DNA of 64,000 bases, taken from positions 930,001 through 994,000 of the forward strand of contig NZ_JACHGY010000001.1 in NCBI RefSeq assembly GCF_014207595.1. The letters are read 5' to 3'. The notes beneath the pieces were generated by a model, which did not search any database, was not told where the DNA came from, and saw only the letters and a program-made list of their open reading frames with translations. The DNA is from Algisphaera agarilytica. Its GTDB lineage: Bacteria > Planctomycetota > Phycisphaerae > Phycisphaerales > Phycisphaeraceae. This document shows positions 1 through 64,000 of the stretch, in pieces; positions within the stretch are counted from its first letter, which is position 1; the number at the start of each line of letters is the position of its first letter. Position numbers and translations under genes: made by a program.

Positions 1-13
1 AAGATGTCAACGC

Positions 14-30
14 TAAGCCGCAAGCGGCAT
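14..30. other. Short hairpin after the GT4 gene
   Basis: A five-base-pair stem (gccgc / gcggc, two-base loop) lies just past the stop of the first minus-strand gene. It has no T-run on the minus side, so it is a weak terminator candidate at best. The operon may continue beyond the window edge. Confidence 0.25.
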
Positions 31-31
31 A

Positions 32-1141
32 TCACGGATCGACGAGCCGCCGATACAGCGCGTCGTATCGCTCGACCGTTTGCGAGATATCGAAACGCGA
101 TTCGATCCACCGCCGCCCCGCTTGTTGAAGTTGGGCTCGCTCGTCAGGTTTGAAGTTGAGCTTCGCGTTCATCGCATCTGCTAGCGCGGTGGCGTCGCGT
201 TCTTCAACCACGAACCGCTGCGCCTCGGACGGCAATGCCTCGGGGTTGCCCGAGTGACGGGTCGTGATCACCGGCGTCCCCACCGCTTGGGCCTGCATCA
301 GAACCATCGGACACCCTTCCGCGTCCCCGTCTTCGGCCACACGGCTGGGCGTGACCAACGCCGTCGCGTGACGCATCGCCTCCGCAAGCGCGTCGTACGG
401 AACTCGGCCCACGAATTCCACCGCCGACGCCAAACCCAACGATTCCACCAACTCCCGAAGCCTTTGCTCCTCGACCGGATCGCCGGAACCGATCAATTTG
501 AGTGTCGCCTTTACCCCTCGGCCACGGATTGTCGCCATCGCCTGGATCGCGTCGTCGGGTGCTTTCTTGTCAACGAATCGGCCCACAAAAAGAAAGGTCG
601 CGTTACACGGTTGAGGCTCATAGACCCAGCGCGGCAACTCGATGCCCAGCGGGATGACCTCCACTCGATCAACGGGCACGGCGCACGCCCGCAGCGTCTG
701 CGCCATCGATTCGGAAAGCGCCACAAACGTTGCCCCCCGTTCACCCATCCAGCGATAACGCTCGGCCCAACACGGGTCGCGCAGCAGACGCGAAACGTCG
801 TACCCATAAGTTGTGATCAAGGTGGGCACACCACGGTGGAGGTAACGCGCAGCGTGGAGCGCACGCGGGCCGAAGTGGCCGTGGACCAAGTCGAAAGATT
901 CATCGATCGCCGGCGGTTGCTCCGCGATCGCCCGCATCTGCGCACCGATGTCCTCGGCCGGCTCGACGTGGATGCGCTCCAGCCCCAACACCCGCTGCGT
1001 CACCTCGGGCGCATCGTCAGCAATCGTCTCTGCGGCAAACGTCATGTCGTGCCCCCGCTGCGCTAACGCCAAGGGCACTTCGAGCATCGTGCGTTCGGTC
1101 GCCGCCCCGAAGATGTTGTAGAGCTGCAACACCTTCGCCAT
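32..1141 (-). CDS. GT4-family glycosyltransferase
   Basis: About 369 residues. It should transfer a sugar from a nucleotide-sugar donor at the cytoplasmic face during glycan assembly; donor and acceptor cannot be read from sequence. The GT-B fold is recognisable: an N-terminal half opening with MAKVLQLYNIFG and containing LVHGHFGPRA, then a C-terminal Glycos_transf_1 domain with FLFVGRFVDKK and the donor-binding segment EGCPMVLMQAQAVGTPVI. The open frame continues upstream, but the ATG at 1141 is chosen because it fits the family N-terminus and shares its A with the TGA stop of the preceding methyltransferase (TGATG), which implies translational coupling. It is the last gene of the glycan operon visible here. 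Confidence 0.88.
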   Translation of the reverse strand: MAKVLQLYNIFGAATERTMLEVPLALAQRGHDMTFAAETIADDAPEVTQRVLGLERIHVEPAEDIGAQMRAIAEQPPAIDESFDLVHGHFGPRALHAARYLHRGVPTLITTYGYDVSRLLRDPCWAERYRWMGERGATFVALSESMAQTLRACAVPVDRVEVIPLGIELPRWVYEPQPCNATFLFVGRFVDKKAPDDAIQAMATIRGRGVKATLKLIGSGDPVEEQRLRELVESLGLASAVEFVGRVPYDALAEAMRHATALVTPSRVAEDGDAEGCPMVLMQAQAVGTPVITTRHSGNPEALPSEAQRFVVEERDATALADAMNAKLNFKPDERAQLQQAGRRWIESRFDISQTVERYDALYRRLVDP

Positions 1142-1851
1142 CAGGCCTCCTTGTTTTTGTGAGCCACGACGAGGTACAGGCACGCCCACTTCTCCGAACG
1201 GTCGAGCTTTTCGAGCAGCATCCCCGCCACCTGAAAACTGCCGGCCAAAAGGTGCGTCAGCTTCAGCCAGCGCATCGGGCCGCGGTGGAACTTGAAGACG
1301 TGGTACGACGCCATGGTCGCTGCGGTGGTCCAGAACGTGCCGATCGGCTCGATGCGGTCGAGGGTGAAGCCCGCCTGGGTGAACAGATGTTCGAGCCCGA
1401 ACTTCGTGAAGCGGTAGAAGTCGCGCGGCTCGTCGTGCAGGTGCCAGAACATCGGCACGCTCACGACCGCCGCCCCGCCGGGTTCGAGCACGCGGGCCCA
1501 TTCACGCAGCGCCGCGGCGGGTTCTTCGACGTGTTCGAGGTTGGACGTGGACAGCAGCGCATCGAAGCTGCCGTCTTCGGCCGGAATCTCGGTCGCGCTG
1601 CCGAAGAGATCAACCTGCGACGCGTCGTAGGCTGTGTCGGGGATGTCCAAGCCGAGGTACTGCTCAACGTATTGCTCAAACACCGGCCGATGCGGCATCA
1701 CGCCGCAGCCGATGTCGATGAGTTTCTTCCGACCCGCCAACTCTGCTGCGGCGGCGGCCAAGCATTCGTCGTGGATCGCCATGACCAGCGCGTTGCGCAC
1801 CCGCGCTTCGCGGAAGAGGTATCTCAGGAATCGTCGGGCGACAGCGCTCAC
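1141..1851 (-). CDS. Class I SAM-dependent methyltransferase
   Basis: About 236 residues with a Methyltransf_11-type fold. The SAM-binding motif I is LIDIGCGVMPHR, followed by the acidic LGLDIP strand and the SNLEHVEEP and VLEPGGAAVVSVP segments. The frame stays open to 1938, but that start would overlap the upstream gene by about 90 bases. A GTG at 1851 overlaps the upstream TGA as GTGA, so it is preferred. The C-terminal half (FHRGPMRWLKLTHLLAG) is hydrophobic and may be a membrane-facing substrate region. Being inside a glycosyltransferase operon suggests methylation of a sugar or lipid-linked glycan, which is inference. Confidence 0.82.
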   Translation of the reverse strand: MSAVARRFLRYLFREARVRNALVMAIHDECLAAAAAELAGRKKLIDIGCGVMPHRPVFEQYVEQYLGLDIPDTAYDASQVDLFGSATEIPAEDGSFDALLSTSNLEHVEEPAAALREWARVLEPGGAAVVSVPMFWHLHDEPRDFYRFTKFGLEHLFTQAGFTLDRIEPIGTFWTTAATMASYHVFKFHRGPMRWLKLTHLLAGSFQVAGMLLEKLDRSEKWACLYLVVAHKNKEA

Positions 1852-2480
1852 GCGGGTTTGTATCCCCGGCACGTGGCGGTCGCACAAAGCCGATCGGGGC
1901 GGTTGAACAGATTCCAAAGCAGATGGCAGCCCGGCCACTTCATCGGCGCATCCATCGAAACCACCCGCTCAAAACCAACGGCTTCCAAAGCGCCTCGCAG
2001 TTCACTGGGAACGTAGAGGTGTTGATCCGTCGCGTCCCGCCCGCGCTCGGCGGGGTTGTGCCGGCAGGGCGAGGCGATGTAGATCATGCCGCCGGGCCGG
2101 AGGACGCGCAGGGCGTCGGCGAGCGCGGCCCGGCCACGCTCCACTTCGAGGTGTTCGATGACCTGGTTCATCACGATCGACTGCACCGAGGCGTCGGCTT
2201 CGGGAAGCGGTTCCCCGAGCGTGTGTTGGGCCAGCGGCAGCGCGGGCACACGGCGGTGACCGATCGCCACCGCGTCGGGCGAGCCTTCGTAGCCGCGGCA
2301 GTCCAGGCCCCACTGCTGCGCGAGTTCAACGAGCAGGCCGGTGCCTGCCCCCAGGTCCAGGACCGGGCCGGGCGTGCTGTGTCTAAGGACATGGGCCAGG
2401 ATCGGGGCGTAGAACGACGCGTCGCGGTCGGCGTACCAATGCTCGAAGTATTCGCGATCGCCGATGCCCGGCGCGGTCAT
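1848..2480 (-). CDS. Class I SAM-dependent methyltransferase
   Basis: About 210 residues. Motif I is VLDLGAGTGLLVELA; the post-motif strand CRGYEGSPDAVAIGH and the loop SIVMNQVIEHLEVERG complete a Methyltransf_11/23-type domain, with VLRPGGMIYIASP near residue 135. The ATG at 2480 overlaps the TGA of the preceding methyltransferase as ATGA, and the 3' end overlaps the next gene as GTGA, so the gene is coupled on both sides. Likely substrate is an intermediate of the locus glycan. It is more distant from its neighbours than those at 2477-3133 and 3182-3826 are from each other. Confidence 0.82.
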   Translation of the reverse strand: MTAPGIGDREYFEHWYADRDASFYAPILAHVLRHSTPGPVLDLGAGTGLLVELAQQWGLDCRGYEGSPDAVAIGHRRVPALPLAQHTLGEPLPEADASVQSIVMNQVIEHLEVERGRAALADALRVLRPGGMIYIASPCRHNPAERGRDATDQHLYVPSELRGALEAVGFERVVSMDAPMKWPGCHLLWNLFNRPDRLCATATCRGYKPA

Positions 2481-3133
2481 GGGGCCGGGTCCTCGGGGGT
2501 GGGCGTCGCTACGAGGCCGGCGGGCGGATGGGGACGGCCCGCGAAGATCGACATCGTTTCGCCGAACTCTTCGTAGCCGCCGAGGTGCTCGAGATCGATC
2601 TCGGGGAACATGGTCAGGTGATCTTCGACGCTGCGGAAGAACCAGTGCGGCGCATCGGGTGCGTCGGTCGTGTTTTCGATCAGCACCAGAATCCCATCGG
2701 GCCGGAGCACGCGGTTGAGTTCGCCGAGGGTGGCGGGGAGCTCGTCGTCGGGGATGCCGCCGAGCACGCCGAAGACGAACAGGAGGTCGATGCTGAAGTC
2801 GGGCGTCGGCAGGGTGTGGTCGGTGAGGTGAGTAAACTTCACCCGGCCCGAGCCCTGAGCGAGATCGATCAGTTCGCGGGTCGGATCGACGCCCAGCACA
2901 CGGCCGGACACACGCTGGGTGAGCAGCGGCGTCAGCCGACCGGCCCCGCAACCGAAGTCCAGGGCCGTGACCTCTTGGCCGGTTAGCAGCGGATCGACGC
3001 GGTCGAACACCTCGTAGAAGTGTTTGTGGGTGACTTCGTCGATCGCCTCGGGCGGGTGCTTGATATGCAAGACCGCTCGCGTGCCCAGGCGGGCAGCGCG
3101 GTCGTCCCAGTATTGCTTTCGTGAGTCGGGCAA
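2477..3133 (-). CDS. SAM-dependent methyltransferase (paralog of next upstream gene)
   Basis: About 218 residues. The SAM-binding core is ALDFGCGAGRLTPLL followed by VLGVDPTRELIDLA; the segment VLRPDGILVLIENTTDAPD sits in the second half. This last segment and the general layout closely resemble the neighbour at 3182-3826 (VLKSDGLLVLIENTADLPD), so the two look like a tandem duplication. The C-terminus is proline-rich. There is a 48-base gap from the upstream methyltransferase. The operon context implies glycan decoration. Confidence 0.82.
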   Translation of the reverse strand: MPDSRKQYWDDRAARLGTRAVLHIKHPPEAIDEVTHKHFYEVFDRVDPLLTGQEVTALDFGCGAGRLTPLLTQRVSGRVLGVDPTRELIDLAQGSGRVKFTHLTDHTLPTPDFSIDLLFVFGVLGGIPDDELPATLGELNRVLRPDGILVLIENTTDAPDAPHWFFRSVEDHLTMFPEIDLEHLGGYEEFGETMSIFAGRPHPPAGLVATPTPEDPAP

Positions 3134-3181
3134 AGCGGCGACCTCCTTGTCGCGTCGAGCCGGTCGAACAGGCGGACTCGA

Positions 3182-3826
3182 TCAGCCCGCGTCGTCCCCC
3201 ATCATACGGCCCATGAGCACCGACATCCGATGGGCATCCTCGACGCCCTCCGATTTGTTCTCGAGGTGGACCGCGTCGCGTTTCCACTGCATCTGCGGAA
3301 ACATCTCCCGGTACGTTTCAACATCGCGGTAAACGTGCTGGCGGGTATCGGGCAGGTCGGCGGTGTTTTCGATCAATACCAAGAGGCCGTCGGACTTGAG
3401 CACCCGGACGATCTCGCCGACGGCGCGGTCGAGCAGACGCCCGCGCAGGCCGCCCAGGGCGTGATTGGCCAGGACGAGGTCCATGCTGCGCGGCGGAGTG
3501 GGCACTCGGCCGTCGGGGATGTGGATGAAGCGGACCCCGGAGGAAGGCGTGGCCTCGTGGATCAGGGGCAGGCTGGTGTCCACTCCCAGCACGTCGCCGT
3601 CGACCAGTTGAGCAAGGTCCTGGGTGAATCGTCCCGCCCCGCAATAGAAGTCCAGGGCCTTGGATTCATCGCCGCGCAACTCTTCGCGGATGAGCGAGAG
3701 GGTCGTGCCCCAGCGCGGGTCGGTCAGCTCGGACGAGGGGTCGATGTAGACCTTGTCGTTGAGCAGATCGCGCAGGCCGAACTTCGGGGATTGTCTACTC
3801 CAATAGGAGATCGGGACGCTCATCAA
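3182..3826 (-). CDS. SAM-dependent methyltransferase (tandem paralog)
   Basis: About 214 residues. The SAM motif is ALDFYCGAGRFTQDLA, then VLGVDTSLPLIHEA; motif I has tyrosine where the sister gene has glycine (FYCGAG against FGCGAG). The shared VLVLIENT segment marks it as a paralog of the 2477-3133 gene. Two ATG codons begin the frame (3826 and 3823), both overlapping the end of the aminotransferase gene by about 30 bases, so the genes are probably co-translated. Divergence of the pair may reflect methylation of different positions or sugars. Confidence 0.8.
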   Translation of the reverse strand: MMSVPISYWSRQSPKFGLRDLLNDKVYIDPSSELTDPRWGTTLSLIREELRGDESKALDFYCGAGRFTQDLAQLVDGDVLGVDTSLPLIHEATPSSGVRFIHIPDGRVPTPPRSMDLVLANHALGGLRGRLLDRAVGEIVRVLKSDGLLVLIENTADLPDTRQHVYRDVETYREMFPQMQWKRDAVHLENKSEGVEDAHRMSVLMGRMMGDDAG

Positions 3827-5066
3827 AGAACTCCTTGACCACAGACACGACGTCGCGGAGGTCGCGTTCGGTCAGCCCCGCGGTAAGCGGGAGGCTGAGC
3901 GTGCGTCGCCCCAGGTCCCGAGCCTGGGGCTGTGCGTCGGGCGACCAACCCAACGATGTCTGATACCACGGGTGCTCTGCAACGGACAGATAATGCACCC
4001 CGATGCCGATGTTCTGCTGCAAGAGGAAGTCCAGCAGCGGGTCCCGGTCGGCGTCGTCCCCGACATGCACTGTATACAAGTGGCGTGCGTGCGTCTCGTC
4101 AGAATCCGATTCAGACGGCAAATTTAAGGGCACACCCGCGAGCATGTCGTTGTAATTTTTCCATACGAGCGACCGCCTCTCGAGGTTCGTTTCAACCCGC
4201 GACAGCTGGTGAAGCCCCAGCGCCGCGGCGAGGTCGGTCAGGTTGTACTTGAAGCCCGGCTCGACCATCTGATAGTGGCGGAAATGGGGGCTGCCGTCCG
4301 GTGCCTGGCGGAAGCGGGTGTAGGCGTCGCGGGAGAGGCCGTGGAGGCTGAGCGTGCGGGCCCGGCTGGCGTCCTGCGGGTCGCGGCAGAGCAGCATGCC
4401 GCCCTCCCCGGTGGTGACGTTTTTGGTGGCGTAGAAGCTGAACGCGGCGAATCGACCGAAGGTACCCGCGGGCTTGCCGTGATACGTCGTCTCGATGGCG
4501 TGGGCGCAGTCCTCGATAATCTCCAGCCCGTGACGATCGGCCAGCGTGACCAGCGCGGTCATGTCGCAAGGCCGACCCGCGAAGTGCACCGGCAGGATCG
4601 CCGCGGTGCGCGGCGTGATCGCGGCGGCGACCGCGGCGGGGTCCAGGTTCTGGGTCACCGGATCGACATCGGCCAACACCGGCGTCGCGCCCACGTGCAG
4701 GATCGCGTTGACCGTGGCGCAGAAGGTCAGGGGTGTGGTGATGACTTCGTCCCCCGGGCCGATGCCCGAGAGCTTGAGCGCCAGATGCAGCGCCGCGGTA
4801 CACGAGTTCACACCCACGGCCTGCTCGTCGTCGAGCCCCTTGTACGCCGCAAACGATTGCTCGAACGCGGCGACGCGTGGCCCCGTGCCCAGCCACCCGC
4901 TCTCGAGTACCGCCTGGACCTCGGCCATCTCCTCGGGCCCGATCACCGGCTTGCCGAACACGAGAAAGTCTTCACGCGGGCTCGGCGGAGCTTCGGTCGT
5001 GTTCACCTGGATCGGCTCGGTGAGTTTCAACGCGGGCCGGGCGGGATGGCTGAAGTGTGCGGTCAT
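3795..5066 (-). CDS. DegT/DnrJ/EryC1/StrS-family sugar aminotransferase
   Basis: About 423 residues, typical for PLP-dependent aminotransferases that convert nucleotide-linked keto sugars to amino sugars. Visible landmarks are VLESGWLGTGPRVAAFE, the VNSCTAALHLAL cofactor region, the ITTPLTFCATVNAI strand, the IEDCAHAIETTYHGKPAG segment, and FSFYATKNVTTGEGGML, whose lysine should carry PLP. The ATG at 5066 is chosen over upstream codons because it lies two bases after the stop of the GT2 gene. The gene indicates that the operon glycan contains an amino sugar such as a 4-amino-4-deoxy or 3-amino sugar; which one is unknown. Confidence 0.9.
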   Translation of the reverse strand: MTAHFSHPARPALKLTEPIQVNTTEAPPSPREDFLVFGKPVIGPEEMAEVQAVLESGWLGTGPRVAAFEQSFAAYKGLDDEQAVGVNSCTAALHLALKLSGIGPGDEVITTPLTFCATVNAILHVGATPVLADVDPVTQNLDPAAVAAAITPRTAAILPVHFAGRPCDMTALVTLADRHGLEIIEDCAHAIETTYHGKPAGTFGRFAAFSFYATKNVTTGEGGMLLCRDPQDASRARTLSLHGLSRDAYTRFRQAPDGSPHFRHYQMVEPGFKYNLTDLAAALGLHQLSRVETNLERRSLVWKNYNDMLAGVPLNLPSESDSDETHARHLYTVHVGDDADRDPLLDFLLQQNIGIGVHYLSVAEHPWYQTSLGWSPDAQPQARDLGRRTLSLPLTAGLTERDLRDVVSVVKEFFDERPDLLLE

Positions 5067-5068
5067 GG

Positions 5069-6271
5069 TCAGGCGACGAGTTTCTCCACGGGCGCTTCGG
5101 GCACGCCGCCCAGGGTCTTGGGGTACCACAGCGTGAGCAGCGGGCCGGCCCAGCGTTCGCGCAGCTCCGCAACGCGTGCTTCGACGCGCGCGGGGTTCAC
5201 GTTGGACAGGATCACGCCCTCATTCCTGCCGCAGAGCGCCTCGCGGTCGGGGAGCACCGGAACGCCGCGGTAGGTCCCGCCCGCCAGCGCGGGGTGGTTC
5301 TCGGCGATGGCGGACACGGTGAGCCCGTTGCGTTGGGCGGCGCGGAACGTGGCGTAGAGGTTCTTGGAGTGGTCGGCAATGACGACCCGGCGGATTTCCT
5401 GTTGCTCGGCCCATGCGCCGACACGCTGCTTCTGCAGGCCCCATTGCATCACAGTTTCGAGCGTGGCGGGCGACAGCGTTTGCCGGCCGGCGGTGCGTTC
5501 GCGCTGGGCCCACTGGCGGGCCTCGGCGATGGCTTCGGACATCGCGCGGTCGTGGCCGTGGTGGCGGGCGAACGCGGCGTAGCGTTGCGTGAAGTCCTTG
5601 CGGTAGGCACGGCGATAGGCCGGGGGGAAGAACCGCTCGACGAGGATCAGGTTGTTGCGCAGGTCCATCTTGAACGCGAGCTCGGCGCTGCGTCCGCCGG
5701 CGTGTTTGTCGTGGCGGTACACCACGTCTTCAAACCGCGCCACCTGCCAACCCGCTTCCCACAGCCGGAAGCTCAAGTCGTATTCGCCGGCCTTGCGGAA
5801 GAACTCGCGGCGGAAGCCGCCGACCTGATCGAGCGCGGCTTTGCGCATGCACACCGCGCCGCTGAGCATCACGCCCGGCAGCGCACACGCTTCGAGCTCA
5901 CCGCTGGGCAGCACGCACCGCCCCACCACCGCCGCGAGGTCGGGGTGGGCGTCGAGGTGGGCGATCGAACGCGTCACGGTCTGGGCGTCGGCGGGGTAGC
6001 TGTCGTCGTCCAGGAGAATCACCGCCCGGCCGCGGCACTGCGAGAATGCCAGGCTTCGTGCCCAGACACCTTCGTTGGTCTCGCGACGCAGGAGATTGAC
6101 CTTGGGGAACTGCTCGGCAATCGCTTCCGCAGTGCCGTCGGTCGAGGCGTTGTCGACGACCCAGGTCTCCCACTGCGCTTCGGCCAGCGGTGTGCTGCGT
6201 TCCAGGATGCCGAGCGTGCGCAGCAGCGTGTCCCGGCGGTTGTGGCTCACGATGACGTAAGACAGGTCCAT
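5069..6271 (-). CDS. GT2 glycosyltransferase with C-terminal Rossmann-like domain
   Basis: About 400 residues. The first 270 form a GT-A family 2 domain: YVIVSHNRRDTL at the N-terminus, VVDNASTDGTAEAIA, the metal-binding LLDDDSYPAD, and GGFRREFFRKAGEYDLSFRLW as acceptor region. The tail (about residues 285-395) is not usual for GT2: RRVVIADHSKNLYATFRAA followed by IAENHPALAGGTYRGVPVLP resembles the small nucleotide-binding fold seen at the N-terminus of PglD-like and CapD-like proteins. The tail may bind a nucleotide sugar or regulate the enzyme. It lies 24 bases after the CgeB-like gene and two bases before the aminotransferase. Confidence 0.85.
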   Translation of the reverse strand: MDLSYVIVSHNRRDTLLRTLGILERSTPLAEAQWETWVVDNASTDGTAEAIAEQFPKVNLLRRETNEGVWARSLAFSQCRGRAVILLDDDSYPADAQTVTRSIAHLDAHPDLAAVVGRCVLPSGELEACALPGVMLSGAVCMRKAALDQVGGFRREFFRKAGEYDLSFRLWEAGWQVARFEDVVYRHDKHAGGRSAELAFKMDLRNNLILVERFFPPAYRRAYRKDFTQRYAAFARHHGHDRAMSEAIAEARQWAQRERTAGRQTLSPATLETVMQWGLQKQRVGAWAEQQEIRRVVIADHSKNLYATFRAAQRNGLTVSAIAENHPALAGGTYRGVPVLPDREALCGRNEGVILSNVNPARVEARVAELRERWAGPLLTLWYPKTLGGVPEAPVEKLVA

Positions 6272-6295
6272 GGCGAAGCTCCGAACGGAGATGAG

Positions 6296-8560
6296 TCAGG
6301 CGGCGAATGTGAACGAAGACGTGATCGTGGATGCCGCAGAAGGGTTGTCGGGGAAGAGGTCCGGCGGCTCCTCGGCGATGAGTTGGCCGATCCGAGCCAG
6401 GGTGCGTCGCAGCCCCGCGGTGTACGACAGCCGGTGCTCGACGCTCTCGCGCTGCTCGGTGGCCACGCGGCGACGCAGCGCGGCGTAGTCGCTGTAGGTC
6501 TCCAGGTGTTTCCGGAGCGAGTCGGCGTCGTGGAAGCTGACCTCGTCTAGCTTGGGCAGCGATTCGCCCTCGTGGTTGAGCAGTTCCGCCCGTTGGCAGC
6601 CACGCAGGAACTCGACCATGTCGACGGGCGTGCCCAGGTCGGCCAGCCCGCCCGCTTGTTTGAGCAACGCCTTGAGCTCGTCACGCTTGGAACCCGCGGC
6701 TTCGAGGGCTTCGTTCACGGTCTTCGCCTCGGGGTCGATCAGGCCCAGTAGCTTGGGGATCAGGGTGTCGCTGGGGTGTTGTCGGATCAGGAAGAAGCCG
6801 CCGGCGACCAGGCCGTCGAGCAGGCGTTGGTGGAGGCAGAAAGACGGAACGATCTGCAGGTTGATTTTGCTCTGGCGGGTGAGTTCTTCGAGGTCCGGGC
6901 CGTAGGCGACGGGGCCGCGGGCGTAGGCGGCGAAATCGGGGTGGTCCTGCCAGCCCTGGCCGTAGAGCGCGAACGACAGGCCGAGATCCTCGGCGGCCTG
7001 GGCGGCCCAGCCCAAGGCCTGCTGCCGGTAGAGCGCGTTGTTGAGCGGGTGGTACAGGGTGTTGACCGCCAGCGCGCGGTTGGCCGCGCTGAGCGTTTGG
7101 TTTTGCTTTCGGGACACACGGTCCACGATCCGGCCGACGTCGCCCATCGCGGGCAGCGATTCGCCGGCCTCGTAGCGCTGCACCATTTCGTCGGCACAGG
7201 CTTTGAGCAGCGGGCTGTCGAGCGCGTCGATCAGGTCGGCCGGGCGCTGCGAAGCGTTGGAGACGTAGACCAGATCGTCGCCGGTGCTGACCCACTTGTC
7301 CGGGCGGGCCGGCGGGCGGGTGAGCTTGGGCATCTCGACGATCTGCCGGGCGGGGTAGCCCCACTGCCGGGTGTACATCGGGCCGACCATCGACAACACG
7401 AAGTCGCGAGGGGTGATCGACGCGCCGGCTTTGCGGGTGGTGAACCGGCTGAGTTGGTCTTGAACCCAGCAGACAAACGGCAGCCGTTCGGGGAAGGGCG
7501 TCAGGCAATGGGCGCGGAGCTGGTCGATGGTGAACACCAGGTCCGGCTTGAACGTCGCCAACGCGTGGCGGATCGCCGAGCGGGTCAGACGGTGGGTGTC
7601 GCCGGGCTCGATCAGCGTGCGGGTCCGCCAGCCCAACCGTGCGAACGCCTGCTCGCAGTCGGCGGTGGAGTATTTCAGGACGGTGGTGAACCGGCAGGTG
7701 ATCAGCAGCACCTTGGGCCGGGTCGCGGTGCCGACGGTCAGCGCGTCGCATTGGAAATCGCTGTAGTGCTTTTCGATCTTCCTGGCCCACTTGGCTTCGC
7801 ATGCCTCGTAGTAGGCGTGGCAGCGTTCGAGGATTTCGCCGATCGCGGCCCGGGGGGCTTCGCGCCCGAGCTTGATCACCGGCAGGGGCAGCATGCGGTT
7901 GCGTCGCATGTGGATCTCGAAGTCCAGCCAAGCCCGCTCGCCGACAAACCACGTGAACCGCGGGTCGGTGATCGGGCTGTCCGGGCCCGACCAGTCGTGG
8001 ACCATCAGGCTGGCGGTGAGCAGGTGCGGGTCGGGTTCGGCGATGTAGATCGCCTGCTGCATACCCAGGCCGAGCGTCGGCTTGGCGTCGGCGAGTTTGG
8101 AGATGAGGTAGCCGTCGATCACGTCGGCGAAGACGATCGCTTTGCCCGCGTTGATGTGTTCAGCCAGACGCTGCATCGCCAGGTCGGCCGCGGCGCTCGG
8201 ATCGGGGTTCGTGCTCAGCGGGACCGGGGCCGCGGCGGGCGCATCCGGATCGGCACACGCCGGAGCCAATCGGCCCGAGGCGGTGGGCACCAGCGGGTAG
8301 CGTTTGAGCGTGCTGAACAGCCCGGCTTGTTCCAGCGTGGTGAGGATCTCCGGCCGGTGCACCTGCAGCGCCCGGAGGTTGCGGGACAGGCAAAAGGGGA
8401 TGGCGACATTGAGGTTGGACGGGTCGTATCGCTCCAGAACCTCGGCCGCGGCGGCGTACCCCCCCTGCTGAATCTGGGTCCAGGCCCGGTGGACAGCGGC
8501 GGCGGGCGGAGTGCCCTCGGGGCTGCTACCGGAAGACGGCGATCGCATGATCGTGTTCAT
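6296..8560 (-). CDS. CgeB/DUF3880-like glycosyltransferase
   Basis: About 754 residues, first gene of the glycan operon. The first roughly 270 residues have no domain I recognise. From about residue 285 (PKVLLITCRFTTVLKYSTA) the protein resembles DUF3880-containing, CgeB-like GT-B proteins, with LPFVCWVQDQLSRF in the middle. The C-terminal donor domain includes FALYGQGW, LEELTRQSKINLQIVPSF and the LLDGLVAGGFFLIRQHPSD motif typical of Glyco_trans_1_2. A second ATG 12 bases in is an alternative start. A 155-base region separates it from the divergent kinase gene and should hold the operon promoter. Confidence 0.78.
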   Translation of the reverse strand: MNTIMRSPSSGSSPEGTPPAAAVHRAWTQIQQGGYAAAAEVLERYDPSNLNVAIPFCLSRNLRALQVHRPEILTTLEQAGLFSTLKRYPLVPTASGRLAPACADPDAPAAAPVPLSTNPDPSAAADLAMQRLAEHINAGKAIVFADVIDGYLISKLADAKPTLGLGMQQAIYIAEPDPHLLTASLMVHDWSGPDSPITDPRFTWFVGERAWLDFEIHMRRNRMLPLPVIKLGREAPRAAIGEILERCHAYYEACEAKWARKIEKHYSDFQCDALTVGTATRPKVLLITCRFTTVLKYSTADCEQAFARLGWRTRTLIEPGDTHRLTRSAIRHALATFKPDLVFTIDQLRAHCLTPFPERLPFVCWVQDQLSRFTTRKAGASITPRDFVLSMVGPMYTRQWGYPARQIVEMPKLTRPPARPDKWVSTGDDLVYVSNASQRPADLIDALDSPLLKACADEMVQRYEAGESLPAMGDVGRIVDRVSRKQNQTLSAANRALAVNTLYHPLNNALYRQQALGWAAQAAEDLGLSFALYGQGWQDHPDFAAYARGPVAYGPDLEELTRQSKINLQIVPSFCLHQRLLDGLVAGGFFLIRQHPSDTLIPKLLGLIDPEAKTVNEALEAAGSKRDELKALLKQAGGLADLGTPVDMVEFLRGCQRAELLNHEGESLPKLDEVSFHDADSLRKHLETYSDYAALRRRVATEQRESVEHRLSYTAGLRRTLARIGQLIAEEPPDLFPDNPSAASTITSSFTFAA

Positions 8561-8624
8561 AAGAACCTAAAACTCTTTCAAACATCGGCTTACGCAGGTG
8601 CTACGGGTTCCCCGCCGACCCCAA

Positions 8625-8707
8625 GGTTATCGGCGGTTCCCCCACCGGGGCGACAAAAATCCCCTACCCCCGGTTCTCACGGCCGAGCCAAGCCGATGCC
8701 GATAACC
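8625..8707. promoter_or_regulatory. Inverted repeat in divergent promoter region
   Basis: A perfect 10-base inverted repeat (GGTTATCGGC at 8625-8634 and GCCGATAACC at 8698-8707) lies between the divergent genes starting at 8560 (minus) and 8716 (plus), with 63 bases between arms. It could be a pair of operator half-sites or a looping site controlling both directions. No matching regulator gene is nearby, and a chance repeat is possible. Confidence 0.35.
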
Positions 8708-8715
8708 CCTTTAGC

Positions 8716-9759
8716 ATGGCCGACGCTCCGCGACCTCCCCGACTCTCCGATGCCACCCGACACGACGACGCCACCCTGCTGGCCCGGGCGGTGCCCGCGG
8801 TCGAGGGCCGACGCATCGCGGTGGTGGGCGATGTCATCCTGGACTGCTACCGCTCGGACGGTGGACGCTCGCACTGCTTCCCCGGCGGGGCCGGCGTGAT
8901 CGCGGGTCACCTTCGTCGCCTGGGAGCGCAACCCGTTCTGGTGACGCAGCTCGCCAACGACGGGAACGCCCGCCAACTCCGCCGAGGCCTCGACGATCTG
9001 GGGATCGAGGTGCATGCGGTTCCCACGGACGCCGCCCAGCCGGTCCGGACTCGCCGGGTCCAGGGCCATCGCATTACCGCAACGCCACGCCAGGAGCTGA
9101 TCGAATCCCCCCCGCCCGTGACGACCGGGCGGATTGCCGGGGCCATCACCGAACGCCGGCTGGACCTGGACGCGGTCATTTTCGCGGATTTCGGCCACGG
9201 CACGGTTACCCCCGAACTGCTCGACGGCGTGCTGCCGATCCTCCGGCCCAGCACCCCGGTCCTGACCGGCGACGTCAGCGGCCCCCGCGCCAGCCTCCTG
9301 GCGATGCGGAAGTTTGACCTGCTCACGCCGACCGAGCGTGAGTTGCGTCGGCTCTCGCCGAGCCCTTCGCCGCTCACCCCGCTGGATGCCTTGGGCAGGC
9401 GGTTGGTGACTGAACTCGACCTCAAACACCTGCTGGTCACCCGCGACGCCTCGGGCTGCGTCCGGTACAGCTCCAACGGCACCAAGCGGGAACAACCCAG
9501 CCTCGCGTCGATGTACCAGACCCGGGTCTTTGATGAAGTCGGCGCGGGCGATGCCCTGCTCGCCGCGGCCACGCTGGGGCTTTGTAGCGGGCTCGGGATC
9601 CGTTCCAGTGTCCGCCTGGGCCAGATCGCCGCCGCCGCCGCGATCGCACAAATAGGCAACGCCGCGATGGGTTGGGAGCGTCTGCACCGCGTGATCGCCC
9701 CCCAGGCCACCTCCGCCGCCTCGTACCCCGCACAGGCAGCCTCCATGCCCGCGGCGTAA
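8716..9759 (+). CDS. PfkB-family carbohydrate kinase (HldE/RfaE kinase-like)
   Basis: About 347 residues. Ribokinase-fold landmarks in order: IAVVGDVILDCYRSDG, the substrate-binding segment CFPGGAGVIAGHLRRLGA, the mid-domain LDAVIFADFGHGTVTP, LLTPTERELRRL, and the ATP-binding/anion-hole motif DEVGAGDALLAAA with the catalytic aspartate. The layout is closest to the kinase half of the heptose enzyme HldE, without the nucleotidyltransferase half. In the GG motif the asparagine usual in HldE is replaced, so the substrate may differ. It diverges from the glycan operon, so a role in supplying an activated sugar is plausible but unproven. Confidence 0.8.
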   Translation: MADAPRPPRLSDATRHDDATLLARAVPAVEGRRIAVVGDVILDCYRSDGGRSHCFPGGAGVIAGHLRRLGAQPVLVTQLANDGNARQLRRGLDDLGIEVHAVPTDAAQPVRTRRVQGHRITATPRQELIESPPPVTTGRIAGAITERRLDLDAVIFADFGHGTVTPELLDGVLPILRPSTPVLTGDVSGPRASLLAMRKFDLLTPTERELRRLSPSPSPLTPLDALGRRLVTELDLKHLLVTRDASGCVRYSSNGTKREQPSLASMYQTRVFDEVGAGDALLAAATLGLCSGLGIRSSVRLGQIAAAAAIAQIGNAAMGWERLHRVIAPQATSAASYPAQAASMPAA

Positions 9760-9843
9760 AATATACGTTTGAAACCTGAACCGGCACCCCGGCGTAACGA
9801 CCTATAGTCAGAGGCCGTACTTCTGTCATGAACGCGCTCATCT

Positions 9844-11274
9844 ATGTCTGACCACGAAACCCCCGACCACACCGTCCCCGAAACCCGGGACGAACCACGC
9901 CCCGAACGCCAACCGATCCCGCGCGGCCCCAACCGCCTGCTGGCGTTGACTTCGCGCCTGGTCGTCGCGGTGCTGATGCTGGGAGCCGCGATCGCGATCT
10001 TCTTCCTCATGAGCTCGACCAAGCCCGTGGTGCAGGAAGTCGATCCCGCCGCCACCCGGCAGACCGTCATCGTCTTCGAGGCCCAGCGCGTGCCCGTCCA
10101 GCGGCAGTGGCGCGGCTACGGCACCGCCGAGGCGCTGTACTCCGCCGACGTCCCGTCCCGGGTCACCGCGACGGTCGAGTCGATCCCCGTCGAGGTCCGC
10201 CCCGGGGCCGTCGTGACCAAGGGTCAACTGCTGGTCCAGCTCGACGCCTCGGATTTCGAGCGGCAACTCGATATCGCCCAGCAACGCATCGCCGAACTCG
10301 ACGCGGCGCTGTCGCAGCTGGATGTGGAATCCGATCGGCTCGAAGAACGCCTGGTGCTGGAAGACTCCGACGTCGCCATCGCTCAGACCGAGTACGACCG
10401 TCAGGTGCGTTTCCAGGAACGCAACGTCGGCACCCAGCAAGACCTCGACACCGCCGAACGCAACCTCATCACCGCCAAGCGTAACCAGCTGCTGACCCGC
10501 GAGGCGGCCGACCTCATCGGGCCGCGCCGCCGTTCGCTCGAGGCCCAGAAGGCTTCGCAGCAGTCGCAGGTGAACCTGGCCGAGCTCAACCAGCAGCGCA
10601 CCACGATCCTTAGCCCGATCGACGGCGTGCTCCAGACGATCGACGTCGAAGTCGGCGAAAACCTCGCCGCGGGGCAGACCATCGCCCGGGTCGTTTCGCT
10701 CAGCCCGATCGAGGTGCCGATCCAGCTGCCCGCCTCGTCACGCATGTCGGTCAGTGTGGGCGATCGTGTCATCCTCGAACCGACCTCCGGCCCCGCGAGC
10801 CTGATCGACGGCCTGGGCTGGACCACCACCATCGCCCGCATCGCCCCTGAGCAGGACGCGACCACGCGCACCCTCACCGTCTACGCCGACCTCACCGACG
10901 AAAACGGCAACGCCCGCTTGCCCGCCCCGGGCATGTTCCTCGAAGCCACCGTCGCCATCGCCGATGTCGAAGACCGCTTCGTGGTGCCGCGCCGCTCGAT
11001 CCGGCAGGGCCGCATCCAGGTCGCCCAAGACGGCGAGGTGGTCAGCCGCGCCGTCCAGGTCGCCTACACCTTGTCCGGCACGCATTCGGGCTTCGGCCTG
11101 CCCGACGACCAGTGGGCGGTCATCGATGATGTGCTCGAAGACGGCGACCTGGTGATCGTCAACGCCGCCACGCGTATCGCCGACGGCACCCTCGTCGATC
11201 CCAAGCCGGTGAACGAAACCGTCAGCAAGGCCTCGGCCCAGCAAACGCCCGAGGAAGGCGAGGCCACGCCATGA
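9844..11274 (+). CDS. RND efflux periplasmic adaptor (HlyD/AcrA family)
   Basis: About 476 residues. A cytoplasmic N-terminus of roughly 30 residues is followed by one membrane segment (LVVAVLMLGAAIAIFFLM), then the biotinyl-lipoyl half-motif (PSRVTATVESIPVEVRPGA), a long alpha-helical hairpin (about residues 140-240), the second lipoyl half (TILSPIDGVLQTIDVEVGE) and beta-barrel domains. It links the inner-membrane RND pump to an outer-membrane channel. The stop overlaps the pump start as ATGA. No TolC gene is visible, so the outer channel must be encoded elsewhere. Confidence 0.9.
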   Translation: MSDHETPDHTVPETRDEPRPERQPIPRGPNRLLALTSRLVVAVLMLGAAIAIFFLMSSTKPVVQEVDPAATRQTVIVFEAQRVPVQRQWRGYGTAEALYSADVPSRVTATVESIPVEVRPGAVVTKGQLLVQLDASDFERQLDIAQQRIAELDAALSQLDVESDRLEERLVLEDSDVAIAQTEYDRQVRFQERNVGTQQDLDTAERNLITAKRNQLLTREAADLIGPRRRSLEAQKASQQSQVNLAELNQQRTTILSPIDGVLQTIDVEVGENLAAGQTIARVVSLSPIEVPIQLPASSRMSVSVGDRVILEPTSGPASLIDGLGWTTTIARIAPEQDATTRTLTVYADLTDENGNARLPAPGMFLEATVAIADVEDRFVVPRRSIRQGRIQVAQDGEVVSRAVQVAYTLSGTHSGFGLPDDQWAVIDDVLEDGDLVIVNAATRIADGTLVDPKPVNETVSKASAQQTPEEGEATP

Positions 11275-14200
11275 GTCTGGCTCGCTTCGGCGTCCGCAAC
11301 CCCGTGCCCGTCAACCTGCTCATGACCGCGATCCTCATCGCGGGCATCGTCGCGGGCCTGTCGCTGCGCCGCGAGTTCTTCCCCGAGCAAGACCCCGAGT
11401 CCGCCACGCTCACGCTGCCCTACCCCGGCGCAACCCCCGAAGAGGTGGAAGACGCCCTGGCGATCAAGGTGGAGAACCAGCTCATCGACCTCGACGAGGT
11501 GGACGAGCTCAGCGTCACCCTCGCCGAGGGCGGCGGCGGGATGACGATCAAGTTCCGCGAAGGGATCGACGCCGAAAAAGCACTCGACGAAGTCGACCGC
11601 GCGATCGACACGCTGCAAGACCTGCCCGACGAGAGCGAGGAGATCACCACCCAGCTCCTCGAGCCACGCCTGCCGGTGATCCGCGTCGCGGTGTTCGGCG
11701 ACCTCGAAGAGTCGGTCATGAAAGACGTCATCCGTGGCGTCCGCGACGACCTGCTCACCCTCGAAGGCATGGGCGAGGTGCTCATCGACGGCGTGCGCGA
11801 CTACGAGATCCGCGTCGACGTCCGGCAGGACGCGCTGCTCCAACAAGGCATCGCGCTGCCCGAGGTAGCCGACGCGGTCGGCGCCTGGATGCGCGAAATC
11901 CCCGGCGGCACCGTCAAAAACGTCGGCGGCAACGTGAAGGTCCGCACCATGGGCGTCGCGGAGCGTGCCGAGGCGATCCGCCAGATCGTGGTGCGCAGCT
12001 TCCCGGATGGCCGAACGATCGCGCTGGGCGACATCGCCGAGGTCAGCGAGGGCTTTGTCGACGACCAGATCATCAACCGGTTCAACAGCCGAACCACCGA
12101 CGCGCCCCCGCAAGACGACGCGATGGGCGAAGAGCTGATCGGCAAGCCCGCCGCGATGCTGACCGTGTTCAAGGTCGGCGACCAGGACATCGTCAACATG
12201 GCCAAGTCCGTGCGGTCCTACGTCAAGGGCCGGCAGGGCAAGCCGTTCGACGGCACGGCCCTCGAAGTCCGCTTCGGCTCGGACCGTTACGACGCCTACC
12301 TGCTCGGGTTGAACTCACCCACCCCCCTGCCGCGCGGGGTGTCCGTCTCGGCGACGTCGGACCTGGCCCGTTTCGTCGAGGGCCGGCTCGACCTGCTCAC
12401 CCGCAACGCCGGCTACGGCGCGATCCTCGTGTTCGCCACGCTGCTGGTCTTCCTGAACTGGCGCGTCGCGTTTTGGGTCGGCGTGGGCCTGCTCACCGCG
12501 ATCCTCGGCACGCTGGTTCTCATGTCCGCGATCGACGTCACCCTCAACCTGCTGACCATGTTCGGGCTGATTGTCGTGCTGGGCCTCCTCGTCGACGACG
12601 CGATCGTGGTCTCGGAAAACATCCAGGCGCGACACGACCGCGGCGAGCCGTCGTTCGAGGCGGCAGTGGGCGGAACCAATCAGGTGAGCTGGCCGGTGGT
12701 GGCGACGGTGCTGACCAGCATCGTGGCGTTCCTGCCGTTGTCGTTCATCAAGGGCAACATCGGTGACCTGCTGGGGGCGCTCCCGATCGTCGTGGCGTGT
12801 GCGCTCATCATGTCGTTGATCGAGACGCTGCTGATCCTGCCCAGCCACATGGCCCACAGCCTGGTCCACCGCGACCGCGCTTTGGCCGACCAAACCAAAC
12901 CCCACCGCCTCGCCCGGGCGATCAAGCGTTTTGAAGAAAAACGCGACTACGTCATCTTCGAGAAGGTCGTCCCGGCCTACGCCCGGCTGCTCAAGTTCTC
13001 GCTGCGTTACCGCTACCTCGCCATCGTCGCCACGTTCTCGGTGTTCATCGGGACGATGAGCCTCTGGGCCGGGGGCCGGGTGGTCTTCGAGTTCCTGCCC
13101 AACAACGACGCCGAGACGCTGGTCGTCGACCTGCGTATGCCCATCGGCACGCCGATCGAAGACACCAACGCCGCGGTCGCCGCCGTCGAGCAGGCAGCGT
13201 TCGGGCAGCGCGAGGTGCAGTCGGTCGCCTCGGTCGTCGGGCAGCGGTCCGACATCGACACCGGCCAGGCCGACGGGGCCTCGACCCACGTCGCGCAGAT
13301 GTTCATCGAGCTGTACTACGTCGAGCTGCGGGACCGCGAATCGTCGAAGGTCATCCAATCCATCCGCGACGAACTGCAAGGCAAGCTCGACGCGGTCGAC
13401 CGGATCAACTTCTCCGAGATCTCCGGCGGCCCCTCCGGCCCGGGCATCACCGTGCGGGTGCGCGGCAAAGACGGCAACCAGATCGACGCCGCCGTGGCCG
13501 ACCTCAAGACCTTGCTCGCGGGCTTCGAGGGCGTGGTGGATATCAACGACGACAACGACCTGGGCCAGGCCGAGCAGCGCATCGTGCCCCGCCCCGCCGA
13601 CATCCGCAGCGTCGGCCTTACGCCCGCCGACGTGGCGCTGCAGGTCCGCGGGTTCCTCTTCGGCATCGACGCGCACACCTACGCCGACCAGCAGGAAGAC
13701 ATCGACGTGCGGGTACGCGTCGACGAGCGCACCCGCCGCGACCTGGGCGCCATCGAAAACGCCTGGCTGGTCACACCCACCGGCTCGCTGGTCCCGCTGT
13801 CTGAAGTCGCCGACATCGAAGAGGCCACGACCTACTCGACGATCAAGCGCGTCGATCGCCAGCGGACCGTCACCGTCACCGCCGAGACGATCCCCAGCGT
13901 GAGCACCGAAGACGTCACCGCCGCGATCGACCTCGACGAGGTCCGCAAGAAATACCCCCAGCTCACCATCGAATACGCCGGCCGACAGGAACAAATGGGC
14001 GACGCGTTCGGCTCGCTGCCGCTGGGCATGGGCGCCGCCTGCCTGATGATCTACGTCATCCTCGCCTGGCTGTTCTCCAGCTACTTCCAGCCGTTAACGG
14101 TCATGCTCATCATCCCGTTCTCGCTCATCGGCGTGGTCTGGGGCCACCTGCTGCTCGGCTACAACCTCACGTTCCTCAGCCTCATCGGCATCGTCGCGCT

Positions 14201-14573
14201 TTCGGGCATCGTCGTGAACGACTCGCTGATCCTCGTGGAGTTCTTCAACCACGAACGCCAGCGAGGCATGGCGATTCTCGACGCCCTGATCGCCGCGGGC
14301 CGGGCCCGCCTCCGACCGATCCTGCTCACCACGATCACCACCGTGCTGGGCCTGACCCCGTTGATTCTCGAGCAGTCCTTCCAGGCCAAGTTCCTGATCC
14401 CCATGGGCATCAGCATCGCCGCCGGCCTGCTCTCGGCCACCGTGCTCATCCTCGTCGTCCTGCCCTGCTGGATCCTGATCTTCGACGACATCCGCCGCGG
14501 CGCGTACTACCTCTGGCACGGCCGGGCGAAAGAAAAGGCTTCGCCAAACTTGTTCAGCGAAGCCTCAGCTTGA
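11271..14573 (+). CDS. RND efflux transporter permease (AcrB/AcrD/AcrF family)
   Basis: About 1100 residues, normal for the family. It begins with a short cytoplasmic segment and TM1 (PVPVNLLMTAILIAGIVAGL). Two large periplasmic loops and two TM bundles follow: NWRVAFWVGVGLLTAILGTL, VVLGLLVDDAIVVSENI (the TM4 aspartates of the proton relay), then the second half with FLSLIGIVALSGIVVNDSLI. It should use proton-motive force to export hydrophobic compounds or lipids. The TM4 DDAIVV motif suggests an active proton pathway. Substrate is unknown. It is translationally coupled to the adaptor. Confidence 0.93.
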   Translation: MSLARFGVRNPVPVNLLMTAILIAGIVAGLSLRREFFPEQDPESATLTLPYPGATPEEVEDALAIKVENQLIDLDEVDELSVTLAEGGGGMTIKFREGIDAEKALDEVDRAIDTLQDLPDESEEITTQLLEPRLPVIRVAVFGDLEESVMKDVIRGVRDDLLTLEGMGEVLIDGVRDYEIRVDVRQDALLQQGIALPEVADAVGAWMREIPGGTVKNVGGNVKVRTMGVAERAEAIRQIVVRSFPDGRTIALGDIAEVSEGFVDDQIINRFNSRTTDAPPQDDAMGEELIGKPAAMLTVFKVGDQDIVNMAKSVRSYVKGRQGKPFDGTALEVRFGSDRYDAYLLGLNSPTPLPRGVSVSATSDLARFVEGRLDLLTRNAGYGAILVFATLLVFLNWRVAFWVGVGLLTAILGTLVLMSAIDVTLNLLTMFGLIVVLGLLVDDAIVVSENIQARHDRGEPSFEAAVGGTNQVSWPVVATVLTSIVAFLPLSFIKGNIGDLLGALPIVVACALIMSLIETLLILPSHMAHSLVHRDRALADQTKPHRLARAIKRFEEKRDYVIFEKVVPAYARLLKFSLRYRYLAIVATFSVFIGTMSLWAGGRVVFEFLPNNDAETLVVDLRMPIGTPIEDTNAAVAAVEQAAFGQREVQSVASVVGQRSDIDTGQADGASTHVAQMFIELYYVELRDRESSKVIQSIRDELQGKLDAVDRINFSEISGGPSGPGITVRVRGKDGNQIDAAVADLKTLLAGFEGVVDINDDNDLGQAEQRIVPRPADIRSVGLTPADVALQVRGFLFGIDAHTYADQQEDIDVRVRVDERTRRDLGAIENAWLVTPTGSLVPLSEVADIEEATTYSTIKRVDRQRTVTVTAETIPSVSTEDVTAAIDLDEVRKKYPQLTIEYAGRQEQMGDAFGSLPLGMGAACLMIYVILAWLFSSYFQPLTVMLIIPFSLIGVVWGHLLLGYNLTFLSLIGIVALSGIVVNDSLILVEFFNHERQRGMAILDALIAAGRARLRPILLTTITTVLGLTPLILEQSFQAKFLIPMGISIAAGLLSATVLILVVLPCWILIFDDIRRGAYYLWHGRAKEKASPNLFSEASA

Positions 14574-14590
14574 TTATCGATTTGGTGCCG

Positions 14591-14656
14591 TAGGTCAGGT
14601 CTTCGACCTGACATGGCAGTTCATTGGCAATGGTGTCAGGTCGAAGACCTGACCTA
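14591..14656. repeat. Perfect 23-bp inverted repeat (REP-like)
   Basis: Arms at 14591-14613 and 14634-14656 are exact reverse complements (core CAGGTCTTCGACCTGA) separated by 20 bases. It lies between the convergent ends of the RND pump gene and the small membrane gene, so its transcript would form a strong hairpin that could act as a bidirectional terminator. Its form matches dispersed REP-like palindromes common in planctomycete intergenic DNA. Confidence 0.75.
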
Positions 14657-14698
14657 CCGAACCATCTACGAAGGGTGGATTTCGGAAGCCTAGAAGTA

Positions 14699-15010
14699 TT
14701 AGCCCAAGTACTTTGACCTGTCTCCCAAAACTCGAAACTTCATCCCAAAGAGCCTAGCGAGCAGATTCTGCTTACCTTGAAGCAAGCACATACAAACATG
14801 TACGCTCCAAATGCAAGCCGCAACACTAGACACCAAAACTTGCCAACTTGGTTTAAGTGAAATCGACACCCCCTGCCAACCATCCTCACTGAAATAATGA
14901 GAAGCGGCAGAATAGATAAGCCCAACAATTAAAAACACACAAAGGAATTCAAAAAGAAATCTAACACCTATCCAAAAAGGATTTTGCTTAGGTCTCAAAT
15001 TTGATTCCAT
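14699..15010 (-). CDS. Small two-TM membrane protein, unknown function
   Basis: About 103 residues from the ATG at 15010. Two hydrophobic stretches are visible: FEFLCVFLIVGLIYSAA and LVSSVAACIWSVHVCMCLL, then a basic C-terminus. A GTG at 15031 is an alternative start that overlaps the stop of the response regulator as GTGA. A GGGGG stretch five bases before the ATG weakly favours the later start. The gene is far more AT-rich than its neighbours, suggesting transfer or relaxed selection. I recognise no family. It may be the last gene of the kinase/regulator operon. Confidence 0.55.
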   Translation of the reverse strand: MESNLRPKQNPFWIGVRFLFEFLCVFLIVGLIYSAASHYFSEDGWQGVSISLKPSWQVLVSSVAACIWSVHVCMCLLQGKQNLLARLFGMKFRVLGDRSKYLG

Positions 15011-15027
15011 GTCAGCCCCCGAAAAAA

Positions 15028-15702
15028 TCACTCGCCCTTACGCATCGCCCAATGGATCGCGTGGCGCGTGAGTTCGCTGCCGTTTTTCAGGCTGAGCTTG
15101 GTCTTGATCTTTTCGCGGTAGGTCTCGACCGTCTTCACCGACAAGTGCAGGCGGGCGGCGATGTCGCGGGAGGACAGGCCGTCGCCCAGGAGTTCGAAGA
15201 CCTCGAGCTCGCGGTCGGACAAGGTCGACACCGGCGACTGGGCGGGCGACTCGTTGGTGGCCACGCGGTTGAGTACGCGGGCGGTGGCGCTGGGGCTGAG
15301 GTAGATCTTGTTGTCGAGCACCTGACGGATCGCGGTGATGATGTTTTCGGTGGCCTGTTCCTTGCGGAGGTAGCCCGAAGCACCGGCACGCAGCACGCGG
15401 TCGGCGTAGAGCGCTTCGTCCATCATGGAGACGACCAGCATCTTGATGTTGAGCTCGGCGGCGCGGATCTGCTTGATGAGTTCCAGGCCGTGGCCGTCGC
15501 CCAGGGACAGGTCGATCAGCGCCAGGTCGGGGCGGACTTCGCTGAGCACGTCCAGCGCGGTGGACACATCGGGCGCCTCGCCAACCACATCGAACTCGGG
15601 CACATCGTTGATCAGTTCGATCAGGCCACGACGGACAATCGGGTGGTCGTCCACGACGACGATCCGTGCGGTGGCTTGGGTGGTAGAGGCATCAGATAAC
15701 AT
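15028..15702 (-). CDS. NarL/FixJ-family response regulator
   Basis: About 224 residues. The N-terminal receiver domain has the acidic pair in VVDDHPIVRRGL, the phospho-acceptor in LALIDLSLGDGHG, and the conserved lysine near YLRKEQATENI. The C-terminal LuxR-type DNA-binding domain reads LSDRELEVFELLGDGLSS through LSVKTVETYREKIKTKLSL. The ATG at 15702 is preferred over the long upstream extension because it begins just before the receiver domain; it overlaps the kinase gene by 11 bases. It should be phosphorylated by the adjacent kinase and control transcription of unknown targets. Confidence 0.92.
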   Translation of the reverse strand: MLSDASTTQATARIVVVDDHPIVRRGLIELINDVPEFDVVGEAPDVSTALDVLSEVRPDLALIDLSLGDGHGLELIKQIRAAELNIKMLVVSMMDEALYADRVLRAGASGYLRKEQATENIITAIRQVLDNKIYLSPSATARVLNRVATNESPAQSPVSTLSDRELEVFELLGDGLSSRDIAARLHLSVKTVETYREKIKTKLSLKNGSELTRHAIHWAMRKGE

Positions 15703-18700
15703 AGTCTTCTCCGGTTTCGTCTTGCGGACGAGGGGGGGCACCCGCGGGCAGGTGCAGGGTCTGGCTTGGCCGCGAGCACACAATCATGGTGCCCGCGTCG
15801 GGGTAAGAATTAATCGTCATTGTAGCGCCGATGGCCTCGGCGCGGTAGCGCATAATGTTCAATCCCAGCCCCGATTCCGGTCCGCTGGAACGTTCTGGAA
15901 CAGGCGGGATGCCAACGCCGTCGTCTTTGACGGTGAGGGTCAGGGCGTCGTCGCTCTGGCCGAGGATGATCTCGATGGACGAGGCCTGGGCGTGCTTAGC
16001 GGCGTTGTGGGTCGCTTCCTGAGCGATGAACAGCAGGTGGTTCGCGGCCTCTTCGTCGAGCTCATCGGGCGTACGGCGGCAGTGGAACGTGACGGGCAGT
16101 TGGTGAACCAGTGCCGAGCGCTCGGCGAGGCTTTCGAGTGCCGTCTCCAGTTCGTCGGGGGCGATACGCTCGGAGCTGAGGCCGCTGATGAGGCGGCGCA
16201 CCTCGGAGTTGGCCTGCCCGACCATGCCGGCGAGTTCGGCGACACGCTCGGCTTCGGGGATGCTCTGCGACTCGAGGCGGCGACGCAGGCTTTCGCTGAG
16301 CATGTTGATGCCCGTGAGTTGCTGGGCGAGGGTGTCGTGGAGCTCGTGCCCCAGCATCCGCCGTTCGCGTTCGGCGTGGGTGACCTGGGCCTGGGCGAAG
16401 ACGCGTTGACGGTTGGCGCTGATGTCGGTCAGCGACAGCAGCACGCGCGACAGGTCGGGCTTGCCGTTGGATTCGGGGATGACCACGCGCAACAGCACGT
16501 CGATCATCCGGCCATCCAGCGTGCGGTAGCGGGTTTCGATCTCGCCGGAGGTCTGCCCGTCCCAGATCATGTGGAGCTTCAGCAGCAACGCTTCGAGCGG
16601 CGGACGGAATCGCCCCTGCCTCACCGCCTCGGCAAACTGCTCGGTGCCCGTCGATGCAAACAACGCGCAGGCCCCCTGATTCACACTGAGGATGCGTGTC
16701 TTGCGCATCACTTCACCGATAAACTCGGGGTTGGAGGCCATGTGGGCCGAGAGGTCCGCCACGTCCAGCTCGCGCAGCTCATCGAACGCACGGCCGACCG
16801 CGGTGAGGTCGTGTTCGATCACGCCGACCGGGACCCGTTCGAACAATTCGCGGTATCGCCGCTCGCTGGCGGTGAGTTTCTCGGAGGTCTGTTTCAGCTC
16901 GGTGACGTCCATCGCGATCACGATGACCCCGACCGGTTTGCGGTCGTTGTCGAACAGCGGGACCTTGTCGGTTCGGATCCATCGCTCCTTGCCGTCGAGC
17001 GTCGGCATCCTTTCGACGTATCCCAGCTTGGGCTGCCCCGAGCGGATGACTTCCAAGTCGTCTTTGTAGAACGCGTCCGCGGTCTCGGGGTAGAGCTCGG
17101 CGGAGTGTCGGCCCTCGATCTGGTCGGCGGGCAGGCCCTCGGCATCGCACACGGTCTTGTTGACCCGCAGGATGCGGTTCTGGGTGTCCTTGTAGAACAC
17201 AAACGCCGGGATGCCGTCGAGGATCTTCTGGTTTTCTTCTCGCTGGCGCGCGATCTCTTGCTCGTTGCGTTTACGGGAGGTGATGTCCCGGGCGCTGATG
17301 GCCACGCCGTCGCCGACGCGCACGACCTGCTGCTCCATCCAGCCCGCCTGGATCCCTTCTTCCGCGGCATCGAGCGGGAATTCCCGGCTGAACCCTTCGC
17401 CGGTCCGGACCACCTCGCGGTAGGCCCCGAAAAAGAAGTCGCTGCGGTTGACCGGCAGCAACTCGCAGAGTCGCTGGCCGATGACCTCGTGCCGCTGGCG
17501 CGACACCATCTCCGCGCCGCGTTGGTTCAGGTCGGTGAACACAAAATCGATGATCTCGCCGTCTTCGCCGCGGAGCGCATCGAACAGGAAGAAGGCGTCC
17601 ATCCCCGCCTCGGAGGCGGCGCGGTATCGCTCTTCACTTCGCATGACTTTCTGGTCGGACAAGACGCGTTCGGTCACGTCTTCCACGAGGCCGACCAGAC
17701 GAACGACGTTGCCGTCGTCGTCGTGCACCGGGTACCCGCGGTCCCGCACCCAGCGTTCCTCGCCGGTCGGCCGGATGATGCGGTACGTCAGGTCGAACGG
17801 CTCGTCGTCGGCGGCCCGGAAGACCTTCATCACGTGCGGCTGGTCTTTGGGGTGGACCGATTGAATCCACTGCGTGGAATCGTCCAGGACGACCTGCGCG
17901 GGTTTGGCGAACACTTTCTCGAAGGCCGGACTCAGGTAAATGATGTCACGTTTCTTCCAGTCGAAGATCCAGAACACGCCGTCGAGGTGGTCGGCCAGCT
18001 GGTTGAAGCGGGTCTGGCTCTCGTGCAGGGCTTCCTGCGTCCGCTTGATCGGCGTGATGTCACGGCCGACGGATTGCAGCTCGATGATCTCCCCGTGTTG
18101 GTTGAAAAACGCCCGGTCGGTCCACGACTGCCAACCCATGGATCCACCCGGCAACAGAGCCGAGTGTTCGTCCGTCGCGGTATGGAAGTCCGGCGTGAAC
18201 GAATTGATCTTGTTGAATACGGCCGGCCATTCCTCACGGGGCACGAAGTCCAGAAACTTTCGGCCCAAGAGCTCTTCACGGGTCTTGCCGAGGTAATCGC
18301 AATACGACTGATTGACAAAGGTCAGGGTGGTGTCGGGGAGGTAGCGGCAGATGAAGTCGACCTGGTCTTCCACCACCGCGTGGTAGCGGGATTCGCTTTC
18401 CAGCAGCGCACGGTCGGTGCGGAACTCCGCGGTGACATCGTGGCGGGTCAGTAGAACCCGGCGTTGCCCGTCGGACTCGTGATAAGCCCGGAGTTCGATC
18501 CGGACCCACCGCGTCTCGTGGTGCTCGGCCGCCCCGCAGGAGTAGTGCTGGACAAACTCGTCACACTGTCCCCCCACCACGTCCCGCATCCCGCCGGTCA
18601 AGGCCTCGGTGTCCACGCAGCCGTTGGAACACGACGAATTCAACGCCTCAAAAAGGTTGACGCCCGCTTCGGCTTTTCGCACCAGACCAAAACAATCGTC

Positions 18701-18820
18701 CGCCGCTTTAATCCACGCCCGGTTCACCGCGAGGATCACCCCCTGGTCGTCCAGGATCAGCGCCGCCGAGGGCAAGGCGTCGATCACGCCAGCGGTTGGG
18801 ATGGAACGGGTCATCGACAT
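15692..18820 (-). CDS. Multi-PAS sensor histidine kinase (HisKA_3, NarX-like)
   Basis: About 1042 residues. At least five PAS/PAC units fill the first 780, marked by repeats such as SESRYHAVVEDQVDF, SQTRFNQLADHLDGVFWI and SERRYRELFERVPVGVI. The phospho-acceptor region (near residue 820) is the HisKA_3 motif GHELHDTLAQQLTGI, followed by a HATPase_c domain with EATHNAAKHAQ and DDGVGIP. No transmembrane segment or signal peptide is seen, so it should be cytoplasmic and sense an internal cue through its PAS domains. Two nearby ATG codons (18820, 18814) are possible starts. Its partner is the regulator immediately downstream. Confidence 0.92.
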   Translation of the reverse strand: MSMTRSIPTAGVIDALPSAALILDDQGVILAVNRAWIKAADDCFGLVRKAEAGVNLFEALNSSCSNGCVDTEALTGGMRDVVGGQCDEFVQHYSCGAAEHHETRWVRIELRAYHESDGQRRVLLTRHDVTAEFRTDRALLESESRYHAVVEDQVDFICRYLPDTTLTFVNQSYCDYLGKTREELLGRKFLDFVPREEWPAVFNKINSFTPDFHTATDEHSALLPGGSMGWQSWTDRAFFNQHGEIIELQSVGRDITPIKRTQEALHESQTRFNQLADHLDGVFWIFDWKKRDIIYLSPAFEKVFAKPAQVVLDDSTQWIQSVHPKDQPHVMKVFRAADDEPFDLTYRIIRPTGEERWVRDRGYPVHDDDGNVVRLVGLVEDVTERVLSDQKVMRSEERYRAASEAGMDAFFLFDALRGEDGEIIDFVFTDLNQRGAEMVSRQRHEVIGQRLCELLPVNRSDFFFGAYREVVRTGEGFSREFPLDAAEEGIQAGWMEQQVVRVGDGVAISARDITSRKRNEQEIARQREENQKILDGIPAFVFYKDTQNRILRVNKTVCDAEGLPADQIEGRHSAELYPETADAFYKDDLEVIRSGQPKLGYVERMPTLDGKERWIRTDKVPLFDNDRKPVGVIVIAMDVTELKQTSEKLTASERRYRELFERVPVGVIEHDLTAVGRAFDELRELDVADLSAHMASNPEFIGEVMRKTRILSVNQGACALFASTGTEQFAEAVRQGRFRPPLEALLLKLHMIWDGQTSGEIETRYRTLDGRMIDVLLRVVIPESNGKPDLSRVLLSLTDISANRQRVFAQAQVTHAERERRMLGHELHDTLAQQLTGINMLSESLRRRLESQSIPEAERVAELAGMVGQANSEVRRLISGLSSERIAPDELETALESLAERSALVHQLPVTFHCRRTPDELDEEAANHLLFIAQEATHNAAKHAQASSIEIILGQSDDALTLTVKDDGVGIPPVPERSSGPESGLGLNIMRYRAEAIGATMTINSYPDAGTMIVCSRPSQTLHLPAGAPPRPQDETGEDYVI

Positions 18821-18996
18821 GCTTGGGGTCCGAGAAGATGGGGGCTAGTCACCCCAAATGTTGGTTTCCGAAGGGCTGGCCGAGAATCGGCGGCGAGATG
18901 CCTCACTCCATAGTTTAACTCGACCATCCCACATCCCATGCTGAATCGGGTTTCGAACTATCGGACGGATTTGGAACAAGCGGAGAAATCCCCCGT

Positions 18997-19224
18997 TCAG
19001 ATCGGCGTCTTAAACCCCATCGCCCGGACCACGCACCAGCCCGCCCAGCCTTCGAACAGCATGAACCCGCCGCCCAAGACGGTGCCCGCGACAACGAACC
19101 ACCACCAGCCCTGTTCCAGCACGCCAGCCATAACCAGCCCCGCCAACACACACGCGATCCCGAGCGTCAGGAACCCGCCCACTAACCGATACGCCTTGCC
19201 TTTCGCATTGATGTTGCACTGCAT
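18997..19224 (-). CDS. Small YgaP/DUF2892-like membrane protein
   Basis: About 75 residues from the ATG at 19224. It opens MQCNINAKGKAYRLVGG, like DUF2892 (YgaP transmembrane-like) proteins, and has two hydrophobic helices (LTLGIACVLAGLVMAGVL and WWWFVVAGTVLGGGFML), ending with EGWAGWCVVRAMGFKTP, which resembles the conserved end of this family. Upstream starts at 19251 and 19263 would add a short tail without family support. It stands alone, divergent from the GH130 gene. Function is unknown; some relatives are fused to rhodanese domains. Confidence 0.65.
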   Translation of the reverse strand: MQCNINAKGKAYRLVGGFLTLGIACVLAGLVMAGVLEQGWWWFVVAGTVLGGGFMLFEGWAGWCVVRAMGFKTPI

Positions 19225-19359
19225 ACTGAGAGTGTACGCCACGCGTTTCATCCCGGCATGCACCTCTTGTTCTGATCGCGTTAAACGGGTTGGAACGTTT
19301 CATGTCGAACGAATCCCCGCGCCGCCGAATCAACCCAACGAGGTTGCTACACTCGGCTC

Positions 19360-20430
19360 ATGCTCGACCGTCAATTTACCCAACGACTGCTCAGCCCCAC
19401 CGACATCAGCGCGTCGCGTGATGACCTGAAAGTCATCGGTGTATTCAACCCCGGCACCACCCGACTGCCCGACGGCCGCATCGTTCTGATGGCCCGCGTC
19501 GCCGAGTCGCCGACCGAGCAACGCGAAGGGTTTCATGCCCTTCCGTCGTGGAACGGACAAGGCGAACTCGACATCGAGTACCTCCCCGAAGACCAGGACA
19601 TCCTCGTTGATCCGCGCAAAGTCGTTCGTGCCGCAGACCAACTCATGCGGCTCAAGTTCGTCAGCCATATCCGCACGTTCGTACTCGACGAAGCCGGCAC
19701 CGCCATCACCGGCGAACTCGCCTCGCTGTATTGCGAAGGGCCGTACGAAACCTTCGGCGTCGAGGACCCCCGCATCACGCTCATCGACGGCACGTACTAC
19801 ATCACCTACGTCAGCGTCAGCGAACACGGCGCCGCGACCAGCCTCACCACCACCACCGACTTCCAGAGCTACGAACGCCACGGCGTCGTCTTCTGCCCCG
19901 AAAACAAAGACGTCATGCTCTTCCCCGAGAAGATCAACGACAAGTTTGTCGCGCTGCATCGGCCCAATACGTTCCAGCGGTTCTGCAAGCCCGAGATGTG
20001 GCTGGCGAGTTCCGCCGACGCCAAGGCGTGGGGGGATCACCGCTTTGTATGGTCCGGACAGTTCGCCTGGGACAACGACCGTATCGGCGCGGGTGTGCCG
20101 CCGGTGAAAGTGCAGACCCCCGACGGCCCCGCTTGGTTGGAGGTCTACCACGGCAGCCGACGCGCCACGAAGAAAGGCGAGGTCGGCGCCTACATGGCCG
20201 GGCTCTTGCTGCTGGATTTCAACGATCCCACCAAGGTCTTGAAGCACACGCCCGAGCCGATCATGGGTGCTCAGGAAGACTGGGAAATGCAGGGCTTTGT
20301 TCCGAACGTGGTCTTCCCGACGGGGATCGTCGAGGACGGCGAGCGGTGGCTGGTGTACTACGGCGCGGCCGACACGCACGTCGGGGTGACCGCATACCGC
20401 CTGGATGACCTGATGGAGGCGTTGCGATGA
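19360..20430 (+). CDS. GH130-family glycosidase/phosphorylase
   Basis: About 356 residues. It has the five-bladed propeller signatures of GH130: VIGVFNPGTTRLPDGRIVLM near the N-terminus, ETFGVEDPRITLIDGTYYI, NKDVMLFPEKINDKFVALH, and VFPTGIVEDGERWLVYYGAAD near the C-terminus. GH130 enzymes phosphorolyse or hydrolyse mannosides, so this protein probably acts on beta-mannosyl linkages in the cytoplasm; no signal peptide is visible. It overlaps the next gene by ATGA. A second GH130 gene follows two genes later, and the pair probably split substrates or linkages. Confidence 0.88.
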   Translation: MLDRQFTQRLLSPTDISASRDDLKVIGVFNPGTTRLPDGRIVLMARVAESPTEQREGFHALPSWNGQGELDIEYLPEDQDILVDPRKVVRAADQLMRLKFVSHIRTFVLDEAGTAITGELASLYCEGPYETFGVEDPRITLIDGTYYITYVSVSEHGAATSLTTTTDFQSYERHGVVFCPENKDVMLFPEKINDKFVALHRPNTFQRFCKPEMWLASSADAKAWGDHRFVWSGQFAWDNDRIGAGVPPVKVQTPDGPAWLEVYHGSRRATKKGEVGAYMAGLLLLDFNDPTKVLKHTPEPIMGAQEDWEMQGFVPNVVFPTGIVEDGERWLVYYGAADTHVGVTAYRLDDLMEALR

Positions 20431-21128
20431 AGACCGTGGCGGTGACGGGAGCGAGTGGAGCGATCGGCCGGGCGCTGATGCAAGGGCTGAAGGACGTCTA
20501 CGATCTTCGGCCGATGTCGAGATCGATCAACGGCACGGACCTCATGAACCCCGAGGGGCTGGAAGAGAAATTCCGGGGATGCGACGCGGTGATCCATCTG
20601 GCCTGGGGCTACGCCCGGGAGAGCGAGGTGCCGGGCCGGTCGTCGCTGAACAACATCCTGATGCACCGCAACGTGATCGATGCGACGAAGGCGGCCGGCG
20701 TGAAGCGGGCGATTATGGCCAGCTCGGTCCACGCCGACTTCTTCTACGACTGGATGGGCCCGGGCCTGCTGGGGCTCGACCGACAGCAGCGGGCCAACGG
20801 GCTCTACGGCGGCCTCAAGCTGCTCATCGAAACGCTCGACGAAGAGGCGGCCGACGAGAACTACCGCATCGCCGACATCCGCTACGGCGGCGTCACCGAC
20901 GACGGCCAGCCCCACCCGACCGACACCTGGGAACGCCGCGTCTGGCTGAGCCACCCCGACCTCTGCGCGATGGCGAGGGCCATCCTCGACCACGACGACC
21001 CGCCGGCCTACGCCAAGCTCTACGCGGTCTCGGACAACGAGCACCGCGTCCACGACACCGCCAACCCGTTCGGCTGGGTGCCGCAAGACGCCGCCCCCGT
21101 CGACATACGTGACGACCTCGCTCCGTGA
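20427..21128 (+). CDS. NAD-dependent epimerase/dehydratase (uronate-dehydrogenase-like SDR)
   Basis: About 233 residues. An extended short-chain dehydrogenase fold is shown by the nucleotide-binding VAVTGASGAIGRAL, the VIHLAWGYA strand, the serine segment IMASSVHADFFYDW and a YxxxK pair in LYGGLKLLIETL. The short length and the end FGWVPQDAAP resemble NAD-dependent uronate dehydrogenases and related sugar oxidoreductases more than full UDP-sugar epimerases. Its start overlaps the first GH130 stop, so it is co-translated with it and probably handles a sugar released by the GH130 enzymes. The exact substrate is uncertain. Confidence 0.78.
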   Translation: MKTVAVTGASGAIGRALMQGLKDVYDLRPMSRSINGTDLMNPEGLEEKFRGCDAVIHLAWGYARESEVPGRSSLNNILMHRNVIDATKAAGVKRAIMASSVHADFFYDWMGPGLLGLDRQQRANGLYGGLKLLIETLDEEAADENYRIADIRYGGVTDDGQPHPTDTWERRVWLSHPDLCAMARAILDHDDPPAYAKLYAVSDNEHRVHDTANPFGWVPQDAAPVDIRDDLAP

Positions 21129-21257
21129 TGTCACGGAAGCCCTTTCCGCGCACGAAGCGTAAGCGAGTGCAAAACGTTTCCAACGCCGCCACCCGCCAAC
21201 GCTTCGTGCTCGGATCATGACTCTTCACCAAAAACAACCCCCGGGAATTGACCCGCC

Positions 21258-22373
21258 ATGCCCGACCCCCTGCCCCGCCTCGAGACCCGCTGCCTGATCC
21301 GCCCCGCCGACCTCCCGCCCTCGCGGGACGATTTCGAGGTCGTAGGGACGTTCAACCCCGCCGCTGTCCAGCTCGACGACGGGTCGGTGGTCATGCTGGT
21401 GCGCGTCGCCGAGCGCCCGACCGAGACGCGCGACGGCTTCGTCGCCTCGCCACGCTACAACGACCTGGGCGAGATCGAGATCGATTGGATCGACGCCGAC
21501 CTCGTCACCACGAACGACCCGCGGATGGCGATCTTCAAAGACACCGGCTTCAAGCGGCTGACGTTCATCAACCACCTGCGCGTCGTGCGTTTCGCCAGCG
21601 ACGGTGTGACGATCACCAAGGTCGGGCCGATCGTCGACTACCGCGCCGACCACGCGACCTTCGGCCTGGAAGACCCACGCATCACACGGATCGGCAGCGT
21701 CTACGCCGTCACCGCCGTCGGCGCTTCGCACCACGGCGTGTGCACCGTGCTGCTGACCACCACCGACTTCACCCACTTCGACGACCTGGGCATCATCTTC
21801 TGCCGTGAGAACAAGGATGTCGTGCTCTTCCCCGAGAAGATCGACGGGCACTACGTCGCGATCCACCGGCCGACCGGGAAATTCGAGGTGACCCAGCCGG
21901 AGATGTGGCTGGCCTATTCGCCGGACCTGCACTTCTGGGGCGACCACCAGCCGCTCTGGGGATCGGGCGACGGCGCAGCGAGCGTCGGCGGATCGTCGGG
22001 CTCGTGGGACGACGGACGGATCGGCGGCGGCGTGCCCCCCATCCGCACCGAACGCGGCTGGCTGAAGATCTACCACGCCTCCTGCAAACCCGGGCCCGGC
22101 GAACCCATCGGGGTCTACGCCGCCGGGGCGCTGCTGCTGGACCTCGATTGCCCGACGCGCGTGCTCGCCGCGTCTCCCGACGCGTTCATGCGGCCCGAAG
22201 AAGACTTCGAGAAGATCGGCTTCGTCAAAGCCGTCGTCTTCCCGACGGGCTACGCCATGCAGGGCGACGACATTCAGCTGTACTACGGCGCGGCCGACAC
22301 CAACGTCGGCGTCGTGCGTTACCGGCTTGCAGACCTTTTGGATTCACTGGTGCCCGTCGGCACCCCCGCCTGA
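21258..22373 (+). CDS. GH130-family glycosidase/phosphorylase (second copy)
   Basis: About 371 residues and clearly paralogous to the 19360 gene: DDFEVVGTFNPAAVQLDDGS, ATFGLEDPRITRIGSVYAV, NKDVVLFPEKIDGHYVAIH and AVVFPTGYAMQGDDIQLYYG occupy matching positions. It differs by an insertion around residues 236-252 (GSGDGAASVGGSSGSW), rich in glycine and serine, which may alter the active-site rim. There is no signal peptide. With the SDR gene between the two it forms a small sugar-catabolic unit, probably for mannose-containing oligosaccharides. Confidence 0.87.
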   Translation: MPDPLPRLETRCLIRPADLPPSRDDFEVVGTFNPAAVQLDDGSVVMLVRVAERPTETRDGFVASPRYNDLGEIEIDWIDADLVTTNDPRMAIFKDTGFKRLTFINHLRVVRFASDGVTITKVGPIVDYRADHATFGLEDPRITRIGSVYAVTAVGASHHGVCTVLLTTTDFTHFDDLGIIFCRENKDVVLFPEKIDGHYVAIHRPTGKFEVTQPEMWLAYSPDLHFWGDHQPLWGSGDGAASVGGSSGSWDDGRIGGGVPPIRTERGWLKIYHASCKPGPGEPIGVYAAGALLLDLDCPTRVLAASPDAFMRPEEDFEKIGFVKAVVFPTGYAMQGDDIQLYYGAADTNVGVVRYRLADLLDSLVPVGTPA

Positions 22374-22399
22374 CAGGCATCTGCGCAGCGCATAAAAAT

Positions 22400-22427
22400 G
22401 CCGCTGACACTCAGTGGTGCCAGCGGC
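22400..22427. terminator. Hairpin between convergent genes
   Basis: A seven-base stem (GCCGCTG at 22400-22406, CAGCGGC at 22421-22427) lies between the ends of the second GH130 gene and the minus-strand lipoprotein gene. On the minus side it is followed by ATTTTTATG, so it could terminate the minus-strand transcript. Confidence 0.5.
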
Positions 22428-22491
22428 AAGACCCTCCTGCTGCTGTTGGATCGATACAACAGCACTCAGAAGACAAGTTTCGTATTCGGGC

Positions 22492-23037
22492 TTACCCGCC
22501 CAGGCCCTTGAGCAGATCGCCCGCGCCTTGCGCCTTTTCGAGAAGCCCCTTGAGGCCTTCGATCTGGTCGGCGTAGCCCTCGGGGAGTTCCATGCCTTCG
22601 AGCTTGCTGATCCATTGGCTGGCGGTGTCGTAGTTCTCTTCGCCGATGAGGTCTTTGACCTTCTTGATCACGCCGTCGAGCTGTTCGCTGTTGAGCGACA
22701 TGCCTTCGGTCAGGCTGTCGAGGGTGATGCCACCCGCATCGGCCTCGGAGTTGGAATCGGTCAGCTCGTCGAGCTTCTTCTTGCCGGCGTCGACGGCCTC
22801 TTCGACTTCCTTCTTGCCGGCCTCATAGGCGTCGGCACCGGCCTCGGAGATTTCCTTGCCGGCGGCCGCGGCGTCGTCCTTCAGGGCGTCGAGGGCGTCG
22901 CCGGTCTTGTCGGTGGTCACCTCGGCAGCGTCTTTGACGGCTTCGGTGGCTTCGGCGGTGGCGTCCTTGGCTTCTTCACATCCGACCGTCAGGCCGGCGG
23001 CAAACAGGAACGCGATCGAGAGAGATTTCATTTTCAT
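22492..23037 (-). CDS. Small Ala/Glu/Lys-rich secreted or lipoprotein, helical
   Basis: About 181 residues. A signal peptide MKMKSLSIAFLFAAGLTVGC ends at a cysteine that may be lipidated, though the residue at -3 is threonine, so the lipobox is weak. Residues 22-100 are a low-complexity, heptad-like helix rich in Ala, Asp, Glu and Lys, with repeats such as EAVKDAAEVTTDKTGDALDA, resembling stress-associated helical proteins. The rest is acidic and probably helical. GGAG seven bases before the ATG at 23037 sets the start; the frame continues upstream without support. Function unknown; likely periplasmic or outer-membrane associated. Confidence 0.75.
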   Translation of the reverse strand: MKMKSLSIAFLFAAGLTVGCEEAKDATAEATEAVKDAAEVTTDKTGDALDALKDDAAAAGKEISEAGADAYEAGKKEVEEAVDAGKKKLDELTDSNSEADAGGITLDSLTEGMSLNSEQLDGVIKKVKDLIGEENYDTASQWISKLEGMELPEGYADQIEGLKGLLEKAQGAGDLLKGLGG

Positions 23038-23355
23038 CGGGGGTCTCCAAAACAGGGGGAAGGCGAGATCGGTCTGAAAATTATAGTTGATCCGCTCGCC
23101 AAGCCCGACAACGCCAAACCGAAGCGTTGCGGCATTGATGGATTCCCCGAGTTCTATCAGGAAAAAAAGAGCGACACGGCGACAGTGTCGCCGCATCGCC
23201 CCGGTTCCTCGAGCGGGGCCGGGGGATTCCACCGCGTCGAGGAGGGTCAAGGACGGGTGCCAATGCTCAACACACGGCTGAGGCCTTGGCGAAGTTCGCG
23301 TTACCCCTCATGGGTTTAGTGCGTCCTTGACCGACTTTGAAAATACGGCGTACAC
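23038..23355. other. Intergenic stretch with one terminator
   Basis: No supported gene is seen here. The stretch contains the promoter side of the lipoprotein gene and, at 23162-23191, a terminator for the minus-strand gene upstream. The open frames crossing it are extensions of shadow frames. Confidence 0.5.
23162..23191 (-). terminator. Rho-independent terminator, minus strand
   Basis: On the minus strand a seven-base stem (GCGACAC / GTGTCGC, arms 23185-23191 and 23171-23177) is followed by TC and seven T residues. The inner bases can also form the compact palindrome at 23178-23192. It lies about 165 bases past the small lipoprotein gene at 23356-23616. Confidence 0.7.
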
Positions 23356-23616
23356 CTAACGCGTACTATCAGGCAATGCCTGAGTTGAGGGGTGGATATC
23401 CCCGACGATGTCTGCGGACGCGTGGCGGTAGGTCGGGGGGATCGGTTCCTGAGACGTGGACTCGGGCGACGAGCAGCCGGTGGAATACGCAACCGCACCC
23501 AGCAACAAACCCAAGCAGCAAACAAGACGCAGGAGACGCGATAGGCGGCGCCGACGCTGCATCCGCAGCATCTGCTGCAGCTCAATAATCTGAAATGATG
23601 AATAGATCGAACTCAT
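23356..23616 (-). CDS. Small predicted lipoprotein
   Basis: About 86 residues. A basic region (MQRRRRLSRLLR) precedes a hydrophobic core LVCCLGLLLGAVAYSTGC that ends at a cysteine followed by SSPESTSQEP, a plausible lipoprotein leader and flexible tether. The remaining roughly 40 residues are polar and match no family I know. The start could be 23616 or an internal ATG just before the basic region. The downstream terminator at 23162-23191 supports a transcribed unit, but coding status is moderate because the protein is short. Confidence 0.5.
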   Translation of the reverse strand: MSSIYSSFQIIELQQMLRMQRRRRLSRLLRLVCCLGLLLGAVAYSTGCSSPESTSQEPIPPTYRHASADIVGDIHPSTQALPDSTR

Positions 23617-23721
23617 GAATCCAACATAGAACAGCGCTCCCCGCCAAACGATCGGGCAAACCCCGAGATCGTTCTCGGAAAAATCTCCGGTATGCCGATC
23701 ACTTCCACGCGCCGGATCGGC

Positions 23722-24378
23722 TCAATCGTCCAGTTGGGTCAGCCCCTCACGGATCGCGAACTTGGTCAAGTCGGCGATGCTGTTGGTGCCCAGCTTTTGC
23801 ATGATGTGCTGCCGGTGAGTCTCGATCGTCTTGACCGACACGAACAGATCGCTGGCGATCTCCTTGGTCGAGCGTCCCTCGGCCATGAGCTGCAGCACCT
23901 CGCGTTCACGCGGCGTGAGCGACTGGAACTGCTCCGAGCCCTCCGAGCGGTCGTCACGCACGTAGTCCCCCACCACGACCTGACCCACCGCCGGGCTGAC
24001 GTAGGTCTTGCCCTGCAGCACCATGTCCATGGCACTGCGGAGCTCTTCGAAAGCCGAGTCTTTCAGCAGGTATCCCGAGGCCCCGGCCTGGAACATCCGC
24101 CGGACGTAACGCCCATCGGACTGCATCGACAGCGCCACCACCTTCACGCCGGGCACTTCGTTGGTCACCTGCTTGGCGGCGTCGATCCCGTTGAGGTCGG
24201 GCATACCCACGTCCATCACCAGCAAATCGGGCTTGAGCTCACGGGCCAGCGACACCGCGCTGCGTCCGTCGCCGGCTTCCCCGACCACTTCATAGCCGTC
24301 CAACGCTTCGATCAAGGCGCGGACCCCATCCCGGACGATCTTGTGGTCGTCCGCCAAAAGAATTCGGATGTTCTTCAA
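23722..24378 (-). CDS. NarL/FixJ-family response regulator
   Basis: About 218 residues. The receiver domain begins RILLADDHKIVRDGVRALIE, with the phospho-acceptor in LLVMDVGMPDLNGID and YLLKDSAFEELR later. A LuxR-type helix-turn-helix follows: LTPREREVLQLMAEGRSTK through LFVSVKTIETHRQHIMQKLG. It is the last gene of the five-gene GTPase operon, 57 bases after the kinase, and is the likely output of that signalling unit. It is a different pair from the 15028 regulator, although both belong to the same family. The N-terminal ATG lies directly at the receiver start. Confidence 0.92.
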   Translation of the reverse strand: MKNIRILLADDHKIVRDGVRALIEALDGYEVVGEAGDGRSAVSLARELKPDLLVMDVGMPDLNGIDAAKQVTNEVPGVKVVALSMQSDGRYVRRMFQAGASGYLLKDSAFEELRSAMDMVLQGKTYVSPAVGQVVVGDYVRDDRSEGSEQFQSLTPREREVLQLMAEGRSTKEIASDLFVSVKTIETHRQHIMQKLGTNSIADLTKFAIREGLTQLDD

Positions 24379-24435
24379 GACACAAACCTATCCATACAAG
24401 CCTCGGCGGCTCGGGCCTCCCCGGCCGCCCCTAGT

Positions 24436-25632
24436 TTAATCAGATTTCAGCGGCACGCTGATGATCGACCGCGTTCCTTGCCCGCGGCCCGCGTCATCCT
24501 CCGTGCCCGGCGTGCTCGTCACCCGGAGACTGGCCCCGAAGGGTGACAGCCTTTCCCGCACGCTCAGCAGTCCGAATCCGCCCTTTCCGACCCGCGGACG
24601 CCCGAGTTGTTCGACGTCAAAACCGCGGCCGTCATCTTCCACGACCAGTTCCATCTGCTGTTCCAAACGGCGGGACGACACCTTGAGCCGGGTCGCCTGG
24701 GCGTGTTTGAGCGTGTTGGTGATCAGTTCGCGGACCACCTGAAACAGCAACACCGCAAGATCAGTTTCCAACGGCTTGGGCTGGCCGTCGTCTTCAAACG
24801 TGCAAACCAGCGGGGCGTGTCGCTCGCCGGTCTGCTCAACCAATGTCGACAGGGTTGGGATAAGTCCTAGTTCGTAGAGCATCGGGGGGCTGAGTTCGAA
24901 GGTCAGGCTCCGCGTGGCGTCGATCGCGTCGGCGAGCAGCCCGATGGTGTCCTCCAGCCGATTTTTCGACTCGGGGTCCGAACACCGGGCCGTCTCGCTG
25001 GACACGCGCATCTTGGCGACCGCCAGGAGTTGGCCGACGTGGTCGTGCAGCCCGATCGCCAGCCGGTGCCGTTCACGCTGCTCCGCCAGCGCCACCTCGG
25101 ACGCCAACGCCCGGAGTTGCTGGTTGGACGCGTCGAGCTCGGCCGTGCGCTCCGCGACGCGTTGGCGCAATTGTTCTTCGACCAGTTGCCGCACCGCGAG
25201 CTCCCGGTCCGTCGCCAGCCGGCGTTCACGCGCAGTCTGCAGGATGCTCTGAGCCGGAGAAAACTCCAAGCCGACCCCCGCAATCACCAACACCCCCTGG
25301 CCCGCAACCCGCAGCGCGACCGCTTCTAGCTGACGGTCAGTCCCGTCACGATCCGGCTCGGCCCAGACCTCGGACCGCAGCGTCGCATCGGCCGAGTCTT
25401 CCGGCTGACTCGCCCACCAGTCGCGCGCTTCGTCGAGGAAGAAATCGAGAAACGTGAAGTGCTGCGTCGGTTCGCAGGGCTCTTCGATCGCGCAACCAAA
25501 CCGCTCGGCCCAATCCGGCAATCGGCCGACCCAGACAAAGCGTTCATCGCCGACCGGCGCATCGGGGGCCTGAGCGATGACCAACAGGCCCATCGTGTGA
25601 ACCACACCGGAGAGAAGTGATGCGTCGTTCAA
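24436..25632 (-). CDS. Sensor histidine kinase (HisKA_3) linked to a small GTPase
   Basis: About 398 residues. The N-terminal 150 residues are a non-transmembrane sensory region I cannot name (VHTMGLLVIAQAPDAPVGDE at the start). A coiled coil (about 150-195, LVEEQLRQRVAERTAELDAS) leads into the phospho-acceptor motif IGLHDHVGQLLAVAKMRV, then a HATPase_c domain with LITNTLKHAQ, VEDDGRGFD and GKGGFGLLSVRERL. The start is probably TTG at 25632, sharing bases with the GTPase stop (TTGA), which couples the two proteins one to one. It should be soluble and may respond to the GTPase or to the membrane protein encoded upstream. Confidence 0.88.
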   Translation of the reverse strand: MNDASLLSGVVHTMGLLVIAQAPDAPVGDERFVWVGRLPDWAERFGCAIEEPCEPTQHFTFLDFFLDEARDWWASQPEDSADATLRSEVWAEPDRDGTDRQLEAVALRVAGQGVLVIAGVGLEFSPAQSILQTARERRLATDRELAVRQLVEEQLRQRVAERTAELDASNQQLRALASEVALAEQRERHRLAIGLHDHVGQLLAVAKMRVSSETARCSDPESKNRLEDTIGLLADAIDATRSLTFELSPPMLYELGLIPTLSTLVEQTGERHAPLVCTFEDDGQPKPLETDLAVLLFQVVRELITNTLKHAQATRLKVSSRRLEQQMELVVEDDGRGFDVEQLGRPRVGKGGFGLLSVRERLSPFGASLRVTSTPGTEDDAGRGQGTRSIISVPLKSD

Positions 25633-26129
25633 GCCAGCACCCCGCGGGCCAGTTCTTCGAACGCCTGATTCACCGCGTCGCCGGTCTTGGCGCTGGTGTG
25701 GAGCGTGGCGAGCGCCTTGTCGCGCAGCCCCAGGAAATCGCTCGAGGGCTCGCCGATCGCCCAGGCGTCGGTGAGGTCGGCTTTGTTGAGCACAAGCACA
25801 AACGGCAGCTCACCCACCTCGCGGATCACCCGCTCGTGGAGCATCTTCGCGGTCTCCAGCGTGTCGGGCCGGGTGCCATCAACGACCAAGAGGTAGCCGG
25901 AGCTGCCCCGCAGGTAACGCATCTGCACCGACACGAAATCGTCTTCACCCGCCAGGTCCCAGAGGATCAGCGAAAGCGATCGGCCGTCGAGGTCGACGGT
26001 CTTCTTGTCGATCTTCACGCCGATGGTGGACTGATAGACCTCGGAAAAGATGCTCTTGACGTACCGCGCAACCAGGCTGGTCTTCCCGGTGGCGAAGGCG
26101 CCGAGCATGCAGATCTTGCGTGATTCCAT
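25629..26129 (-). CDS. Ras/Rab-like small GTPase
   Basis: About 166 residues, the size of a bare Ras-superfamily domain. Motifs: G1 GAFATGKTSLV (residues 10-20), the switch I threonine in YQSTIGVKID, G3 DLAGEDDF, G4 LNKADL and G5 TSAK. The residue after G3 glycine, equivalent to Ras Gln61, is glutamate, so intrinsic hydrolysis may be altered or depend on a partner. This is a bacterial small GTPase of the MglA/Rup-type assemblage, not a translation or ribosome GTPase. The upstream gene carries a roadblock-like region, a fold that partners such GTPases. It overlaps the kinase start. Confidence 0.88.
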   Translation of the reverse strand: MESRKICMLGAFATGKTSLVARYVKSIFSEVYQSTIGVKIDKKTVDLDGRSLSLILWDLAGEDDFVSVQMRYLRGSSGYLLVVDGTRPDTLETAKMLHERVIREVGELPFVLVLNKADLTDAWAIGEPSSDFLGLRDKALATLHTSAKTGDAVNQAFEELARGVLA

Positions 26130-26206
26130 GACGTGACTTTCGTCAAAACCCAGCCGACATCGTACCCATCAAACCGGGCACGTCGAGCCGTTGTCCTGAG
26201 ACGGCC

Positions 26207-28051
26207 TCACGGCCGGGCGGCCAACTCCACCTCGAACGTCACCCGGCGGTTGCGCTGCTGGTCGGCCAGGGGCATCGTGTCGGGCACGATCGGCTGATCC
26301 GCCGCCATGCCCACCTCGACCATGATCGGCGGCGCCTGCATCCGTGAACGGATCATCTCGGCGACCGCGGCGGCCCGGGCCTGACTGAGTTCGAGGTTGC
26401 GTTGAGGGTCACCCGACAGGTCGGTGTGGCCGGTCACGATAAGTTTAAGCTCCATGCCGATGGCGTCGGCCGCGGCCTGAGCACCGGACACATCTTCGAG
26501 CAACTGCGAGGCCATGACCTCTTGCCCGTTCAAGTCCAGCGTGCTGCCCGAAGGCATATCGATGACACACGCCTCGATCCGACCGGCAAACACCTCGAGG
26601 TCTTCCATGTCCCGGTCGACCAGACCCGAGTCGTCGAACGAGGTCATGCCCGCCGTGACGAGTTGCGCCGAAAGCGAAAGCGTCCTTTCGATCCACGCGT
26701 GCGGTGCAAGGCCCTCGGCAATCAGGACCGAGCCTTCGGTGCGCAGGGTCACCGAGGCCGGAGGATCAAGCAGCTGCTCCGCCTGCTCCAACAACGTCGG
26801 CGGTTCGGGATCGAGCGCAGGCTCAGGTAGCGGGGACTCCTGGATCTGCACCGTGGGGTAGTGCTCCCAACGCTGGCTGACTTCTTCCGGATCGATCCCC
26901 GAGTTGGCCAGGATTTCGTCGGGCAGGTGCGCAGCATCCGGGCTGACCAAACCGCGGACCTCGGACCGGCCCCACCAGTTGTGGTCGTCTTCCACCAGCA
27001 TGATGCCCCGCGTGCGTTCGAGCTCGTAGACGTAGCCCGCCCATTGCCGATTCGACAACACCCCCGCGAGGACCGCCCAGAGGACCAACCCCAAAACAAC
27101 CGCCACGAAGATCAGGAACGCGGGAGACACCTTGCGTTTGGCCCCGGGCTGCGCCGCACTGACCAGGCAACGCTGGAGTTCGGGTTCGACCACTTCCATT
27201 TCCGAATCGTCGCCGGCAAACGTTTCGAGAAGCTCGCCGTGACGCAGGTGGATGTCTTCGAGCACCTGCTGGAACACCTCACGCAGCTCCGCCGGGGCCG
27301 AGCCCCGCACCGCCCCAGCGAGGATTGCGTGGGGCCCGCGCTCGACCCAGACCGTCACGCCGCCGACCTGCATGGTGCGTAGACCCGCCTGATCATCGGT
27401 GTTGAACGAATCGCGGACAAACTCGGTGATCGCCGTGAACATGCCCGAGACCAGCTGCTCGTCGCGCGTTTCCACGCCGTCCGCCGCGACGTGTTGCATC
27501 AACAAGCCCGACTCGGTGTGGATCAGAAACACCTGCTCCACGCGGTAACGCAGCGTATTCAGCAGCACGACCTCCGCGAACGGCTTGCCGGTCCGTGCCG
27601 CCTCCATCCGCCACTTCAACGACTTGATCGACAGGCTGTGCTCGAGCGTCTGGTTCAGTGACTGGACCGCACTGGCCAGGGCTTCGCTCACCGCCTTGCG
27701 GATCGCCGGGCCGATGACCGGGAACACCGCGTCGATCATGGGCTGGGGGTTGTTCTTGACCGAGGTTTGGATCGCCTCTTCCACCGTGCCCGACAGCGCA
27801 CGGCCGAGTTGATCGTCCTTCTGCTCGCGCAGCGTAATCGCCTGAGGCAGGAGCTCGGCGATGTCCTGGGCCTGCGCACGCGACGAGGCGAGGGTCTCGC
27901 GCAACTCGGCGAGCTCTTCTCGCTCGGGCCCAATCAACAACTCACGCAACTGAGCCAGCGTCTCGGCGTCACCCAACGGGCTGGGCGAGGACTGGCCCGG
28001 GGACTCCGCGGGAGACTCGGATGTTTTCGCGTTGTCGGACGGGTCATCCAT
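26207..28051 (-). CDS. Roadblock-like/OmpA-domain single-pass membrane protein
   Basis: About 614 residues from the ATG at 28051 (a GTG at 28063 is possible). Order: a polar N-terminus with a coiled coil (about 20-70), then a helical segment; a region around 145-290 whose text (VEQVFLIHTESGLLMQHVAA, LRTMQVGGVTVWVERGPHAI) reads like a roadblock/LC7 longin-type fold; one membrane helix at about 310-332 (FLIFVAVVLGLVLWAVLAGV); a periplasmic BON-like stretch; and a C-terminal OmpA peptidoglycan-binding domain (IVTGHTDLSGDPQRNLELSQ) from about 530. It would connect the cell wall to a cytoplasmic GTPase-binding region. The roadblock call is by text resemblance only. Confidence 0.75.
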   Translation of the reverse strand: MDDPSDNAKTSESPAESPGQSSPSPLGDAETLAQLRELLIGPEREELAELRETLASSRAQAQDIAELLPQAITLREQKDDQLGRALSGTVEEAIQTSVKNNPQPMIDAVFPVIGPAIRKAVSEALASAVQSLNQTLEHSLSIKSLKWRMEAARTGKPFAEVVLLNTLRYRVEQVFLIHTESGLLMQHVAADGVETRDEQLVSGMFTAITEFVRDSFNTDDQAGLRTMQVGGVTVWVERGPHAILAGAVRGSAPAELREVFQQVLEDIHLRHGELLETFAGDDSEMEVVEPELQRCLVSAAQPGAKRKVSPAFLIFVAVVLGLVLWAVLAGVLSNRQWAGYVYELERTRGIMLVEDDHNWWGRSEVRGLVSPDAAHLPDEILANSGIDPEEVSQRWEHYPTVQIQESPLPEPALDPEPPTLLEQAEQLLDPPASVTLRTEGSVLIAEGLAPHAWIERTLSLSAQLVTAGMTSFDDSGLVDRDMEDLEVFAGRIEACVIDMPSGSTLDLNGQEVMASQLLEDVSGAQAAADAIGMELKLIVTGHTDLSGDPQRNLELSQARAAAVAEMIRSRMQAPPIMVEVGMAADQPIVPDTMPLADQQRNRRVTFEVELAARP

Positions 28052-28126
28052 AGGCGGTGCCACCCCTAACCATCAAGATCGGGCCAGCCCCTGACCGCTG
28101 CACCCATGAACCCCTTAGCTGTCGAC

Positions 28127-28657
28127 CTACTCTTCTTCAGCCACCAGCGTGTCGGCCAAATGACGCAGCACCTCGGCCACCTCATCCCGGCTGGTCAGTT
28201 CGCTGCGGAGCTGGGTCATGGCTTCGGTCAACACCTCGGTCTGGCGCTGCTCGCTCCGGGCCAACTCGTCACGGATGGCTTTGGCTTCCTGGGCGATCTT
28301 GGCTTCCAGCGACTGCTGCGCCGCGGCGGCGGCGGATTCGAGTTCGGCGAGTCGGCCGGTGAGTTCAGCTTCCACCGCCTGGACGTGTTCGGTCCGCTCG
28401 GCAGCCTCGGCTTCCACCGATTCGCTCAGCGTGTCGATCTGCTTCTGCAGCTCGGAACGCAGCGACGCGATGGCTTTGTCCTGGTCCTTGCGGAGGGTGT
28501 CGATCTCCTTGGACAGACGTTTCTCGATGCCGTCAAAACGCTTTTCGCTCTGCCGGGCCTGAGTGCCAAACAGGATGTCGCGGACTTTATCGAGGCTCGC
28601 GGCATCGGGGTTGTCGTTAGATGGATTCGCCGAGTTCTTGCTGGTGGATTTAGCCAT
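28127..28657 (-). CDS. Coiled-coil protein of the GTPase operon
   Basis: About 176 residues and highly charged. A conserved-looking opening, DKVRDILFGTQARQSEKRF, precedes a nearly continuous coiled coil (about residues 40-155) with heptads in IEKRLSKEIDTLRKDQDKAI and AAAQQSLEAKIAQEAKAIRD. The C-terminal RDEVAEVLRHLADTLVAEEE may be a short helix for binding a partner. It has no signal peptide or membrane segment, so it is cytoplasmic. As the first gene of the operon with the OmpA-type protein and GTPase, it probably scaffolds or bridges them. No enzyme motif is present. Confidence 0.75.
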   Translation of the reverse strand: MAKSTSKNSANPSNDNPDAASLDKVRDILFGTQARQSEKRFDGIEKRLSKEIDTLRKDQDKAIASLRSELQKQIDTLSESVEAEAAERTEHVQAVEAELTGRLAELESAAAAAQQSLEAKIAQEAKAIRDELARSEQRQTEVLTEAMTQLRSELTSRDEVAEVLRHLADTLVAEEE

Positions 28658-28861
28658 GGAAGGTCGGTCAAGAGGATAGAGTCAGGTGAACACAGACCTT
28701 ACATCGGCCAGCACCTGGAAGCGAATGAGTATACCGGGTCCCCCCCAACACTCCATCGGTTCTGAACTTTTCGCAAGGATTTCCCCACGATCACCCGCAG
28801 ATGCACACGGATGCGGCTTTTTGCGAATGAAAAACGCCCCACGTAACCGACACGCCTAGGG

Positions 28862-29650
28862 CTAACCCTTAGCGTTCACCGAGTTCAGCCATTGGCGCAG
28901 GGTCTGCGCATCCGCCGCGAGGTTGCCCGGGTCGTTGTCACGTACGAACTCCAGCAGTGCAAACATCTCGCCGCCCTCCGCCAGACGCGGACAGGTCATC
29001 GCCTGACGCAGATACGTCGGCCACATCCCCTGGCCCTCGGCCAACGCGTGACGCTCGACGGTTTCCACGTCCCACTGGAACACATGCACCCCCACCAAGC
29101 GAGGCAGCGCCGTCTCCATGTCTTCCAGGCAATCCGCAAACGCCATGCGCTGGTGCGGCTGCCAATAGGTCTGAAACGCGGGGTGGTCCACCGCGTCGAA
29201 CAAGGCCTGCGCCGACTCCGCGGTGTCGGTCAGCGTTTTGCCGTGCCACTCGCAGGCGATGGTGATGCCCGCCTGATCCGCGACCTCGGCGGCGCTGCGC
29301 CCCGCATCCGCCACGCGTTTTCGCCAGTCCGCGTCTGCGTCGGCCGAACCCTTGTTCCCGCACCACACCCGGATGATCTTCGCGCCGAGCTCCGCGGCGG
29401 TGTCCACCGTCTTCTGCCACTCGTCCAGTTCGTTCACCCCGAGCCAGTGGTACGACCCGTAGGCCGCGACTTCGAGGCCGTGGTCGCGGGTGAGCTCGGC
29501 GACGTGGGCGGCGGTGCCCAGTTGGCCGACGGGCACATGGATGTCGCTGCCCCACTCGATGCCCTGGAGCTGGGTCTCCGCCGCCCAGTGGCAGACTTCC
29601 TCGGCAGACAGTTGGCGGAACGTGATGGAAACCAGACCGGGACGGATCAT
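28862..29650 (-). CDS. Sugar-phosphate isomerase/epimerase-like TIM-barrel protein
   Basis: About 262 residues, AP_endonuc_2-type (xylose-isomerase-like) barrel. Landmarks are SITFRQLSAEEVCHWAAETQ, the metal-ligand-type ITIACEWHGKTLTDT, LVGVHVFQWDVETVERHA near strand 7, and IEWGSDIHVPVG early. The start at 29650 fits the family N-terminus; the frame continues upstream through the tRNA-Leu gene, which cannot be coding. It probably interconverts a keto sugar or related cytoplasmic metabolite. The stop precedes a 200-base spacer containing no recognised gene. Confidence 0.8.
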   Translation of the reverse strand: MIRPGLVSITFRQLSAEEVCHWAAETQLQGIEWGSDIHVPVGQLGTAAHVAELTRDHGLEVAAYGSYHWLGVNELDEWQKTVDTAAELGAKIIRVWCGNKGSADADADWRKRVADAGRSAAEVADQAGITIACEWHGKTLTDTAESAQALFDAVDHPAFQTYWQPHQRMAFADCLEDMETALPRLVGVHVFQWDVETVERHALAEGQGMWPTYLRQAMTCPRLAEGGEMFALLEFVRDNDPGNLAADAQTLRQWLNSVNAKG

Positions 29651-29745
29651 GCGTAAACTCCTGGGTGGCGAGATACCCCAGTCTAGCCCGGCGGGTCGGC
29701 TTTGCGTTGTGCGCGACGAGCCGTAAACTGTGCGATCCGAGACAC

Positions 29746-29829
29746 GCCGGAGTGGCGGAATTGGCAGACGCGGTGGATTCAAAATCCACTGGTGGCAACA
29801 CCTTGTGGGTTCGAGTCCCACCTCCGGTA
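29746..29829 (+). tRNA. tRNA-Leu (CAA anticodon)
   Basis: An 84-base class II tRNA. The acceptor arm GCCGGAG pairs with CTCCGGT (ending in a G-U pair) plus discriminator A. The D arm (TGGCGGAATTGGCAGACG) is followed by an anticodon stem GTGGATT/AATCCAC with loop CAA anticodon, a variable arm (TGGTGGCAACACCTTG), and the T arm GTGGGTTCGAGTCCCAC. No CCA is encoded. The large variable arm and anticodon identify leucine. It lies divergent from the isomerase gene and is followed by a short T-run. Confidence 0.95.
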
Positions 29830-30000
29830 TTTTTAAGTCGTTTCAGATGATGGGTTCTTTTCGGGGTATTTGATCGAGTTGCGTGATTCCGTTTAGCCGA
29901 TCGCCTGCGCGGCGAGCGGCAGGTGCTCTGCCCCTGCACCCCGGAGGCAATTACGAGATTACCGAACCTTGCGAAACGCGATGGGGTAAAGATCGAGAGC

Positions 30001-30972
30001 ATGCGGCGACGATTCAAAATCTTCCGGCGAATCCTCTGTGCTCTTCTCGTCGCCTTGGCGGTGATCTTTGGGCCCTACCTGACGTCCCGGGCGCTGTCGC
30101 CGTTCCGTGTGGTGAGCAGCTACGAAGTGACGCCCTCTGTTGACGCCACCCCTACGGAACCCACCGCCCCGCTGCGTGTCGCCTGCTACAACATCGCCCA
30201 CGGGCGCGGGCTCGCCCAAGACAACTGGTCCGGCGGCACACCTGACGAGAGGATTCAACGCCTCAACGACATCGCCGAGCTCTTGAAAACCCTTGATGCC
30301 GATGTCGTGATACTCAATGAAGTGGACTTCGACGCGAGCTGGAGCAACCACGTCAATCAGGCCGAGTTTCTCGCCGAGGCCGCGGGCTACCCGTACGTGG
30401 CCGAGCAACGCAACCTCGATTTCCGGATGCTGTGGCGCACGTGGAAGTTCGGCAACGCGGTGCTCTCGCGTCACCCCATCACACGAAGCGAAGTCATCGA
30501 CTCCCCCGGTTTCTCGAACGCCGAAACCCTGCTGGCCGGGAAGAAGCGTGGCCTGGCCTGCACGATCGATTGGCACGGCCAAGGCATCCGCATCCTCGCC
30601 TCCCACCTCTCACACCGCAGCGAATCCCTACGCTCTCGCTCAATCGACCTGCTCATCGCCCCGCCGGACCTGCCCACGATCATCGCCGGCGACCTGAATT
30701 CCACGCCCACCGGCTTCCCCCGCAGCAAGCCCTCCGAAGACCACGGCAACGCCATCGACAAGATCGACGCTTCGGGCCTGTTCGCCCGGCGGCCCGTCGA
30801 TCCACCGACCGACCTGGCCGAGTTGACGTTTCACGCCGAGAAACCCATCAACGTGATCGACTGGATCATGATCACCCACGACCTCGCGTTCGAGGACTAC
30901 CGAGTCATCGACTCGCTATTGTCCGATCACCGCCCGATCGTGGCGGACCTGATCCTCAGCCCTGAGCAATGA
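30001..30972 (+). CDS. Endonuclease/exonuclease/phosphatase-family protein, membrane-anchored
   Basis: About 323 residues. A basic N-terminus (MRRRFKIFRRI) and hydrophobic segment (LCALLVALAVIFGPYL) look like a signal anchor, so the catalytic domain would be outside the cytoplasmic membrane. EEP-family motifs follow: VACYNIAHGRG, VVILNEVDFD, ILASHLSHRSE, IIAGDLNSTPTGFP and SDHRPIVADL, covering the metal-binding and catalytic Asp/His residues. Members hydrolyse nucleic acids, phosphoinositides or sphingomyelin, and the substrate is open here. The last 17 bases overlap the convergent helicase gene. Confidence 0.85.
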   Translation: MRRRFKIFRRILCALLVALAVIFGPYLTSRALSPFRVVSSYEVTPSVDATPTEPTAPLRVACYNIAHGRGLAQDNWSGGTPDERIQRLNDIAELLKTLDADVVILNEVDFDASWSNHVNQAEFLAEAAGYPYVAEQRNLDFRMLWRTWKFGNAVLSRHPITRSEVIDSPGFSNAETLLAGKKRGLACTIDWHGQGIRILASHLSHRSESLRSRSIDLLIAPPDLPTIIAGDLNSTPTGFPRSKPSEDHGNAIDKIDASGLFARRPVDPPTDLAELTFHAEKPINVIDWIMITHDLAFEDYRVIDSLLSDHRPIVADLILSPEQ

Positions 30973-33900
30973 AAACCGCGCCTTCGCGCTCTTCCAGAAT
31001 CCCTCGGCCCAACAACGCTTCAAGCTCACGTTCGATCACTTCGCGCAGGTTGCTGCGCGTGGAAGCGAAGCCCAGCAGGCGGGAGGATTCGATCACCGCG
31101 TCTTCTTTGCTGACGCCGATCGCGACGCGGGCCACGCTCTCGAGCGCAAACCGCACCTCGGCGGGCGGCAGGAACTCGGGCTTGCGTAGGCCCGGCGACT
31201 CGACGTCCGCCCGGCTTCGCACCTGCGACACCGTCGACACGCCGGGCAACGAGTAGAAGCCCAGGCCGTTCTCCAGCTTGCCCGCGTTCACCGCGTCGGC
31301 CAGGGCCGACTCGAGCAGCCGGGTGACCTTGCTGGTCATGCGGTCGACCTTGTAGATGTCCGCGGCGCGACGCATGACCTCTTCGCCGTGCACCGGCTCC
31401 TCGATCTCGACGACCTTGGTCACCAGCTCGATCAGCTGGAAGTTGTCGAGGTCCTCCAGGTCTTTGCGCGGCACCTTCTTGAAGCTCGCCTCGACGTACG
31501 GCCCACTCGGGATACCCGCAAAACGGTCGGTTTCCTGTTCGGGGTCAACCGCTTCACGCTCGATCACCGGGCGAGACTTGGCGGGTTTGCTGCCCGACTC
31601 GGCCTGACCCGCACGTGCCGATTCGACCGCGTCGAGGATCTTCTGCAGTTGTTCGTGCGGACGGTTGAACCAGTCGATCGACCACAGGCGGTGGATCGAC
31701 CAGCCGCGCATCTTCAGGATGAACTCCCGGCTCGAATCGCGTTCCCGGGCTGAGCGACACGCCCCGTAGCCCGGGCCATCGAGCGTGATGCCCAGAAGAT
31801 ATCGGCCGGGCGTCTCAGGATCGACGATCGCGAGGTCGACGTAGAACCCCGCTTCGCCGACATGGGCCTCGACGGTGTGGCCCGCCTCGGTGAGCGCATC
31901 GGCCACGCTTTGCTCGAACACGGACAGGTCGCCGAAGCGCTCGGGCGCTCGGCCGTCGAATGTGCCGGTCTGGGCGTAGCGGAGGAACGTGCGGAACGCG
32001 GCGGGGCCACGCTTGCTGACGCGCGAAAGGTCGATGTCGTCGGCCGTCATCGAGCTGAAGACTTCGAGGCGTTTCTTGGCCCGGGTGATGAGCACGTTGA
32101 GCCGGCGCTCGCCGCCATCGTTGGACAGCGGGCCGAAGTTCATGGTGAGATTGCCCTCTTCGTCCGGGCCGTAGCCGACGGAGATGAAGATCACGTCGCG
32201 CTCGTCGCCCTGGATGTTCTCCAGGTTCTTGACGAAGAACGGCTCCTCGGTGTCCTCGGCGAAGAAGCCTTCCACATCCTTGTTCTTCCGCCGCAGGTGT
32301 TCGATCTCGTCGAGGATCGCGTCACGCTGGCGGACGCTGAACGCCCCGACGCCCAGGGTTAGCTCGGGCGTCTCGGTAGCGTGACGCATGACGGCCTCGG
32401 CGATGGTCTGGGCCTCGACGCGGTGCGTCGCGGTGCCGCCGCGGTCGAAGTGGCCCTCGGTGATCTTGTGGAATCGCAGGCCGAGGTCCTCGGGGTCGCG
32501 GCGCGGACTGGGGATGACGAACAGGTTGCTCTCGTAGAACTCGCGATTGCTGACCGCGATGAGCGAGGGGTGCTGGCTGCGGTAGTGCCAACGCAGCATG
32601 GCGCTGGGCATGTTCTGGGCGGTGCACAGGCCCAGGATCGACTCGAGGTCGGAGGTGTCGAGCTCGGTGTCGTCGGTTTCGTCTTCGTCGCCGCCGGAGG
32701 TCATCGCGTCGAAGAACCGCGTCGGCGGGAGCTGTTTGTCATCACCGACGACCACGATCTGCTGGCACCGGCTGACGGCACCCAGCGCATCGACCGGGCG
32801 GACCTGCGAGGCCTCGTCCATCAGCATCAGGTCGAACTCGAGGCCGCCGGGCTCGAGGTACTGGGCGACCGACATCGGGCTCATCATGAAGACGGGCTTG
32901 ATCGCCTGGATCGCGAGGCCCGCTTCGCGCAGAAGCCGCCGCAGGGGCAGGTGCCGGCGTTTCTTCTGGAACTCGCGTCGCAGCAGGCCGACCTGGCCGA
33001 CCTCGCCGCCGCCGCGGGGCAGGCCGTCGTGGTGGGCGGTGGCGACTTCGTGGCGGGCAAGGGCGAGGCGGTCGCCGTCGAGCTTGCGGAACTGTTCGAG
33101 GGTGTGTTCGTGGCTCTCGCCGGTGAAGCGGGCGAGCTCGGGGTGGGCCTCGAAGGTGTGGCGGAGCAGGGCTTCGTAGTACGCCATGTCGAACGCGTGG
33201 GCGGCGTCGGCCGGGGCGCGTTCGCCGTCGTTGAGTTGTTCGACGAGTTGGGCCATGCCCAGCGCCTGGGCCGAGGCCCGGCGGTCGCGGACGCTGATCC
33301 AACGCGTCAGGCCGTCGGGTTGCTGCACCCATTCTTCAATACGTTTCGCCGCGAGGCCCAAAGCCACGTCGCTGACCTGCTCGACTCCGAATGCTTCGTT
33401 GAGGTCGAGCTGGACCGGGCCCGTCGCCGCCTCAAACGCCCGCCCCGCCGAGGCGACCGCGTCGTCGGCTTCATCCGCCAGCCCCGTCAACGGTGAAACG
33501 TCTTCGATCTTCGCCACCAGCTCCCGGCAGCGTTCCGCGTCGCCCTGTTCGTCGTTGCGGCGGTTCCAGCCGTGGAGCTTGCCCAGCGCATCCCAGTCGG
33601 ACGCTTCGCCGCGCCACATCGTGCCGAAGGCGTATCGGCCGATGGCGTCGTCGCGCTCGATGGCTTTCAGGGTCTTCTGCGCTTCGAGCAGTTGGTCGAC
33701 CAGCTTCAGGCGTTCTTCAAGCGGCTTGGGCGGCGGGCCGGTGAGCACCGCGGCGAGCTGGCGTTTGGCGCGTTTGTACGCCGGGTTGAGCCAACGCAGC
33801 CACGACTTGCCGAAGCTCGCCAGGTCCAGCCGGGTCTGCGTCAGGTCGGCGGACCAACCGGCGTCGTTGACCTTGCCGTCGAGCTGCTTGCGCACGGCGG

Positions 33901-35950
33901 TGAGGTTCAGGCCGTGCTCGACCAGCTCGGACAGTGCGGTGGCCTGCTGGGCCCAGACCTCGTTCTGGATCGCCTCGCGGTCGAGCATCGGCACCGCGGC
34001 GAGTCGGCGGGCGCGGCTCGACAGCGTCTGCGTATGCCCGGCCGTGGTTTGCGCGTCGTCTTCCAACGCATCCGCCAGCGCCCGCGCCTTGGTCTCGGCC
34101 CCGCGCAGCGACGCGGCGGCGCTCGGCAGCTTCTCGACCAGCCGCTGGAGGTCCATGGGCAGGATGCTGTCGATCGACGCGCCACGCCACGGGTGCTCGC
34201 CCGGCGTCCCCACCGTTTCGACCTGCTCGACAAACTCGCCCAGCGTCTGCCGGGCCGACTCGGCCTGGGCCGCGGTCCAGGCCGCGGGGTTGTCGAGGGT
34301 GAAGTCGGCTGGGGACACGCCCGCCGCGCGCAGCCGCACCAGCTCGCCGATCGCGTGGTACGGCGTCTCTTCCGACTCGCCGATCTCGGTATGCAGCGCC
34401 TTGGCGTGCTCGTTGAGCGTGTCGCGGGTCGAGGCGAGCTTCTCGAAGTAGGCCTCGGTGGCTTTGTGCTTCGGGCCGCCCAGGGCCAGCGTGTGTTCCA
34501 GGTCGTCGAGCACGGCACGCTTGCGGGCTTTGTGGGAGTGCAATTCGAGGCACATGTCGCCGATGCCCACGTTGGTTAGCCGGCGTTTGACGACCTCCAG
34601 CGCCGCCATCTTTTCGGCGACGAACAACACCTTCTTGCCCTCCTTCACCGCCGCGGCGATGAGGTTGGCGATGGTCTGCGACTTGCCGGTGCCGGGCGGG
34701 CCCTGGACGACCATGTTGCGGCCCTGCCGCACGCCCTCGACGGCGATGGCCTGCGACGTGTCGGCCGGGACAACGTGGATCATCTCTTCGGGGCCGATGA
34801 CCGTGTCCAGCATCACGTCCTCGGGCACAACCGGCTCGTGGTCCTGGAACCCGCTGTCACCGAGCAGTTGTTCGAGAAGCGGGTGCTCGGCGAGCTCTTT
34901 TTCGTCCTGCCAGTTCTCCGGATCGAGGTCGCGGTACATCAGGAATTTCGAAAACGAGAAGAACGACAGCACGATATCGTCGCCGAGCACTTCCCAGCCG
35001 TCGATGCCTTCGACGAGTTGGCGGACCTCGTCGATGTAAGTCGAAGGCTTAAAGTCGTCATCGAGTTCGGGAACCTCGGGCAGGTCCAGGCCGAACTCGG
35101 CCTTGAGCTTGGCCTGGAGCGAAAGGTTCGTCGTGATCTCGCTGTCGTCGTAGGTCAGCGAGAAGCGGGTACGGGCGTTTTTGCGTTCGAGGTGGACCGG
35201 GACCAGCAGCAGCGGCGCGTGGCGGGCCTTGTCCGGGCGCTCCTCCTCGTACCACTTGAGGAATCCCAGGGCCAGGAACAGCGTGTTGACGCCCTGCTCC
35301 TGCTGCGACGTGCGGGCGTCGTAGAACGTGCGAAGCAAACGCTTCTGCAAGTCCTCGGCGTTGAGCATGGTCTGCAGCTTGCGGTCGGTCAGTCGGGCCG
35401 GGTCGATCTCGGGGGCGTCTTCTTCATCCTCGGCCTCGCCTTCCGCAGCCTCCTCCACGGACGCAGACTCTTCTTCGGAATCCCCCGCTTCCGCATCGCG
35501 GAAGATCGCCCCGGCGGAGCCTTCCTCGACCTCGGGTAGCGATTCCACCTCGGCCTCGGGCTCCGGCTCGGCGGGTGTTTCGACGGGCTCGACTTCGCTT
35601 TCTTCCTTCTCGGGGGCGGGCACGAACGACAGCGCGTTGCCCTTATCCACCAGCAGGTGGAAGACCGCGTCGGACTGTTCATCCACGATCTCCAGCGCAC
35701 GTGAACGCTTACGCCGACGCGGCGTGTTGAGCAGGCGGTTGCGGGTGGAGAGTTCCAGCAGGTCCTGCCGGGCGGCGTCGAGCCGGCGGACCAGGGGTGA
35801 GGCCGTGGGGGCCTCGGCCTTCACATCCAGGAGCGACGCGGGAACGGCTTCCGGCGTATCGGCCGAGGCGGCATCCGCCGGGGTTTCGGGAGAGGGGTCT
35901 GGGGCGTTTTCCGGGGGCAGGGCGTTGGCATCGTCGGTCACGGCAGGCAC
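30956..35950 (-). CDS. DUF4011-SF1 helicase-Vsr-like nuclease, candidate phage defence
   Basis: About 1664 residues from a GTG start. DUF4011-type N-terminus (LLELSTRNRLLNTPRRRKR) contains an acidic low-complexity insertion near residues 110-195. The SF1 helicase core spans about 400-1300: Walker A GPPGTGKSQTIAN near 417, Walker B LMLMDEASQV near 1042, GDDKQLPPT near 1072, the motif RLNVLITRAKKRLEVF near 1287. Residues about 1360-1440 (GFYVDLAIVDP, GITLDGPGYG, RGWSIHRLW) read as a Vsr/DUF559-type nuclease domain, followed by a DUF3320-like domain (about 1490-1570). Such DUF4011-helicase-Vsr proteins are reported as single-gene antiviral candidates (Hhe); assignment here is by domain order only. 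Confidence 0.82.
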   Translation of the reverse strand: MPAVTDDANALPPENAPDPSPETPADAASADTPEAVPASLLDVKAEAPTASPLVRRLDAARQDLLELSTRNRLLNTPRRRKRSRALEIVDEQSDAVFHLLVDKGNALSFVPAPEKEESEVEPVETPAEPEPEAEVESLPEVEEGSAGAIFRDAEAGDSEEESASVEEAAEGEAEDEEDAPEIDPARLTDRKLQTMLNAEDLQKRLLRTFYDARTSQQEQGVNTLFLALGFLKWYEEERPDKARHAPLLLVPVHLERKNARTRFSLTYDDSEITTNLSLQAKLKAEFGLDLPEVPELDDDFKPSTYIDEVRQLVEGIDGWEVLGDDIVLSFFSFSKFLMYRDLDPENWQDEKELAEHPLLEQLLGDSGFQDHEPVVPEDVMLDTVIGPEEMIHVVPADTSQAIAVEGVRQGRNMVVQGPPGTGKSQTIANLIAAAVKEGKKVLFVAEKMAALEVVKRRLTNVGIGDMCLELHSHKARKRAVLDDLEHTLALGGPKHKATEAYFEKLASTRDTLNEHAKALHTEIGESEETPYHAIGELVRLRAAGVSPADFTLDNPAAWTAAQAESARQTLGEFVEQVETVGTPGEHPWRGASIDSILPMDLQRLVEKLPSAAASLRGAETKARALADALEDDAQTTAGHTQTLSSRARRLAAVPMLDREAIQNEVWAQQATALSELVEHGLNLTAVRKQLDGKVNDAGWSADLTQTRLDLASFGKSWLRWLNPAYKRAKRQLAAVLTGPPPKPLEERLKLVDQLLEAQKTLKAIERDDAIGRYAFGTMWRGEASDWDALGKLHGWNRRNDEQGDAERCRELVAKIEDVSPLTGLADEADDAVASAGRAFEAATGPVQLDLNEAFGVEQVSDVALGLAAKRIEEWVQQPDGLTRWISVRDRRASAQALGMAQLVEQLNDGERAPADAAHAFDMAYYEALLRHTFEAHPELARFTGESHEHTLEQFRKLDGDRLALARHEVATAHHDGLPRGGGEVGQVGLLRREFQKKRRHLPLRRLLREAGLAIQAIKPVFMMSPMSVAQYLEPGGLEFDLMLMDEASQVRPVDALGAVSRCQQIVVVGDDKQLPPTRFFDAMTSGGDEDETDDTELDTSDLESILGLCTAQNMPSAMLRWHYRSQHPSLIAVSNREFYESNLFVIPSPRRDPEDLGLRFHKITEGHFDRGGTATHRVEAQTIAEAVMRHATETPELTLGVGAFSVRQRDAILDEIEHLRRKNKDVEGFFAEDTEEPFFVKNLENIQGDERDVIFISVGYGPDEEGNLTMNFGPLSNDGGERRLNVLITRAKKRLEVFSSMTADDIDLSRVSKRGPAAFRTFLRYAQTGTFDGRAPERFGDLSVFEQSVADALTEAGHTVEAHVGEAGFYVDLAIVDPETPGRYLLGITLDGPGYGACRSARERDSSREFILKMRGWSIHRLWSIDWFNRPHEQLQKILDAVESARAGQAESGSKPAKSRPVIEREAVDPEQETDRFAGIPSGPYVEASFKKVPRKDLEDLDNFQLIELVTKVVEIEEPVHGEEVMRRAADIYKVDRMTSKVTRLLESALADAVNAGKLENGLGFYSLPGVSTVSQVRSRADVESPGLRKPEFLPPAEVRFALESVARVAIGVSKEDAVIESSRLLGFASTRSNLREVIERELEALLGRGILEEREGAVFIAQG

Positions 35951-36044
35951 TCCATGGGCGGTGGAACATCCGGGCCCCCGCCCGGTCGCTTTAGCATATC
36001 GCAGGTCAGCCGGGGCGACGCGGTTGTCGGTAGACTGTCACGCC

Positions 36045-37220
36045 GTGGAGAACCTCAAACCCATCGTGTTCACTGTGTTCGAGCCCAGCGGCGACGTGTT
36101 GGCCGCCCGCCTGATCGAAGAGATCAAGCTGCGTCAGCCGAGCCGCCCCGTCGTCGCGTTCGGCGGGCCGAAGATGGAGGCCGCCGGCGCCGAAATCCTC
36201 GAACACACCACCGCCCACGCCAAGATGGGTTTCGGTGCCGCCAGCGAAGCGAAAGAGCTCTTGCGTCGCAAAGCGGTGCTCACCAGCTGGCTCAAAGACA
36301 ACGAGATCGCGGCGCTGGTCCCCACCGACAGCCCCGCGGCCAACTGGTCGATGTGCAAGGCCGTCCGCAAGACCCACCCTGAAGCGCCGATCGTCCACCT
36401 GGTCTGCCCCCAGATCTGGGCGTGGGCGACGTGGCGCATCGTTCGGCTGCGCAGGCTCACCGACCACGTCATGTGCCTGCTGCCCTTCGAGCCCAACTGG
36501 CTGGGCCAACGCGGGGTGAACTCCACCTTCGTCGGCCACCCGCTGTTTGAAGCCACCGACGACACCCCCGACGCGCAAGACCTCCTCGACACCGACGGCC
36601 AACCCCTGCGCGACAGCGAAACCAAACTCGCGCTCCTACCCGGCTCACGCCCCAAAGAGATCGAACGCAACTGGCCCACCATGCTGCAGGTCTACGACCA
36701 GCTGCGCCACCGCGTGCCCGACCTGTCGGTGGTCATCGCCGCGGCCGACGCCGCCCGCGCGGATCAGGTCCGCCAGCACTGCCCCGGCGGCCGGATCCCC
36801 AGCGGGATCCAGACCGTGGTCGGCGAAGCCTCGGCCGTGCTCGACTGGGCCGACGCCGCGCTGGTGGTCTCGGGTACCGCCACCCTTCAGGCCGCCTCAC
36901 GCCAAACCCCGATGGTGGCGCTCTACAACGGCAACATGAAGCTCTGGCACTCCGTCGGCAAGCTGCTGATCAAGGCCCGCACCTTCGCGCTGCCCAACGT
37001 CATCACCGAGGCGATGGAGCTGGGGCGGATCGTTCCCGAGTTCATCCCCCACGACGGCCGCCCCGAACCCCTGACGACCGCGCTCACCCCCCTGCTCAAC
37101 GACGCGAACGCCCGGCAGAAGCAGCTCGACGGCTTCTCCTCGCTGGCCGACTTCTTCCGAGACGTGGAATTCCGCCACGCCGCGGCGGATGTGCTGTTGG
37201 AGCAGATTCAGGACGGCTGA
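36045..37220 (+). CDS. lpxB: Lipid-A-disaccharide synthase
   Basis: About 391 residues, starting at GTG (VENLKPIVFTVFEPSGD). LpxB joins UDP-2,3-diacylglucosamine and lipid X to form the tetraacyl disaccharide of lipid A at the inner membrane. Family landmarks: FEPSGDVLAARLIEEI (equivalent to the AGExSGD motif, here with altered first residues), VHLVCPQIWAWATWRI, the FVGHPLF segment, LALLPGSRPKEIERNWP, and LVVSGTATLQAASRQTPMV. It implies a lipid A outer membrane. The start is the first codon fitting the family, since the upstream frame is antisense to the helicase. No other lpx gene is visible here. Confidence 0.85.
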   Translation: MENLKPIVFTVFEPSGDVLAARLIEEIKLRQPSRPVVAFGGPKMEAAGAEILEHTTAHAKMGFGAASEAKELLRRKAVLTSWLKDNEIAALVPTDSPAANWSMCKAVRKTHPEAPIVHLVCPQIWAWATWRIVRLRRLTDHVMCLLPFEPNWLGQRGVNSTFVGHPLFEATDDTPDAQDLLDTDGQPLRDSETKLALLPGSRPKEIERNWPTMLQVYDQLRHRVPDLSVVIAAADAARADQVRQHCPGGRIPSGIQTVVGEASAVLDWADAALVVSGTATLQAASRQTPMVALYNGNMKLWHSVGKLLIKARTFALPNVITEAMELGRIVPEFIPHDGRPEPLTTALTPLLNDANARQKQLDGFSSLADFFRDVEFRHAAADVLLEQIQDG

Positions 37221-37250
37221 AGCACGCGGCATTCACCCCGAAGAGTCTCG

Positions 37251-37361
37251 TTTATTCTCCCCTCCCTTGAGGGAGGGGCAGGGGGAGGGTGTGGAGCGCT
37301 CGCAGCCATTAGCCGTAGACGGCACCCTCCCCTCACCCCTCCCTCAAGGGAGGGGGATAAA
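37251..37361. repeat. Imperfect inverted-repeat element (CCCTCCCTTGAGGGAGGGG type)
   Basis: About 111 bases with G/C-rich arms: CCCTCCCTTGAGGGAGGGG at the left and its near reverse complement at the right, around a central loop. Arms end in TTTAT and ATAAA. It lies about 30 bases after lpxB and can fold into one large hairpin, so it may also terminate lpxB. The spacer up to the KKKAT gene otherwise holds only the minus-strand terminator at 37423-37458. Confidence 0.7.
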
Positions 37362-37422
37362 ACCAGCGCTACGGATGGATTACGAGCGCTCCAAACGACT
37401 TCATCGGGTGCACACCACGCGC

Positions 37423-37458
37423 AAAAAGTAAGAGGGCGACCCGAATGGGCCGCCCTCT
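37423..37458 (-). terminator. Terminator after the KKKAT-repeat gene
   Basis: On the minus strand, an eight-base stem AGAGGGCG/CGCCCTCT with inner CCC/GGG pairing (loop GAAT/ATTC) is followed by TACTTTTTG. It is the likely end of the KKKAT-repeat transcript, about 116 bases beyond the stop codon. Confidence 0.7.
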
Positions 37459-37574
37459 GTGATTAGCTCCGAGGCGTAGTGTGGGGTGGGCTTGAGTCGG
37501 TGGCGGGCCGGAAATTCGGAGCGGCCTGCCGGGTGCCCGCGTCACGTGCCGCGGGCGGGAAGCTCAAGCTGATC

Positions 37575-37865
37575 TCACTTCTTCTTCTTGGTCACACGAC
37601 GGGTGACTTTCTTCTTAGCAGCCTTTTTCTTGGTTGCTTTCTTCTTCGTGGCCTTCTTCTTGGTGGCCTTCTTCTTGGTCGTCTTCTTCTTGGCGACCTT
37701 CTTCTTGGTTGCCTTCTTCTTCGCGACCTTCTTCTTCTTGGTCACTTTCTTCTTAGCAACCTTCTTCTTGGTTGCCTTCTTCTTGGTCACCTTCTTCTTG
37801 GTGGCCTTCTTCTTCGTAGCCTTTTTCTTCGTAGCCTTCTTTTTAGTGGCTTTCTTCTTTGCCAT
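37575..37865 (-). CDS. Lysine-repeat (KKKAT) histone H1-like protein
   Basis: About 96 residues made almost entirely of AKKK, TKKK and VKKK pentads (MAKKKATKKKATKKKATKKK at the start), with about two thirds lysine; it ends VTRRVTKKKK. This is the composition of bacterial Hc1/AlgP-like nucleoid proteins and eukaryotic H1 tails. It is cytoplasmic and probably binds nucleic acid nonspecifically. The ATG at 37865 is chosen because AAGGA lies about nine bases upstream; an in-frame ATG at 37883 is alternative. Repetition means copy number probably differs between strains. Confidence 0.85.
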   Translation of the reverse strand: MAKKKATKKKATKKKATKKKATKKKVTKKKATKKKVAKKKVTKKKKVAKKKATKKKVAKKKTTKKKATKKKATKKKATKKKAAKKKVTRRVTKKKK

Positions 37866-38003
37866 GGCGGTTGATCCTTTCAAGACGCCGTTCGGAGCTT
37901 AGATAACTTTAACCGTCGATGCGAAATCAAGTCAACACTAAAACACAACGACGCGCGATAAATATCGGCGCGTCGTCGACCAAGACTTGAATGAATTCAT
38001 CGG

Positions 38004-38303
38004 TTAGCGTGAAGAACCCGCTTTAAACAACATGATCAGCGCGACGTAGATCACGATGTAGAACAGCAACAACACGATCGCACCCAACGCGTAACGAAAC
38101 ATCCCGATGCACGCGAACACGCACAGGCCCGGGATAAACACGCACACCCTCTGCGCGGCGTTGGGTTGAATCTTCTCCGCCTCTTCAGCGCTGAGCGCTA
38201 ATGCGCGGTTGGCGGTGAAGCGGGCGCGCGGCAACAGGGCCATCCCGCCGATGAGGAGCATGTAGTAGAAGTATTGGTTTGCTAAGAAGTCGGTTGTCCA
38301 CAT
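38004..38303 (-). CDS. Small membrane protein, unknown function
   Basis: About 99 residues from the ATG at 38303; a GTG at 38318 would add five residues. There are hydrophobic segments FYYMLLIGGMALL, CVFIPGLCVFACIGMFRYAL and AIVLLLFYIVIYVALIMLF, with a cytoplasmic-type polar stretch AEEAEKIQPNAAQR between the first two. It stands alone and I recognise no domain. Codon use is similar to neighbouring genes, which supports coding. Confidence 0.6.
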   Translation of the reverse strand: MWTTDFLANQYFYYMLLIGGMALLPRARFTANRALALSAEEAEKIQPNAAQRVCVFIPGLCVFACIGMFRYALGAIVLLLFYIVIYVALIMLFKAGSSR

Positions 38304-38444
38304 CGCGGCATCATACACGCGTTACCGAAGCGTGAGCGAAACACGACATGTGCTGCTCATGCCAACAAAAACGCCGACCCACTACGCCGTGGGCCGGCAT
38401 CACGTTATCTGGATGGCGCAAGCAAACACTGCTTGATCAAGGGT

Positions 38445-40535
38445 TTAGTCGTCGTGCAGGTCGGGCTTGAAGTCGCGTGCCAACTGCTCACGCAGATGCG
38501 AAGGCACCGGCTCGTGGCCCGCGGACTTGAGCGTGTAACTGCCCAAACCGCCGGTCATCGACTTGAGCTGCGAGGGGTACAACCCCACCTCGGCCAACGG
38601 CACGACCGCCGTAATCAACGCCTGATCATTGGAGAGGAAGTCCGTCGAGACCACTCGGCCACGCTTGCCCGACAAGTCGCTGGTGATATCACCCAGGTGC
38701 GCGTTGGGCGCGGTGATCTCCAGCTCCACCATCGGCTCAAGCAACGTCGGCTTGGCCTTGAGCACGGCATCGAGGAACGCACGCTTGCCCGCAGTCACAA
38801 AAGCGATCTCTTTGGAGTCGACCGCGTGGTATTTGCCGTCGGTCACACTTACTTTGAGGTCCTGCAAGGGATAACCCGCGAGTGCACCGGTTCCCATCGC
38901 CTGGCGGACGCCTTTTTCGATGGCGGGGATCAGCGGTTTGGGGATCGATCCTCCAAAAGTCTTGTCTTCGAAGACAAAGCCTTCGCCACGCGGGGTCGGC
39001 ACGACTTCGAGGTGGACCTCGCCGAACTGCCCCGCTCCGCCGGTCTGTTTCTTGTGGCGGTGGTGGCCTTTGGCTGAGCCCTGGATGGTTTCGCGGTAGG
39101 CGACCTTGGGCGTCTGCGTGTCGACATCGACGTGGTGCTGGTTGTGGAGTTTTTCCAGGAGGATGCGCAGGTGCAGGTCCCCGAGGCCGTGGATCACGGT
39201 TTCATGGGTCACCGGATCGCGGGTGACGCGGAACGTGGGGTCTTCTTCCTGCAGTTTGGTGAGTGCATCGGCGATCTTCTGCTCGTCGCCGCGCTTCTTG
39301 GGCAGGATCGCCAGGCCCGCCATGGGCTCGGGCATGTCCAACGGCCGAAGATGCAGGTTGTCCTCGTCGTGCGAATCGTGCAAAACCGCGTCGAAGTGCA
39401 GCTCATCGACCTTCGCCAGCGCCACGATGTCGCCCGGCACAGCCTGGTCGCACTCCACATGCTCCTTGCCCTGAAGCTTGAACAGGTGGCCCGCCTTGAT
39501 CGGCTTCTTGGACTCGCCGGTGTTCGGGTCGTCGATAAACAGCTGCGTCTGCGGGGTTAGCGTGCCCTGGTGGACGCGCAGCGCCGCCAGCTTGCCGACG
39601 AACGGGTCGATGCGGACGTTGAACACGTGGGCGAGCACGTGCTCTTCGGCATCAGGGATCGGGTGGATCTCTTGGTCGGGGTCCAGATCGACCTCGCCCA
39701 CCCGGCCGCGCACGAACGGCCGCGGGTTGCCCTCGGTGGGGTTGGGCGCGAGGCCGACGATCATGTCCAAGAGCTCGTTCACGCCCGCGCCGTTGGTCGC
39801 CGAGGTGAAGCAGATCGGCACGAGGTGGCCCTCGCGCAGCGCCTGCTCGAACGGCGCGTGGAGCTGCTCGGGCGTGACGACGTCGCCCTGCTCGAGGTAG
39901 AGGTCCATCAACGCGTCATCGACTTCGACGACCTGTTCGATGATCGCGGTGTGGAAGTCCGAGACGGGGCCGAGGTCGGAGTCGCCCTCGGCGTTCTGGA
40001 AGCAGTCGAGGACGGAAGCGCCGCCCTCGGCCGGGAGGTTCAGCGGCAGGCAGGCCTTGCCGAAGGTTTTCTGGATGTCGCCGAGCAGCGCGTTGAGGTC
40101 AACGCCCTGGGCCTCGGCGTCGATCTTGTTCACGACGATCATGCGGCAGAGGTTCTGGTCGGCGGCGCGTTGCATGAGCTGCCGGGTCACCGGCTGGATG
40201 CCGGACTGGGCGTTGATAACCACGGCGACGGTCTCGACCGCCGGCAGGATACTCACGGTCTGCCCGATGAAGTCGGGAGCGCCGGGCGCGTCGAGGAGGT
40301 TGAGGTGTTTGCCCCGGTAGTCGGCGTGGAGAACGGAGGCGAAGAGCGAGTGGCCGTGGTGGTGTTCTTCGTCGGTGAAGTCGCTGAGCGTGTCTTTACG
40401 GTCGATGCTGCCGGGCTGGTTCACGACGCCGGCCTTCTGGAGGAGCGTCTCCACGAGAGTGGTCTTCCCCGCTCCGCTGTGACCAACAAAGGCGAGGTTA
40501 CGCAGATCGGGTGTCGAATGGGTGGCAACAGGCAT
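38445..40535 (-). CDS. EF-G2-like translational GTPase paralog
   Basis: About 696 residues, full-length for EF-G. The G1 loop is VGHSGAGKTTLVET, as in FusA2/EF-G2 rather than canonical EF-G (AHVDHGKTT). The G3 motif is LLDAPGAPDF: the catalytic histidine that follows PG in canonical EF-G is alanine here, so GTPase behaviour may differ. G4 is VVNKIDAEAQ. Domains II to V follow, with GLGDLHLRILLEKL, TGGAGQFGEVHLEV and MTGGLGSYTL. AAAGGAG at eight bases before the ATG at 40535 fixes the start. A role on the ribosome or in stress is inferred from the family; it is not the housekeeping fusA. Confidence 0.88.
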   Translation of the reverse strand: MPVATHSTPDLRNLAFVGHSGAGKTTLVETLLQKAGVVNQPGSIDRKDTLSDFTDEEHHHGHSLFASVLHADYRGKHLNLLDAPGAPDFIGQTVSILPAVETVAVVINAQSGIQPVTRQLMQRAADQNLCRMIVVNKIDAEAQGVDLNALLGDIQKTFGKACLPLNLPAEGGASVLDCFQNAEGDSDLGPVSDFHTAIIEQVVEVDDALMDLYLEQGDVVTPEQLHAPFEQALREGHLVPICFTSATNGAGVNELLDMIVGLAPNPTEGNPRPFVRGRVGEVDLDPDQEIHPIPDAEEHVLAHVFNVRIDPFVGKLAALRVHQGTLTPQTQLFIDDPNTGESKKPIKAGHLFKLQGKEHVECDQAVPGDIVALAKVDELHFDAVLHDSHDEDNLHLRPLDMPEPMAGLAILPKKRGDEQKIADALTKLQEEDPTFRVTRDPVTHETVIHGLGDLHLRILLEKLHNQHHVDVDTQTPKVAYRETIQGSAKGHHRHKKQTGGAGQFGEVHLEVVPTPRGEGFVFEDKTFGGSIPKPLIPAIEKGVRQAMGTGALAGYPLQDLKVSVTDGKYHAVDSKEIAFVTAGKRAFLDAVLKAKPTLLEPMVELEITAPNAHLGDITSDLSGKRGRVVSTDFLSNDQALITAVVPLAEVGLYPSQLKSMTGGLGSYTLKSAGHEPVPSHLREQLARDFKPDLHDD

Positions 40536-40788
40536 ACCAAACGCTCCTTTCGGGATGTCGCCGTGAGGACCACGGCCGGTGAGAGAGGGAATCGAAACCA
40601 CGGCCATTGTAGATTCGGCCGTGCGAATCCCGAAGCGGTTTCCGCTTCAGGTCCTGTGATAGAGCGCATCGAAAAACACTTCAAGCCGCATAAAAAGCGT
40701 GCTGAATACGTAAGAACCAATCTAATTCGAGTGGTACGACGGGAGGGCGAGGCTCCCGCCGAGCCGCGTGCCAGAGAAATATCGCGAC

Positions 40789-40890
40789 GGGTGGCCGGGG
40801 CTGAGGCTTGGTGAAGCCCCGGAAGTGTTGGCATGAACCTGCGCCTTGGTCACGCGTTCCGGGGCATCGCGGACTCTGCCCCGGCCACCC
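40789..40890. repeat. 102-bp dispersed inverted-repeat element, copy A
   Basis: Ends are GGGTGGCCGGGGC and GCCCCGGCCACCC, with inner arms CCCCGGAA and TTCCGGGG, so the whole element folds into a hairpin. A second copy of the same length is at 44873-44974 in the same orientation. It sits in the 369-base spacer before the EF-G2 gene, which otherwise contains only EF-G2 5' sequence and a short hairpin at 40599-40623. Confidence 0.75.
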
Positions 40891-40904
40891 GACATCGGGG
40901 CGGG

Positions 40905-41630
40905 TCAATCGAGGTAGTCGCCGATCGTTTTCTTCGGCCCGGCGCCCCAGGTGTTGTATTTCACGATGCACCACAGCGCCCGGAAGCCGTCGCTCATGCC
41001 GATCTTCTTGCCTTCGTCGTAGGTCCGGCCCGAGTAGCTGATGCCGACCTCGTAGATGCGGATGCCGCGGATGTTGGCGAGTTTGGCGGTGATCTCCGGC
41101 TCGAAGCCGAAGCGGTCTTCGACGATGGTCATGTCCTGGATGATCGGGCGCTTGAAGACCTTGTAACACGTCTCCATGTCGGTCAGGTTCAGGTTGGTGA
41201 ACATGTTCGACAGCACGGTGAGGAAGGCGTTGCCCATGCGGTGCCAGTAGTACAGCACGCGATTGGCGTCGCCGCCGGCGAAACGCGAGCCGTAGACGAC
41301 GTCGGCCTTGCCGTCCTGGATCGGCTTGAGCAGGCGGGGGTATTCCTGCGGGTCGTACTCGAGGTCGGCGTCCTGGATGATGACCACGTCGCCCGAGGCG
41401 GCCTTGAACCCGGTGCGGAGGGCAGCGCCCTTGCCCTGGTTCTTCTCGTGGTACATGACGGTGCAGTCTTCCTGCTCCTCGTAGCCCTTGAGGATCTCGC
41501 GGGTGCGGTCGGTGGAGTAGTCGTCGACGAGGACAAGCTCTTTGTCGATGTCCACCGCACGCACCTGACGGATGATCTCGTCGAGGGTGTCTTGTTCGTT
41601 GTAGATCGGGATGACGACGCTGATTTTCAT
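40905..41630 (-). CDS. GT2 glycosyltransferase, dolichol-phosphate-mannose-synthase-like
   Basis: About 241 residues, a compact GT-A family 2 enzyme. Signatures: [48 protein letters not shown] (metal-binding) and [29 protein letters not shown] and [17 protein letters not shown] complete the usual DPM-like core. It probably transfers a sugar to a polyprenyl-phosphate carrier at the inner membrane; no TM segment is present, so association would be peripheral. It overlaps the GT39-like gene as ATGA, so the pair likely produces and uses a lipid-linked sugar. Confidence 0.9.
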
Positions 41631-43264
41631 CGCGGGTTCTCGGGTTGGGGCTCGGGCGGTGTCAGGGTATCGGACAATTCGGTCGGGAGCCCGTCGACGT
41701 CGGGCGGCGGGCCCGCGGGCGTGGGGGCCGGGGTGGGGTCGGCGGTGAAGTCGAAGAGCGTGGCGGAGGTGTCAGAGTTCTTCCCCGCCGTGATCTCGTC
41801 GAGCTGCCGGCCCTGCTGCTTGGCGAGCAGCAGGACGAAGTTGATCTCGTCGACGCCCTGCCGGCCGATGGCGTGGGACATGAGCAGCCAGACGCGGGGT
41901 TGGCCGTCGAGGGCGCGGATTTCATCGACCGCCCAGTGGCGCTGGCCGTCGACGAGCTGGGTGTACTGCACCACCGCGGGGGCGAGGTCGAAATCGTCAG
42001 AGCGGGCTTGCAGGAAACTCACCATGTACATCGCCCCGCGGTCGACCCAGACGACGTCGCCGGGCTGGACGCGTTCGGCGAGTTCAAGCATCACCGGCTC
42101 GAGGTCGTCGTCCACCTCAACCGACCCCGCAGTGAAGATCGGTCCAGACACGACCGCTAAGGCCAAGACGACCGCCAGAGTCCGGCCGTGCCTGCCCTGC
42201 TCGTTGATCCACGCCAGGCCCATGGTCATCGGGCCGATCAAGAGCGGCAGCGCGAAGAGCACCTGCCGATCGCCGTAGGGGTAGTGGCCCAGGAACGACA
42301 TCAACCCCAGCGTGAGCCAGCCCAGCACGATCGCCCAGGGCAACGCCCGCCGCGACACCGCCGCGGCCCAGAGCCCGAGCCCCCACAACACCAGGCCGAG
42401 CTGATGCAGTTGCAGGTCCACCGGGTGGATGAACACCCCGCCGAGTTGCCCGAAGATTTTGTGGGGCAGGCGCGGGTTGAGGCGCAGGTAGAAGTTCTTC
42501 CAGTAGTCGACCAGGTAATCGCTGCCGCGGTACTCGCTGAGCACCAGGGCGTACTGCCCGAGGAAGCTGCCGACCCACAGCACGCCGACGCCCAGCACCG
42601 CCGCGACCATCCCCGGCCGTTTCCCGCGCACCGCCAACACCAGCAACACCACGCCGCAGCCGGCCAGCACCATGACCGCCGTCACCGCCAGCCACGTCGC
42701 CAACGCCCCCACCACCGCGAAGACCAGCAGCCGAAACCCGCTGAGCCCGCGTTTGGCGATCCAGCCCATCACACCAAGCAGCAGCAGCGCGACCATGAGT
42801 TCGACCGTGTACTGCTTGGTCTGCTGGGCGTAGTACGCCGTGGACGACCCCGCGGCGAACACCGCCATCCCGAACCACGCCGGCCAACCGCGCACGAGCT
42901 GCCGGATCAAGATCCAGAACAGGAACATCGACGCCACCGCCGCCGCCATCGGCACCGCGCGGAAGCCCAGCTTGTCGTCGCCGATCCACCCGATGCTCAG
43001 CTTCACCAGATACAGAAACCCCACCGGAGCCGCCTGCTCCTGGGTCAACGGCTGGGTCAGTTCGCTCCAGCTGCGCGACAGGATGTTTTCGAGCAGCCGG
43101 GCTTCGTCGATGAACAGGCTGTGCTGGGCGAGGTAGGCCTTGACGCACAACGCCCCGCCGACCGCGGCGATGAGCATCCCCACCGCGTCGCGCCACCACG
43201 GGCCGGCGGGCGCGGTCCGGGCGTGGTCCGCCTGGGCGTTCTGGGTGTCTTCCCCTGGTTTCAT
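41627..43264 (-). CDS. Polytopic glycosyltransferase (GT39/ArnT-like)
   Basis: About 545 residues. Roughly 10-11 membrane segments occupy residues 25-400, starting [17 protein letters not shown], with the first periplasmic loop [16 protein letters not shown] whose acidic residue fits the conserved ArnT/PMT aspartate position. Later segments include [20 protein letters not shown] and AMVAGLFLWILIRQ-type helices. The C-terminal about 140 residues are soluble, with a proline-rich tail. These proteins use a polyprenyl-phosphate sugar outside the membrane, so the GT2 partner next to it would supply the donor. The target is unknown. Confidence 0.78.
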
Positions 43265-43342
43265 CTAAAATCCCGTGTCCGTGGGTGTTTTCCCCGCGCC
43301 GCGTCTCCAACGCGACGACCACACTATACCGACTCGCCCGCC

Positions 43343-44836
43343 ATGCCCGATCCGAATCCGCCCCAGCCCAGCCTCGCCCAGCTCGACCACGACCACGTTT
43401 GGCACCCGTTCACGCCCATGCGCCAGTGGTGCGAGAAGCCCCCGCTGGTCATCGAGGAAGGCGACGGCCCCTACCTCACCGACACCGACGGCAACCGCTA
43501 CATCGACGGCGTCTCCAGCCTCTGGTGCAACGTCCACGGCCACCGCGTCCCCGAACTCGACCAGGCCATCCGCGATCAGCTCGACAAGATCGCCCACACC
43601 ACCCTGCTCGGCCTCGCCAGCCCGCCGAGCATCGAACTGGCCAACCGCCTAGTCGATCTCACCGCCTCAAAACTCAACCCTCAAACCTCACCCCTCAACA
43701 AGGTCTTCTACACCGACGCCGGCGCCACCGCCGTCGAGGTCGCCTTCAAGATGGCTGTGGGCCACTGGCACCACCGCGGCCAACCCCAGAAGACGCGATT
43801 CATCGGCCTCGAAGGCGCGTACCACGGCGACACCGTCGGCAGCATGTCCGTGGGCTACTCCGACCTCTTCCACCGCGCGTTCCAGAGCATGGTCTTCCCC
43901 GTCGATTGGTTCCCCGCGCCCGATGCGCTGCGTCCGCCGCATGGGTTCAAGGCGGTCGGCCGAGGCTGCGACAACGTGGAACACGCCTGGCCCTCCGAAG
44001 ACCCCGGGCTGAGCGAAGCGCTGATGGATTACTGCCTCGGCAAGCTCGAAGATTTGTTGAAAGCCCAGGCCGATCAGACCGCGGCGATCGTGATCGAGCC
44101 GGTCATGCAGGGCGCTGCGGGCATGGTCTGCCAGCCGCCCGGCTTTGTCGGACGCGTCGCGGCTTTGGCAAAGCAGTACGACGTGCTGCTCATTGCCGAC
44201 GAGGTCGCGGTGGGCTTCGGGCGCACCGGCAAGATGTTCGCCTGTGAGCACGACGGCGTGTCGCCGGACATCCTTTGCCTGGCCAAGGGATTGACCGCGG
44301 GCTACCTGCCGCTGGCGGTGACGATGACGACCGATGCGATCTACGACGCGTTCACCGGCGAACCGGATGAGAAGAAAACCCTCTACCACGGCCACACCTA
44401 CACCGGCAACCCGCTCGCCTGTGCCGTCGCCCTCGCCAGCCTCGACCTCTTCGAGCAGCCGCCCGGCGAATCGGTGTGCTCGGACCTGATCGAGCACATC
44501 AACGTCTCGGCCGAGTTGATCCGCGAACGCCTCGAACCCCTGCGCGGCTGCCCCCATGTTCGCGACATCCGCCAGCGCGGCATCATGGTCGGCATTGAGC
44601 TGGGGCCCAACGCTCATCTCGATGCGGCTGCCGACCAACCCGAAGCCTTCGACTTCTCCAAGCCCCAGGGCCACCGCTTCTGCGACGCGATGCGCCGGCA
44701 CGGCATCATCATCCGCCCGCTGGGTAACATCCTTGTGCTCATGCCCATCCCCGCCACGCCCCACGACGTCATCAACCGCCTGGTCGACACGGTCGTGCAG
44801 GAGCTGATGCGGCAGGCCCCGCTCCCCACCGCCTGA
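43343..44836 (+). CDS. bioA: Adenosylmethionine-8-amino-7-oxononanoate aminotransferase
   Basis: About 497 residues (family usually 420-470). BioA makes 7,8-diaminopelargonate in biotin synthesis from KAPA, with S-adenosylmethionine as amino donor and PLP as cofactor. Signatures: HDHVWHPFTPMRQW at the start, YIDGVSSLWCNVHGH, YTDAGATAVEVAFKMA, IGLEGAYHGDTVGSMS, LIADEVAVGFGRTGKMF and the PLP lysine in LCLAKGLTAGYLPLAVT. Tyrosine-rich TYTGNPLACAVALASL follows. The ATG at 43343 is 78 bases from the divergent GT39 gene. No other bio genes are in the window. A short linker around residues 110-118 is unusual. Confidence 0.92.
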   Translation: MPDPNPPQPSLAQLDHDHVWHPFTPMRQWCEKPPLVIEEGDGPYLTDTDGNRYIDGVSSLWCNVHGHRVPELDQAIRDQLDKIAHTTLLGLASPPSIELANRLVDLTASKLNPQTSPLNKVFYTDAGATAVEVAFKMAVGHWHHRGQPQKTRFIGLEGAYHGDTVGSMSVGYSDLFHRAFQSMVFPVDWFPAPDALRPPHGFKAVGRGCDNVEHAWPSEDPGLSEALMDYCLGKLEDLLKAQADQTAAIVIEPVMQGAAGMVCQPPGFVGRVAALAKQYDVLLIADEVAVGFGRTGKMFACEHDGVSPDILCLAKGLTAGYLPLAVTMTTDAIYDAFTGEPDEKKTLYHGHTYTGNPLACAVALASLDLFEQPPGESVCSDLIEHINVSAELIRERLEPLRGCPHVRDIRQRGIMVGIELGPNAHLDAAADQPEAFDFSKPQGHRFCDAMRRHGIIIRPLGNILVLMPIPATPHDVINRLVDTVVQELMRQAPLPTA

Positions 44837-44872
44837 TCCCGCCCCACCTCGCTGCCACGGTCTCATGCAACC

Positions 44873-44974
44873 GGGTGGACGGGGCTGAGGCTTTGCGAAT
44901 CCCCGGAAGCGTGCTCCTAAACCCTCACCTCGGTCCTTCGTTCCGGGGCATCGAAGACTCTGCCCCGGCCACCC
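44873..44974. repeat. 102-bp dispersed inverted-repeat element, copy B
   Basis: This matches copy A (40789-40890) in length and orientation, with shared stretches CGGGGCTGAGGCTT and TTCCGGGGCATCG and the end CTCTGCCCCGGCCACCC. It lies after bioA and before the sigma-54-type site, within the 310-base intergenic gap. It can fold as a hairpin. Confidence 0.75.
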
Positions 44975-45016
44975 CGCTGATCGTCCAATCGGTTTTTACG
45001 GCAAACCAACATCGGC

Positions 45017-45032
45017 TGGCACCACCTTTGCC
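45017..45032 (+). promoter_or_regulatory. Sigma-54 (-24/-12) promoter match
   Basis: TGGCACCACCTTTGCC gives GG at 45018-45019 and GC at 45030-45031, the invariant GG-N10-GC spacing of RpoN promoters, and TGGCAC and TTGC match the consensus closely. It lies 115 bases before the ATP-grasp start at 45147. Transcription would begin near 45044. No enhancer-binding protein gene is in the window. Confidence 0.65.
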
Positions 45033-45146
45033 TTACTATTAACCAGCACCGCTTGGCGGAACCGTGTGCGCCTTTTTTGGGCAGTCTGCCTCAGATTTCG
45101 AGGCCGACGCCCATGTTTTCGCCACGCCTGCTTGAAACCGACTCAC

Positions 45147-46598
45147 ATGGATCTCAACGGCTACTCCACCACCGGCTTCTACGACGAACTCATCACCGAC
45201 GCCGGCCAACCCCGCCCCGCGGCCATCCCCCTCATGGACCGCCTGTTCGAACTCGAACAGGGCGAGATCCAGCAACGCCAACGCGCCGCCGAGCGCGCCC
45301 TCTTCGAGTCCGGCACCACGTTCAACGTCTACCACGAAGAGCAAGCCACCGAACGCATCATCCCCTTCGACGTCGTGCCCCGCATCATCGAATCCGATGT
45401 CTGGGACCGCGTCGAAGAAGGTCTGAAGCAGCGCATCCAGGCGCTCAACCACTTCCTCACCGACATCTACGGCCCGCAGCACATCCTGCAGGACGGCACG
45501 ATCCCGCGTGAATACGTCGACCTCGATAACCCGACGTTTCAGAAGTGCATGACGCTGCACCCGCCGCGCGGCGTGTGGTGCCACATCAGCGGCATCGACC
45601 TGGTCCGCACCGACGGCGATGAGTTCTACGTGCTCGAAGACAACCTGCGTTGCCCGTCGGGCGTGTCGTACGTGTTGGAAAACCGCCGGGTCTTGAAACA
45701 GACGTTCCCGCGTGTGTTCGGCAGCCTGCCGATCCGGTCGGTGGACGACTACGCCGAGAAGCTGTTGGCGACGCTGGAGCACCTCGCGCCGCGGGGGATC
45801 GATCGCCCGCAGACCGTGGTGATGACGCCGGGCATCTACAACTCGGCCTACTTCGAACACTCCTACCTCGCCCAGCAGATGGGCGTGCCCCTGGTCGAAG
45901 GCAGCGACCTGATCGTGCACGACGGGTTCGTCAAGATGAAGACGACCCAGGGCCTGCAGCGCGTGGACGTCATCTACCGCCGGATCGACGACGACTTCAT
46001 CGACCCGGGCTGCTTCAACCCCGACTCGGCCCTGGGCGTCCGTGGCATCATGGACGTGTACCGCAGCGGCCGGGTCGCCTTGGCCAACGCCCCGGGCGCG
46101 GGCATCGCCGACAACAAGGTGATCTACGCGTTCGTGCCGAAGATGATCGAGTACTACCTCGACCAGGAGCCGATCCTGCCCAACGTCGAGACGTTCCTCT
46201 GCGGGCGTGAAGCAGACTGCACGTATGTGCTGGACAACCTCGACCAACTCGTGGTCAAGCCCGCCAACGAAGCAGGAGGCAAGGGCATCATGGTCGGCCC
46301 CCACGCCAGCCAGGCCGAGCGCGACGCGTACGCCGAGGTCATCGCCAAGGACCCGCGCGGCTACATCGCCCAGCCGACGCTGTCGCTGTCACGGGTACCC
46401 ACGGTCGTGGACGAACAACTTGAGGGCCGACACGTCGACCTCCGGCCCTACATCCTCTACGGCAAAGACATCCACGTGCTGCCCGGCGGCCTGACCCGCG
46501 TGGCCCTCCGCAAGAACTCCCTGGTCGTGAACTCGTCCCAGGGCGGCGGCACGAAGGACACCTGGGTCTTGGCCCAGAATGGACATGCAACCGAATAA
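45147..46598 (+). CDS. Circularly permuted ATP-grasp protein (COG2308)
   Basis: About 483 residues. It belongs to the DUF404/DUF407-type circularly permuted ATP-grasp family, thought to form amide/peptide bonds by ATP-driven carboxylate activation. Landmarks: SGTTFNVYHEEQATERIIPF, FYVLEDNLRCPSGVSYVLEN, VTPGIYNSAYFEHSYL-like core, VVKPANEAGGKGIMVGP, and a final YILYGKDIHVLPGGLTRVAL. The ATG at 45147 is used because the frame upstream overlaps the putative sigma-54 promoter transcript and has no family match. It is followed within 160 bases by alpha-E and transglutaminase genes. Substrates are unknown; cytoplasmic. Confidence 0.9.
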   Translation: MDLNGYSTTGFYDELITDAGQPRPAAIPLMDRLFELEQGEIQQRQRAAERALFESGTTFNVYHEEQATERIIPFDVVPRIIESDVWDRVEEGLKQRIQALNHFLTDIYGPQHILQDGTIPREYVDLDNPTFQKCMTLHPPRGVWCHISGIDLVRTDGDEFYVLEDNLRCPSGVSYVLENRRVLKQTFPRVFGSLPIRSVDDYAEKLLATLEHLAPRGIDRPQTVVMTPGIYNSAYFEHSYLAQQMGVPLVEGSDLIVHDGFVKMKTTQGLQRVDVIYRRIDDDFIDPGCFNPDSALGVRGIMDVYRSGRVALANAPGAGIADNKVIYAFVPKMIEYYLDQEPILPNVETFLCGREADCTYVLDNLDQLVVKPANEAGGKGIMVGPHASQAERDAYAEVIAKDPRGYIAQPTLSLSRVPTVVDEQLEGRHVDLRPYILYGKDIHVLPGGLTRVALRKNSLVVNSSQGGGTKDTWVLAQNGHATE

Positions 46599-46599
46599 A

Positions 46600-46625
46600 T
46601 TTAGCCCCGGGTCAATGCCCCGGGG
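46600..46625. repeat. CCCCGGGTCA palindrome copy 1
   Basis: The segment TTTAGCCCCGGGTCAATGCC and following GGGG bases form a palindrome directly after the ATP-grasp gene. Related copies in the opposite sense lie at 53823-53850 and 54217-54243. It can form a hairpin, so it may attenuate read-through to the alpha-E gene. Confidence 0.6.
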
Positions 46626-46720
46626 TGCCGCGGCATACGACGACACATGACACCAACACATTGAACACTGCAGCCAACGCCTCGATCGTAAACCGCCCCT
46701 CCTTCACCCCGATGTCCCAA

Positions 46721-46753
46721 CCTAGCGCCTAACGACTAATCCCTAGCGCCTAC
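46721..46753. repeat. TAGCGCC-type repeat arm
   Basis: Two CCTAGCGCCTA units flank CGACTAAT in a 33-base element just before the alpha-E gene start. Similar arms bracket the groES-groEL spacer at 50915-50947 and 51034-51065. Only one arm is present here. Confidence 0.55.
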
Positions 46754-46757
46754 AACA

Positions 46758-47750
46758 ATGCTTCTCTCACGTGTCGCCAACTCGATCTACTGGATGACCC
46801 GCTACATCGAGCGGGCCGAGAACATCGCGCGGTTCATCGATGTGAACCTGCAGCTCTCGCTGGACCAATTCACCCCCTCCAGCGACCCGTGGGGACCGCT
46901 CATCGACGTCACCGGCGACCGCGCCGCGTTCGACGAGCTCTACGACTCGACCACCCGCGCCAACGTGATGCGGTTCCTCACGCTCGACCGCCGGTACCCC
47001 AACTCGATCGCCAACTGCATCGCCCTGGCCCGGGACAACGCCCGCACCATCCGCGACATCATCACCTCCGAGATGTGGCAGCAGATCAACGCGATGCACA
47101 TCACCGTGAAACGCGCCGCGGACGACGTGATCCGCGAGGATCGGCCAGTCGACTTCTACCGCGCGGTCAAAGAAGGCTGCCTGCTCTTCTCGGCCAACAC
47201 CGACGCGACCATGAGCCACAACGAAGGCTTTGAGTTCTGCAAGCTCGGCCGCATGCTCGAGCGGGCCGACAAGACCTCGCGCGTCATGGACGTGAAATAC
47301 TTCCTGCTGCTGCCCGACGCCGAGGACGTCGGCGGGGCGCTCGACACCGTCCAGTGGGCGGCGCTGCTGCGTTCGGTCGGCGCTTTGGAGATGTACCGCC
47401 AGGTGCACGGCGTCATCACGCCGGGCAACGTCGCGGCGTTTCTCATCCTCGATCGGCAGTTCCCCCGCTCGCTGACCCATTGCCTCGAACAGGCCCAGGG
47501 CGCACTCGTCCACATCACCGGGCCCCACAACGGCCACAGCACCGCGGTGCAACGCTGCGTCGGCCGGCTGCGCAGCCAGTTGCAGTTCAGCCAGATCGAC
47601 GAGATCATCGACTTTGGTCTGCACGAATACATCGACGACACGCAGACCCAGCTCAACAAGATCGACGAAGCGATCGACAAAGCCTTCTTCCGTTTCACGC
47701 CGCCTGCCGAGGACATCTTCGCCCAGCAATCGGCCCAGATGCAGCAGTAG
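46758..47750 (+). CDS. Alpha-E domain protein (DUF403, COG2307)
   Basis: About 330 residues, almost entirely alpha-helical. The N-terminus LLSRVANSIYWMTRYIERAE and the segment LTLDRRYPNSIANCIALARD are characteristic of the alpha-E family, and VMDVKYFLLLP and LLRSVGALEMYRQVHGVITP follow. These proteins accompany the circularly permuted ATP-grasp genes and are proposed to work with them in peptide ligation or modification; they have no assigned catalytic residues. The start ATG at 46758 is conserved-looking. It is immediately followed (8 bases) by the transglutaminase gene. Confidence 0.9.
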   Translation: MLLSRVANSIYWMTRYIERAENIARFIDVNLQLSLDQFTPSSDPWGPLIDVTGDRAAFDELYDSTTRANVMRFLTLDRRYPNSIANCIALARDNARTIRDIITSEMWQQINAMHITVKRAADDVIREDRPVDFYRAVKEGCLLFSANTDATMSHNEGFEFCKLGRMLERADKTSRVMDVKYFLLLPDAEDVGGALDTVQWAALLRSVGALEMYRQVHGVITPGNVAAFLILDRQFPRSLTHCLEQAQGALVHITGPHNGHSTAVQRCVGRLRSQLQFSQIDEIIDFGLHEYIDDTQTQLNKIDEAIDKAFFRFTPPAEDIFAQQSAQMQQ

Positions 47751-47757
47751 CCCCCCC

Positions 47758-48744
47758 ATGACAACACCCGTCCCCCCGATCGAACCCGGCGACCTCGCTT
47801 CGCCCGGTGCGTCCATCCCCGGCTCTCCCCCCGACACCAGCCCCGCGATCCGCCGATACCGCATCACCCACGAAACGCGCTTCCAGTACTCCGCCCCCGT
47901 TAGCCTCGACCAGACCGTGCTCCGCCTCCAGCCCCGCACCAGCGTGCTCCAGCACCTGCGCGACTTCACGATGACCGTCGACCCCAAACCGGCGCGGCAC
48001 ACCCACGGCATCGACCTGCACGGCAACATCCGCCACTGGCTCTGGTTCGACCAGCAACACTCCGACCTCACCATCACCACCGAGTCCACCGTCGACTGCC
48101 TGCTGCACGACCCGTTCGATTACATCATCGTCGACCAGGGCGCGACCAAGCTGCCCGCCCGCTACGCCGAGCCGGTCAAGAGCGCCGCGGCCCACTACCG
48201 CCAGCGCGACGGCCTGCACCCCACTGTCGACGCGATGGCCCGCGAGATCATGCACCAGTCCGATCGGCAGACGGTCATCTTCCTGGGCAACCTCGCAGCG
48301 CACCTGCAGCGCACGATCCGTCAGGTGTTGCGCTACGAAGGCGAACCCTACTCCCCCATCGAAACGCTCGAGCGTGGCGAAGGCGCCTGCCGTGACTCGG
48401 CGGTATTGTTCATGGACGCCTGCCGATCCGTGGGATTAGCGGCGCGGTTTGTTTCGGGCTACGCCTGGGATGCGCAGCAGCAGGACCAGCGCGAGCTGCA
48501 CGCCTGGGCCGAGGTGTACCTCCCCGGCGCGGGCTGGCGGGGCTACGACCCCACGACCGGGCTGGCGTGCGCCAACCGCCACATCGCCGTCGCCGCCTCG
48601 CCCACCCCCGGCTACGCCGCGCCGACCACCGGCACGTTCACCGGCCCGAAAGTCGATTCCTCGCTGGACTACAACATCCACATGACCGTCGAAGAACGCG
48701 CCGCCAACGAGACGCCCGAAGGCGCGACCTTCGCCTGGCCCTAA
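47758..48744 (+). CDS. Transglutaminase-like protease/transferase (COG1305 type)
   Basis: About 328 residues. An N-terminal Bact_transglu_N domain (YRITHETRFQYSAPVSLDQT) precedes the papain-like transglutaminase domain. The catalytic cysteine is in GEGACRDSAVLFMDACRSVG, the histidine in ELHAWAEVYLPG, and the aspartate in GYDPTTGLACANRHIAVA. In this cluster the enzyme is predicted to cleave or trim products of the ATP-grasp ligase. The proline-rich N-terminal 30 residues precede the first domain and could be flexible. It lies eight bases from the alpha-E gene, as one transcription unit with it. Confidence 0.9.
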   Translation: MTTPVPPIEPGDLASPGASIPGSPPDTSPAIRRYRITHETRFQYSAPVSLDQTVLRLQPRTSVLQHLRDFTMTVDPKPARHTHGIDLHGNIRHWLWFDQQHSDLTITTESTVDCLLHDPFDYIIVDQGATKLPARYAEPVKSAAAHYRQRDGLHPTVDAMAREIMHQSDRQTVIFLGNLAAHLQRTIRQVLRYEGEPYSPIETLERGEGACRDSAVLFMDACRSVGLAARFVSGYAWDAQQQDQRELHAWAEVYLPGAGWRGYDPTTGLACANRHIAVAASPTPGYAAPTTGTFTGPKVDSSLDYNIHMTVEERAANETPEGATFAWP

Positions 48745-48786
48745 ATCACGGTTACGTTTTACGAATTTACGTGATAAAGTACTTTA

Positions 48787-49803
48787 ATGAAGACGACTTC
48801 CACGTCCCCCGGCCGGCTCTCTGCCGGGCAACGCCTGCACCCCCTGCCCCGCCACGCCAAGTTCATTGATGAGGGGTTCTACATCTGGGGCGCTTCGGTC
48901 GTGCGCACCGACGACGGCACGTACCACATGCTCTACGCCCGCTGGCGACGCGAACTCGGCCACGACGCCTGGGTCACCGATTCGGAAATCGCCTACGCCA
49001 CCGCCGACAACCCGCTCGGGCCCTACACCCACCAACACGTCGCCCTGCCCCCGCGCGGCGACGGCCACTGGGACGGACTCTGCACGCACAACCCCACCGT
49101 CTGCGAATTCAACGGCAAGTACTACCTCTACCACATGGGCACCCACGGCCAAGACCTGCCCGATCCACAACAAAAGTACTGGGATTTCCGCAACAACCAG
49201 CGCATCGGCGTCGCCGTCGCCGACCATCCTGCGGGGCCCTGGGAGCGCTTCGATGAGCCGCTGATCGAGTGCCACCCCGGGCAACACGCCGGGGTGTGTT
49301 GCGCTAACCCCAGCGTGGTACAGCGGCCAGATGGCAAGTTCCTGATGATCTACAAAGCCGTCGGCGACCAAAACCCCGCGCCCAAGTTCGGCCCGGTCGT
49401 CCACGTCGCTGCAATCGCTGACGCGCCCACCGGCCCATTCATCACGCTGCCCAAAGCGATCTTTACCGTGCCGGGCGTGGACTTCCCCGCGGAGGACCCG
49501 TTCGTGTGGGTCCAGGACGGCAGCTACCACGCCATCGTGAAGGACATGAACGGCTCGTTCACGCCCCACGGCATGTCGCTGGTCGCCTTCACCTCGCCCG
49601 ACGGCCTGGACTGGTCCCCCGCCGAGGAGCCCTTCATCACCACGCCCCAGGTCGCCTGGAACGACGGCGAGGTGCAGCCCCTCGACCACCTCGAACGCCC
49701 CCAGATCTACCTCGAAGACGGCCAACCCAAAGTCCTGTTCTGTGCCGCCGACACGGGAGCCGAGCGGTCCCACAGCTTCAATCTGCACATCCCGCTGGGG
49801 TGA
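48787..49803 (+). CDS. GH43-like glycoside hydrolase
   Basis: About 338 residues. It reads like a five-bladed beta-propeller glycosidase: FIDEGFYIWGASVVRTDDGT, MLYARWRRELGHDAWV, LCTHNPTVCEFNGKYYLYH, CANPSVVQRPDGKFLMIYKA and FPAEDPFVWVQDGSYHAIV; the acidic residues of such enzymes would lie in these blade segments. No signal peptide is present. The preceding 42 bases are AT-rich with three TTACG words, possibly a separate promoter, so it may not be part of the transglutaminase unit. Family assignment is approximate (GH43/GH117-like); the substrate is unknown. Confidence 0.78.
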   Translation: MKTTSTSPGRLSAGQRLHPLPRHAKFIDEGFYIWGASVVRTDDGTYHMLYARWRRELGHDAWVTDSEIAYATADNPLGPYTHQHVALPPRGDGHWDGLCTHNPTVCEFNGKYYLYHMGTHGQDLPDPQQKYWDFRNNQRIGVAVADHPAGPWERFDEPLIECHPGQHAGVCCANPSVVQRPDGKFLMIYKAVGDQNPAPKFGPVVHVAAIADAPTGPFITLPKAIFTVPGVDFPAEDPFVWVQDGSYHAIVKDMNGSFTPHGMSLVAFTSPDGLDWSPAEEPFITTPQVAWNDGEVQPLDHLERPQIYLEDGQPKVLFCAADTGAERSHSFNLHIPLG

Positions 49804-50003
49804 TCCCGCCCCGCGATCCGCCGCCCGGGCTATGCCATTTCGACACCCGCGCCCGCCGCCGCCGAGCCACCCGGCAGCCGAGAGCGGTTTTTCGGGCCCA
49901 CAAGCTTGCCCAATATTTAACGTAAGTCCTGAAAAATCAATAGCCTGATCGATTTCCCCCACCCCTGTCTCCGGCACACCGCTTGCATCTTTCCTGGCAC
50001 ATT

Positions 50004-50546
50004 ATGGTGAACGTGCGCCCACCCATCCCGCCTGCCGACCCCGATGCCGGCTTCAAACCGCAGCCCGGTGGGCGGTTCAATGTCCTGCTCACCGAGGACC
50101 GGGCCCGCCCCGTCGAGCACTGGACCCGGCAGTTCCCCCGGCTGATGAAGCCCCTGGGCGTCGAGGCCCACCTCGCCACCTCCGCCAAGCAGGCCCTCGA
50201 GCTCACCGAACGCATCCGCTTCCACGCCGCGTTCGTCGACCTCGCCACCCCCAAAGACACCACCCCCTCTGCCACCCCCGCGGCCCAGTCCGACGGCGGG
50301 CTCTGGCTGCTCGAAGTCCTGCAACGCAAGCCTGACCACCCGCCGGTGGTGGTGATCAACAGCCGAGCGACCCAGCAGCAGGCCGCGCGTCTGCTCAACG
50401 ATGCCCTGCGCCTCGGCGCGTTCTCCGTGGTCAACCGCCCGGACAACCTCGCGCCCCTCCTCAACGTCATCCAACGCCTGCTCAACCGCCACCACCAAGG
50501 CCAATGGCCCGCCCCCGGAAGCAACAACACTCAACCCCCCGCTTAA
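50004..50546 (+). CDS. Receiver-like (CheY-fold) protein
   Basis: About 180 residues. The middle resembles a response-regulator receiver: FNVLLTEDRARPVEHWTRQF with acidic residues at strand 1, AAFVDLATPKD where the phospho-acceptor aspartate would sit, and VVVINSRATQQQAARL with a serine at the conserved Thr/Ser position. It lacks an output domain, and the linker after the aspartate has a proline- and threonine-rich insertion. The N-terminal PIPPADPDAGFKPQPGG is disordered. It stands in front of groES, separated by a strong hairpin. Histidine kinase partner unknown. Confidence 0.68.
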   Translation: MVNVRPPIPPADPDAGFKPQPGGRFNVLLTEDRARPVEHWTRQFPRLMKPLGVEAHLATSAKQALELTERIRFHAAFVDLATPKDTTPSATPAAQSDGGLWLLEVLQRKPDHPPVVVINSRATQQQAARLLNDALRLGAFSVVNRPDNLAPLLNVIQRLLNRHHQGQWPAPGSNNTQPPA

Positions 50547-50551
50547 CCCCG

Positions 50552-50575
50552 GCGTGCGGACTTCAGTCCGCATGC
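50552..50575. terminator. Cruciform-like hairpin before groES
   Basis: An 11-base stem (GCGTGCGGACT / AGTCCGCATGC, one G-T pair) with a two-base loop, just after the receiver gene. It has no T-run, and its form is like dispersed planctomycete palindromes. It may terminate the upstream transcript. No CIRCE element is seen ahead of groES. Confidence 0.45.
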
Positions 50576-50622
50576 CCCCGACCTCTTTTAACTTTCAACC
50601 CTTTTTACGGAGTCTCAGTGTT

Positions 50623-50910
50623 ATGAAAATCAAACCCCTCGGCGACAAGATCATCGTCCAGCGTCTCGAAGCCGAAGAAAAAACCGCTTCGGGCATCTTC
50701 CTCCCCGAAGGCGCTAAAGAAAAGCCCCAGCAAGCCAAAGTCATCCGCGTCGGCACCGGCAAGACCCTCGACAACGGCACCGTCACCGACTTCCAAGTCA
50801 AAGAAGGCGACACCATCATCCTCGGCAAATGGGGCGGCACCGAAATCAAAGTCGACGGCCAAGACTACATCGTCATGGGCGAAGACGAAGTCCTCGCCAT
50901 CGTGGAGTGA
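50623..50910 (+). CDS. groES: Co-chaperonin GroES
   Basis: About 95 residues, full-length. GroES caps GroEL and opens a folding chamber in the cytoplasm. The N-terminal MKIKPLGDKIIVQRLEAEEK and the mobile loop KTASGIFLPEGAKEKPQQAK are present, and the C-terminal half includes GDTIILGKWGGTEIKVDGQD. A GGAG lies about ten bases before the ATG at 50623. groEL follows after an unusually long 211-base spacer. Confidence 0.97.
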   Translation: MKIKPLGDKIIVQRLEAEEKTASGIFLPEGAKEKPQQAKVIRVGTGKTLDNGTVTDFQVKEGDTIILGKWGGTEIKVDGQDYIVMGEDEVLAIVE

Positions 50911-50914
50911 GTGG

Positions 50915-51065
50915 GTAGGCGCTAGTCGTTAGGGATTAGGCGCTAGGCTTCGTTGCCAACGCCACTCGGAAGCCCCATTCCGCGGCTCCTCACTCCCGCC
51001 ACACGACACGCCGATCTCCACCTCACCCCAAGGCCCTAGCGCCTAACCACGAGCGCCTAGCGCCT
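50915..51065. repeat. Inverted repeat in the groES-groEL spacer
   Basis: Left arm 50915-50947 (GTAGGCGCTAGTCGTTAGGG and onward) and right arm 51034-51065 (CCCTAGCGCCTAACCACGAG and onward) are imperfect reverse complements rich in TAGGCGCTAG words, 86 bases apart. The transcript could form a long hairpin between the two genes, which might reduce groEL relative to groES or process the message. A related arm is at 46721-46753. Confidence 0.65.
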
Positions 51066-51121
51066 CAAATTCTTATCCCCAAGGCCCACTCAAACGGCCC
51101 CAAACCGAAAGCAACTAACAA

Positions 51122-52741
<1,620 letters not shown>

Positions 52742-52769
52742 CCCCCCCCGTCTGAACCAACACCCCCTC

Positions 52770-52805
52770 AACACGGCCGGGTTAACGCCCGCCCGTGTTC
52801 TTCCC
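52770..52805 (+). terminator. Terminator after groEL
   Basis: A 12-base stem (arms 52770-52781 and 52788-52799, one mismatch) with a six-base loop TTAACG is followed by CTTCCCTT. It ends the groESL message and separates it from the SIR2-like gene. Confidence 0.7.
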
Positions 52806-52837
52806 TTCAAAATACTTATTCCGAAGACTAGTACTTT

Positions 52838-53836
52838 ATGCCACACACCGAGGCCACAATCCTTATTGGGAATGGGCTTGGTATGGCTTTGGATTCCCAT
52901 TACCTCAACCTATCTACTGCACTCAATGCCGCTTGGAACTCTAGTGGAGATGGATCGTTATCTGCAAAAGACAAAACTAGAGTTATTCAATGCCTGCCGA
53001 CAGATGACGCTAGCGATGCGCCGAAACAAGAAGCTGAACTCCATATCTTGCAACAAGTCATCACTGCTTGCGACCTAATAAACAGTATTGGTGAAGGGGA
53101 GATTCATTGGCTATCAAATGGGGGGCAGAAGTTTCCAAGAGCTGTTCGTCGATACTTCGGACTTGCGGCTTCACACTTCCACAACTACGACGAAGAGCTA
53201 CCCGAAGATTTCACAAACAGTCTGTGCGAATTTATTAAGAAAACCCAATCGCATGTCGCAACCCTGAATTACGACAATTTACTCTATCGCCCCTTTGTAT
53301 CCCAAGATATATGCAAGGGATACAATGGTTCTCTCGTGGATGGATTCCATCGATCCGGGTTTTCCGAATCAAATCTGAAACGGACTTACAGCAATTTCGG
53401 CTGGTACCTTCACTTACATGGATCGCCACTTTTTAAGGAAAACAGCTCTGGTGTTATCGAAAAAATCCAACTTAGTGGTTTGCAATCCACCCATTCTGAA
53501 CGAAAACACCTCATCTTGACGCATCACGACTACAAGTTGGAAATCCTAAAAAGCAGTAGCATCCTCAGCGCATACTGGAAATATTTCCGACTCGCTATGA
53601 AGGAATCAAAGCGATTAATTATTTTTGGTTACTCTGGCACTGATACTCATGTGAATCGAAGAATCCGACTGCGATTGCAGCGACAGAAACTAAGAGTTGA
53701 AGTAATCGAGTGGAGCGGTATTGGGGAGCACAACAGTAGGATGAAATACTGGAAAGAAGCTCTCGGCAAGATTGACCGTCTAACTCATCTCGACAATATC
53801 CTTGATTATAATTTTGACTCTACCCCGGGTCATTGA
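52838..53836 (+). CDS. SIR2-like protein, AT-rich, candidate NAD-consuming defence effector
   Basis: About 332 residues. The order fits SIR2-like (SIR2_2) proteins: ILIGNGLGMALDSHY near the N-terminus, ATLNYDNLLYRPF in which the asparagine sits at the catalytic position, YLHLHGSPLFKEN with the candidate catalytic histidine, and RLIIFGYSGTDTHVNRRIRL near residue 265. SIR2-like proteins of this kind consume NAD+ in several phage-defence systems, so that role is likely but unproven here. Base composition and codon use are much more AT-rich than all neighbours, indicating transfer. The final codons run into a palindrome copy (53823-53850). No partner gene is beside it. Confidence 0.75.
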   Translation: MPHTEATILIGNGLGMALDSHYLNLSTALNAAWNSSGDGSLSAKDKTRVIQCLPTDDASDAPKQEAELHILQQVITACDLINSIGEGEIHWLSNGGQKFPRAVRRYFGLAASHFHNYDEELPEDFTNSLCEFIKKTQSHVATLNYDNLLYRPFVSQDICKGYNGSLVDGFHRSGFSESNLKRTYSNFGWYLHLHGSPLFKENSSGVIEKIQLSGLQSTHSERKHLILTHHDYKLEILKSSSILSAYWKYFRLAMKESKRLIIFGYSGTDTHVNRRIRLRLQRQKLRVEVIEWSGIGEHNSRMKYWKEALGKIDRLTHLDNILDYNFDSTPGH

Positions 53837-53850
53837 CCCGGGGCTAAAGT
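53823..53850. repeat. CCCCGGGTCA palindrome copy 2
   Basis: CCCCGGGTCATTGACCCGGG with adjacent GGCTAAAGT forms a near-perfect palindrome containing the SIR2-like gene stop codon. A same-strand copy at 54217-54243 brackets the REP-associated transposase remnant. Confidence 0.7.
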
Positions 53851-53872
53851 TTTGATTCATGTATTTCGGGAA

Positions 53873-54045
53873 ATGGTCATGCGAAAGACGCTCGGGGTGA
53901 TGATCACGTGTACGACCTACGGGATGTGGCTGCGTGGAGATCGACTTCCGGGGGCGGGGCTGGGTGGACGACGGCAAAATCCTGCCGGCCCACGCGGAAC
54001 TCGAAGATGCCGACCGGGCGGCGATGAAACATTCGGCCTGGGGGT
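53873..54045 (+). pseudogene. REP-associated tyrosine transposase (Y1_Tnp) remnant
   Basis: Two overlapping frames hold adjacent pieces of a Y1 transposase N-terminus. Frame 1 from 53873 reads MVMRKTLGVMITCTTYGMWL then RGD; frame 2 reads RGRGWVDDGKILPAHAELED then ADRAAMKH. In intact proteins of this family the TYGTWLRGD and RGWVDD motifs are contiguous, so there is a frameshift near 53940. The protein is also cut off after about 60 residues, before the catalytic tyrosine. It lies between two direct copies of the CCCCGGGTCA palindrome and next to a GGGAGAGGG-type repeat, as expected for a RAYT relic. Confidence 0.72.
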
Positions 54046-54053
54046 TGGCGGTC

Positions 54054-54180
54054 TTACCCCCTCTCCCTCCGGGAGAGGGCTGGGGTGAGGGCGGGTTGGT
54101 GATCTTGTGCGCGGGGCGTGACACGGGTGGAGCGTGGGTGCCCTCACCCTAACCCTCTCCCGGGGGGAGAGGGGATCAAG
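54054..54180. repeat. 127-bp GGGAGAGGG-type inverted-repeat element, copy 1
   Basis: Arms ACCCCCTCTCCCTCCGGGAG and CTCTCCCGGGGGGAGAGGGG (with more bases) flank a GTGTGCG-like and GTGGA-containing loop. It matches 60729-60855, which is the same element in the opposite orientation and about the same length. It sits directly after the transposase remnant. The rest of this 428-base gap holds the flanking palindromes and no other gene. Confidence 0.75.
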
Positions 54181-54216
54181 GCATGCATCTGCGGAACGGG
54201 GTGGGTGCTTCCCCGC

Positions 54217-54243
54217 TCGGGGTCATTGACCCCGGGCTAAAGT
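54217..54243. repeat. CCCCGGGTCA palindrome copy 3
   Basis: TCGGGGTCATTGACCCCGGG followed by CTAAAGT, a same-strand copy of 53823-53850 about 394 bases away. The segment between the copies is the transposase remnant plus a repeat, so the two may be relics of a mobile or recombined unit. Confidence 0.7.
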
Positions 54244-54264
54244 GGGGGGCGAAGGAGATTCGCC

Positions 54265-54900
54265 ATGGCCGATGCGGGTTCGTTTTGGGACAAGATTGCC
54301 GAGGGGTATGACAAGGGGTCGCGGAACAAGGGGCCGAATTATGCGGCGCGGTTGGAGCGGGCCCAGGCGGTGTTTTCGCCGGAAGGCCGGGTGTTGGATG
54401 TGGGGTGTGCCTCGGGGGAGATCACGCTGGACCTGGCGGCGCACTGCGGGTCGATCCTGGGGATCGATCTGGGTGGGCGGATGATCGAGATGGCCAAGGC
54501 GAAGGTGCAGGAGCGCGGGGTGGAGAACGCCGAGTTCATGGCCATCGATCTGATGGATTCCGCGTTGCCGGTGCCGGAGGGTGGTTACGACGCGGTGACG
54601 ATTTACAGCGTGTTTCACCTGGTGCCGGACGTGGAGGGGTTTGTCGAGCGGGTGCACGCGGTGCTGAAGCCCGGCGGGCATGTGCTGTGCGAGACGCCCT
54701 GCCTGGGCGACTGGATGTGGTTTTGGGGGTTGGCGATCGGCGCGGCGAAGCTGTTGGGCAAGGCCCCGGCGATCGTGCATCGGCTGAAGGCGGATGACCT
54801 CGAAGCGATGCTGCGCGACGCGGGGTTCGAGGTGCTGGATCGGAACATCTACAACCCCAAGAGCGGGCAGGTGTGCATGTTGGCGCGGAAGGCGGGGTGA
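54265..54900 (+). CDS. Class I SAM-dependent methyltransferase
   Basis: About 211 residues. SAM-binding motif I is VLDVGCASGEITLDLA, followed by ILGIDLGGRMIEMAKAKVQ; SVFHLVPDVEGFVERVHAVL and LKPGGHVLCETP complete the Methyltransf_11 core. WFWGLAIGAAKLLGKAPAIV is a hydrophobic segment that may contact a lipid or quinone substrate. A GAAGGAG six to ten bases before the ATG at 54265 fixes the start. It is a lone gene flanked by repeats and a bidirectional terminator. Confidence 0.85.
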   Translation: MADAGSFWDKIAEGYDKGSRNKGPNYAARLERAQAVFSPEGRVLDVGCASGEITLDLAAHCGSILGIDLGGRMIEMAKAKVQERGVENAEFMAIDLMDSALPVPEGGYDAVTIYSVFHLVPDVEGFVERVHAVLKPGGHVLCETPCLGDWMWFWGLAIGAAKLLGKAPAIVHRLKADDLEAMLRDAGFEVLDRNIYNPKSGQVCMLARKAG

Positions 54901-54916
54901 GGGTGGTTGGTAAGAC

Positions 54917-54946
54917 AATGCCCGGGGGTGGCGACGCCCGGGCATT
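54917..54946. terminator. Bidirectional terminator, methyltransferase/prepilin
   Basis: A ten-base stem AATGCCCGGG / CCCGGGCATT with a ten-base loop lies between the convergent ends of the methyltransferase and prepilin genes. Confidence 0.75.
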
Positions 54947-54970
54947 CGAGTACAGGATTGTTTTGCGCGG

Positions 54971-55453
54971 CTAGAGGCCGCGGTTGAGCAGGTCGGGGTC
55001 GTTGGCCCAGATCTGGCCGGTGGAGGGGAGGTAGAGCCAGGCGATGGGGGTGGGATACGTGGTGTTGGGCGGGGCCGCGATGGTTGCCACGACGGTGCTG
55101 CCGGCTTGGGGGCCGGACTTGAGTTCGGGGATGGCGTGGACGTACGGGCCGAAGGGGTAGAGTTCGGACGGCGCTTCACTGGTTGAGCCGGCGGCATTGG
55201 AATAGAGAGTCAACGAGTTGACCAGGCCCATGCCCCCGGGGTAGTTGCCGTTGTGCTCGGCGGCGTACATGTCCAAAGCCTGGCGCAGGACCGCGAGGTC
55301 GGCGAGGGTGGCGTTCTCACTCGCGGCGGAGGCGCCCCGGCTGAAGCGCGGGATCGCGATCGCGGCGAGCAGGCCCACGATCACCACCACGATGATCAGC
55401 TCCACCAGACTAAAACCACGGCTCAGCGGTTTGCCCTGTCTCACGTTGCTCAT
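54971..55453 (-). CDS. Type II/IV prepilin-like protein
   Basis: About 160 residues. The class III prepilin leader MSNVRQGKPLSRGFSLVEL, cleaved after glycine with phenylalanine as first mature residue and glutamate at +5, is followed by the hydrophobic helix IIVVVIVGLLAAIAIPRF. The globular part has ENATLADLAVLRQALDMYAA. It resembles GspG-like pseudopilins and planctomycete DUF1559-like or G-type proteins. The ATG at 55453 sits directly before the leader. No secretion machinery is encoded nearby, so it must use a general assembly system from elsewhere. Confidence 0.85.
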   Translation of the reverse strand: MSNVRQGKPLSRGFSLVELIIVVVIVGLLAAIAIPRFSRGASAASENATLADLAVLRQALDMYAAEHNGNYPGGMGLVNSLTLYSNAAGSTSEAPSELYPFGPYVHAIPELKSGPQAGSTVVATIAAPPNTTYPTPIAWLYLPSTGQIWANDPDLLNRGL

Positions 55454-55566
55454 GGGGAAGAAGCCCGAGGGTGCCGATGGCAGTAAACGCGGAAACGCGA
55501 ACCCCCTAATCCCTTTATCGTGCGGATTTGGTGGTGGCTTAAGCCGGCCGGGGCGAGGGGCGGACG

Positions 55567-55908
55567 TTACGGGTTGTCGTTGAAATTCGGATCGAGGCGG
55601 CGGGCCTGGATCCACTCGGCGAGTTGGACGTCGGTGCGGCTGGGTCGGCTGTGGATCGCGTCGTCTCGGCCGAGACGCCAGGCGTCGCCCTCGAAGCCGG
55701 GCACGTCGCCGAGCCCGTAGCCCGCGCGGGTCCCCATCTGCAGGGCCTGCACATCGAAGTAGCCCTGGTCGTAGCCCCGGCGGGCGAGGTGCTGGGCCTG
55801 GTCGTCGGTGAGCTCAGATAAGCCGGGCGGCCCCGCGCCGCAGCCGGGCAGCAGCGTGATGAGGAGCAGGGTCGGGAGGCCGAGGGCGAGGGGGTGGCGG
55901 AGGTGCAT
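55567..55908 (-). CDS. Small predicted lipoprotein
   Basis: About 113 residues. The leader MHLRHPLALGLPTLLLITLL ends in a lipobox LPGC, so the mature protein should be lipidated. The mature part has AQHLARRGYDQGYFDVQALQ and a repeat-like GYGLGDVPGFEGDAWRLGRD. It matches no family I can name. The ATG at 55908 is chosen over upstream codons because it starts the signal sequence. It lies between the prepilin and a 630-base non-coding stretch. Confidence 0.7.
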   Translation of the reverse strand: MHLRHPLALGLPTLLLITLLPGCGAGPPGLSELTDDQAQHLARRGYDQGYFDVQALQMGTRAGYGLGDVPGFEGDAWRLGRDDAIHSRPSRTDVQLAEWIQARRLDPNFNDNP

Positions 55909-56210
55909 GCGTGGGGTCCGGGTCGGTGGCGTTGGCCGGGGGTGGAGGCTCGGTTCAACATTATGTCCCGCATCGGGGCGGGGCCAGGTCGAACGGTGAT
56001 GAAGGTCGGGTCGGGTTGAGCCATGACGGCCCGAAGACATTGGCTCGGGAAAACGTTGGAGCGGTGCGCACAGGGTGTCGCACTGAGGCCAAGAAAATAC
56101 GGGGTAAAAAACATTTCTTAACCCTTGTCGTGAAGAGCCTCCGTGAATCTGGCGACGGTGTGGTGCGCATGTGCCCACCGCCCCACCCCTTGATGTGGGG
56201 AACTCGCACC

Positions 56211-56330
56211 GATCCACCACGGAGAGCGCGGAGGCACGGAGACACGGAGAAGAACAATGATTGAGCGTCAGTACCCATGGCTTCTGCCTTCCTCCGTGCC
56301 TCCGTGTCTCTCAAACTCCGTGGTGGATCG
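56211..56330. repeat. CACGGAGGCACGGAG-type inverted repeat
   Basis: Left arm begins GATCCACCACGGAGAGCGCG and right arm ends CTCCGTGGTGGATC; the inner words GGCACGGAGACACGGAG and CTCCGTGCCTCCGTGTCTC pair. Arms are about 42 bases each, 35 bases apart. This is a form of dispersed repeat found in several bacterial genomes. Confidence 0.75.
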
Positions 56331-56461
56331 AAACGACTTTCAATCAGCCCGCGCGGAGACGGCGTGTTGCAAGCGTGGGAATAGTTGCGGTTACCCCCGA
56401 CAGCAGCCCCAAAGCCCTAGCGATAGGATTGCGGGGCCACGGGCCCCACGCGGCACCCACT

Positions 56462-56488
56462 GGTCTGCTTTTGGTACGGCAGCAGACC
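56462..56488. other. Stem-loop upstream of the DUF442 gene
   Basis: An eight-base perfect stem (GGTCTGCT / AGCAGACC) with an 11-base loop lies 51 bases before the start at 56539. It may be a 5'-UTR structure or a terminator; there is no T-run. Confidence 0.4.
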
Positions 56489-56538
56489 ACCAGACCAGAC
56501 CACCAGTCCCCGACCAACCCCTGAAGGAAGCGTCCGAC

Positions 56539-57012
56539 ATGCCCCCCATCAACCTCGACGACCACGGCCTGGCGGTGCTGGGCCAACCCGATGAAGCGAA
56601 ACTCACCGAGCTGGCCGAGGCGGGGGTGAAGACGGTGATCAACCTGCGGAACGACGGCGAGGACGCGATGCCGATGTCGGTGAAGGAGGAGGGCGAGGTT
56701 TGCGAGCGATTGGGGATGGATTACGTGAGCCTGCCGATGTCGATGCGGCCCCCGGAGCAAGGCGGCGCGGACGGGCGCTTGGCGACGGCGTTTGAGACCG
56801 TGCTGACCGGGGCGCGGGAGCACGGCCCGGTGGCGGTGCACTGCAAGCTGGGTCAGCGGGCGGGGGCGATGGCGCTGATCGCGCTAGCGCGGCATCAGGG
56901 GTGGAACGCCGAGACGGCCCTGGGCGCGGCGGAGGAGCTGGGGCTGGGCGAGGCGGTGAAGCCGGAGAAGCTGCGGGCGTATGTGGTGGCCTGTGTGACG
57001 GATCGAGGGTGA
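56539..57012 (+). CDS. DUF442 (beta-lactamase-hydrolase-like) phosphatase
   Basis: About 157 residues of the tyrosine-phosphatase-like DUF442 family. The fold opens LDDHGLAVLGQPDEAKLTEL and has VKTVINLRNDGEDAM, and the active-site P-loop VAVHCKLGQRAGAMALIAL carries the HCxxGxR signature (His, Cys, Gly, Arg). It should be cytoplasmic and hydrolyse a phosphoester; natural substrates of this family are poorly defined. AAGGA about 12 bases before the ATG supports the start. It is a lone gene ahead of cheV. Confidence 0.82.
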   Translation: MPPINLDDHGLAVLGQPDEAKLTELAEAGVKTVINLRNDGEDAMPMSVKEEGEVCERLGMDYVSLPMSMRPPEQGGADGRLATAFETVLTGAREHGPVAVHCKLGQRAGAMALIALARHQGWNAETALGAAEELGLGEAVKPEKLRAYVVACVTDRG

Positions 57013-57174
57013 GCACGGCCGATAATCCCGCGGAAGATAGGGGAAACCGCCATTAAACGGACCGAGGCGGGGAAGGAGTAAACCCCGCATTCGGGCTGGC
57101 CGATCCGATTCCTAGCGGGTGTGGTCCCGCCCCGTCCGATCACGATCGATCTCCCTCATCCCGAGACCCCGAAC

Positions 57175-58125
57175 ATGCCCACTCCCTCGACCTCGGCCAA
57201 GAACAAAAGCAAAGACATCCTGCTCGAATCGGGGACCAACGAACTCGAGGTGCTGGTCTTCGAGGTAGGCGGCCAACGCTTTGGCGTTAACGTCGCCAAG
57301 GTCCGCGAGGTAATCCTGCACGTGGACGCCATCCCGACCCCCGGCCAGGCCGACACGGTCAAAGGCGTCATCCGCCTGCGCGGCAGCGTGCTGACGGTCG
57401 TGGACCTGCACAAGCAGCTCAACCGTATCCCTAAGCTGGAGGATGAAAACGAGTGGCGCATCATCGTCACCGAGTTCAACGGCGTCACCGCGGCGTTTGA
57501 AGTCGAGGTGGTGGATTCGATCTACCGCTTGTCGTGGGAAGACATCCGCCCCGTGCCCGACTCGGGCGCGAACGGCCACACCGCCGTCACGGGCATGGCC
57601 GAGGTCGGCGAAGAACTCATCATGATGCTCGACTTCGAGTCGATCTACGACACGATCACCAACAACGACAGCCACGCCAAGGCCGCCGCGGTCAACACGA
57701 TGGGCGTTGATCGCAGCAAGCCGCGGATCTGGCTGGCGGAAGACTCAAGCTTCATCCGAGCGTCGATCGAGAAGATGATCCGCGACTCGGGCTTCGAGCA
57801 GTTCACCGCCTACCGCAACGGGCAGGAAGCCTGGGAAGCCTTTGCCGAAGCGGTGAAAAACAACTCGCCGCTTCCCGATGTGCTGATCTCGGATATCGAG
57901 ATGCCGCAGATGGACGGGCTGCACCTTTGCAAAAAGGTCAAAGACAACCCCGCCACGTCCAAGATCAAGGTGGTGCTTTACAGCTCCTTGATCACCGCCG
58001 AGACCCGGCACAAAGGCATTGAGGTCGGAGCGGATCAGCAATTCAACAAGCCGAACCTCGAAGACGTGGTGCACACCATCGACGAGTGGATGGCCCAGGC
58101 CGCCGCGGATACGCAAGCCGCGTAA
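57175..58125 (+). CDS. cheV: CheV-type CheW-receiver coupling protein
   Basis: About 316 residues. Residues 1-170 form a CheW-like domain (LVFEVGGQRFGVNVAKVREV, IRLRGSVLTVVDLHKQLN and VVDSIYRLSWEDIRPVPD). Residues 185-310 are a receiver: IWLAEDSSFIRASIEKMI, phospho-acceptor in VLISDIEMPQMDGLHLCKK and the serine/lysine pair in VVLYSSLITAETRHKG and FNKPNL. CheV couples chemoreceptors to CheA and can be phosphorylated. No other chemotaxis gene is in the window. The ATG at 57175 is just upstream of the CheW domain. Confidence 0.93.
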   Translation: MPTPSTSAKNKSKDILLESGTNELEVLVFEVGGQRFGVNVAKVREVILHVDAIPTPGQADTVKGVIRLRGSVLTVVDLHKQLNRIPKLEDENEWRIIVTEFNGVTAAFEVEVVDSIYRLSWEDIRPVPDSGANGHTAVTGMAEVGEELIMMLDFESIYDTITNNDSHAKAAAVNTMGVDRSKPRIWLAEDSSFIRASIEKMIRDSGFEQFTAYRNGQEAWEAFAEAVKNNSPLPDVLISDIEMPQMDGLHLCKKVKDNPATSKIKVVLYSSLITAETRHKGIEVGADQQFNKPNLEDVVHTIDEWMAQAAADTQAA

Positions 58126-58175
58126 CATCGACAAACACCCTGAGCCATCCCGTGACTCGCGACGCCTTGAGGGGT

Positions 58176-58547
58176 TCAGCGTTTCTTACGGCCGAGCTTC
58201 TTGAGCGCCCGGCGGGTGTAGGCCGAGTCGAGCTTCACCAGGTGTTGGCGACGCACGTCCAGCGTGACGTGCCGTTTATACGCGTTCTCCGCGAGGACAA
58301 ACGGCAGGCACACGCCCACGATGCGCAGCGGATCGCCGGCGTCGTGCGGGATGTAGTCGGCCTTGAGCACGCGGTTGTGCGTCTCGCCCGGCGGCGGGTC
58401 TTCGCTGGCGAGCACCTGCAGCGTGACATACGCCACCGTCACCCCATCGCCCACGCGCAGGTCTTCCGCGGCCACCGTCCGCGCGGCCGACAGCTTCAGC
58501 GGCTTGGTCTGCTTGGCTTTTCGTTTTTTGTTTTTCGTCTTGGGCAT
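58176..58547 (-). CDS. Basic hypothetical protein
   Basis: About 123 residues. A lysine-rich tail at the N-terminus (MPKTKNKKRKAKQTKP) and another at the C-terminus (YTRRALKKLGRKKR) flank a beta-rich centre: LSAARTVAAEDLRVGDGVTV and RIVGVCLPFVLAENAYKRHV. The net charge suggests nucleic-acid or ribosome association, but I recognise no domain. It converges with cheV, 50 bases away. The ATG at 58547 opens the basic tail. The coding signal is good. Confidence 0.65.
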   Translation of the reverse strand: MPKTKNKKRKAKQTKPLKLSAARTVAAEDLRVGDGVTVAYVTLQVLASEDPPPGETHNRVLKADYIPHDAGDPLRIVGVCLPFVLAENAYKRHVTLDVRRQHLVKLDSAYTRRALKKLGRKKR

Positions 58548-58848
58548 CGTTCAAACCAGCCTCGCCGCGCAACCGCCAACACGGCCCGCAGCAACGAGGG
58601 AAAATCAATCCGTTCCGATACACGGCGACACCCCAACGGGTATCGCGTGAATTCATCGTTCAGTTTTTTGTGACACACAGCCCCGGGCACTCAACCGTGA
58701 GACGGTCAGGCTCGTTGCCGTGGATTCGAAATGGAAAGCAAAAGTAGACTCATCGCGGTGGCCCTCCGAAAGGGCGAGCCGACAAGATACCCGCGCCCAG
58801 CGCGGGTTCAAGCATCAATCTGAAAACGATTGAGAATTTGCCCCGGCC
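58548..58848. other. Intergenic stretch, mostly featureless
   Basis: No gene is supported. A short hairpin (CCCGCGC / GCGCGGG, 58791-58807) lies near the end of the K+ channel gene but lacks a T-run, so its role is unclear. A 30-residue open frame at 58731 has no supporting signal. Confidence 0.45.
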
Positions 58849-59358
58849 TCAAGGCAAGCCGGCCGGCTCGTCTTCGTTGGCAATCGCCGCGCCCGCGGCG
58901 GGCTTGGCCAGCTTCGACATCGCGACGAAAGTGAACGACGCCGACCAGGCGATCAACACCAGCCCGGCCAACGCCTCGAAGCCCACCATCAACCGCAAGT
59001 AGCCCACCGGCGTGATATCGCCGAAGCCCACGGTCGTGTACACCGCCGCGGAGAAGTAGACCGCGTCGTTGAACGTCCCGTCGTAGACACCCTGCAGCCC
59101 GTGCTCGGAATCGACCATGAAGTGGTAGGCCAACCCGAACAACACGATCTGAAACATATGGGTGAGCAGCAGGCTCAGGACCACCGCGGTCAGTCGGGCC
59201 CAAACGAATCGGCCGGGGAAGCACAGCCGCCTGAGCAGCTCGCGCATCACGACCGCGTGCACGCAGACCGACACCGAGATAATCACGCTGGACAGCGTCA
59301 GCGTCCACAACAACGATGTTTCGGCCAAGAGCACCGGCATCGTTCCTGCGTAGTCCAT
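58849..59358 (-). CDS. Two-TM-type K+ channel (pore-loop protein)
   Basis: About 169 residues. Hydrophobic helices (LLWTLTLSSVIISVSVCVHA and LTAVVLSLLLTHMFQIVLF), then a pore loop with the selectivity filter TTVGFGDITP, then a final helix (LMVGFEALAGLVLIAWSASF). This is the Ion_trans_2 arrangement; no ligand domain is present. The start is uncertain: an upstream GTG at 59397 would add 13 residues. It is the second gene of a pair with the RG-rich gene at 59410, from which it is separated by about 50 bases. Function: K+ conductance across the inner membrane. Confidence 0.85.
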   Translation of the reverse strand: MDYAGTMPVLLAETSLLWTLTLSSVIISVSVCVHAVVMRELLRRLCFPGRFVWARLTAVVLSLLLTHMFQIVLFGLAYHFMVDSEHGLQGVYDGTFNDAVYFSAAVYTTVGFGDITPVGYLRLMVGFEALAGLVLIAWSASFTFVAMSKLAKPAAGAAIANEDEPAGLP

Positions 59359-59409
59359 GAGCGATCCAAACGTGGAAATATTCACCGAGGCCAACACGCC
59401 CCGGGCGGG

Positions 59410-59823
59410 TCACTGGCCGCGCTGTTCGCGCTGAGCTTTGCGCTCGGCCTTGCCCTTGAGGCGGGTCATCGCCGCCTCTTCCAGGGCCTTGAGCCGGACG
59501 AGGGTGTCCTTGGCCTGCTTGATCTTCTCTTCGGGGGCCGCGGGGTCGCGGGCCAGCAGACGCTCGAGCTTCGCATTCATCCGCTGCTGTTCTTCCCTCA
59601 GCGACATGATCTTGACCGCGAGCTTCTCCATGTTCATGGCGTTGATCTTCGCCAGCGACGGCGAAGGCTCACCCAGTAGCATGGGCAGATCGGGCCCGCC
59701 GCGGCCTCCGCCGCGTGGCCGTCCGCCGCCGCCGGAGCCGAAGCTCCTGCCGCCGCGGTTTCCGCCTCCAGAGCTAAATCGGCGACCCCCGGGTCGATTG
59801 GAATTGGGTCGTCGTGGATTCAT
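59410..59823 (-). CDS. RG/GG-rich coiled-coil protein
   Basis: About 137 residues. Residues 10-45 are RG/GG-rich (GGGNRGGRSFGSGGGGRPRG), reminiscent of nucleic-acid-binding RGG boxes. Residues 60-135 are a charged coiled coil (LAVKIMSLREEQQRMNAKLE, KIKQAKDTLVRLKALEEAAM). The C-terminus is basic (KAERKAQREQRGQ). There is no signal peptide or TM helix. The ATG at 59823 begins MNPRRPNSNRPGGRRF. RNA-binding or condensate-type roles are possible but unsupported. It precedes the K+ channel gene. Confidence 0.72.
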   Translation of the reverse strand: MNPRRPNSNRPGGRRFSSGGGNRGGRSFGSGGGGRPRGGGRGGPDLPMLLGEPSPSLAKINAMNMEKLAVKIMSLREEQQRMNAKLERLLARDPAAPEEKIKQAKDTLVRLKALEEAAMTRLKGKAERKAQREQRGQ

Positions 59824-59985
59824 ACCGTGAGTGTAACCGCATCGCCCCGGTTTTGCGGCTCCTCGCCGCGATCCTTCACCAAAGATGAACAAGCGGATCG
59901 GCTTCGGGGCGGACCGCAGCCCGAGGAATAGATTGCCGTGTCGGGGAGTTGGTCTTTCTGATCCCGCGCCTAAGATAAATGAGCC

Positions 59986-60696
59986 ATGTCACACTTCAGA
60001 CTTTCCCCTAACCGCCTGTTCCCCGGAGCCGTTCTCATGCTGCTGACTTGTTTCGCCGGGTTTGCCTGTAGCCGCCCTTCTCATGCCGCGACCGACCTGC
60101 CCGCCCCGGAAGTCGATCTTCAGGTCGAGGCTTCGGAAGAGCCGCAAACCGCCGTCGCCGTGTTGGCCGGCGGGTGCTTCTGGTGCACCGAGGCGGTCTT
60201 CGAAGAGCTCGAGGGCGTGAGCACCGTCGTCTCCGGCTACGCCGGCGGCGCGAACGACGACGCGAACTACAAAGCCGTCAGCGCCGGGATCACCGATCAC
60301 GCCGAGGTTATCGCGATCACCTACGACCCCGCGGTCATCAGCTACGGGCAACTGCTCCAGGTGTTCTTCGCCGTGGCCCACAACCCCACGCACGTGAACC
60401 GCCAGGGCAATGACGTCGGCCGGCAGTACCGCTCGGCCGTGTTCTTCGCCAGCGAAGACGAGAAGCGTGTCGCCGAGGCGTACATCGCCCAGCTCACCGC
60501 CGCCGGCGTGTTCGACGCCCCGATCGCCACCACGCTCGAACCCCTCAAGCGGTTCCACCCCGCCGAGGACTACCACCAGGACTACGCCGCGCTGAACCCG
60601 AACCAGCCGTACGTCGCCTACACCTCGCTGCCCAAGGTCGACAAGCTCCGCAAGCAGTTCCCGGAACTTCTGAAATCAGAAGCTAAGTCGGAGTAA
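59986..60696 (+). CDS. msrA: Peptide methionine sulfoxide reductase MsrA, exported form
   Basis: About 236 residues against about 160-210 for cytoplasmic MsrA. MsrA reduces methionine-S-sulfoxide using a catalytic cysteine, here in [20 protein letters not shown]. The core continues [60 protein letters not shown] and [14 protein letters not shown]. An N-terminal signal ([20 protein letters not shown]) suggests export to the periplasm or lipidation, although the lipobox is poor. The adjacent 127-bp repeat lies downstream. Recycling cysteines beyond GCFWC are not obvious, so the reductant is unknown. Confidence 0.9.
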
Positions 60697-60728
60697 GTCT
60701 GAGTGAGGACTGCGAAATATAAACGGCC

Positions 60729-60855
60729 TTAATCCCCTCTCCCCCCGGGAGAGGGTTAGGGTGAGGGCACTCGCCGTCCACATGTGCCGGGCCCAACGCA
60801 CACGGGCTTTCTGCCTCCCTCACCCCAGCCCTCTCCCGGGGGAGAGGGAGTAAGG
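60729..60855. repeat. 127-bp GGGAGAGGG-type inverted-repeat element, copy 2
   Basis: Same element as 54054-54180, inverted relative to it. Arms ATCCCCTCTCCCCCCGGGAG and CTCTCCCGGGGGAGAGGGAG enclose a loop with GTGGACGGCGAGTGCC-like and GTGTGCGTTGGGC-like words when read on the minus strand. It follows msrA and may act as its terminator. Confidence 0.75.
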
Positions 60856-60917
60856 CAATGCTCTGGTGCAGATTCCAATCCCCTAAACCCTACGCCTACA
60901 CCTCACCTTCGAGTAAA

Positions 60918-60948
60918 CTCCTGCTTGGTTCGAGCAGGAGTTTTCTTT
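60918..60948 (+). promoter_or_regulatory. Hairpin plus T-run enclosing a Shine-Dalgarno sequence
   Basis: An eight-base perfect stem CTCCTGCT / AGCAGGAG (arms 60918-60925, 60933-60940) with a seven-base loop is followed by TTTTCTTT. It looks like an intrinsic terminator, yet the right arm contains the AGGAG ribosome site of the TTG start at 60947. The structure would hide the site and could also end transcription from upstream. Confidence 0.55.
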
Positions 60949-61480
60949 GAATGGGATTCGTCGAAAAAGTGTGATCACCGCCGCGGCACTCGCCGTGCCG
61001 TTGACGTTTGTGCCGGGCTGTGGCGTCGAGCTGGCCGTGATCGGGGCGGCGGCGTCGGCCGCGTCTCAGGGCGCAGCGGTTTACAAACGCGGCAAGCTCA
61101 CCGGGTCGTGGATGGGGCCGTTCGACCTGGTCGTGGCCGCGGGCGAGATCGCGATGGGCGACCTGGGCTTTGTCATCACCGATTCCAACGGCGACGTTGA
61201 AGAAGGCAAATGGAAAATCGTCGCGGTCGATGAAGACGGCGAGAAAGTCACCATCAAAATCGACCGCAAGACCCACCGCCTCACCGAGTTTCAGATCGAC
61301 GTCACGTGGTTCGGCCAGGAAGCCACCGCCCGCCTCATCCTCAAACGCATGGCGTTGGCGATCGACATCGAGACCTACGAGGACGGCACGGGCAACATCA
61401 TCCGCGCCTACGTCCCGCCGCCGGAGCCCGAGGCGTCAACCGAGCCCGAGCCTGCCCCCCCTTCCGAGGAGACCCCATGA
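60947..61480 (+). CDS. Predicted lipoprotein with DUF3568-like domain
   Basis: About 177 residues from a TTG start with AGGAG six bases upstream. A signal sequence (RKSVITAAALAVPLTFVPGC) ends in a lipobox PGC. Mature residues about 35-140 resemble DUF3568: ASQGAAVYKRGKLTGSW and VEEGKWKIVAVDEDGEKVTI. The tail is proline- and glutamate-rich (PPPEPEASTEPEPAPP). It overlaps the META-domain gene as ATGA and is probably co-regulated with it. The ribosome site lies in a hairpin (60918-60948), so expression may be controlled. Function unknown; likely periplasmic. Confidence 0.78.
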   Translation: MNGIRRKSVITAAALAVPLTFVPGCGVELAVIGAAASAASQGAAVYKRGKLTGSWMGPFDLVVAAGEIAMGDLGFVITDSNGDVEEGKWKIVAVDEDGEKVTIKIDRKTHRLTEFQIDVTWFGQEATARLILKRMALAIDIETYEDGTGNIIRAYVPPPEPEASTEPEPAPPSEETP

Positions 61481-61953
61481 ACTTCGCCCCCGCGTTCTGC
61501 CTTGCCGTGTCGTGCGTCGCTTGCTTCATGTTGGCGGGATGCATCAGCCCCCAGGCCAACGAAGGCGATTGGGAGATCGTCTCCGGGCAAACCTGGAACC
61601 TCACGCGTCTGAACGGCAAAGCGCCGATCACCGCAACCGATGGCAACCTCGAGCCCCTCTCGCTGGAGCTGTCCAACGACGGCCGCGCCGCGGGCTTCGC
61701 CGGGGTCAACCGCTTCTTCGGAAGCTACGAATCGACGCCGCAGGGCGATATCCAATTCGCCGCGCTAGGCGCCACACGCATGTTCAGGGACGACCCCCCT
61801 GGACTGATGGACCAGGAGCAGGCGTTCTTCGAGACGCTCAGCGCGATCGATGCCTACCGACTCCAGGACGGCAATCTGATCCTGCTCAGCGCGGGCAAGA
61901 AACTGCTGGTCTTCGAACCCGCCCCCGAGCAGCCTGCCGCTACTCCCGAATAA
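61477..61953 (+). CDS. META-domain lipoprotein
   Basis: About 158 residues. The leader MNFAPAFCLAVSCVACFMLA ends at a clear lipobox LAGC. The mature protein resembles META/HslJ domains: QTWNLTRLNGKAPITATDGN, LELSNDGRAAGFAGVNRFFG and GATRMFRDDPPGLMDQEQAF. META-domain proteins often act in envelope homeostasis or stress. The ATG overlaps the TGA of the preceding gene (ATGA). The last 14 bases overlap the convergent prepilin gene. Confidence 0.85.
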   Translation: MNFAPAFCLAVSCVACFMLAGCISPQANEGDWEIVSGQTWNLTRLNGKAPITATDGNLEPLSLELSNDGRAAGFAGVNRFFGSYESTPQGDIQFAALGATRMFRDDPPGLMDQEQAFFETLSAIDAYRLQDGNLILLSAGKKLLVFEPAPEQPAATPE

Positions 61954-62440
61954 TGCGGTAGTACCGACCGTCTTCGAACTTGCGGAAGTTGCCGGTGCTC
62001 AGATCGCCGTCGTCGACCAACTCGTCGATCTCACGCATGTAGATGTCGTCGCGAGTCATGCCGGTGCCGTCGAAGTGCACGCCGATCGCCGACTGCACGC
62101 CACCGAGGTCCTGGTATTCGAGGTCCCAGACCCCACCGATCGGTGTCCCCGCCGACCATTTGCCTTCGTCGATGTAGTCGCCGAAGCCAGGCGGGATTTG
62201 CCCTGACGACGAGTCGGGCGGGAACTCGCCGGTGTCGAACATATAGAGCTGGGCCGCCTCGGTGTAGTGGCGGAGGTTGGAGACAAAGACAGACTTGCCC
62301 GACTGCTTGGTCGCGTCGGCAAACTGCGGAAGGACGATCGCGGTCAGCACGCCGAGGATCACCACAACAATCAGGATCTCGATGAGGGAGAAACCGTGAG
62401 AAGCGCGGGCCGTGCCGGAATACCTGGCTCGTTGATGCAT
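61940..62440 (-). CDS. Type II/IV prepilin-like protein
   Basis: About 166 residues. A prepilin leader MHQRARYSGTARASHGFSLI (cleavage after glycine, F at +1, E at +5 in IEILIV) precedes the hydrophobic helix ILIVVVILGVLTAIVLPQF. The rest is a small globular pilin domain with NLRHYTEAAQLYMFDTGEF and YYRIIRE at the end. A longer frame upstream is not used because the leader should be short. It resembles the prepilin at 54971 but is a separate orphan. Both probably depend on a common peptidase and secretion system elsewhere. Confidence 0.85.
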   Translation of the reverse strand: MHQRARYSGTARASHGFSLIEILIVVVILGVLTAIVLPQFADATKQSGKSVFVSNLRHYTEAAQLYMFDTGEFPPDSSSGQIPPGFGDYIDEGKWSAGTPIGGVWDLEYQDLGGVQSAIGVHFDGTGMTRDDIYMREIDELVDDGDLSTGNFRKFEDGRYYRIIRE

Positions 62441-62543
62441 GGCCCAACCATCCATTACCCCCTCAGTCATGTCCAATAAAATCACGCCCAATCGAGACAC
62501 AAGGAAAAGCCTGCGGGTTGTGCGGGTCGGGTAAACTCTTGGC

Positions 62544-63125
62544 ATGCTGATGGACCGCCCCGAGATGTTGCAGAGCTTTTTCGAAAAGGCCCTCCCGTAC
62601 GAAGCGTTTGTCTCTGGCGGCGAATCGCTGGGCCACCGCACGGCCTGGGACCAGCGGTACGAACAGTGTGCGTTGACTGCCGACCAGCAAGCGATGGTCG
62701 CCGGCTTCACCCGGAAGATGCACGTGCTATGTCTTACCGGCACGTGGTGCGGGGACTGCGCCCTGCAGGGCGCGGCCATGCAGCGGGTCGCCGAGGCCAA
62801 CCCCGATTGTATCGACCTGCGGTTTGTGCTGCGAGACGAAGAGAACGCGGAGCTGGTGGTGAAGTCACCGATCAACGCGGGATTCCGTGTGCCGGTGACG
62901 TGGTGGTTGGCCGAGGACTTCGCGCCCGTGGCGTGTTTCGGCGACCGCACCCTGAGCCGATACCGATCGATGGCGCGCAAGGCGTTCGGCGAGGCGTCCG
63001 GCGTCGTCGCCGAGCCGCCGGAGGACCCGGTGTTGGCGGTGCGTGACGAAGTCGTCGCCGAGTTTGAGCGGGTGCACCTGCTGCTGCGGACGAGTGCTCG
63101 GCTGCGGAAGATCCACAACGATTAA
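62544..63125 (+). CDS. Thioredoxin-fold protein with CGDC motif
   Basis: About 193 residues. The central segment MHVLCLTGTWCGDCALQGAA gives a WCGDC redox motif near residue 70, in a Thioredoxin_9-like fold; the surrounding strands (LRFVLRDEENAELVVKSPIN and RVPVTWWLAEDFAPVACFGD) and the cis-proline position (VPVTW) fit this. The protein has no signal peptide, so it is cytoplasmic. It may be a disulfide reductase or sensor; the CxxC type (CGDC) is uncommon. Its end converges with the HTH gene, separated by a terminator. Confidence 0.8.
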   Translation: MLMDRPEMLQSFFEKALPYEAFVSGGESLGHRTAWDQRYEQCALTADQQAMVAGFTRKMHVLCLTGTWCGDCALQGAAMQRVAEANPDCIDLRFVLRDEENAELVVKSPINAGFRVPVTWWLAEDFAPVACFGDRTLSRYRSMARKAFGEASGVVAEPPEDPVLAVRDEVVAEFERVHLLLRTSARLRKIHND

Positions 63126-63129
63126 AACA

Positions 63130-63159
63130 ACACCCGCCGGGGAAACCCACGGCGGGTGT
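63130..63159. terminator. Bidirectional terminator
   Basis: A ten-base perfect stem ACACCCGCCG / CGGCGGGTGT with a ten-base loop lies between the convergent thioredoxin-fold and HTH genes. On the minus strand it is followed by TGTTTTAAT, a good terminator; on the plus strand the tail is weak. Confidence 0.8.
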
Positions 63160-63186
63160 GATCGTTGTCTTGCCCCAGAAAGAGAT

Positions 63187-63630
63187 TTAGTCTTCGAGCA
63201 TTTCGAGACGCTTGAGTGCTTCGCGTTTGCCGAGGTTGCGGATCTCGCCCCAAGCCAGGAGTTGCTTCTCGCGCGGGTTGGAATCGCCCTTTTCCCAGTT
63301 GTAGATCGTCAGGCCCGAAACACCGACCAGCTGGCCGTAGTCGGCGGCGCTGATACCGAGTTTTTCGCGGTGTTTCTTGACCCAGCCCGGGCTGAAGCGG
63401 GGACGCTTGGCACCGGACTCCTCGGCCGACGCGGGCTGGCCGAGGCGCTTCTTCTCTTGCTTCTCGACGTAGTTCAGCCGGCGTTCCAGGTCGCTGATCC
63501 GCCTTTTGAGTTCGGCGATTTCGCTGCGGTATTTGGCCACGGTCTTTTGCGTCGCGCCGACTTGGGCACGGATTTCTTTACGGGCCAGACGGCGGATTTC
63601 TTCGCCAAGAACAGTGTTTAGATTCGGCAA
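63187..63630 (-). CDS. Coiled-coil plus HTH (XRE-like) DNA-binding protein
   Basis: About 147 residues from a TTG start at 63630; AAGGAGG five bases before it decides this start. Residues 1-65 form a coiled coil (KYRSEIAELKRRISDLERRL), and residues 80-147 an XRE-like helix-turn-helix: WVKKHREKLGISAADYGQLV then VSGLTIYNWEKGDSNPREKQ. It is probably a cytoplasmic transcription regulator or a chromatin-associated protein. The upstream 184 bases are AT-rich and contain promoters for this and the divergent ion-channel gene. Confidence 0.82.
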   Translation of the reverse strand: MPNLNTVLGEEIRRLARKEIRAQVGATQKTVAKYRSEIAELKRRISDLERRLNYVEKQEKKRLGQPASAEESGAKRPRFSPGWVKKHREKLGISAADYGQLVGVSGLTIYNWEKGDSNPREKQLLAWGEIRNLGKREALKRLEMLED

Positions 63631-63814
63631 GACTGCCTCCTTCTCAAGGGGAAATTACGTAGAGGGCGAGGCATCGTATCAAAAACTATCTATAACATCG
63701 AATGCTTTATTCAAATATGCATTTTTGGCGACATTGCTATTTCCGCCGGGTTGGCGATCAAAACACCGACCTACCGATAGGAAATAGGTGTCTGAAGAGC
63801 AAAACAACTGCGGC

Positions 63815-64000
63815 ATGCGTCCCTGGCAGCGGAAGTTGCACGACGTCATCTTTGAAGCCGAGACCCCCGCAGGCCGGCTATTCGATGTGCTGCTGCTGAT
63901 CGCCATCCTCGCCAGTGTGTTGGCGGTCGTCCTGGAGAGCGTGGAGAGCGTCGACGAGCGGTACCACACCCAGCTCCGCGTGGCGGAATGGTCGTTCACG
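63815..64000 (+). CDS. Ion transporter (voltage-gated channel type), partial
   Basis: The first 62 residues of a protein cut by the window end. MRPWQRKLHDVIFEAETPAG leads to a transmembrane helix (RLFDVLLLIAILASVLAVVL) and VESVDERYHTQLRVAEWSFT, which matches the start of bacterial Ion_trans/Kv-type channels (S1 and the S1-S2 linker). The start ATG at 63815 is likely. The channel would sit in the inner membrane. Confidence 0.78.
   Translation, partial: MRPWQRKLHDVIFEAETPAGRLFDVLLLIAILASVLAVVLESVESVDERYHTQLRVAEWSFT

Follow-up and report, generated by a model that had tools for sequence, protein, structure and literature searches.

Group 1 Rup systems, described by Wuichet and Søgaard-Andersen (2014; PMC4316618), consist of a coiled-coil protein, a protein that joins a conserved domain to a transmembrane (TM) helix and an OmpA domain, a Rup GTPase, and an output protein whose N-terminal region carries an invariant Gln. 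In Group 1 Rups the G3 motif has no Gln, a residue that may be supplied in trans, and membrane signalling via GTPase and kinase, analogous to that of the conservons, has already been proposed for them (PMC4316618). The actinobacterial conservons (Cvn/AGPS; PMC4316618, PMC13343842) likewise hold a small Ras-like GTPase, a platform of the roadblock/longin superfamily and a histidine kinase in one operon; their GTPase is of the MglA type, and it is accompanied by a separate MglB roadblock protein and CvnC, without a response regulator. In the MglA–MglB pair of Myxococcus, too, the small GTPase has a partner whose fold is related, MglB being a free roadblock homodimer. In eukaryotes, longin-fold domains are platforms that bind Rab-family GTPases, and pairs of longins serve as Rab exchange platforms (PMC6864590), as in Inturned–Fuzzy/Rab23, Mon1–Ccz1/Rab7 and TRAPP/Rab1. 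The open-access papers searched contained no later study of Group 1 Rup systems or of bacterial longins, and earlier mention elsewhere is possible.

The window analysed here is a stretch of 64,000 nucleotides from Algisphaera agarilytica (Planctomycetota; assembly GCF_014207595.1, contig NZ_JACHGY010000001.1, positions 930,001 to 994,000), and positions are counted from its first nucleotide. It contains five genes, all on the minus strand, which are given in order of transcription:

28127..28657, minus strand: coiled-coil protein, 176 aa, with the conserved N-terminal motif (V/L)DK(I/V)RD(I/L)LFG-x-Q
26207..28051, minus strand: membrane protein, 614 aa, with a cytoplasmic helical and predicted longin-fold part, a TM helix, a periplasmic segment and an OmpA domain
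25629..26129, minus strand: Group 1 Rup/Rab-like GTPase, 166 aa (PF00071, 5.7e-32), with the G3 motif DLAGE, in which Gln is replaced by Glu62
24436..25632, minus strand: soluble histidine kinase, 398 aa, TTG start, with HisKA_3 (His196) and HATPase_c
23722..24378, minus strand: NarL-type response regulator, 218 aa, TTG start, with receiver Asp56 and a GerE helix-turn-helix

The intergenic gaps are 75, 77, -4 and 57 bases in the same order, and an alternative GTG start for the membrane protein is possible at 28063. The Pfam E-values were 5.7e-32 for Ras, 2e-07 for OmpA, 5e-14 and 3e-07 for HATPase_c and HisKA_3, and 4e-27 and 5e-22 for Response_reg and GerE. The last two genes thus show the make-up of a NarL-type two-component pair, with HisKA_3 carrying His196 and HATPase in the kinase, and Asp56 and GerE in the regulator. 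Hydropathy analysis gave no TM helix for the coiled-coil protein, the GTPase or the regulator. The kinase start and the GTPase stop overlap as TTGA, and this 4-base overlap is kept in the sister genomes G002 and G001 (loci L087 and L088), where the kinase starts with GTG and ATG, making the TTG start credible. A promoter scan of the operon found none, and terminator-like sites there were about as frequent as expected by chance. A first-pass annotation had given the five genes with exactly these coordinates and spacings, the stop codon shared with the TTG start included. Its gene order and domain calls were borne out by Pfam, apart from a roadblock-like region in the membrane protein, and its statement that the arrangement had not been described proved wrong, as it was reported in 2014 as the Group 1 Rup system (PMC4316618).

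By gene content, G3 residue and output Gln, the operon is a Group 1 Rup system with a two-component output. It has the coiled-coil protein, the protein with domain, TM helix and OmpA, the GTPase without G3 Gln and a kinase with the invariant Gln; since all the features listed in PMC4316618 were found, it is of the described kind plus a response regulator. What sets it apart from the published description are the NarL-type response regulator in the operon and the longin fold now predicted for the conserved domain. The GTPase has Ras-like G1-G5 motifs, and in an alignment of 105 GTPase relatives G10/G15/K16/T17, T35, D58-xx-G61, NK-x-D and S146-A147 were nearly or fully invariant. None of these sequences has Gln in G3, and 99 have Glu, as does the GTPase of the window (Glu62). 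The nearest solved relatives by sequence were Rab23 structures (5e-26). Association with an MglB-type roadblock protein, a trait of the MglA family, was not found, the Robl_LC7 model giving no match in the organism's own genome. In contrast to the conservons, the platform is fused here to a TM helix and OmpA, and the GTPase is Rab/Rup-like.

Conservation of the five genes as neighbours had been set beforehand as a test, and the results showed that they are kept together far above chance. Eighty loci, gathered by the GTPase alone and including many from Mesorhizobium that are not independent, span Alpha- and Gammaproteobacteria, Desulfobacterales, Bryobacterales, Gemmatimonadales and Roseithermus. 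The OmpA gene adjoins the GTPase gene in 79 of the 80. A script placed it directly upstream in 76/80; in L017, L039 and L061 it was masked by an over-long or overlapping GTPase start, and L004 is the sole exception. The coiled-coil gene precedes the OmpA gene in 69 of the 80 loci (by script), and in the seven loci with the OmpA gene and without the coiled coil, the contig ends inside the OmpA gene. Among 392 genomes of the same phylum, 18 encode the longin/OmpA protein, and the Rup GTPase was found in 17 of these and in no others, compared with a chance expectation of 0.8 shared genomes, a contrast that relatedness inflates. The distribution is patchy, with the GTPase present in six of 61 near relatives.

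In the sister genome G002 the five genes are all present and their order is unchanged. Elsewhere in the phylum the kinase is often kept, and the regulator lies nearby but shifted or on the opposite strand (L117, L118, L120, L123, L128 and L129). Strict adjacency of the regulator is thus not kept by other members of the phylum, which makes the kinase–regulator pairing less certain outside the genus. That same displacement would suit the view that the five genes are chance neighbours. We regard this as very improbable, and it is largely refuted by an order kept over several phyla, by the 17/18 co-occurrence and by the 4-base overlap shared by three species with different start codons.

Variants of the locus were also observed. 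The locus L091:6052-11238 (G057) is scrambled, with the GTPase on the plus strand and a metallo-beta-lactamase-fold protein, the longin/OmpA protein and the coiled coil on the minus strand, and no output gene adjoins the GTPase there. In L115 (G072) a distance of about 4 kb separates two Rup GTPase genes on one strand, and output-like genes lie beside both. Just downstream of the operon, window positions 22492-23250 encode a lipoprotein-like, Ala/Lys/Glu-rich protein without a Pfam match, and a similar repeat-rich gene lies downstream in G002 (L087:9072-9737). G002 also has a TIM-barrel gene (L087:2768-3640) similar to the one upstream of the operon (window 28862-29821). A tRNA-Leu (caa) lies at 29746-29829 on the plus strand, opposite the start of ORF 28862-29821; the true start of this ORF is probably further in. 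Further afield, two GH130 (mannooligosaccharide phosphorylase-type) genes flank an epimerase-family gene at 19360-22373, and positions 30956-35950 encode a 1664-aa helicase-nuclease protein (DUF4011, AAA_11/12, REase_MTES_1575, DUF3320). Helicase-nuclease proteins of the DUF4011/REase_MTES_1575 kind are often suspected of a role in defence.

The membrane protein was divided into the following parts:

27173..27544, minus strand: predicted longin-fold domain, residues 170-293 (AlphaFold model, Foldseek, VIA-align)
27056..27118, minus strand: single TM helix, residues 312-332 (hydropathy 2.95)
26582..26794, minus strand: periplasmic segment with one BON-like unit, residues about 420-490 (by pattern and by eye; without Pfam match)
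26252..26452, minus strand: OmpA wall-binding domain, residues 534-600 (PF00691, 2e-07; GHTD and LSQARA motifs)

The cytoplasmic part (residues 29-315) was modelled with AlphaFold as a single model from an alignment of 22 natural sequences. In this model residues 170-293 (model residues 142-265) form the order ββαβββαα, with block-mean pLDDT mostly 75-97. This is the canonical longin order, whereas the roadblock type is αββαβββ(β)α (PMC6864590). Foldseek searches of the PDB with the model of the cytoplasmic part returned 21 hits at E below 0.001, led by longin domains and longin-like subunits of Sec22b and of the COPI, AP and TRAPP complexes. The top match of VIA-align was Sec22b (Z 14.0, 126/128 residues, 2.8 Å), followed by Vamp7 (Z 13.5), Ykt6 (13.2) and Fuzzy (13.0-13.1), where rows within 1 Z count as tied; Mon1–Ccz1 gave Z 10-11. 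From the model and these fold comparisons, the conserved cytoplasmic domain of the membrane protein is predicted to have a longin fold.

Sequence methods showed no such link. Hmmscan of 22 domain homologues against Pfam gave no significant roadblock or longin match, the Longin model PF13774 matched nothing in the organism's own genome up to E 10, and a search of PDB sequences with the domain profile gave nothing significant. The claim is therefore of a predicted longin fold and not of membership in the Pfam Longin family. Compared with the longin Rab exchange factors, with which it would share the fold and a Rab-like GTPase, the protein is bacterial, shows one longin per chain, is fused to a TM helix and OmpA, and gave no sign of homology at sequence level.

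We think it improbable that the domain is instead a roadblock (αββαβββα). In favour of a roadblock, the model has a short helix ahead of β1, the Foldseek list includes MglB and Asgard roadblock proteins below the longins, and the best match of the profile among PDB sequences was an Asgard roadblock, at a non-significant E of 0.47. However, two helices follow the sheet, and the longin matches at Z 13-14 cover them, whereas the roadblock-type alignments listed by VIA-align (Ego3 and Gse1p, Z 10.4-10.5) do not reach the last helix and leave the short first helix unused. The comparison of the domain with a roadblock alignment by hhalign gave a probability of 0.1%. The roadblock-like region of the first-pass annotation thus held as a fold of the roadblock/longin superfamily in the model, but a longin fits it better and is invisible at sequence level. 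A GTPase nearest to Rab23 lies here beside a predicted domain with a fold like that of Fuzzy, which forms with Inturned the longin-pair exchange factor of Rab23 (PMC6864590); this pairing is suggestive and no more.

On the periplasmic side, the OmpA proteins of L089, L091 and L010 (Mesorhizobium) are extended by BON-like units of about 65 residues and reach 911-1020 aa, compared with 614 aa in the window; the extra units look like a length spacer to the wall. An N-terminal motif that by eye seemed common to the coiled-coil and OmpA proteins was dropped, since a profile built on the coiled-coil motif did not retrieve any OmpA protein.

The N-terminal part of the kinase comprises two features:

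25276..25626, minus strand: PAS-like N-terminal domain, residues 3-119 (model; fold searches with modest scores)
25237..25239, minus strand: invariant Gln132, in the helix after the PAS-like domain (alignment; PMC4316618)

The model of this region had a mean pLDDT of 86.6, and its resemblance to PAS was modest (Foldseek E 2e-3; Z about 7.9, a value also reached by common arrangements). The kinase has no TM helix, and a marginally hydrophobic window in it coincides with strands of the PAS-like model. A second longin was considered for this N-terminus and rejected, Fuzzy standing low in a Foldseek list that PAS domains lead.

The outputs encoded 3′ of the GTPase, as assigned by Pfam, are varied. 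The HisKA_3 kinase of the window has counterparts in HisKA kinases or hybrid kinases (L007, L008, L016, L060, L071, L074, L118 and L120), class III adenylate/guanylate cyclases (L010 of Mesorhizobium and L084), HD-GYP-type HD domains (L002, L049 and L070) and SpoIIE/PP2C proteins (L006 and L090). Of these, the cyclases, the HD-GYP type and the PP2C proteins are not among the 'typical' outputs that PMC4316618 names. Several of the kinase versions, including that of the window, have a response regulator nearby. The outputs share an N-terminal region that leads into a helix bearing an invariant Gln. Two sequence types of N-terminus occur, and the Gln is present in 13/13 of the window's type and 10/10 of the other, a pattern complementary to the missing G3 Gln of the GTPases. 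As this front end is kept while the enzymes are exchanged, it is best explained as the site of GTPase action, which points to the PAS/Gln N-terminus of the output as the GTPase contact. The outputs of L002, L012, L039 and L071 apparently have both N-terminal types in tandem (by eye), and such tandem modules may be two GTPase docking sites in one output. At L090:691-3509 (G019) a single GTPase gene is followed by SpoIIE/PP2C and HisKA_3 kinase genes, each with its own Gln-helix N-terminus.

The five-gene set is likely a signalling line from membrane to DNA around a Rab-like switch. The first-pass annotation had likewise proposed that the membrane protein reads an envelope signal and the GTPase relays it to the kinase and regulator, an idea that holds and that resembles the earlier proposal in PMC4316618. 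Our favoured reading, to which we give slightly better than an even chance, is that a wall-anchored longin protein controls the Rup GTPase, the GTPase gates the kinase and the kinase drives the regulator. The OmpA domain and the variable periplasmic segment would tie the membrane protein to the wall, and the state of the envelope would alter the longin platform, which is probably a dimer and may be helped by the coiled-coil protein. The platform would promote nucleotide exchange on the Rup GTPase or otherwise recruit it. GTP-bound Rup would then dock on the PAS/Gln helix of the cytoplasmic kinase and change its activity, and the kinase would phosphorylate the NarL-type regulator, changing transcription. 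The switch may be reset by the invariant Gln of the output helix, acting in trans to complete the hydrolysis of GTP. In other genomes the common front end would drive cyclases, HD-GYP enzymes or PP2C phosphatases. For the longin part, exchange factor or recruiter is ranked first on two grounds: longins in pairs serve as Rab exchange platforms (PMC6864590), and the Gln helix is a separate candidate for hydrolysis.

We infer the direction of signal flow through the operon, and a different one can be drawn from the same genes. The longin domain could be a GAP or a passive scaffold. In that case Rup would be held or silenced by the wall-anchored protein, the kinase would receive the signal at its PAS-like domain, and the GTPase would act either as a brake or as an output further down the line. 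PAS domains commonly serve as signal inputs; MglB, whose fold is related, has been described as both GAP and GEF (PMC11016934); and the conservons have been argued to have the GTPase as output (PMC4316618). Nevertheless, in the window and in the sister genome the kinase gene is followed by that of a dedicated response regulator, and the outputs elsewhere are plain enzymes (cyclases, phosphatases) that look like end points, so we consider this arrangement unlikely. Rup and the longin/OmpA protein could also gather the output enzyme at wall-anchored sites in the manner of MglA, for which there is precedent (PMC4316618), with the nucleotide state not gating catalysis. The wall-binding OmpA domain and the variable length of the periplasmic part would suit such positioning; the pattern of the invariant Gln better suits a catalytic or allosteric contact than mere tethering, and we rate positioning as quite unlikely.

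In the open-access literature, Group 1 Rup systems have been without a tested function or a partner mechanism since 2014, and the predicted longin names a likely GTPase-binding platform. If the prediction is right, a Rab-like GTPase stands beside a longin partner in bacteria, which bears on the origin of the Rab machinery. Roadblock/longin proteins are thought to be archaeal in origin, with longin homologues named in Asgard archaea (PMC10933270), and longin/roadblock, lumped together, was given as present in bacteria in a 2016 table (PMC4917890). We put forward only tentatively, as doubtful yet possible, that Group 1 Rup systems contain a true bacterial longin–Rab pair across several phyla, with a wall-tethered longin exchange factor homologous by fold and partner to the eukaryotic ones. 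If such a pair does occur in several bacterial phyla, the longin topology would extend beyond Asgard archaea and eukaryotes.
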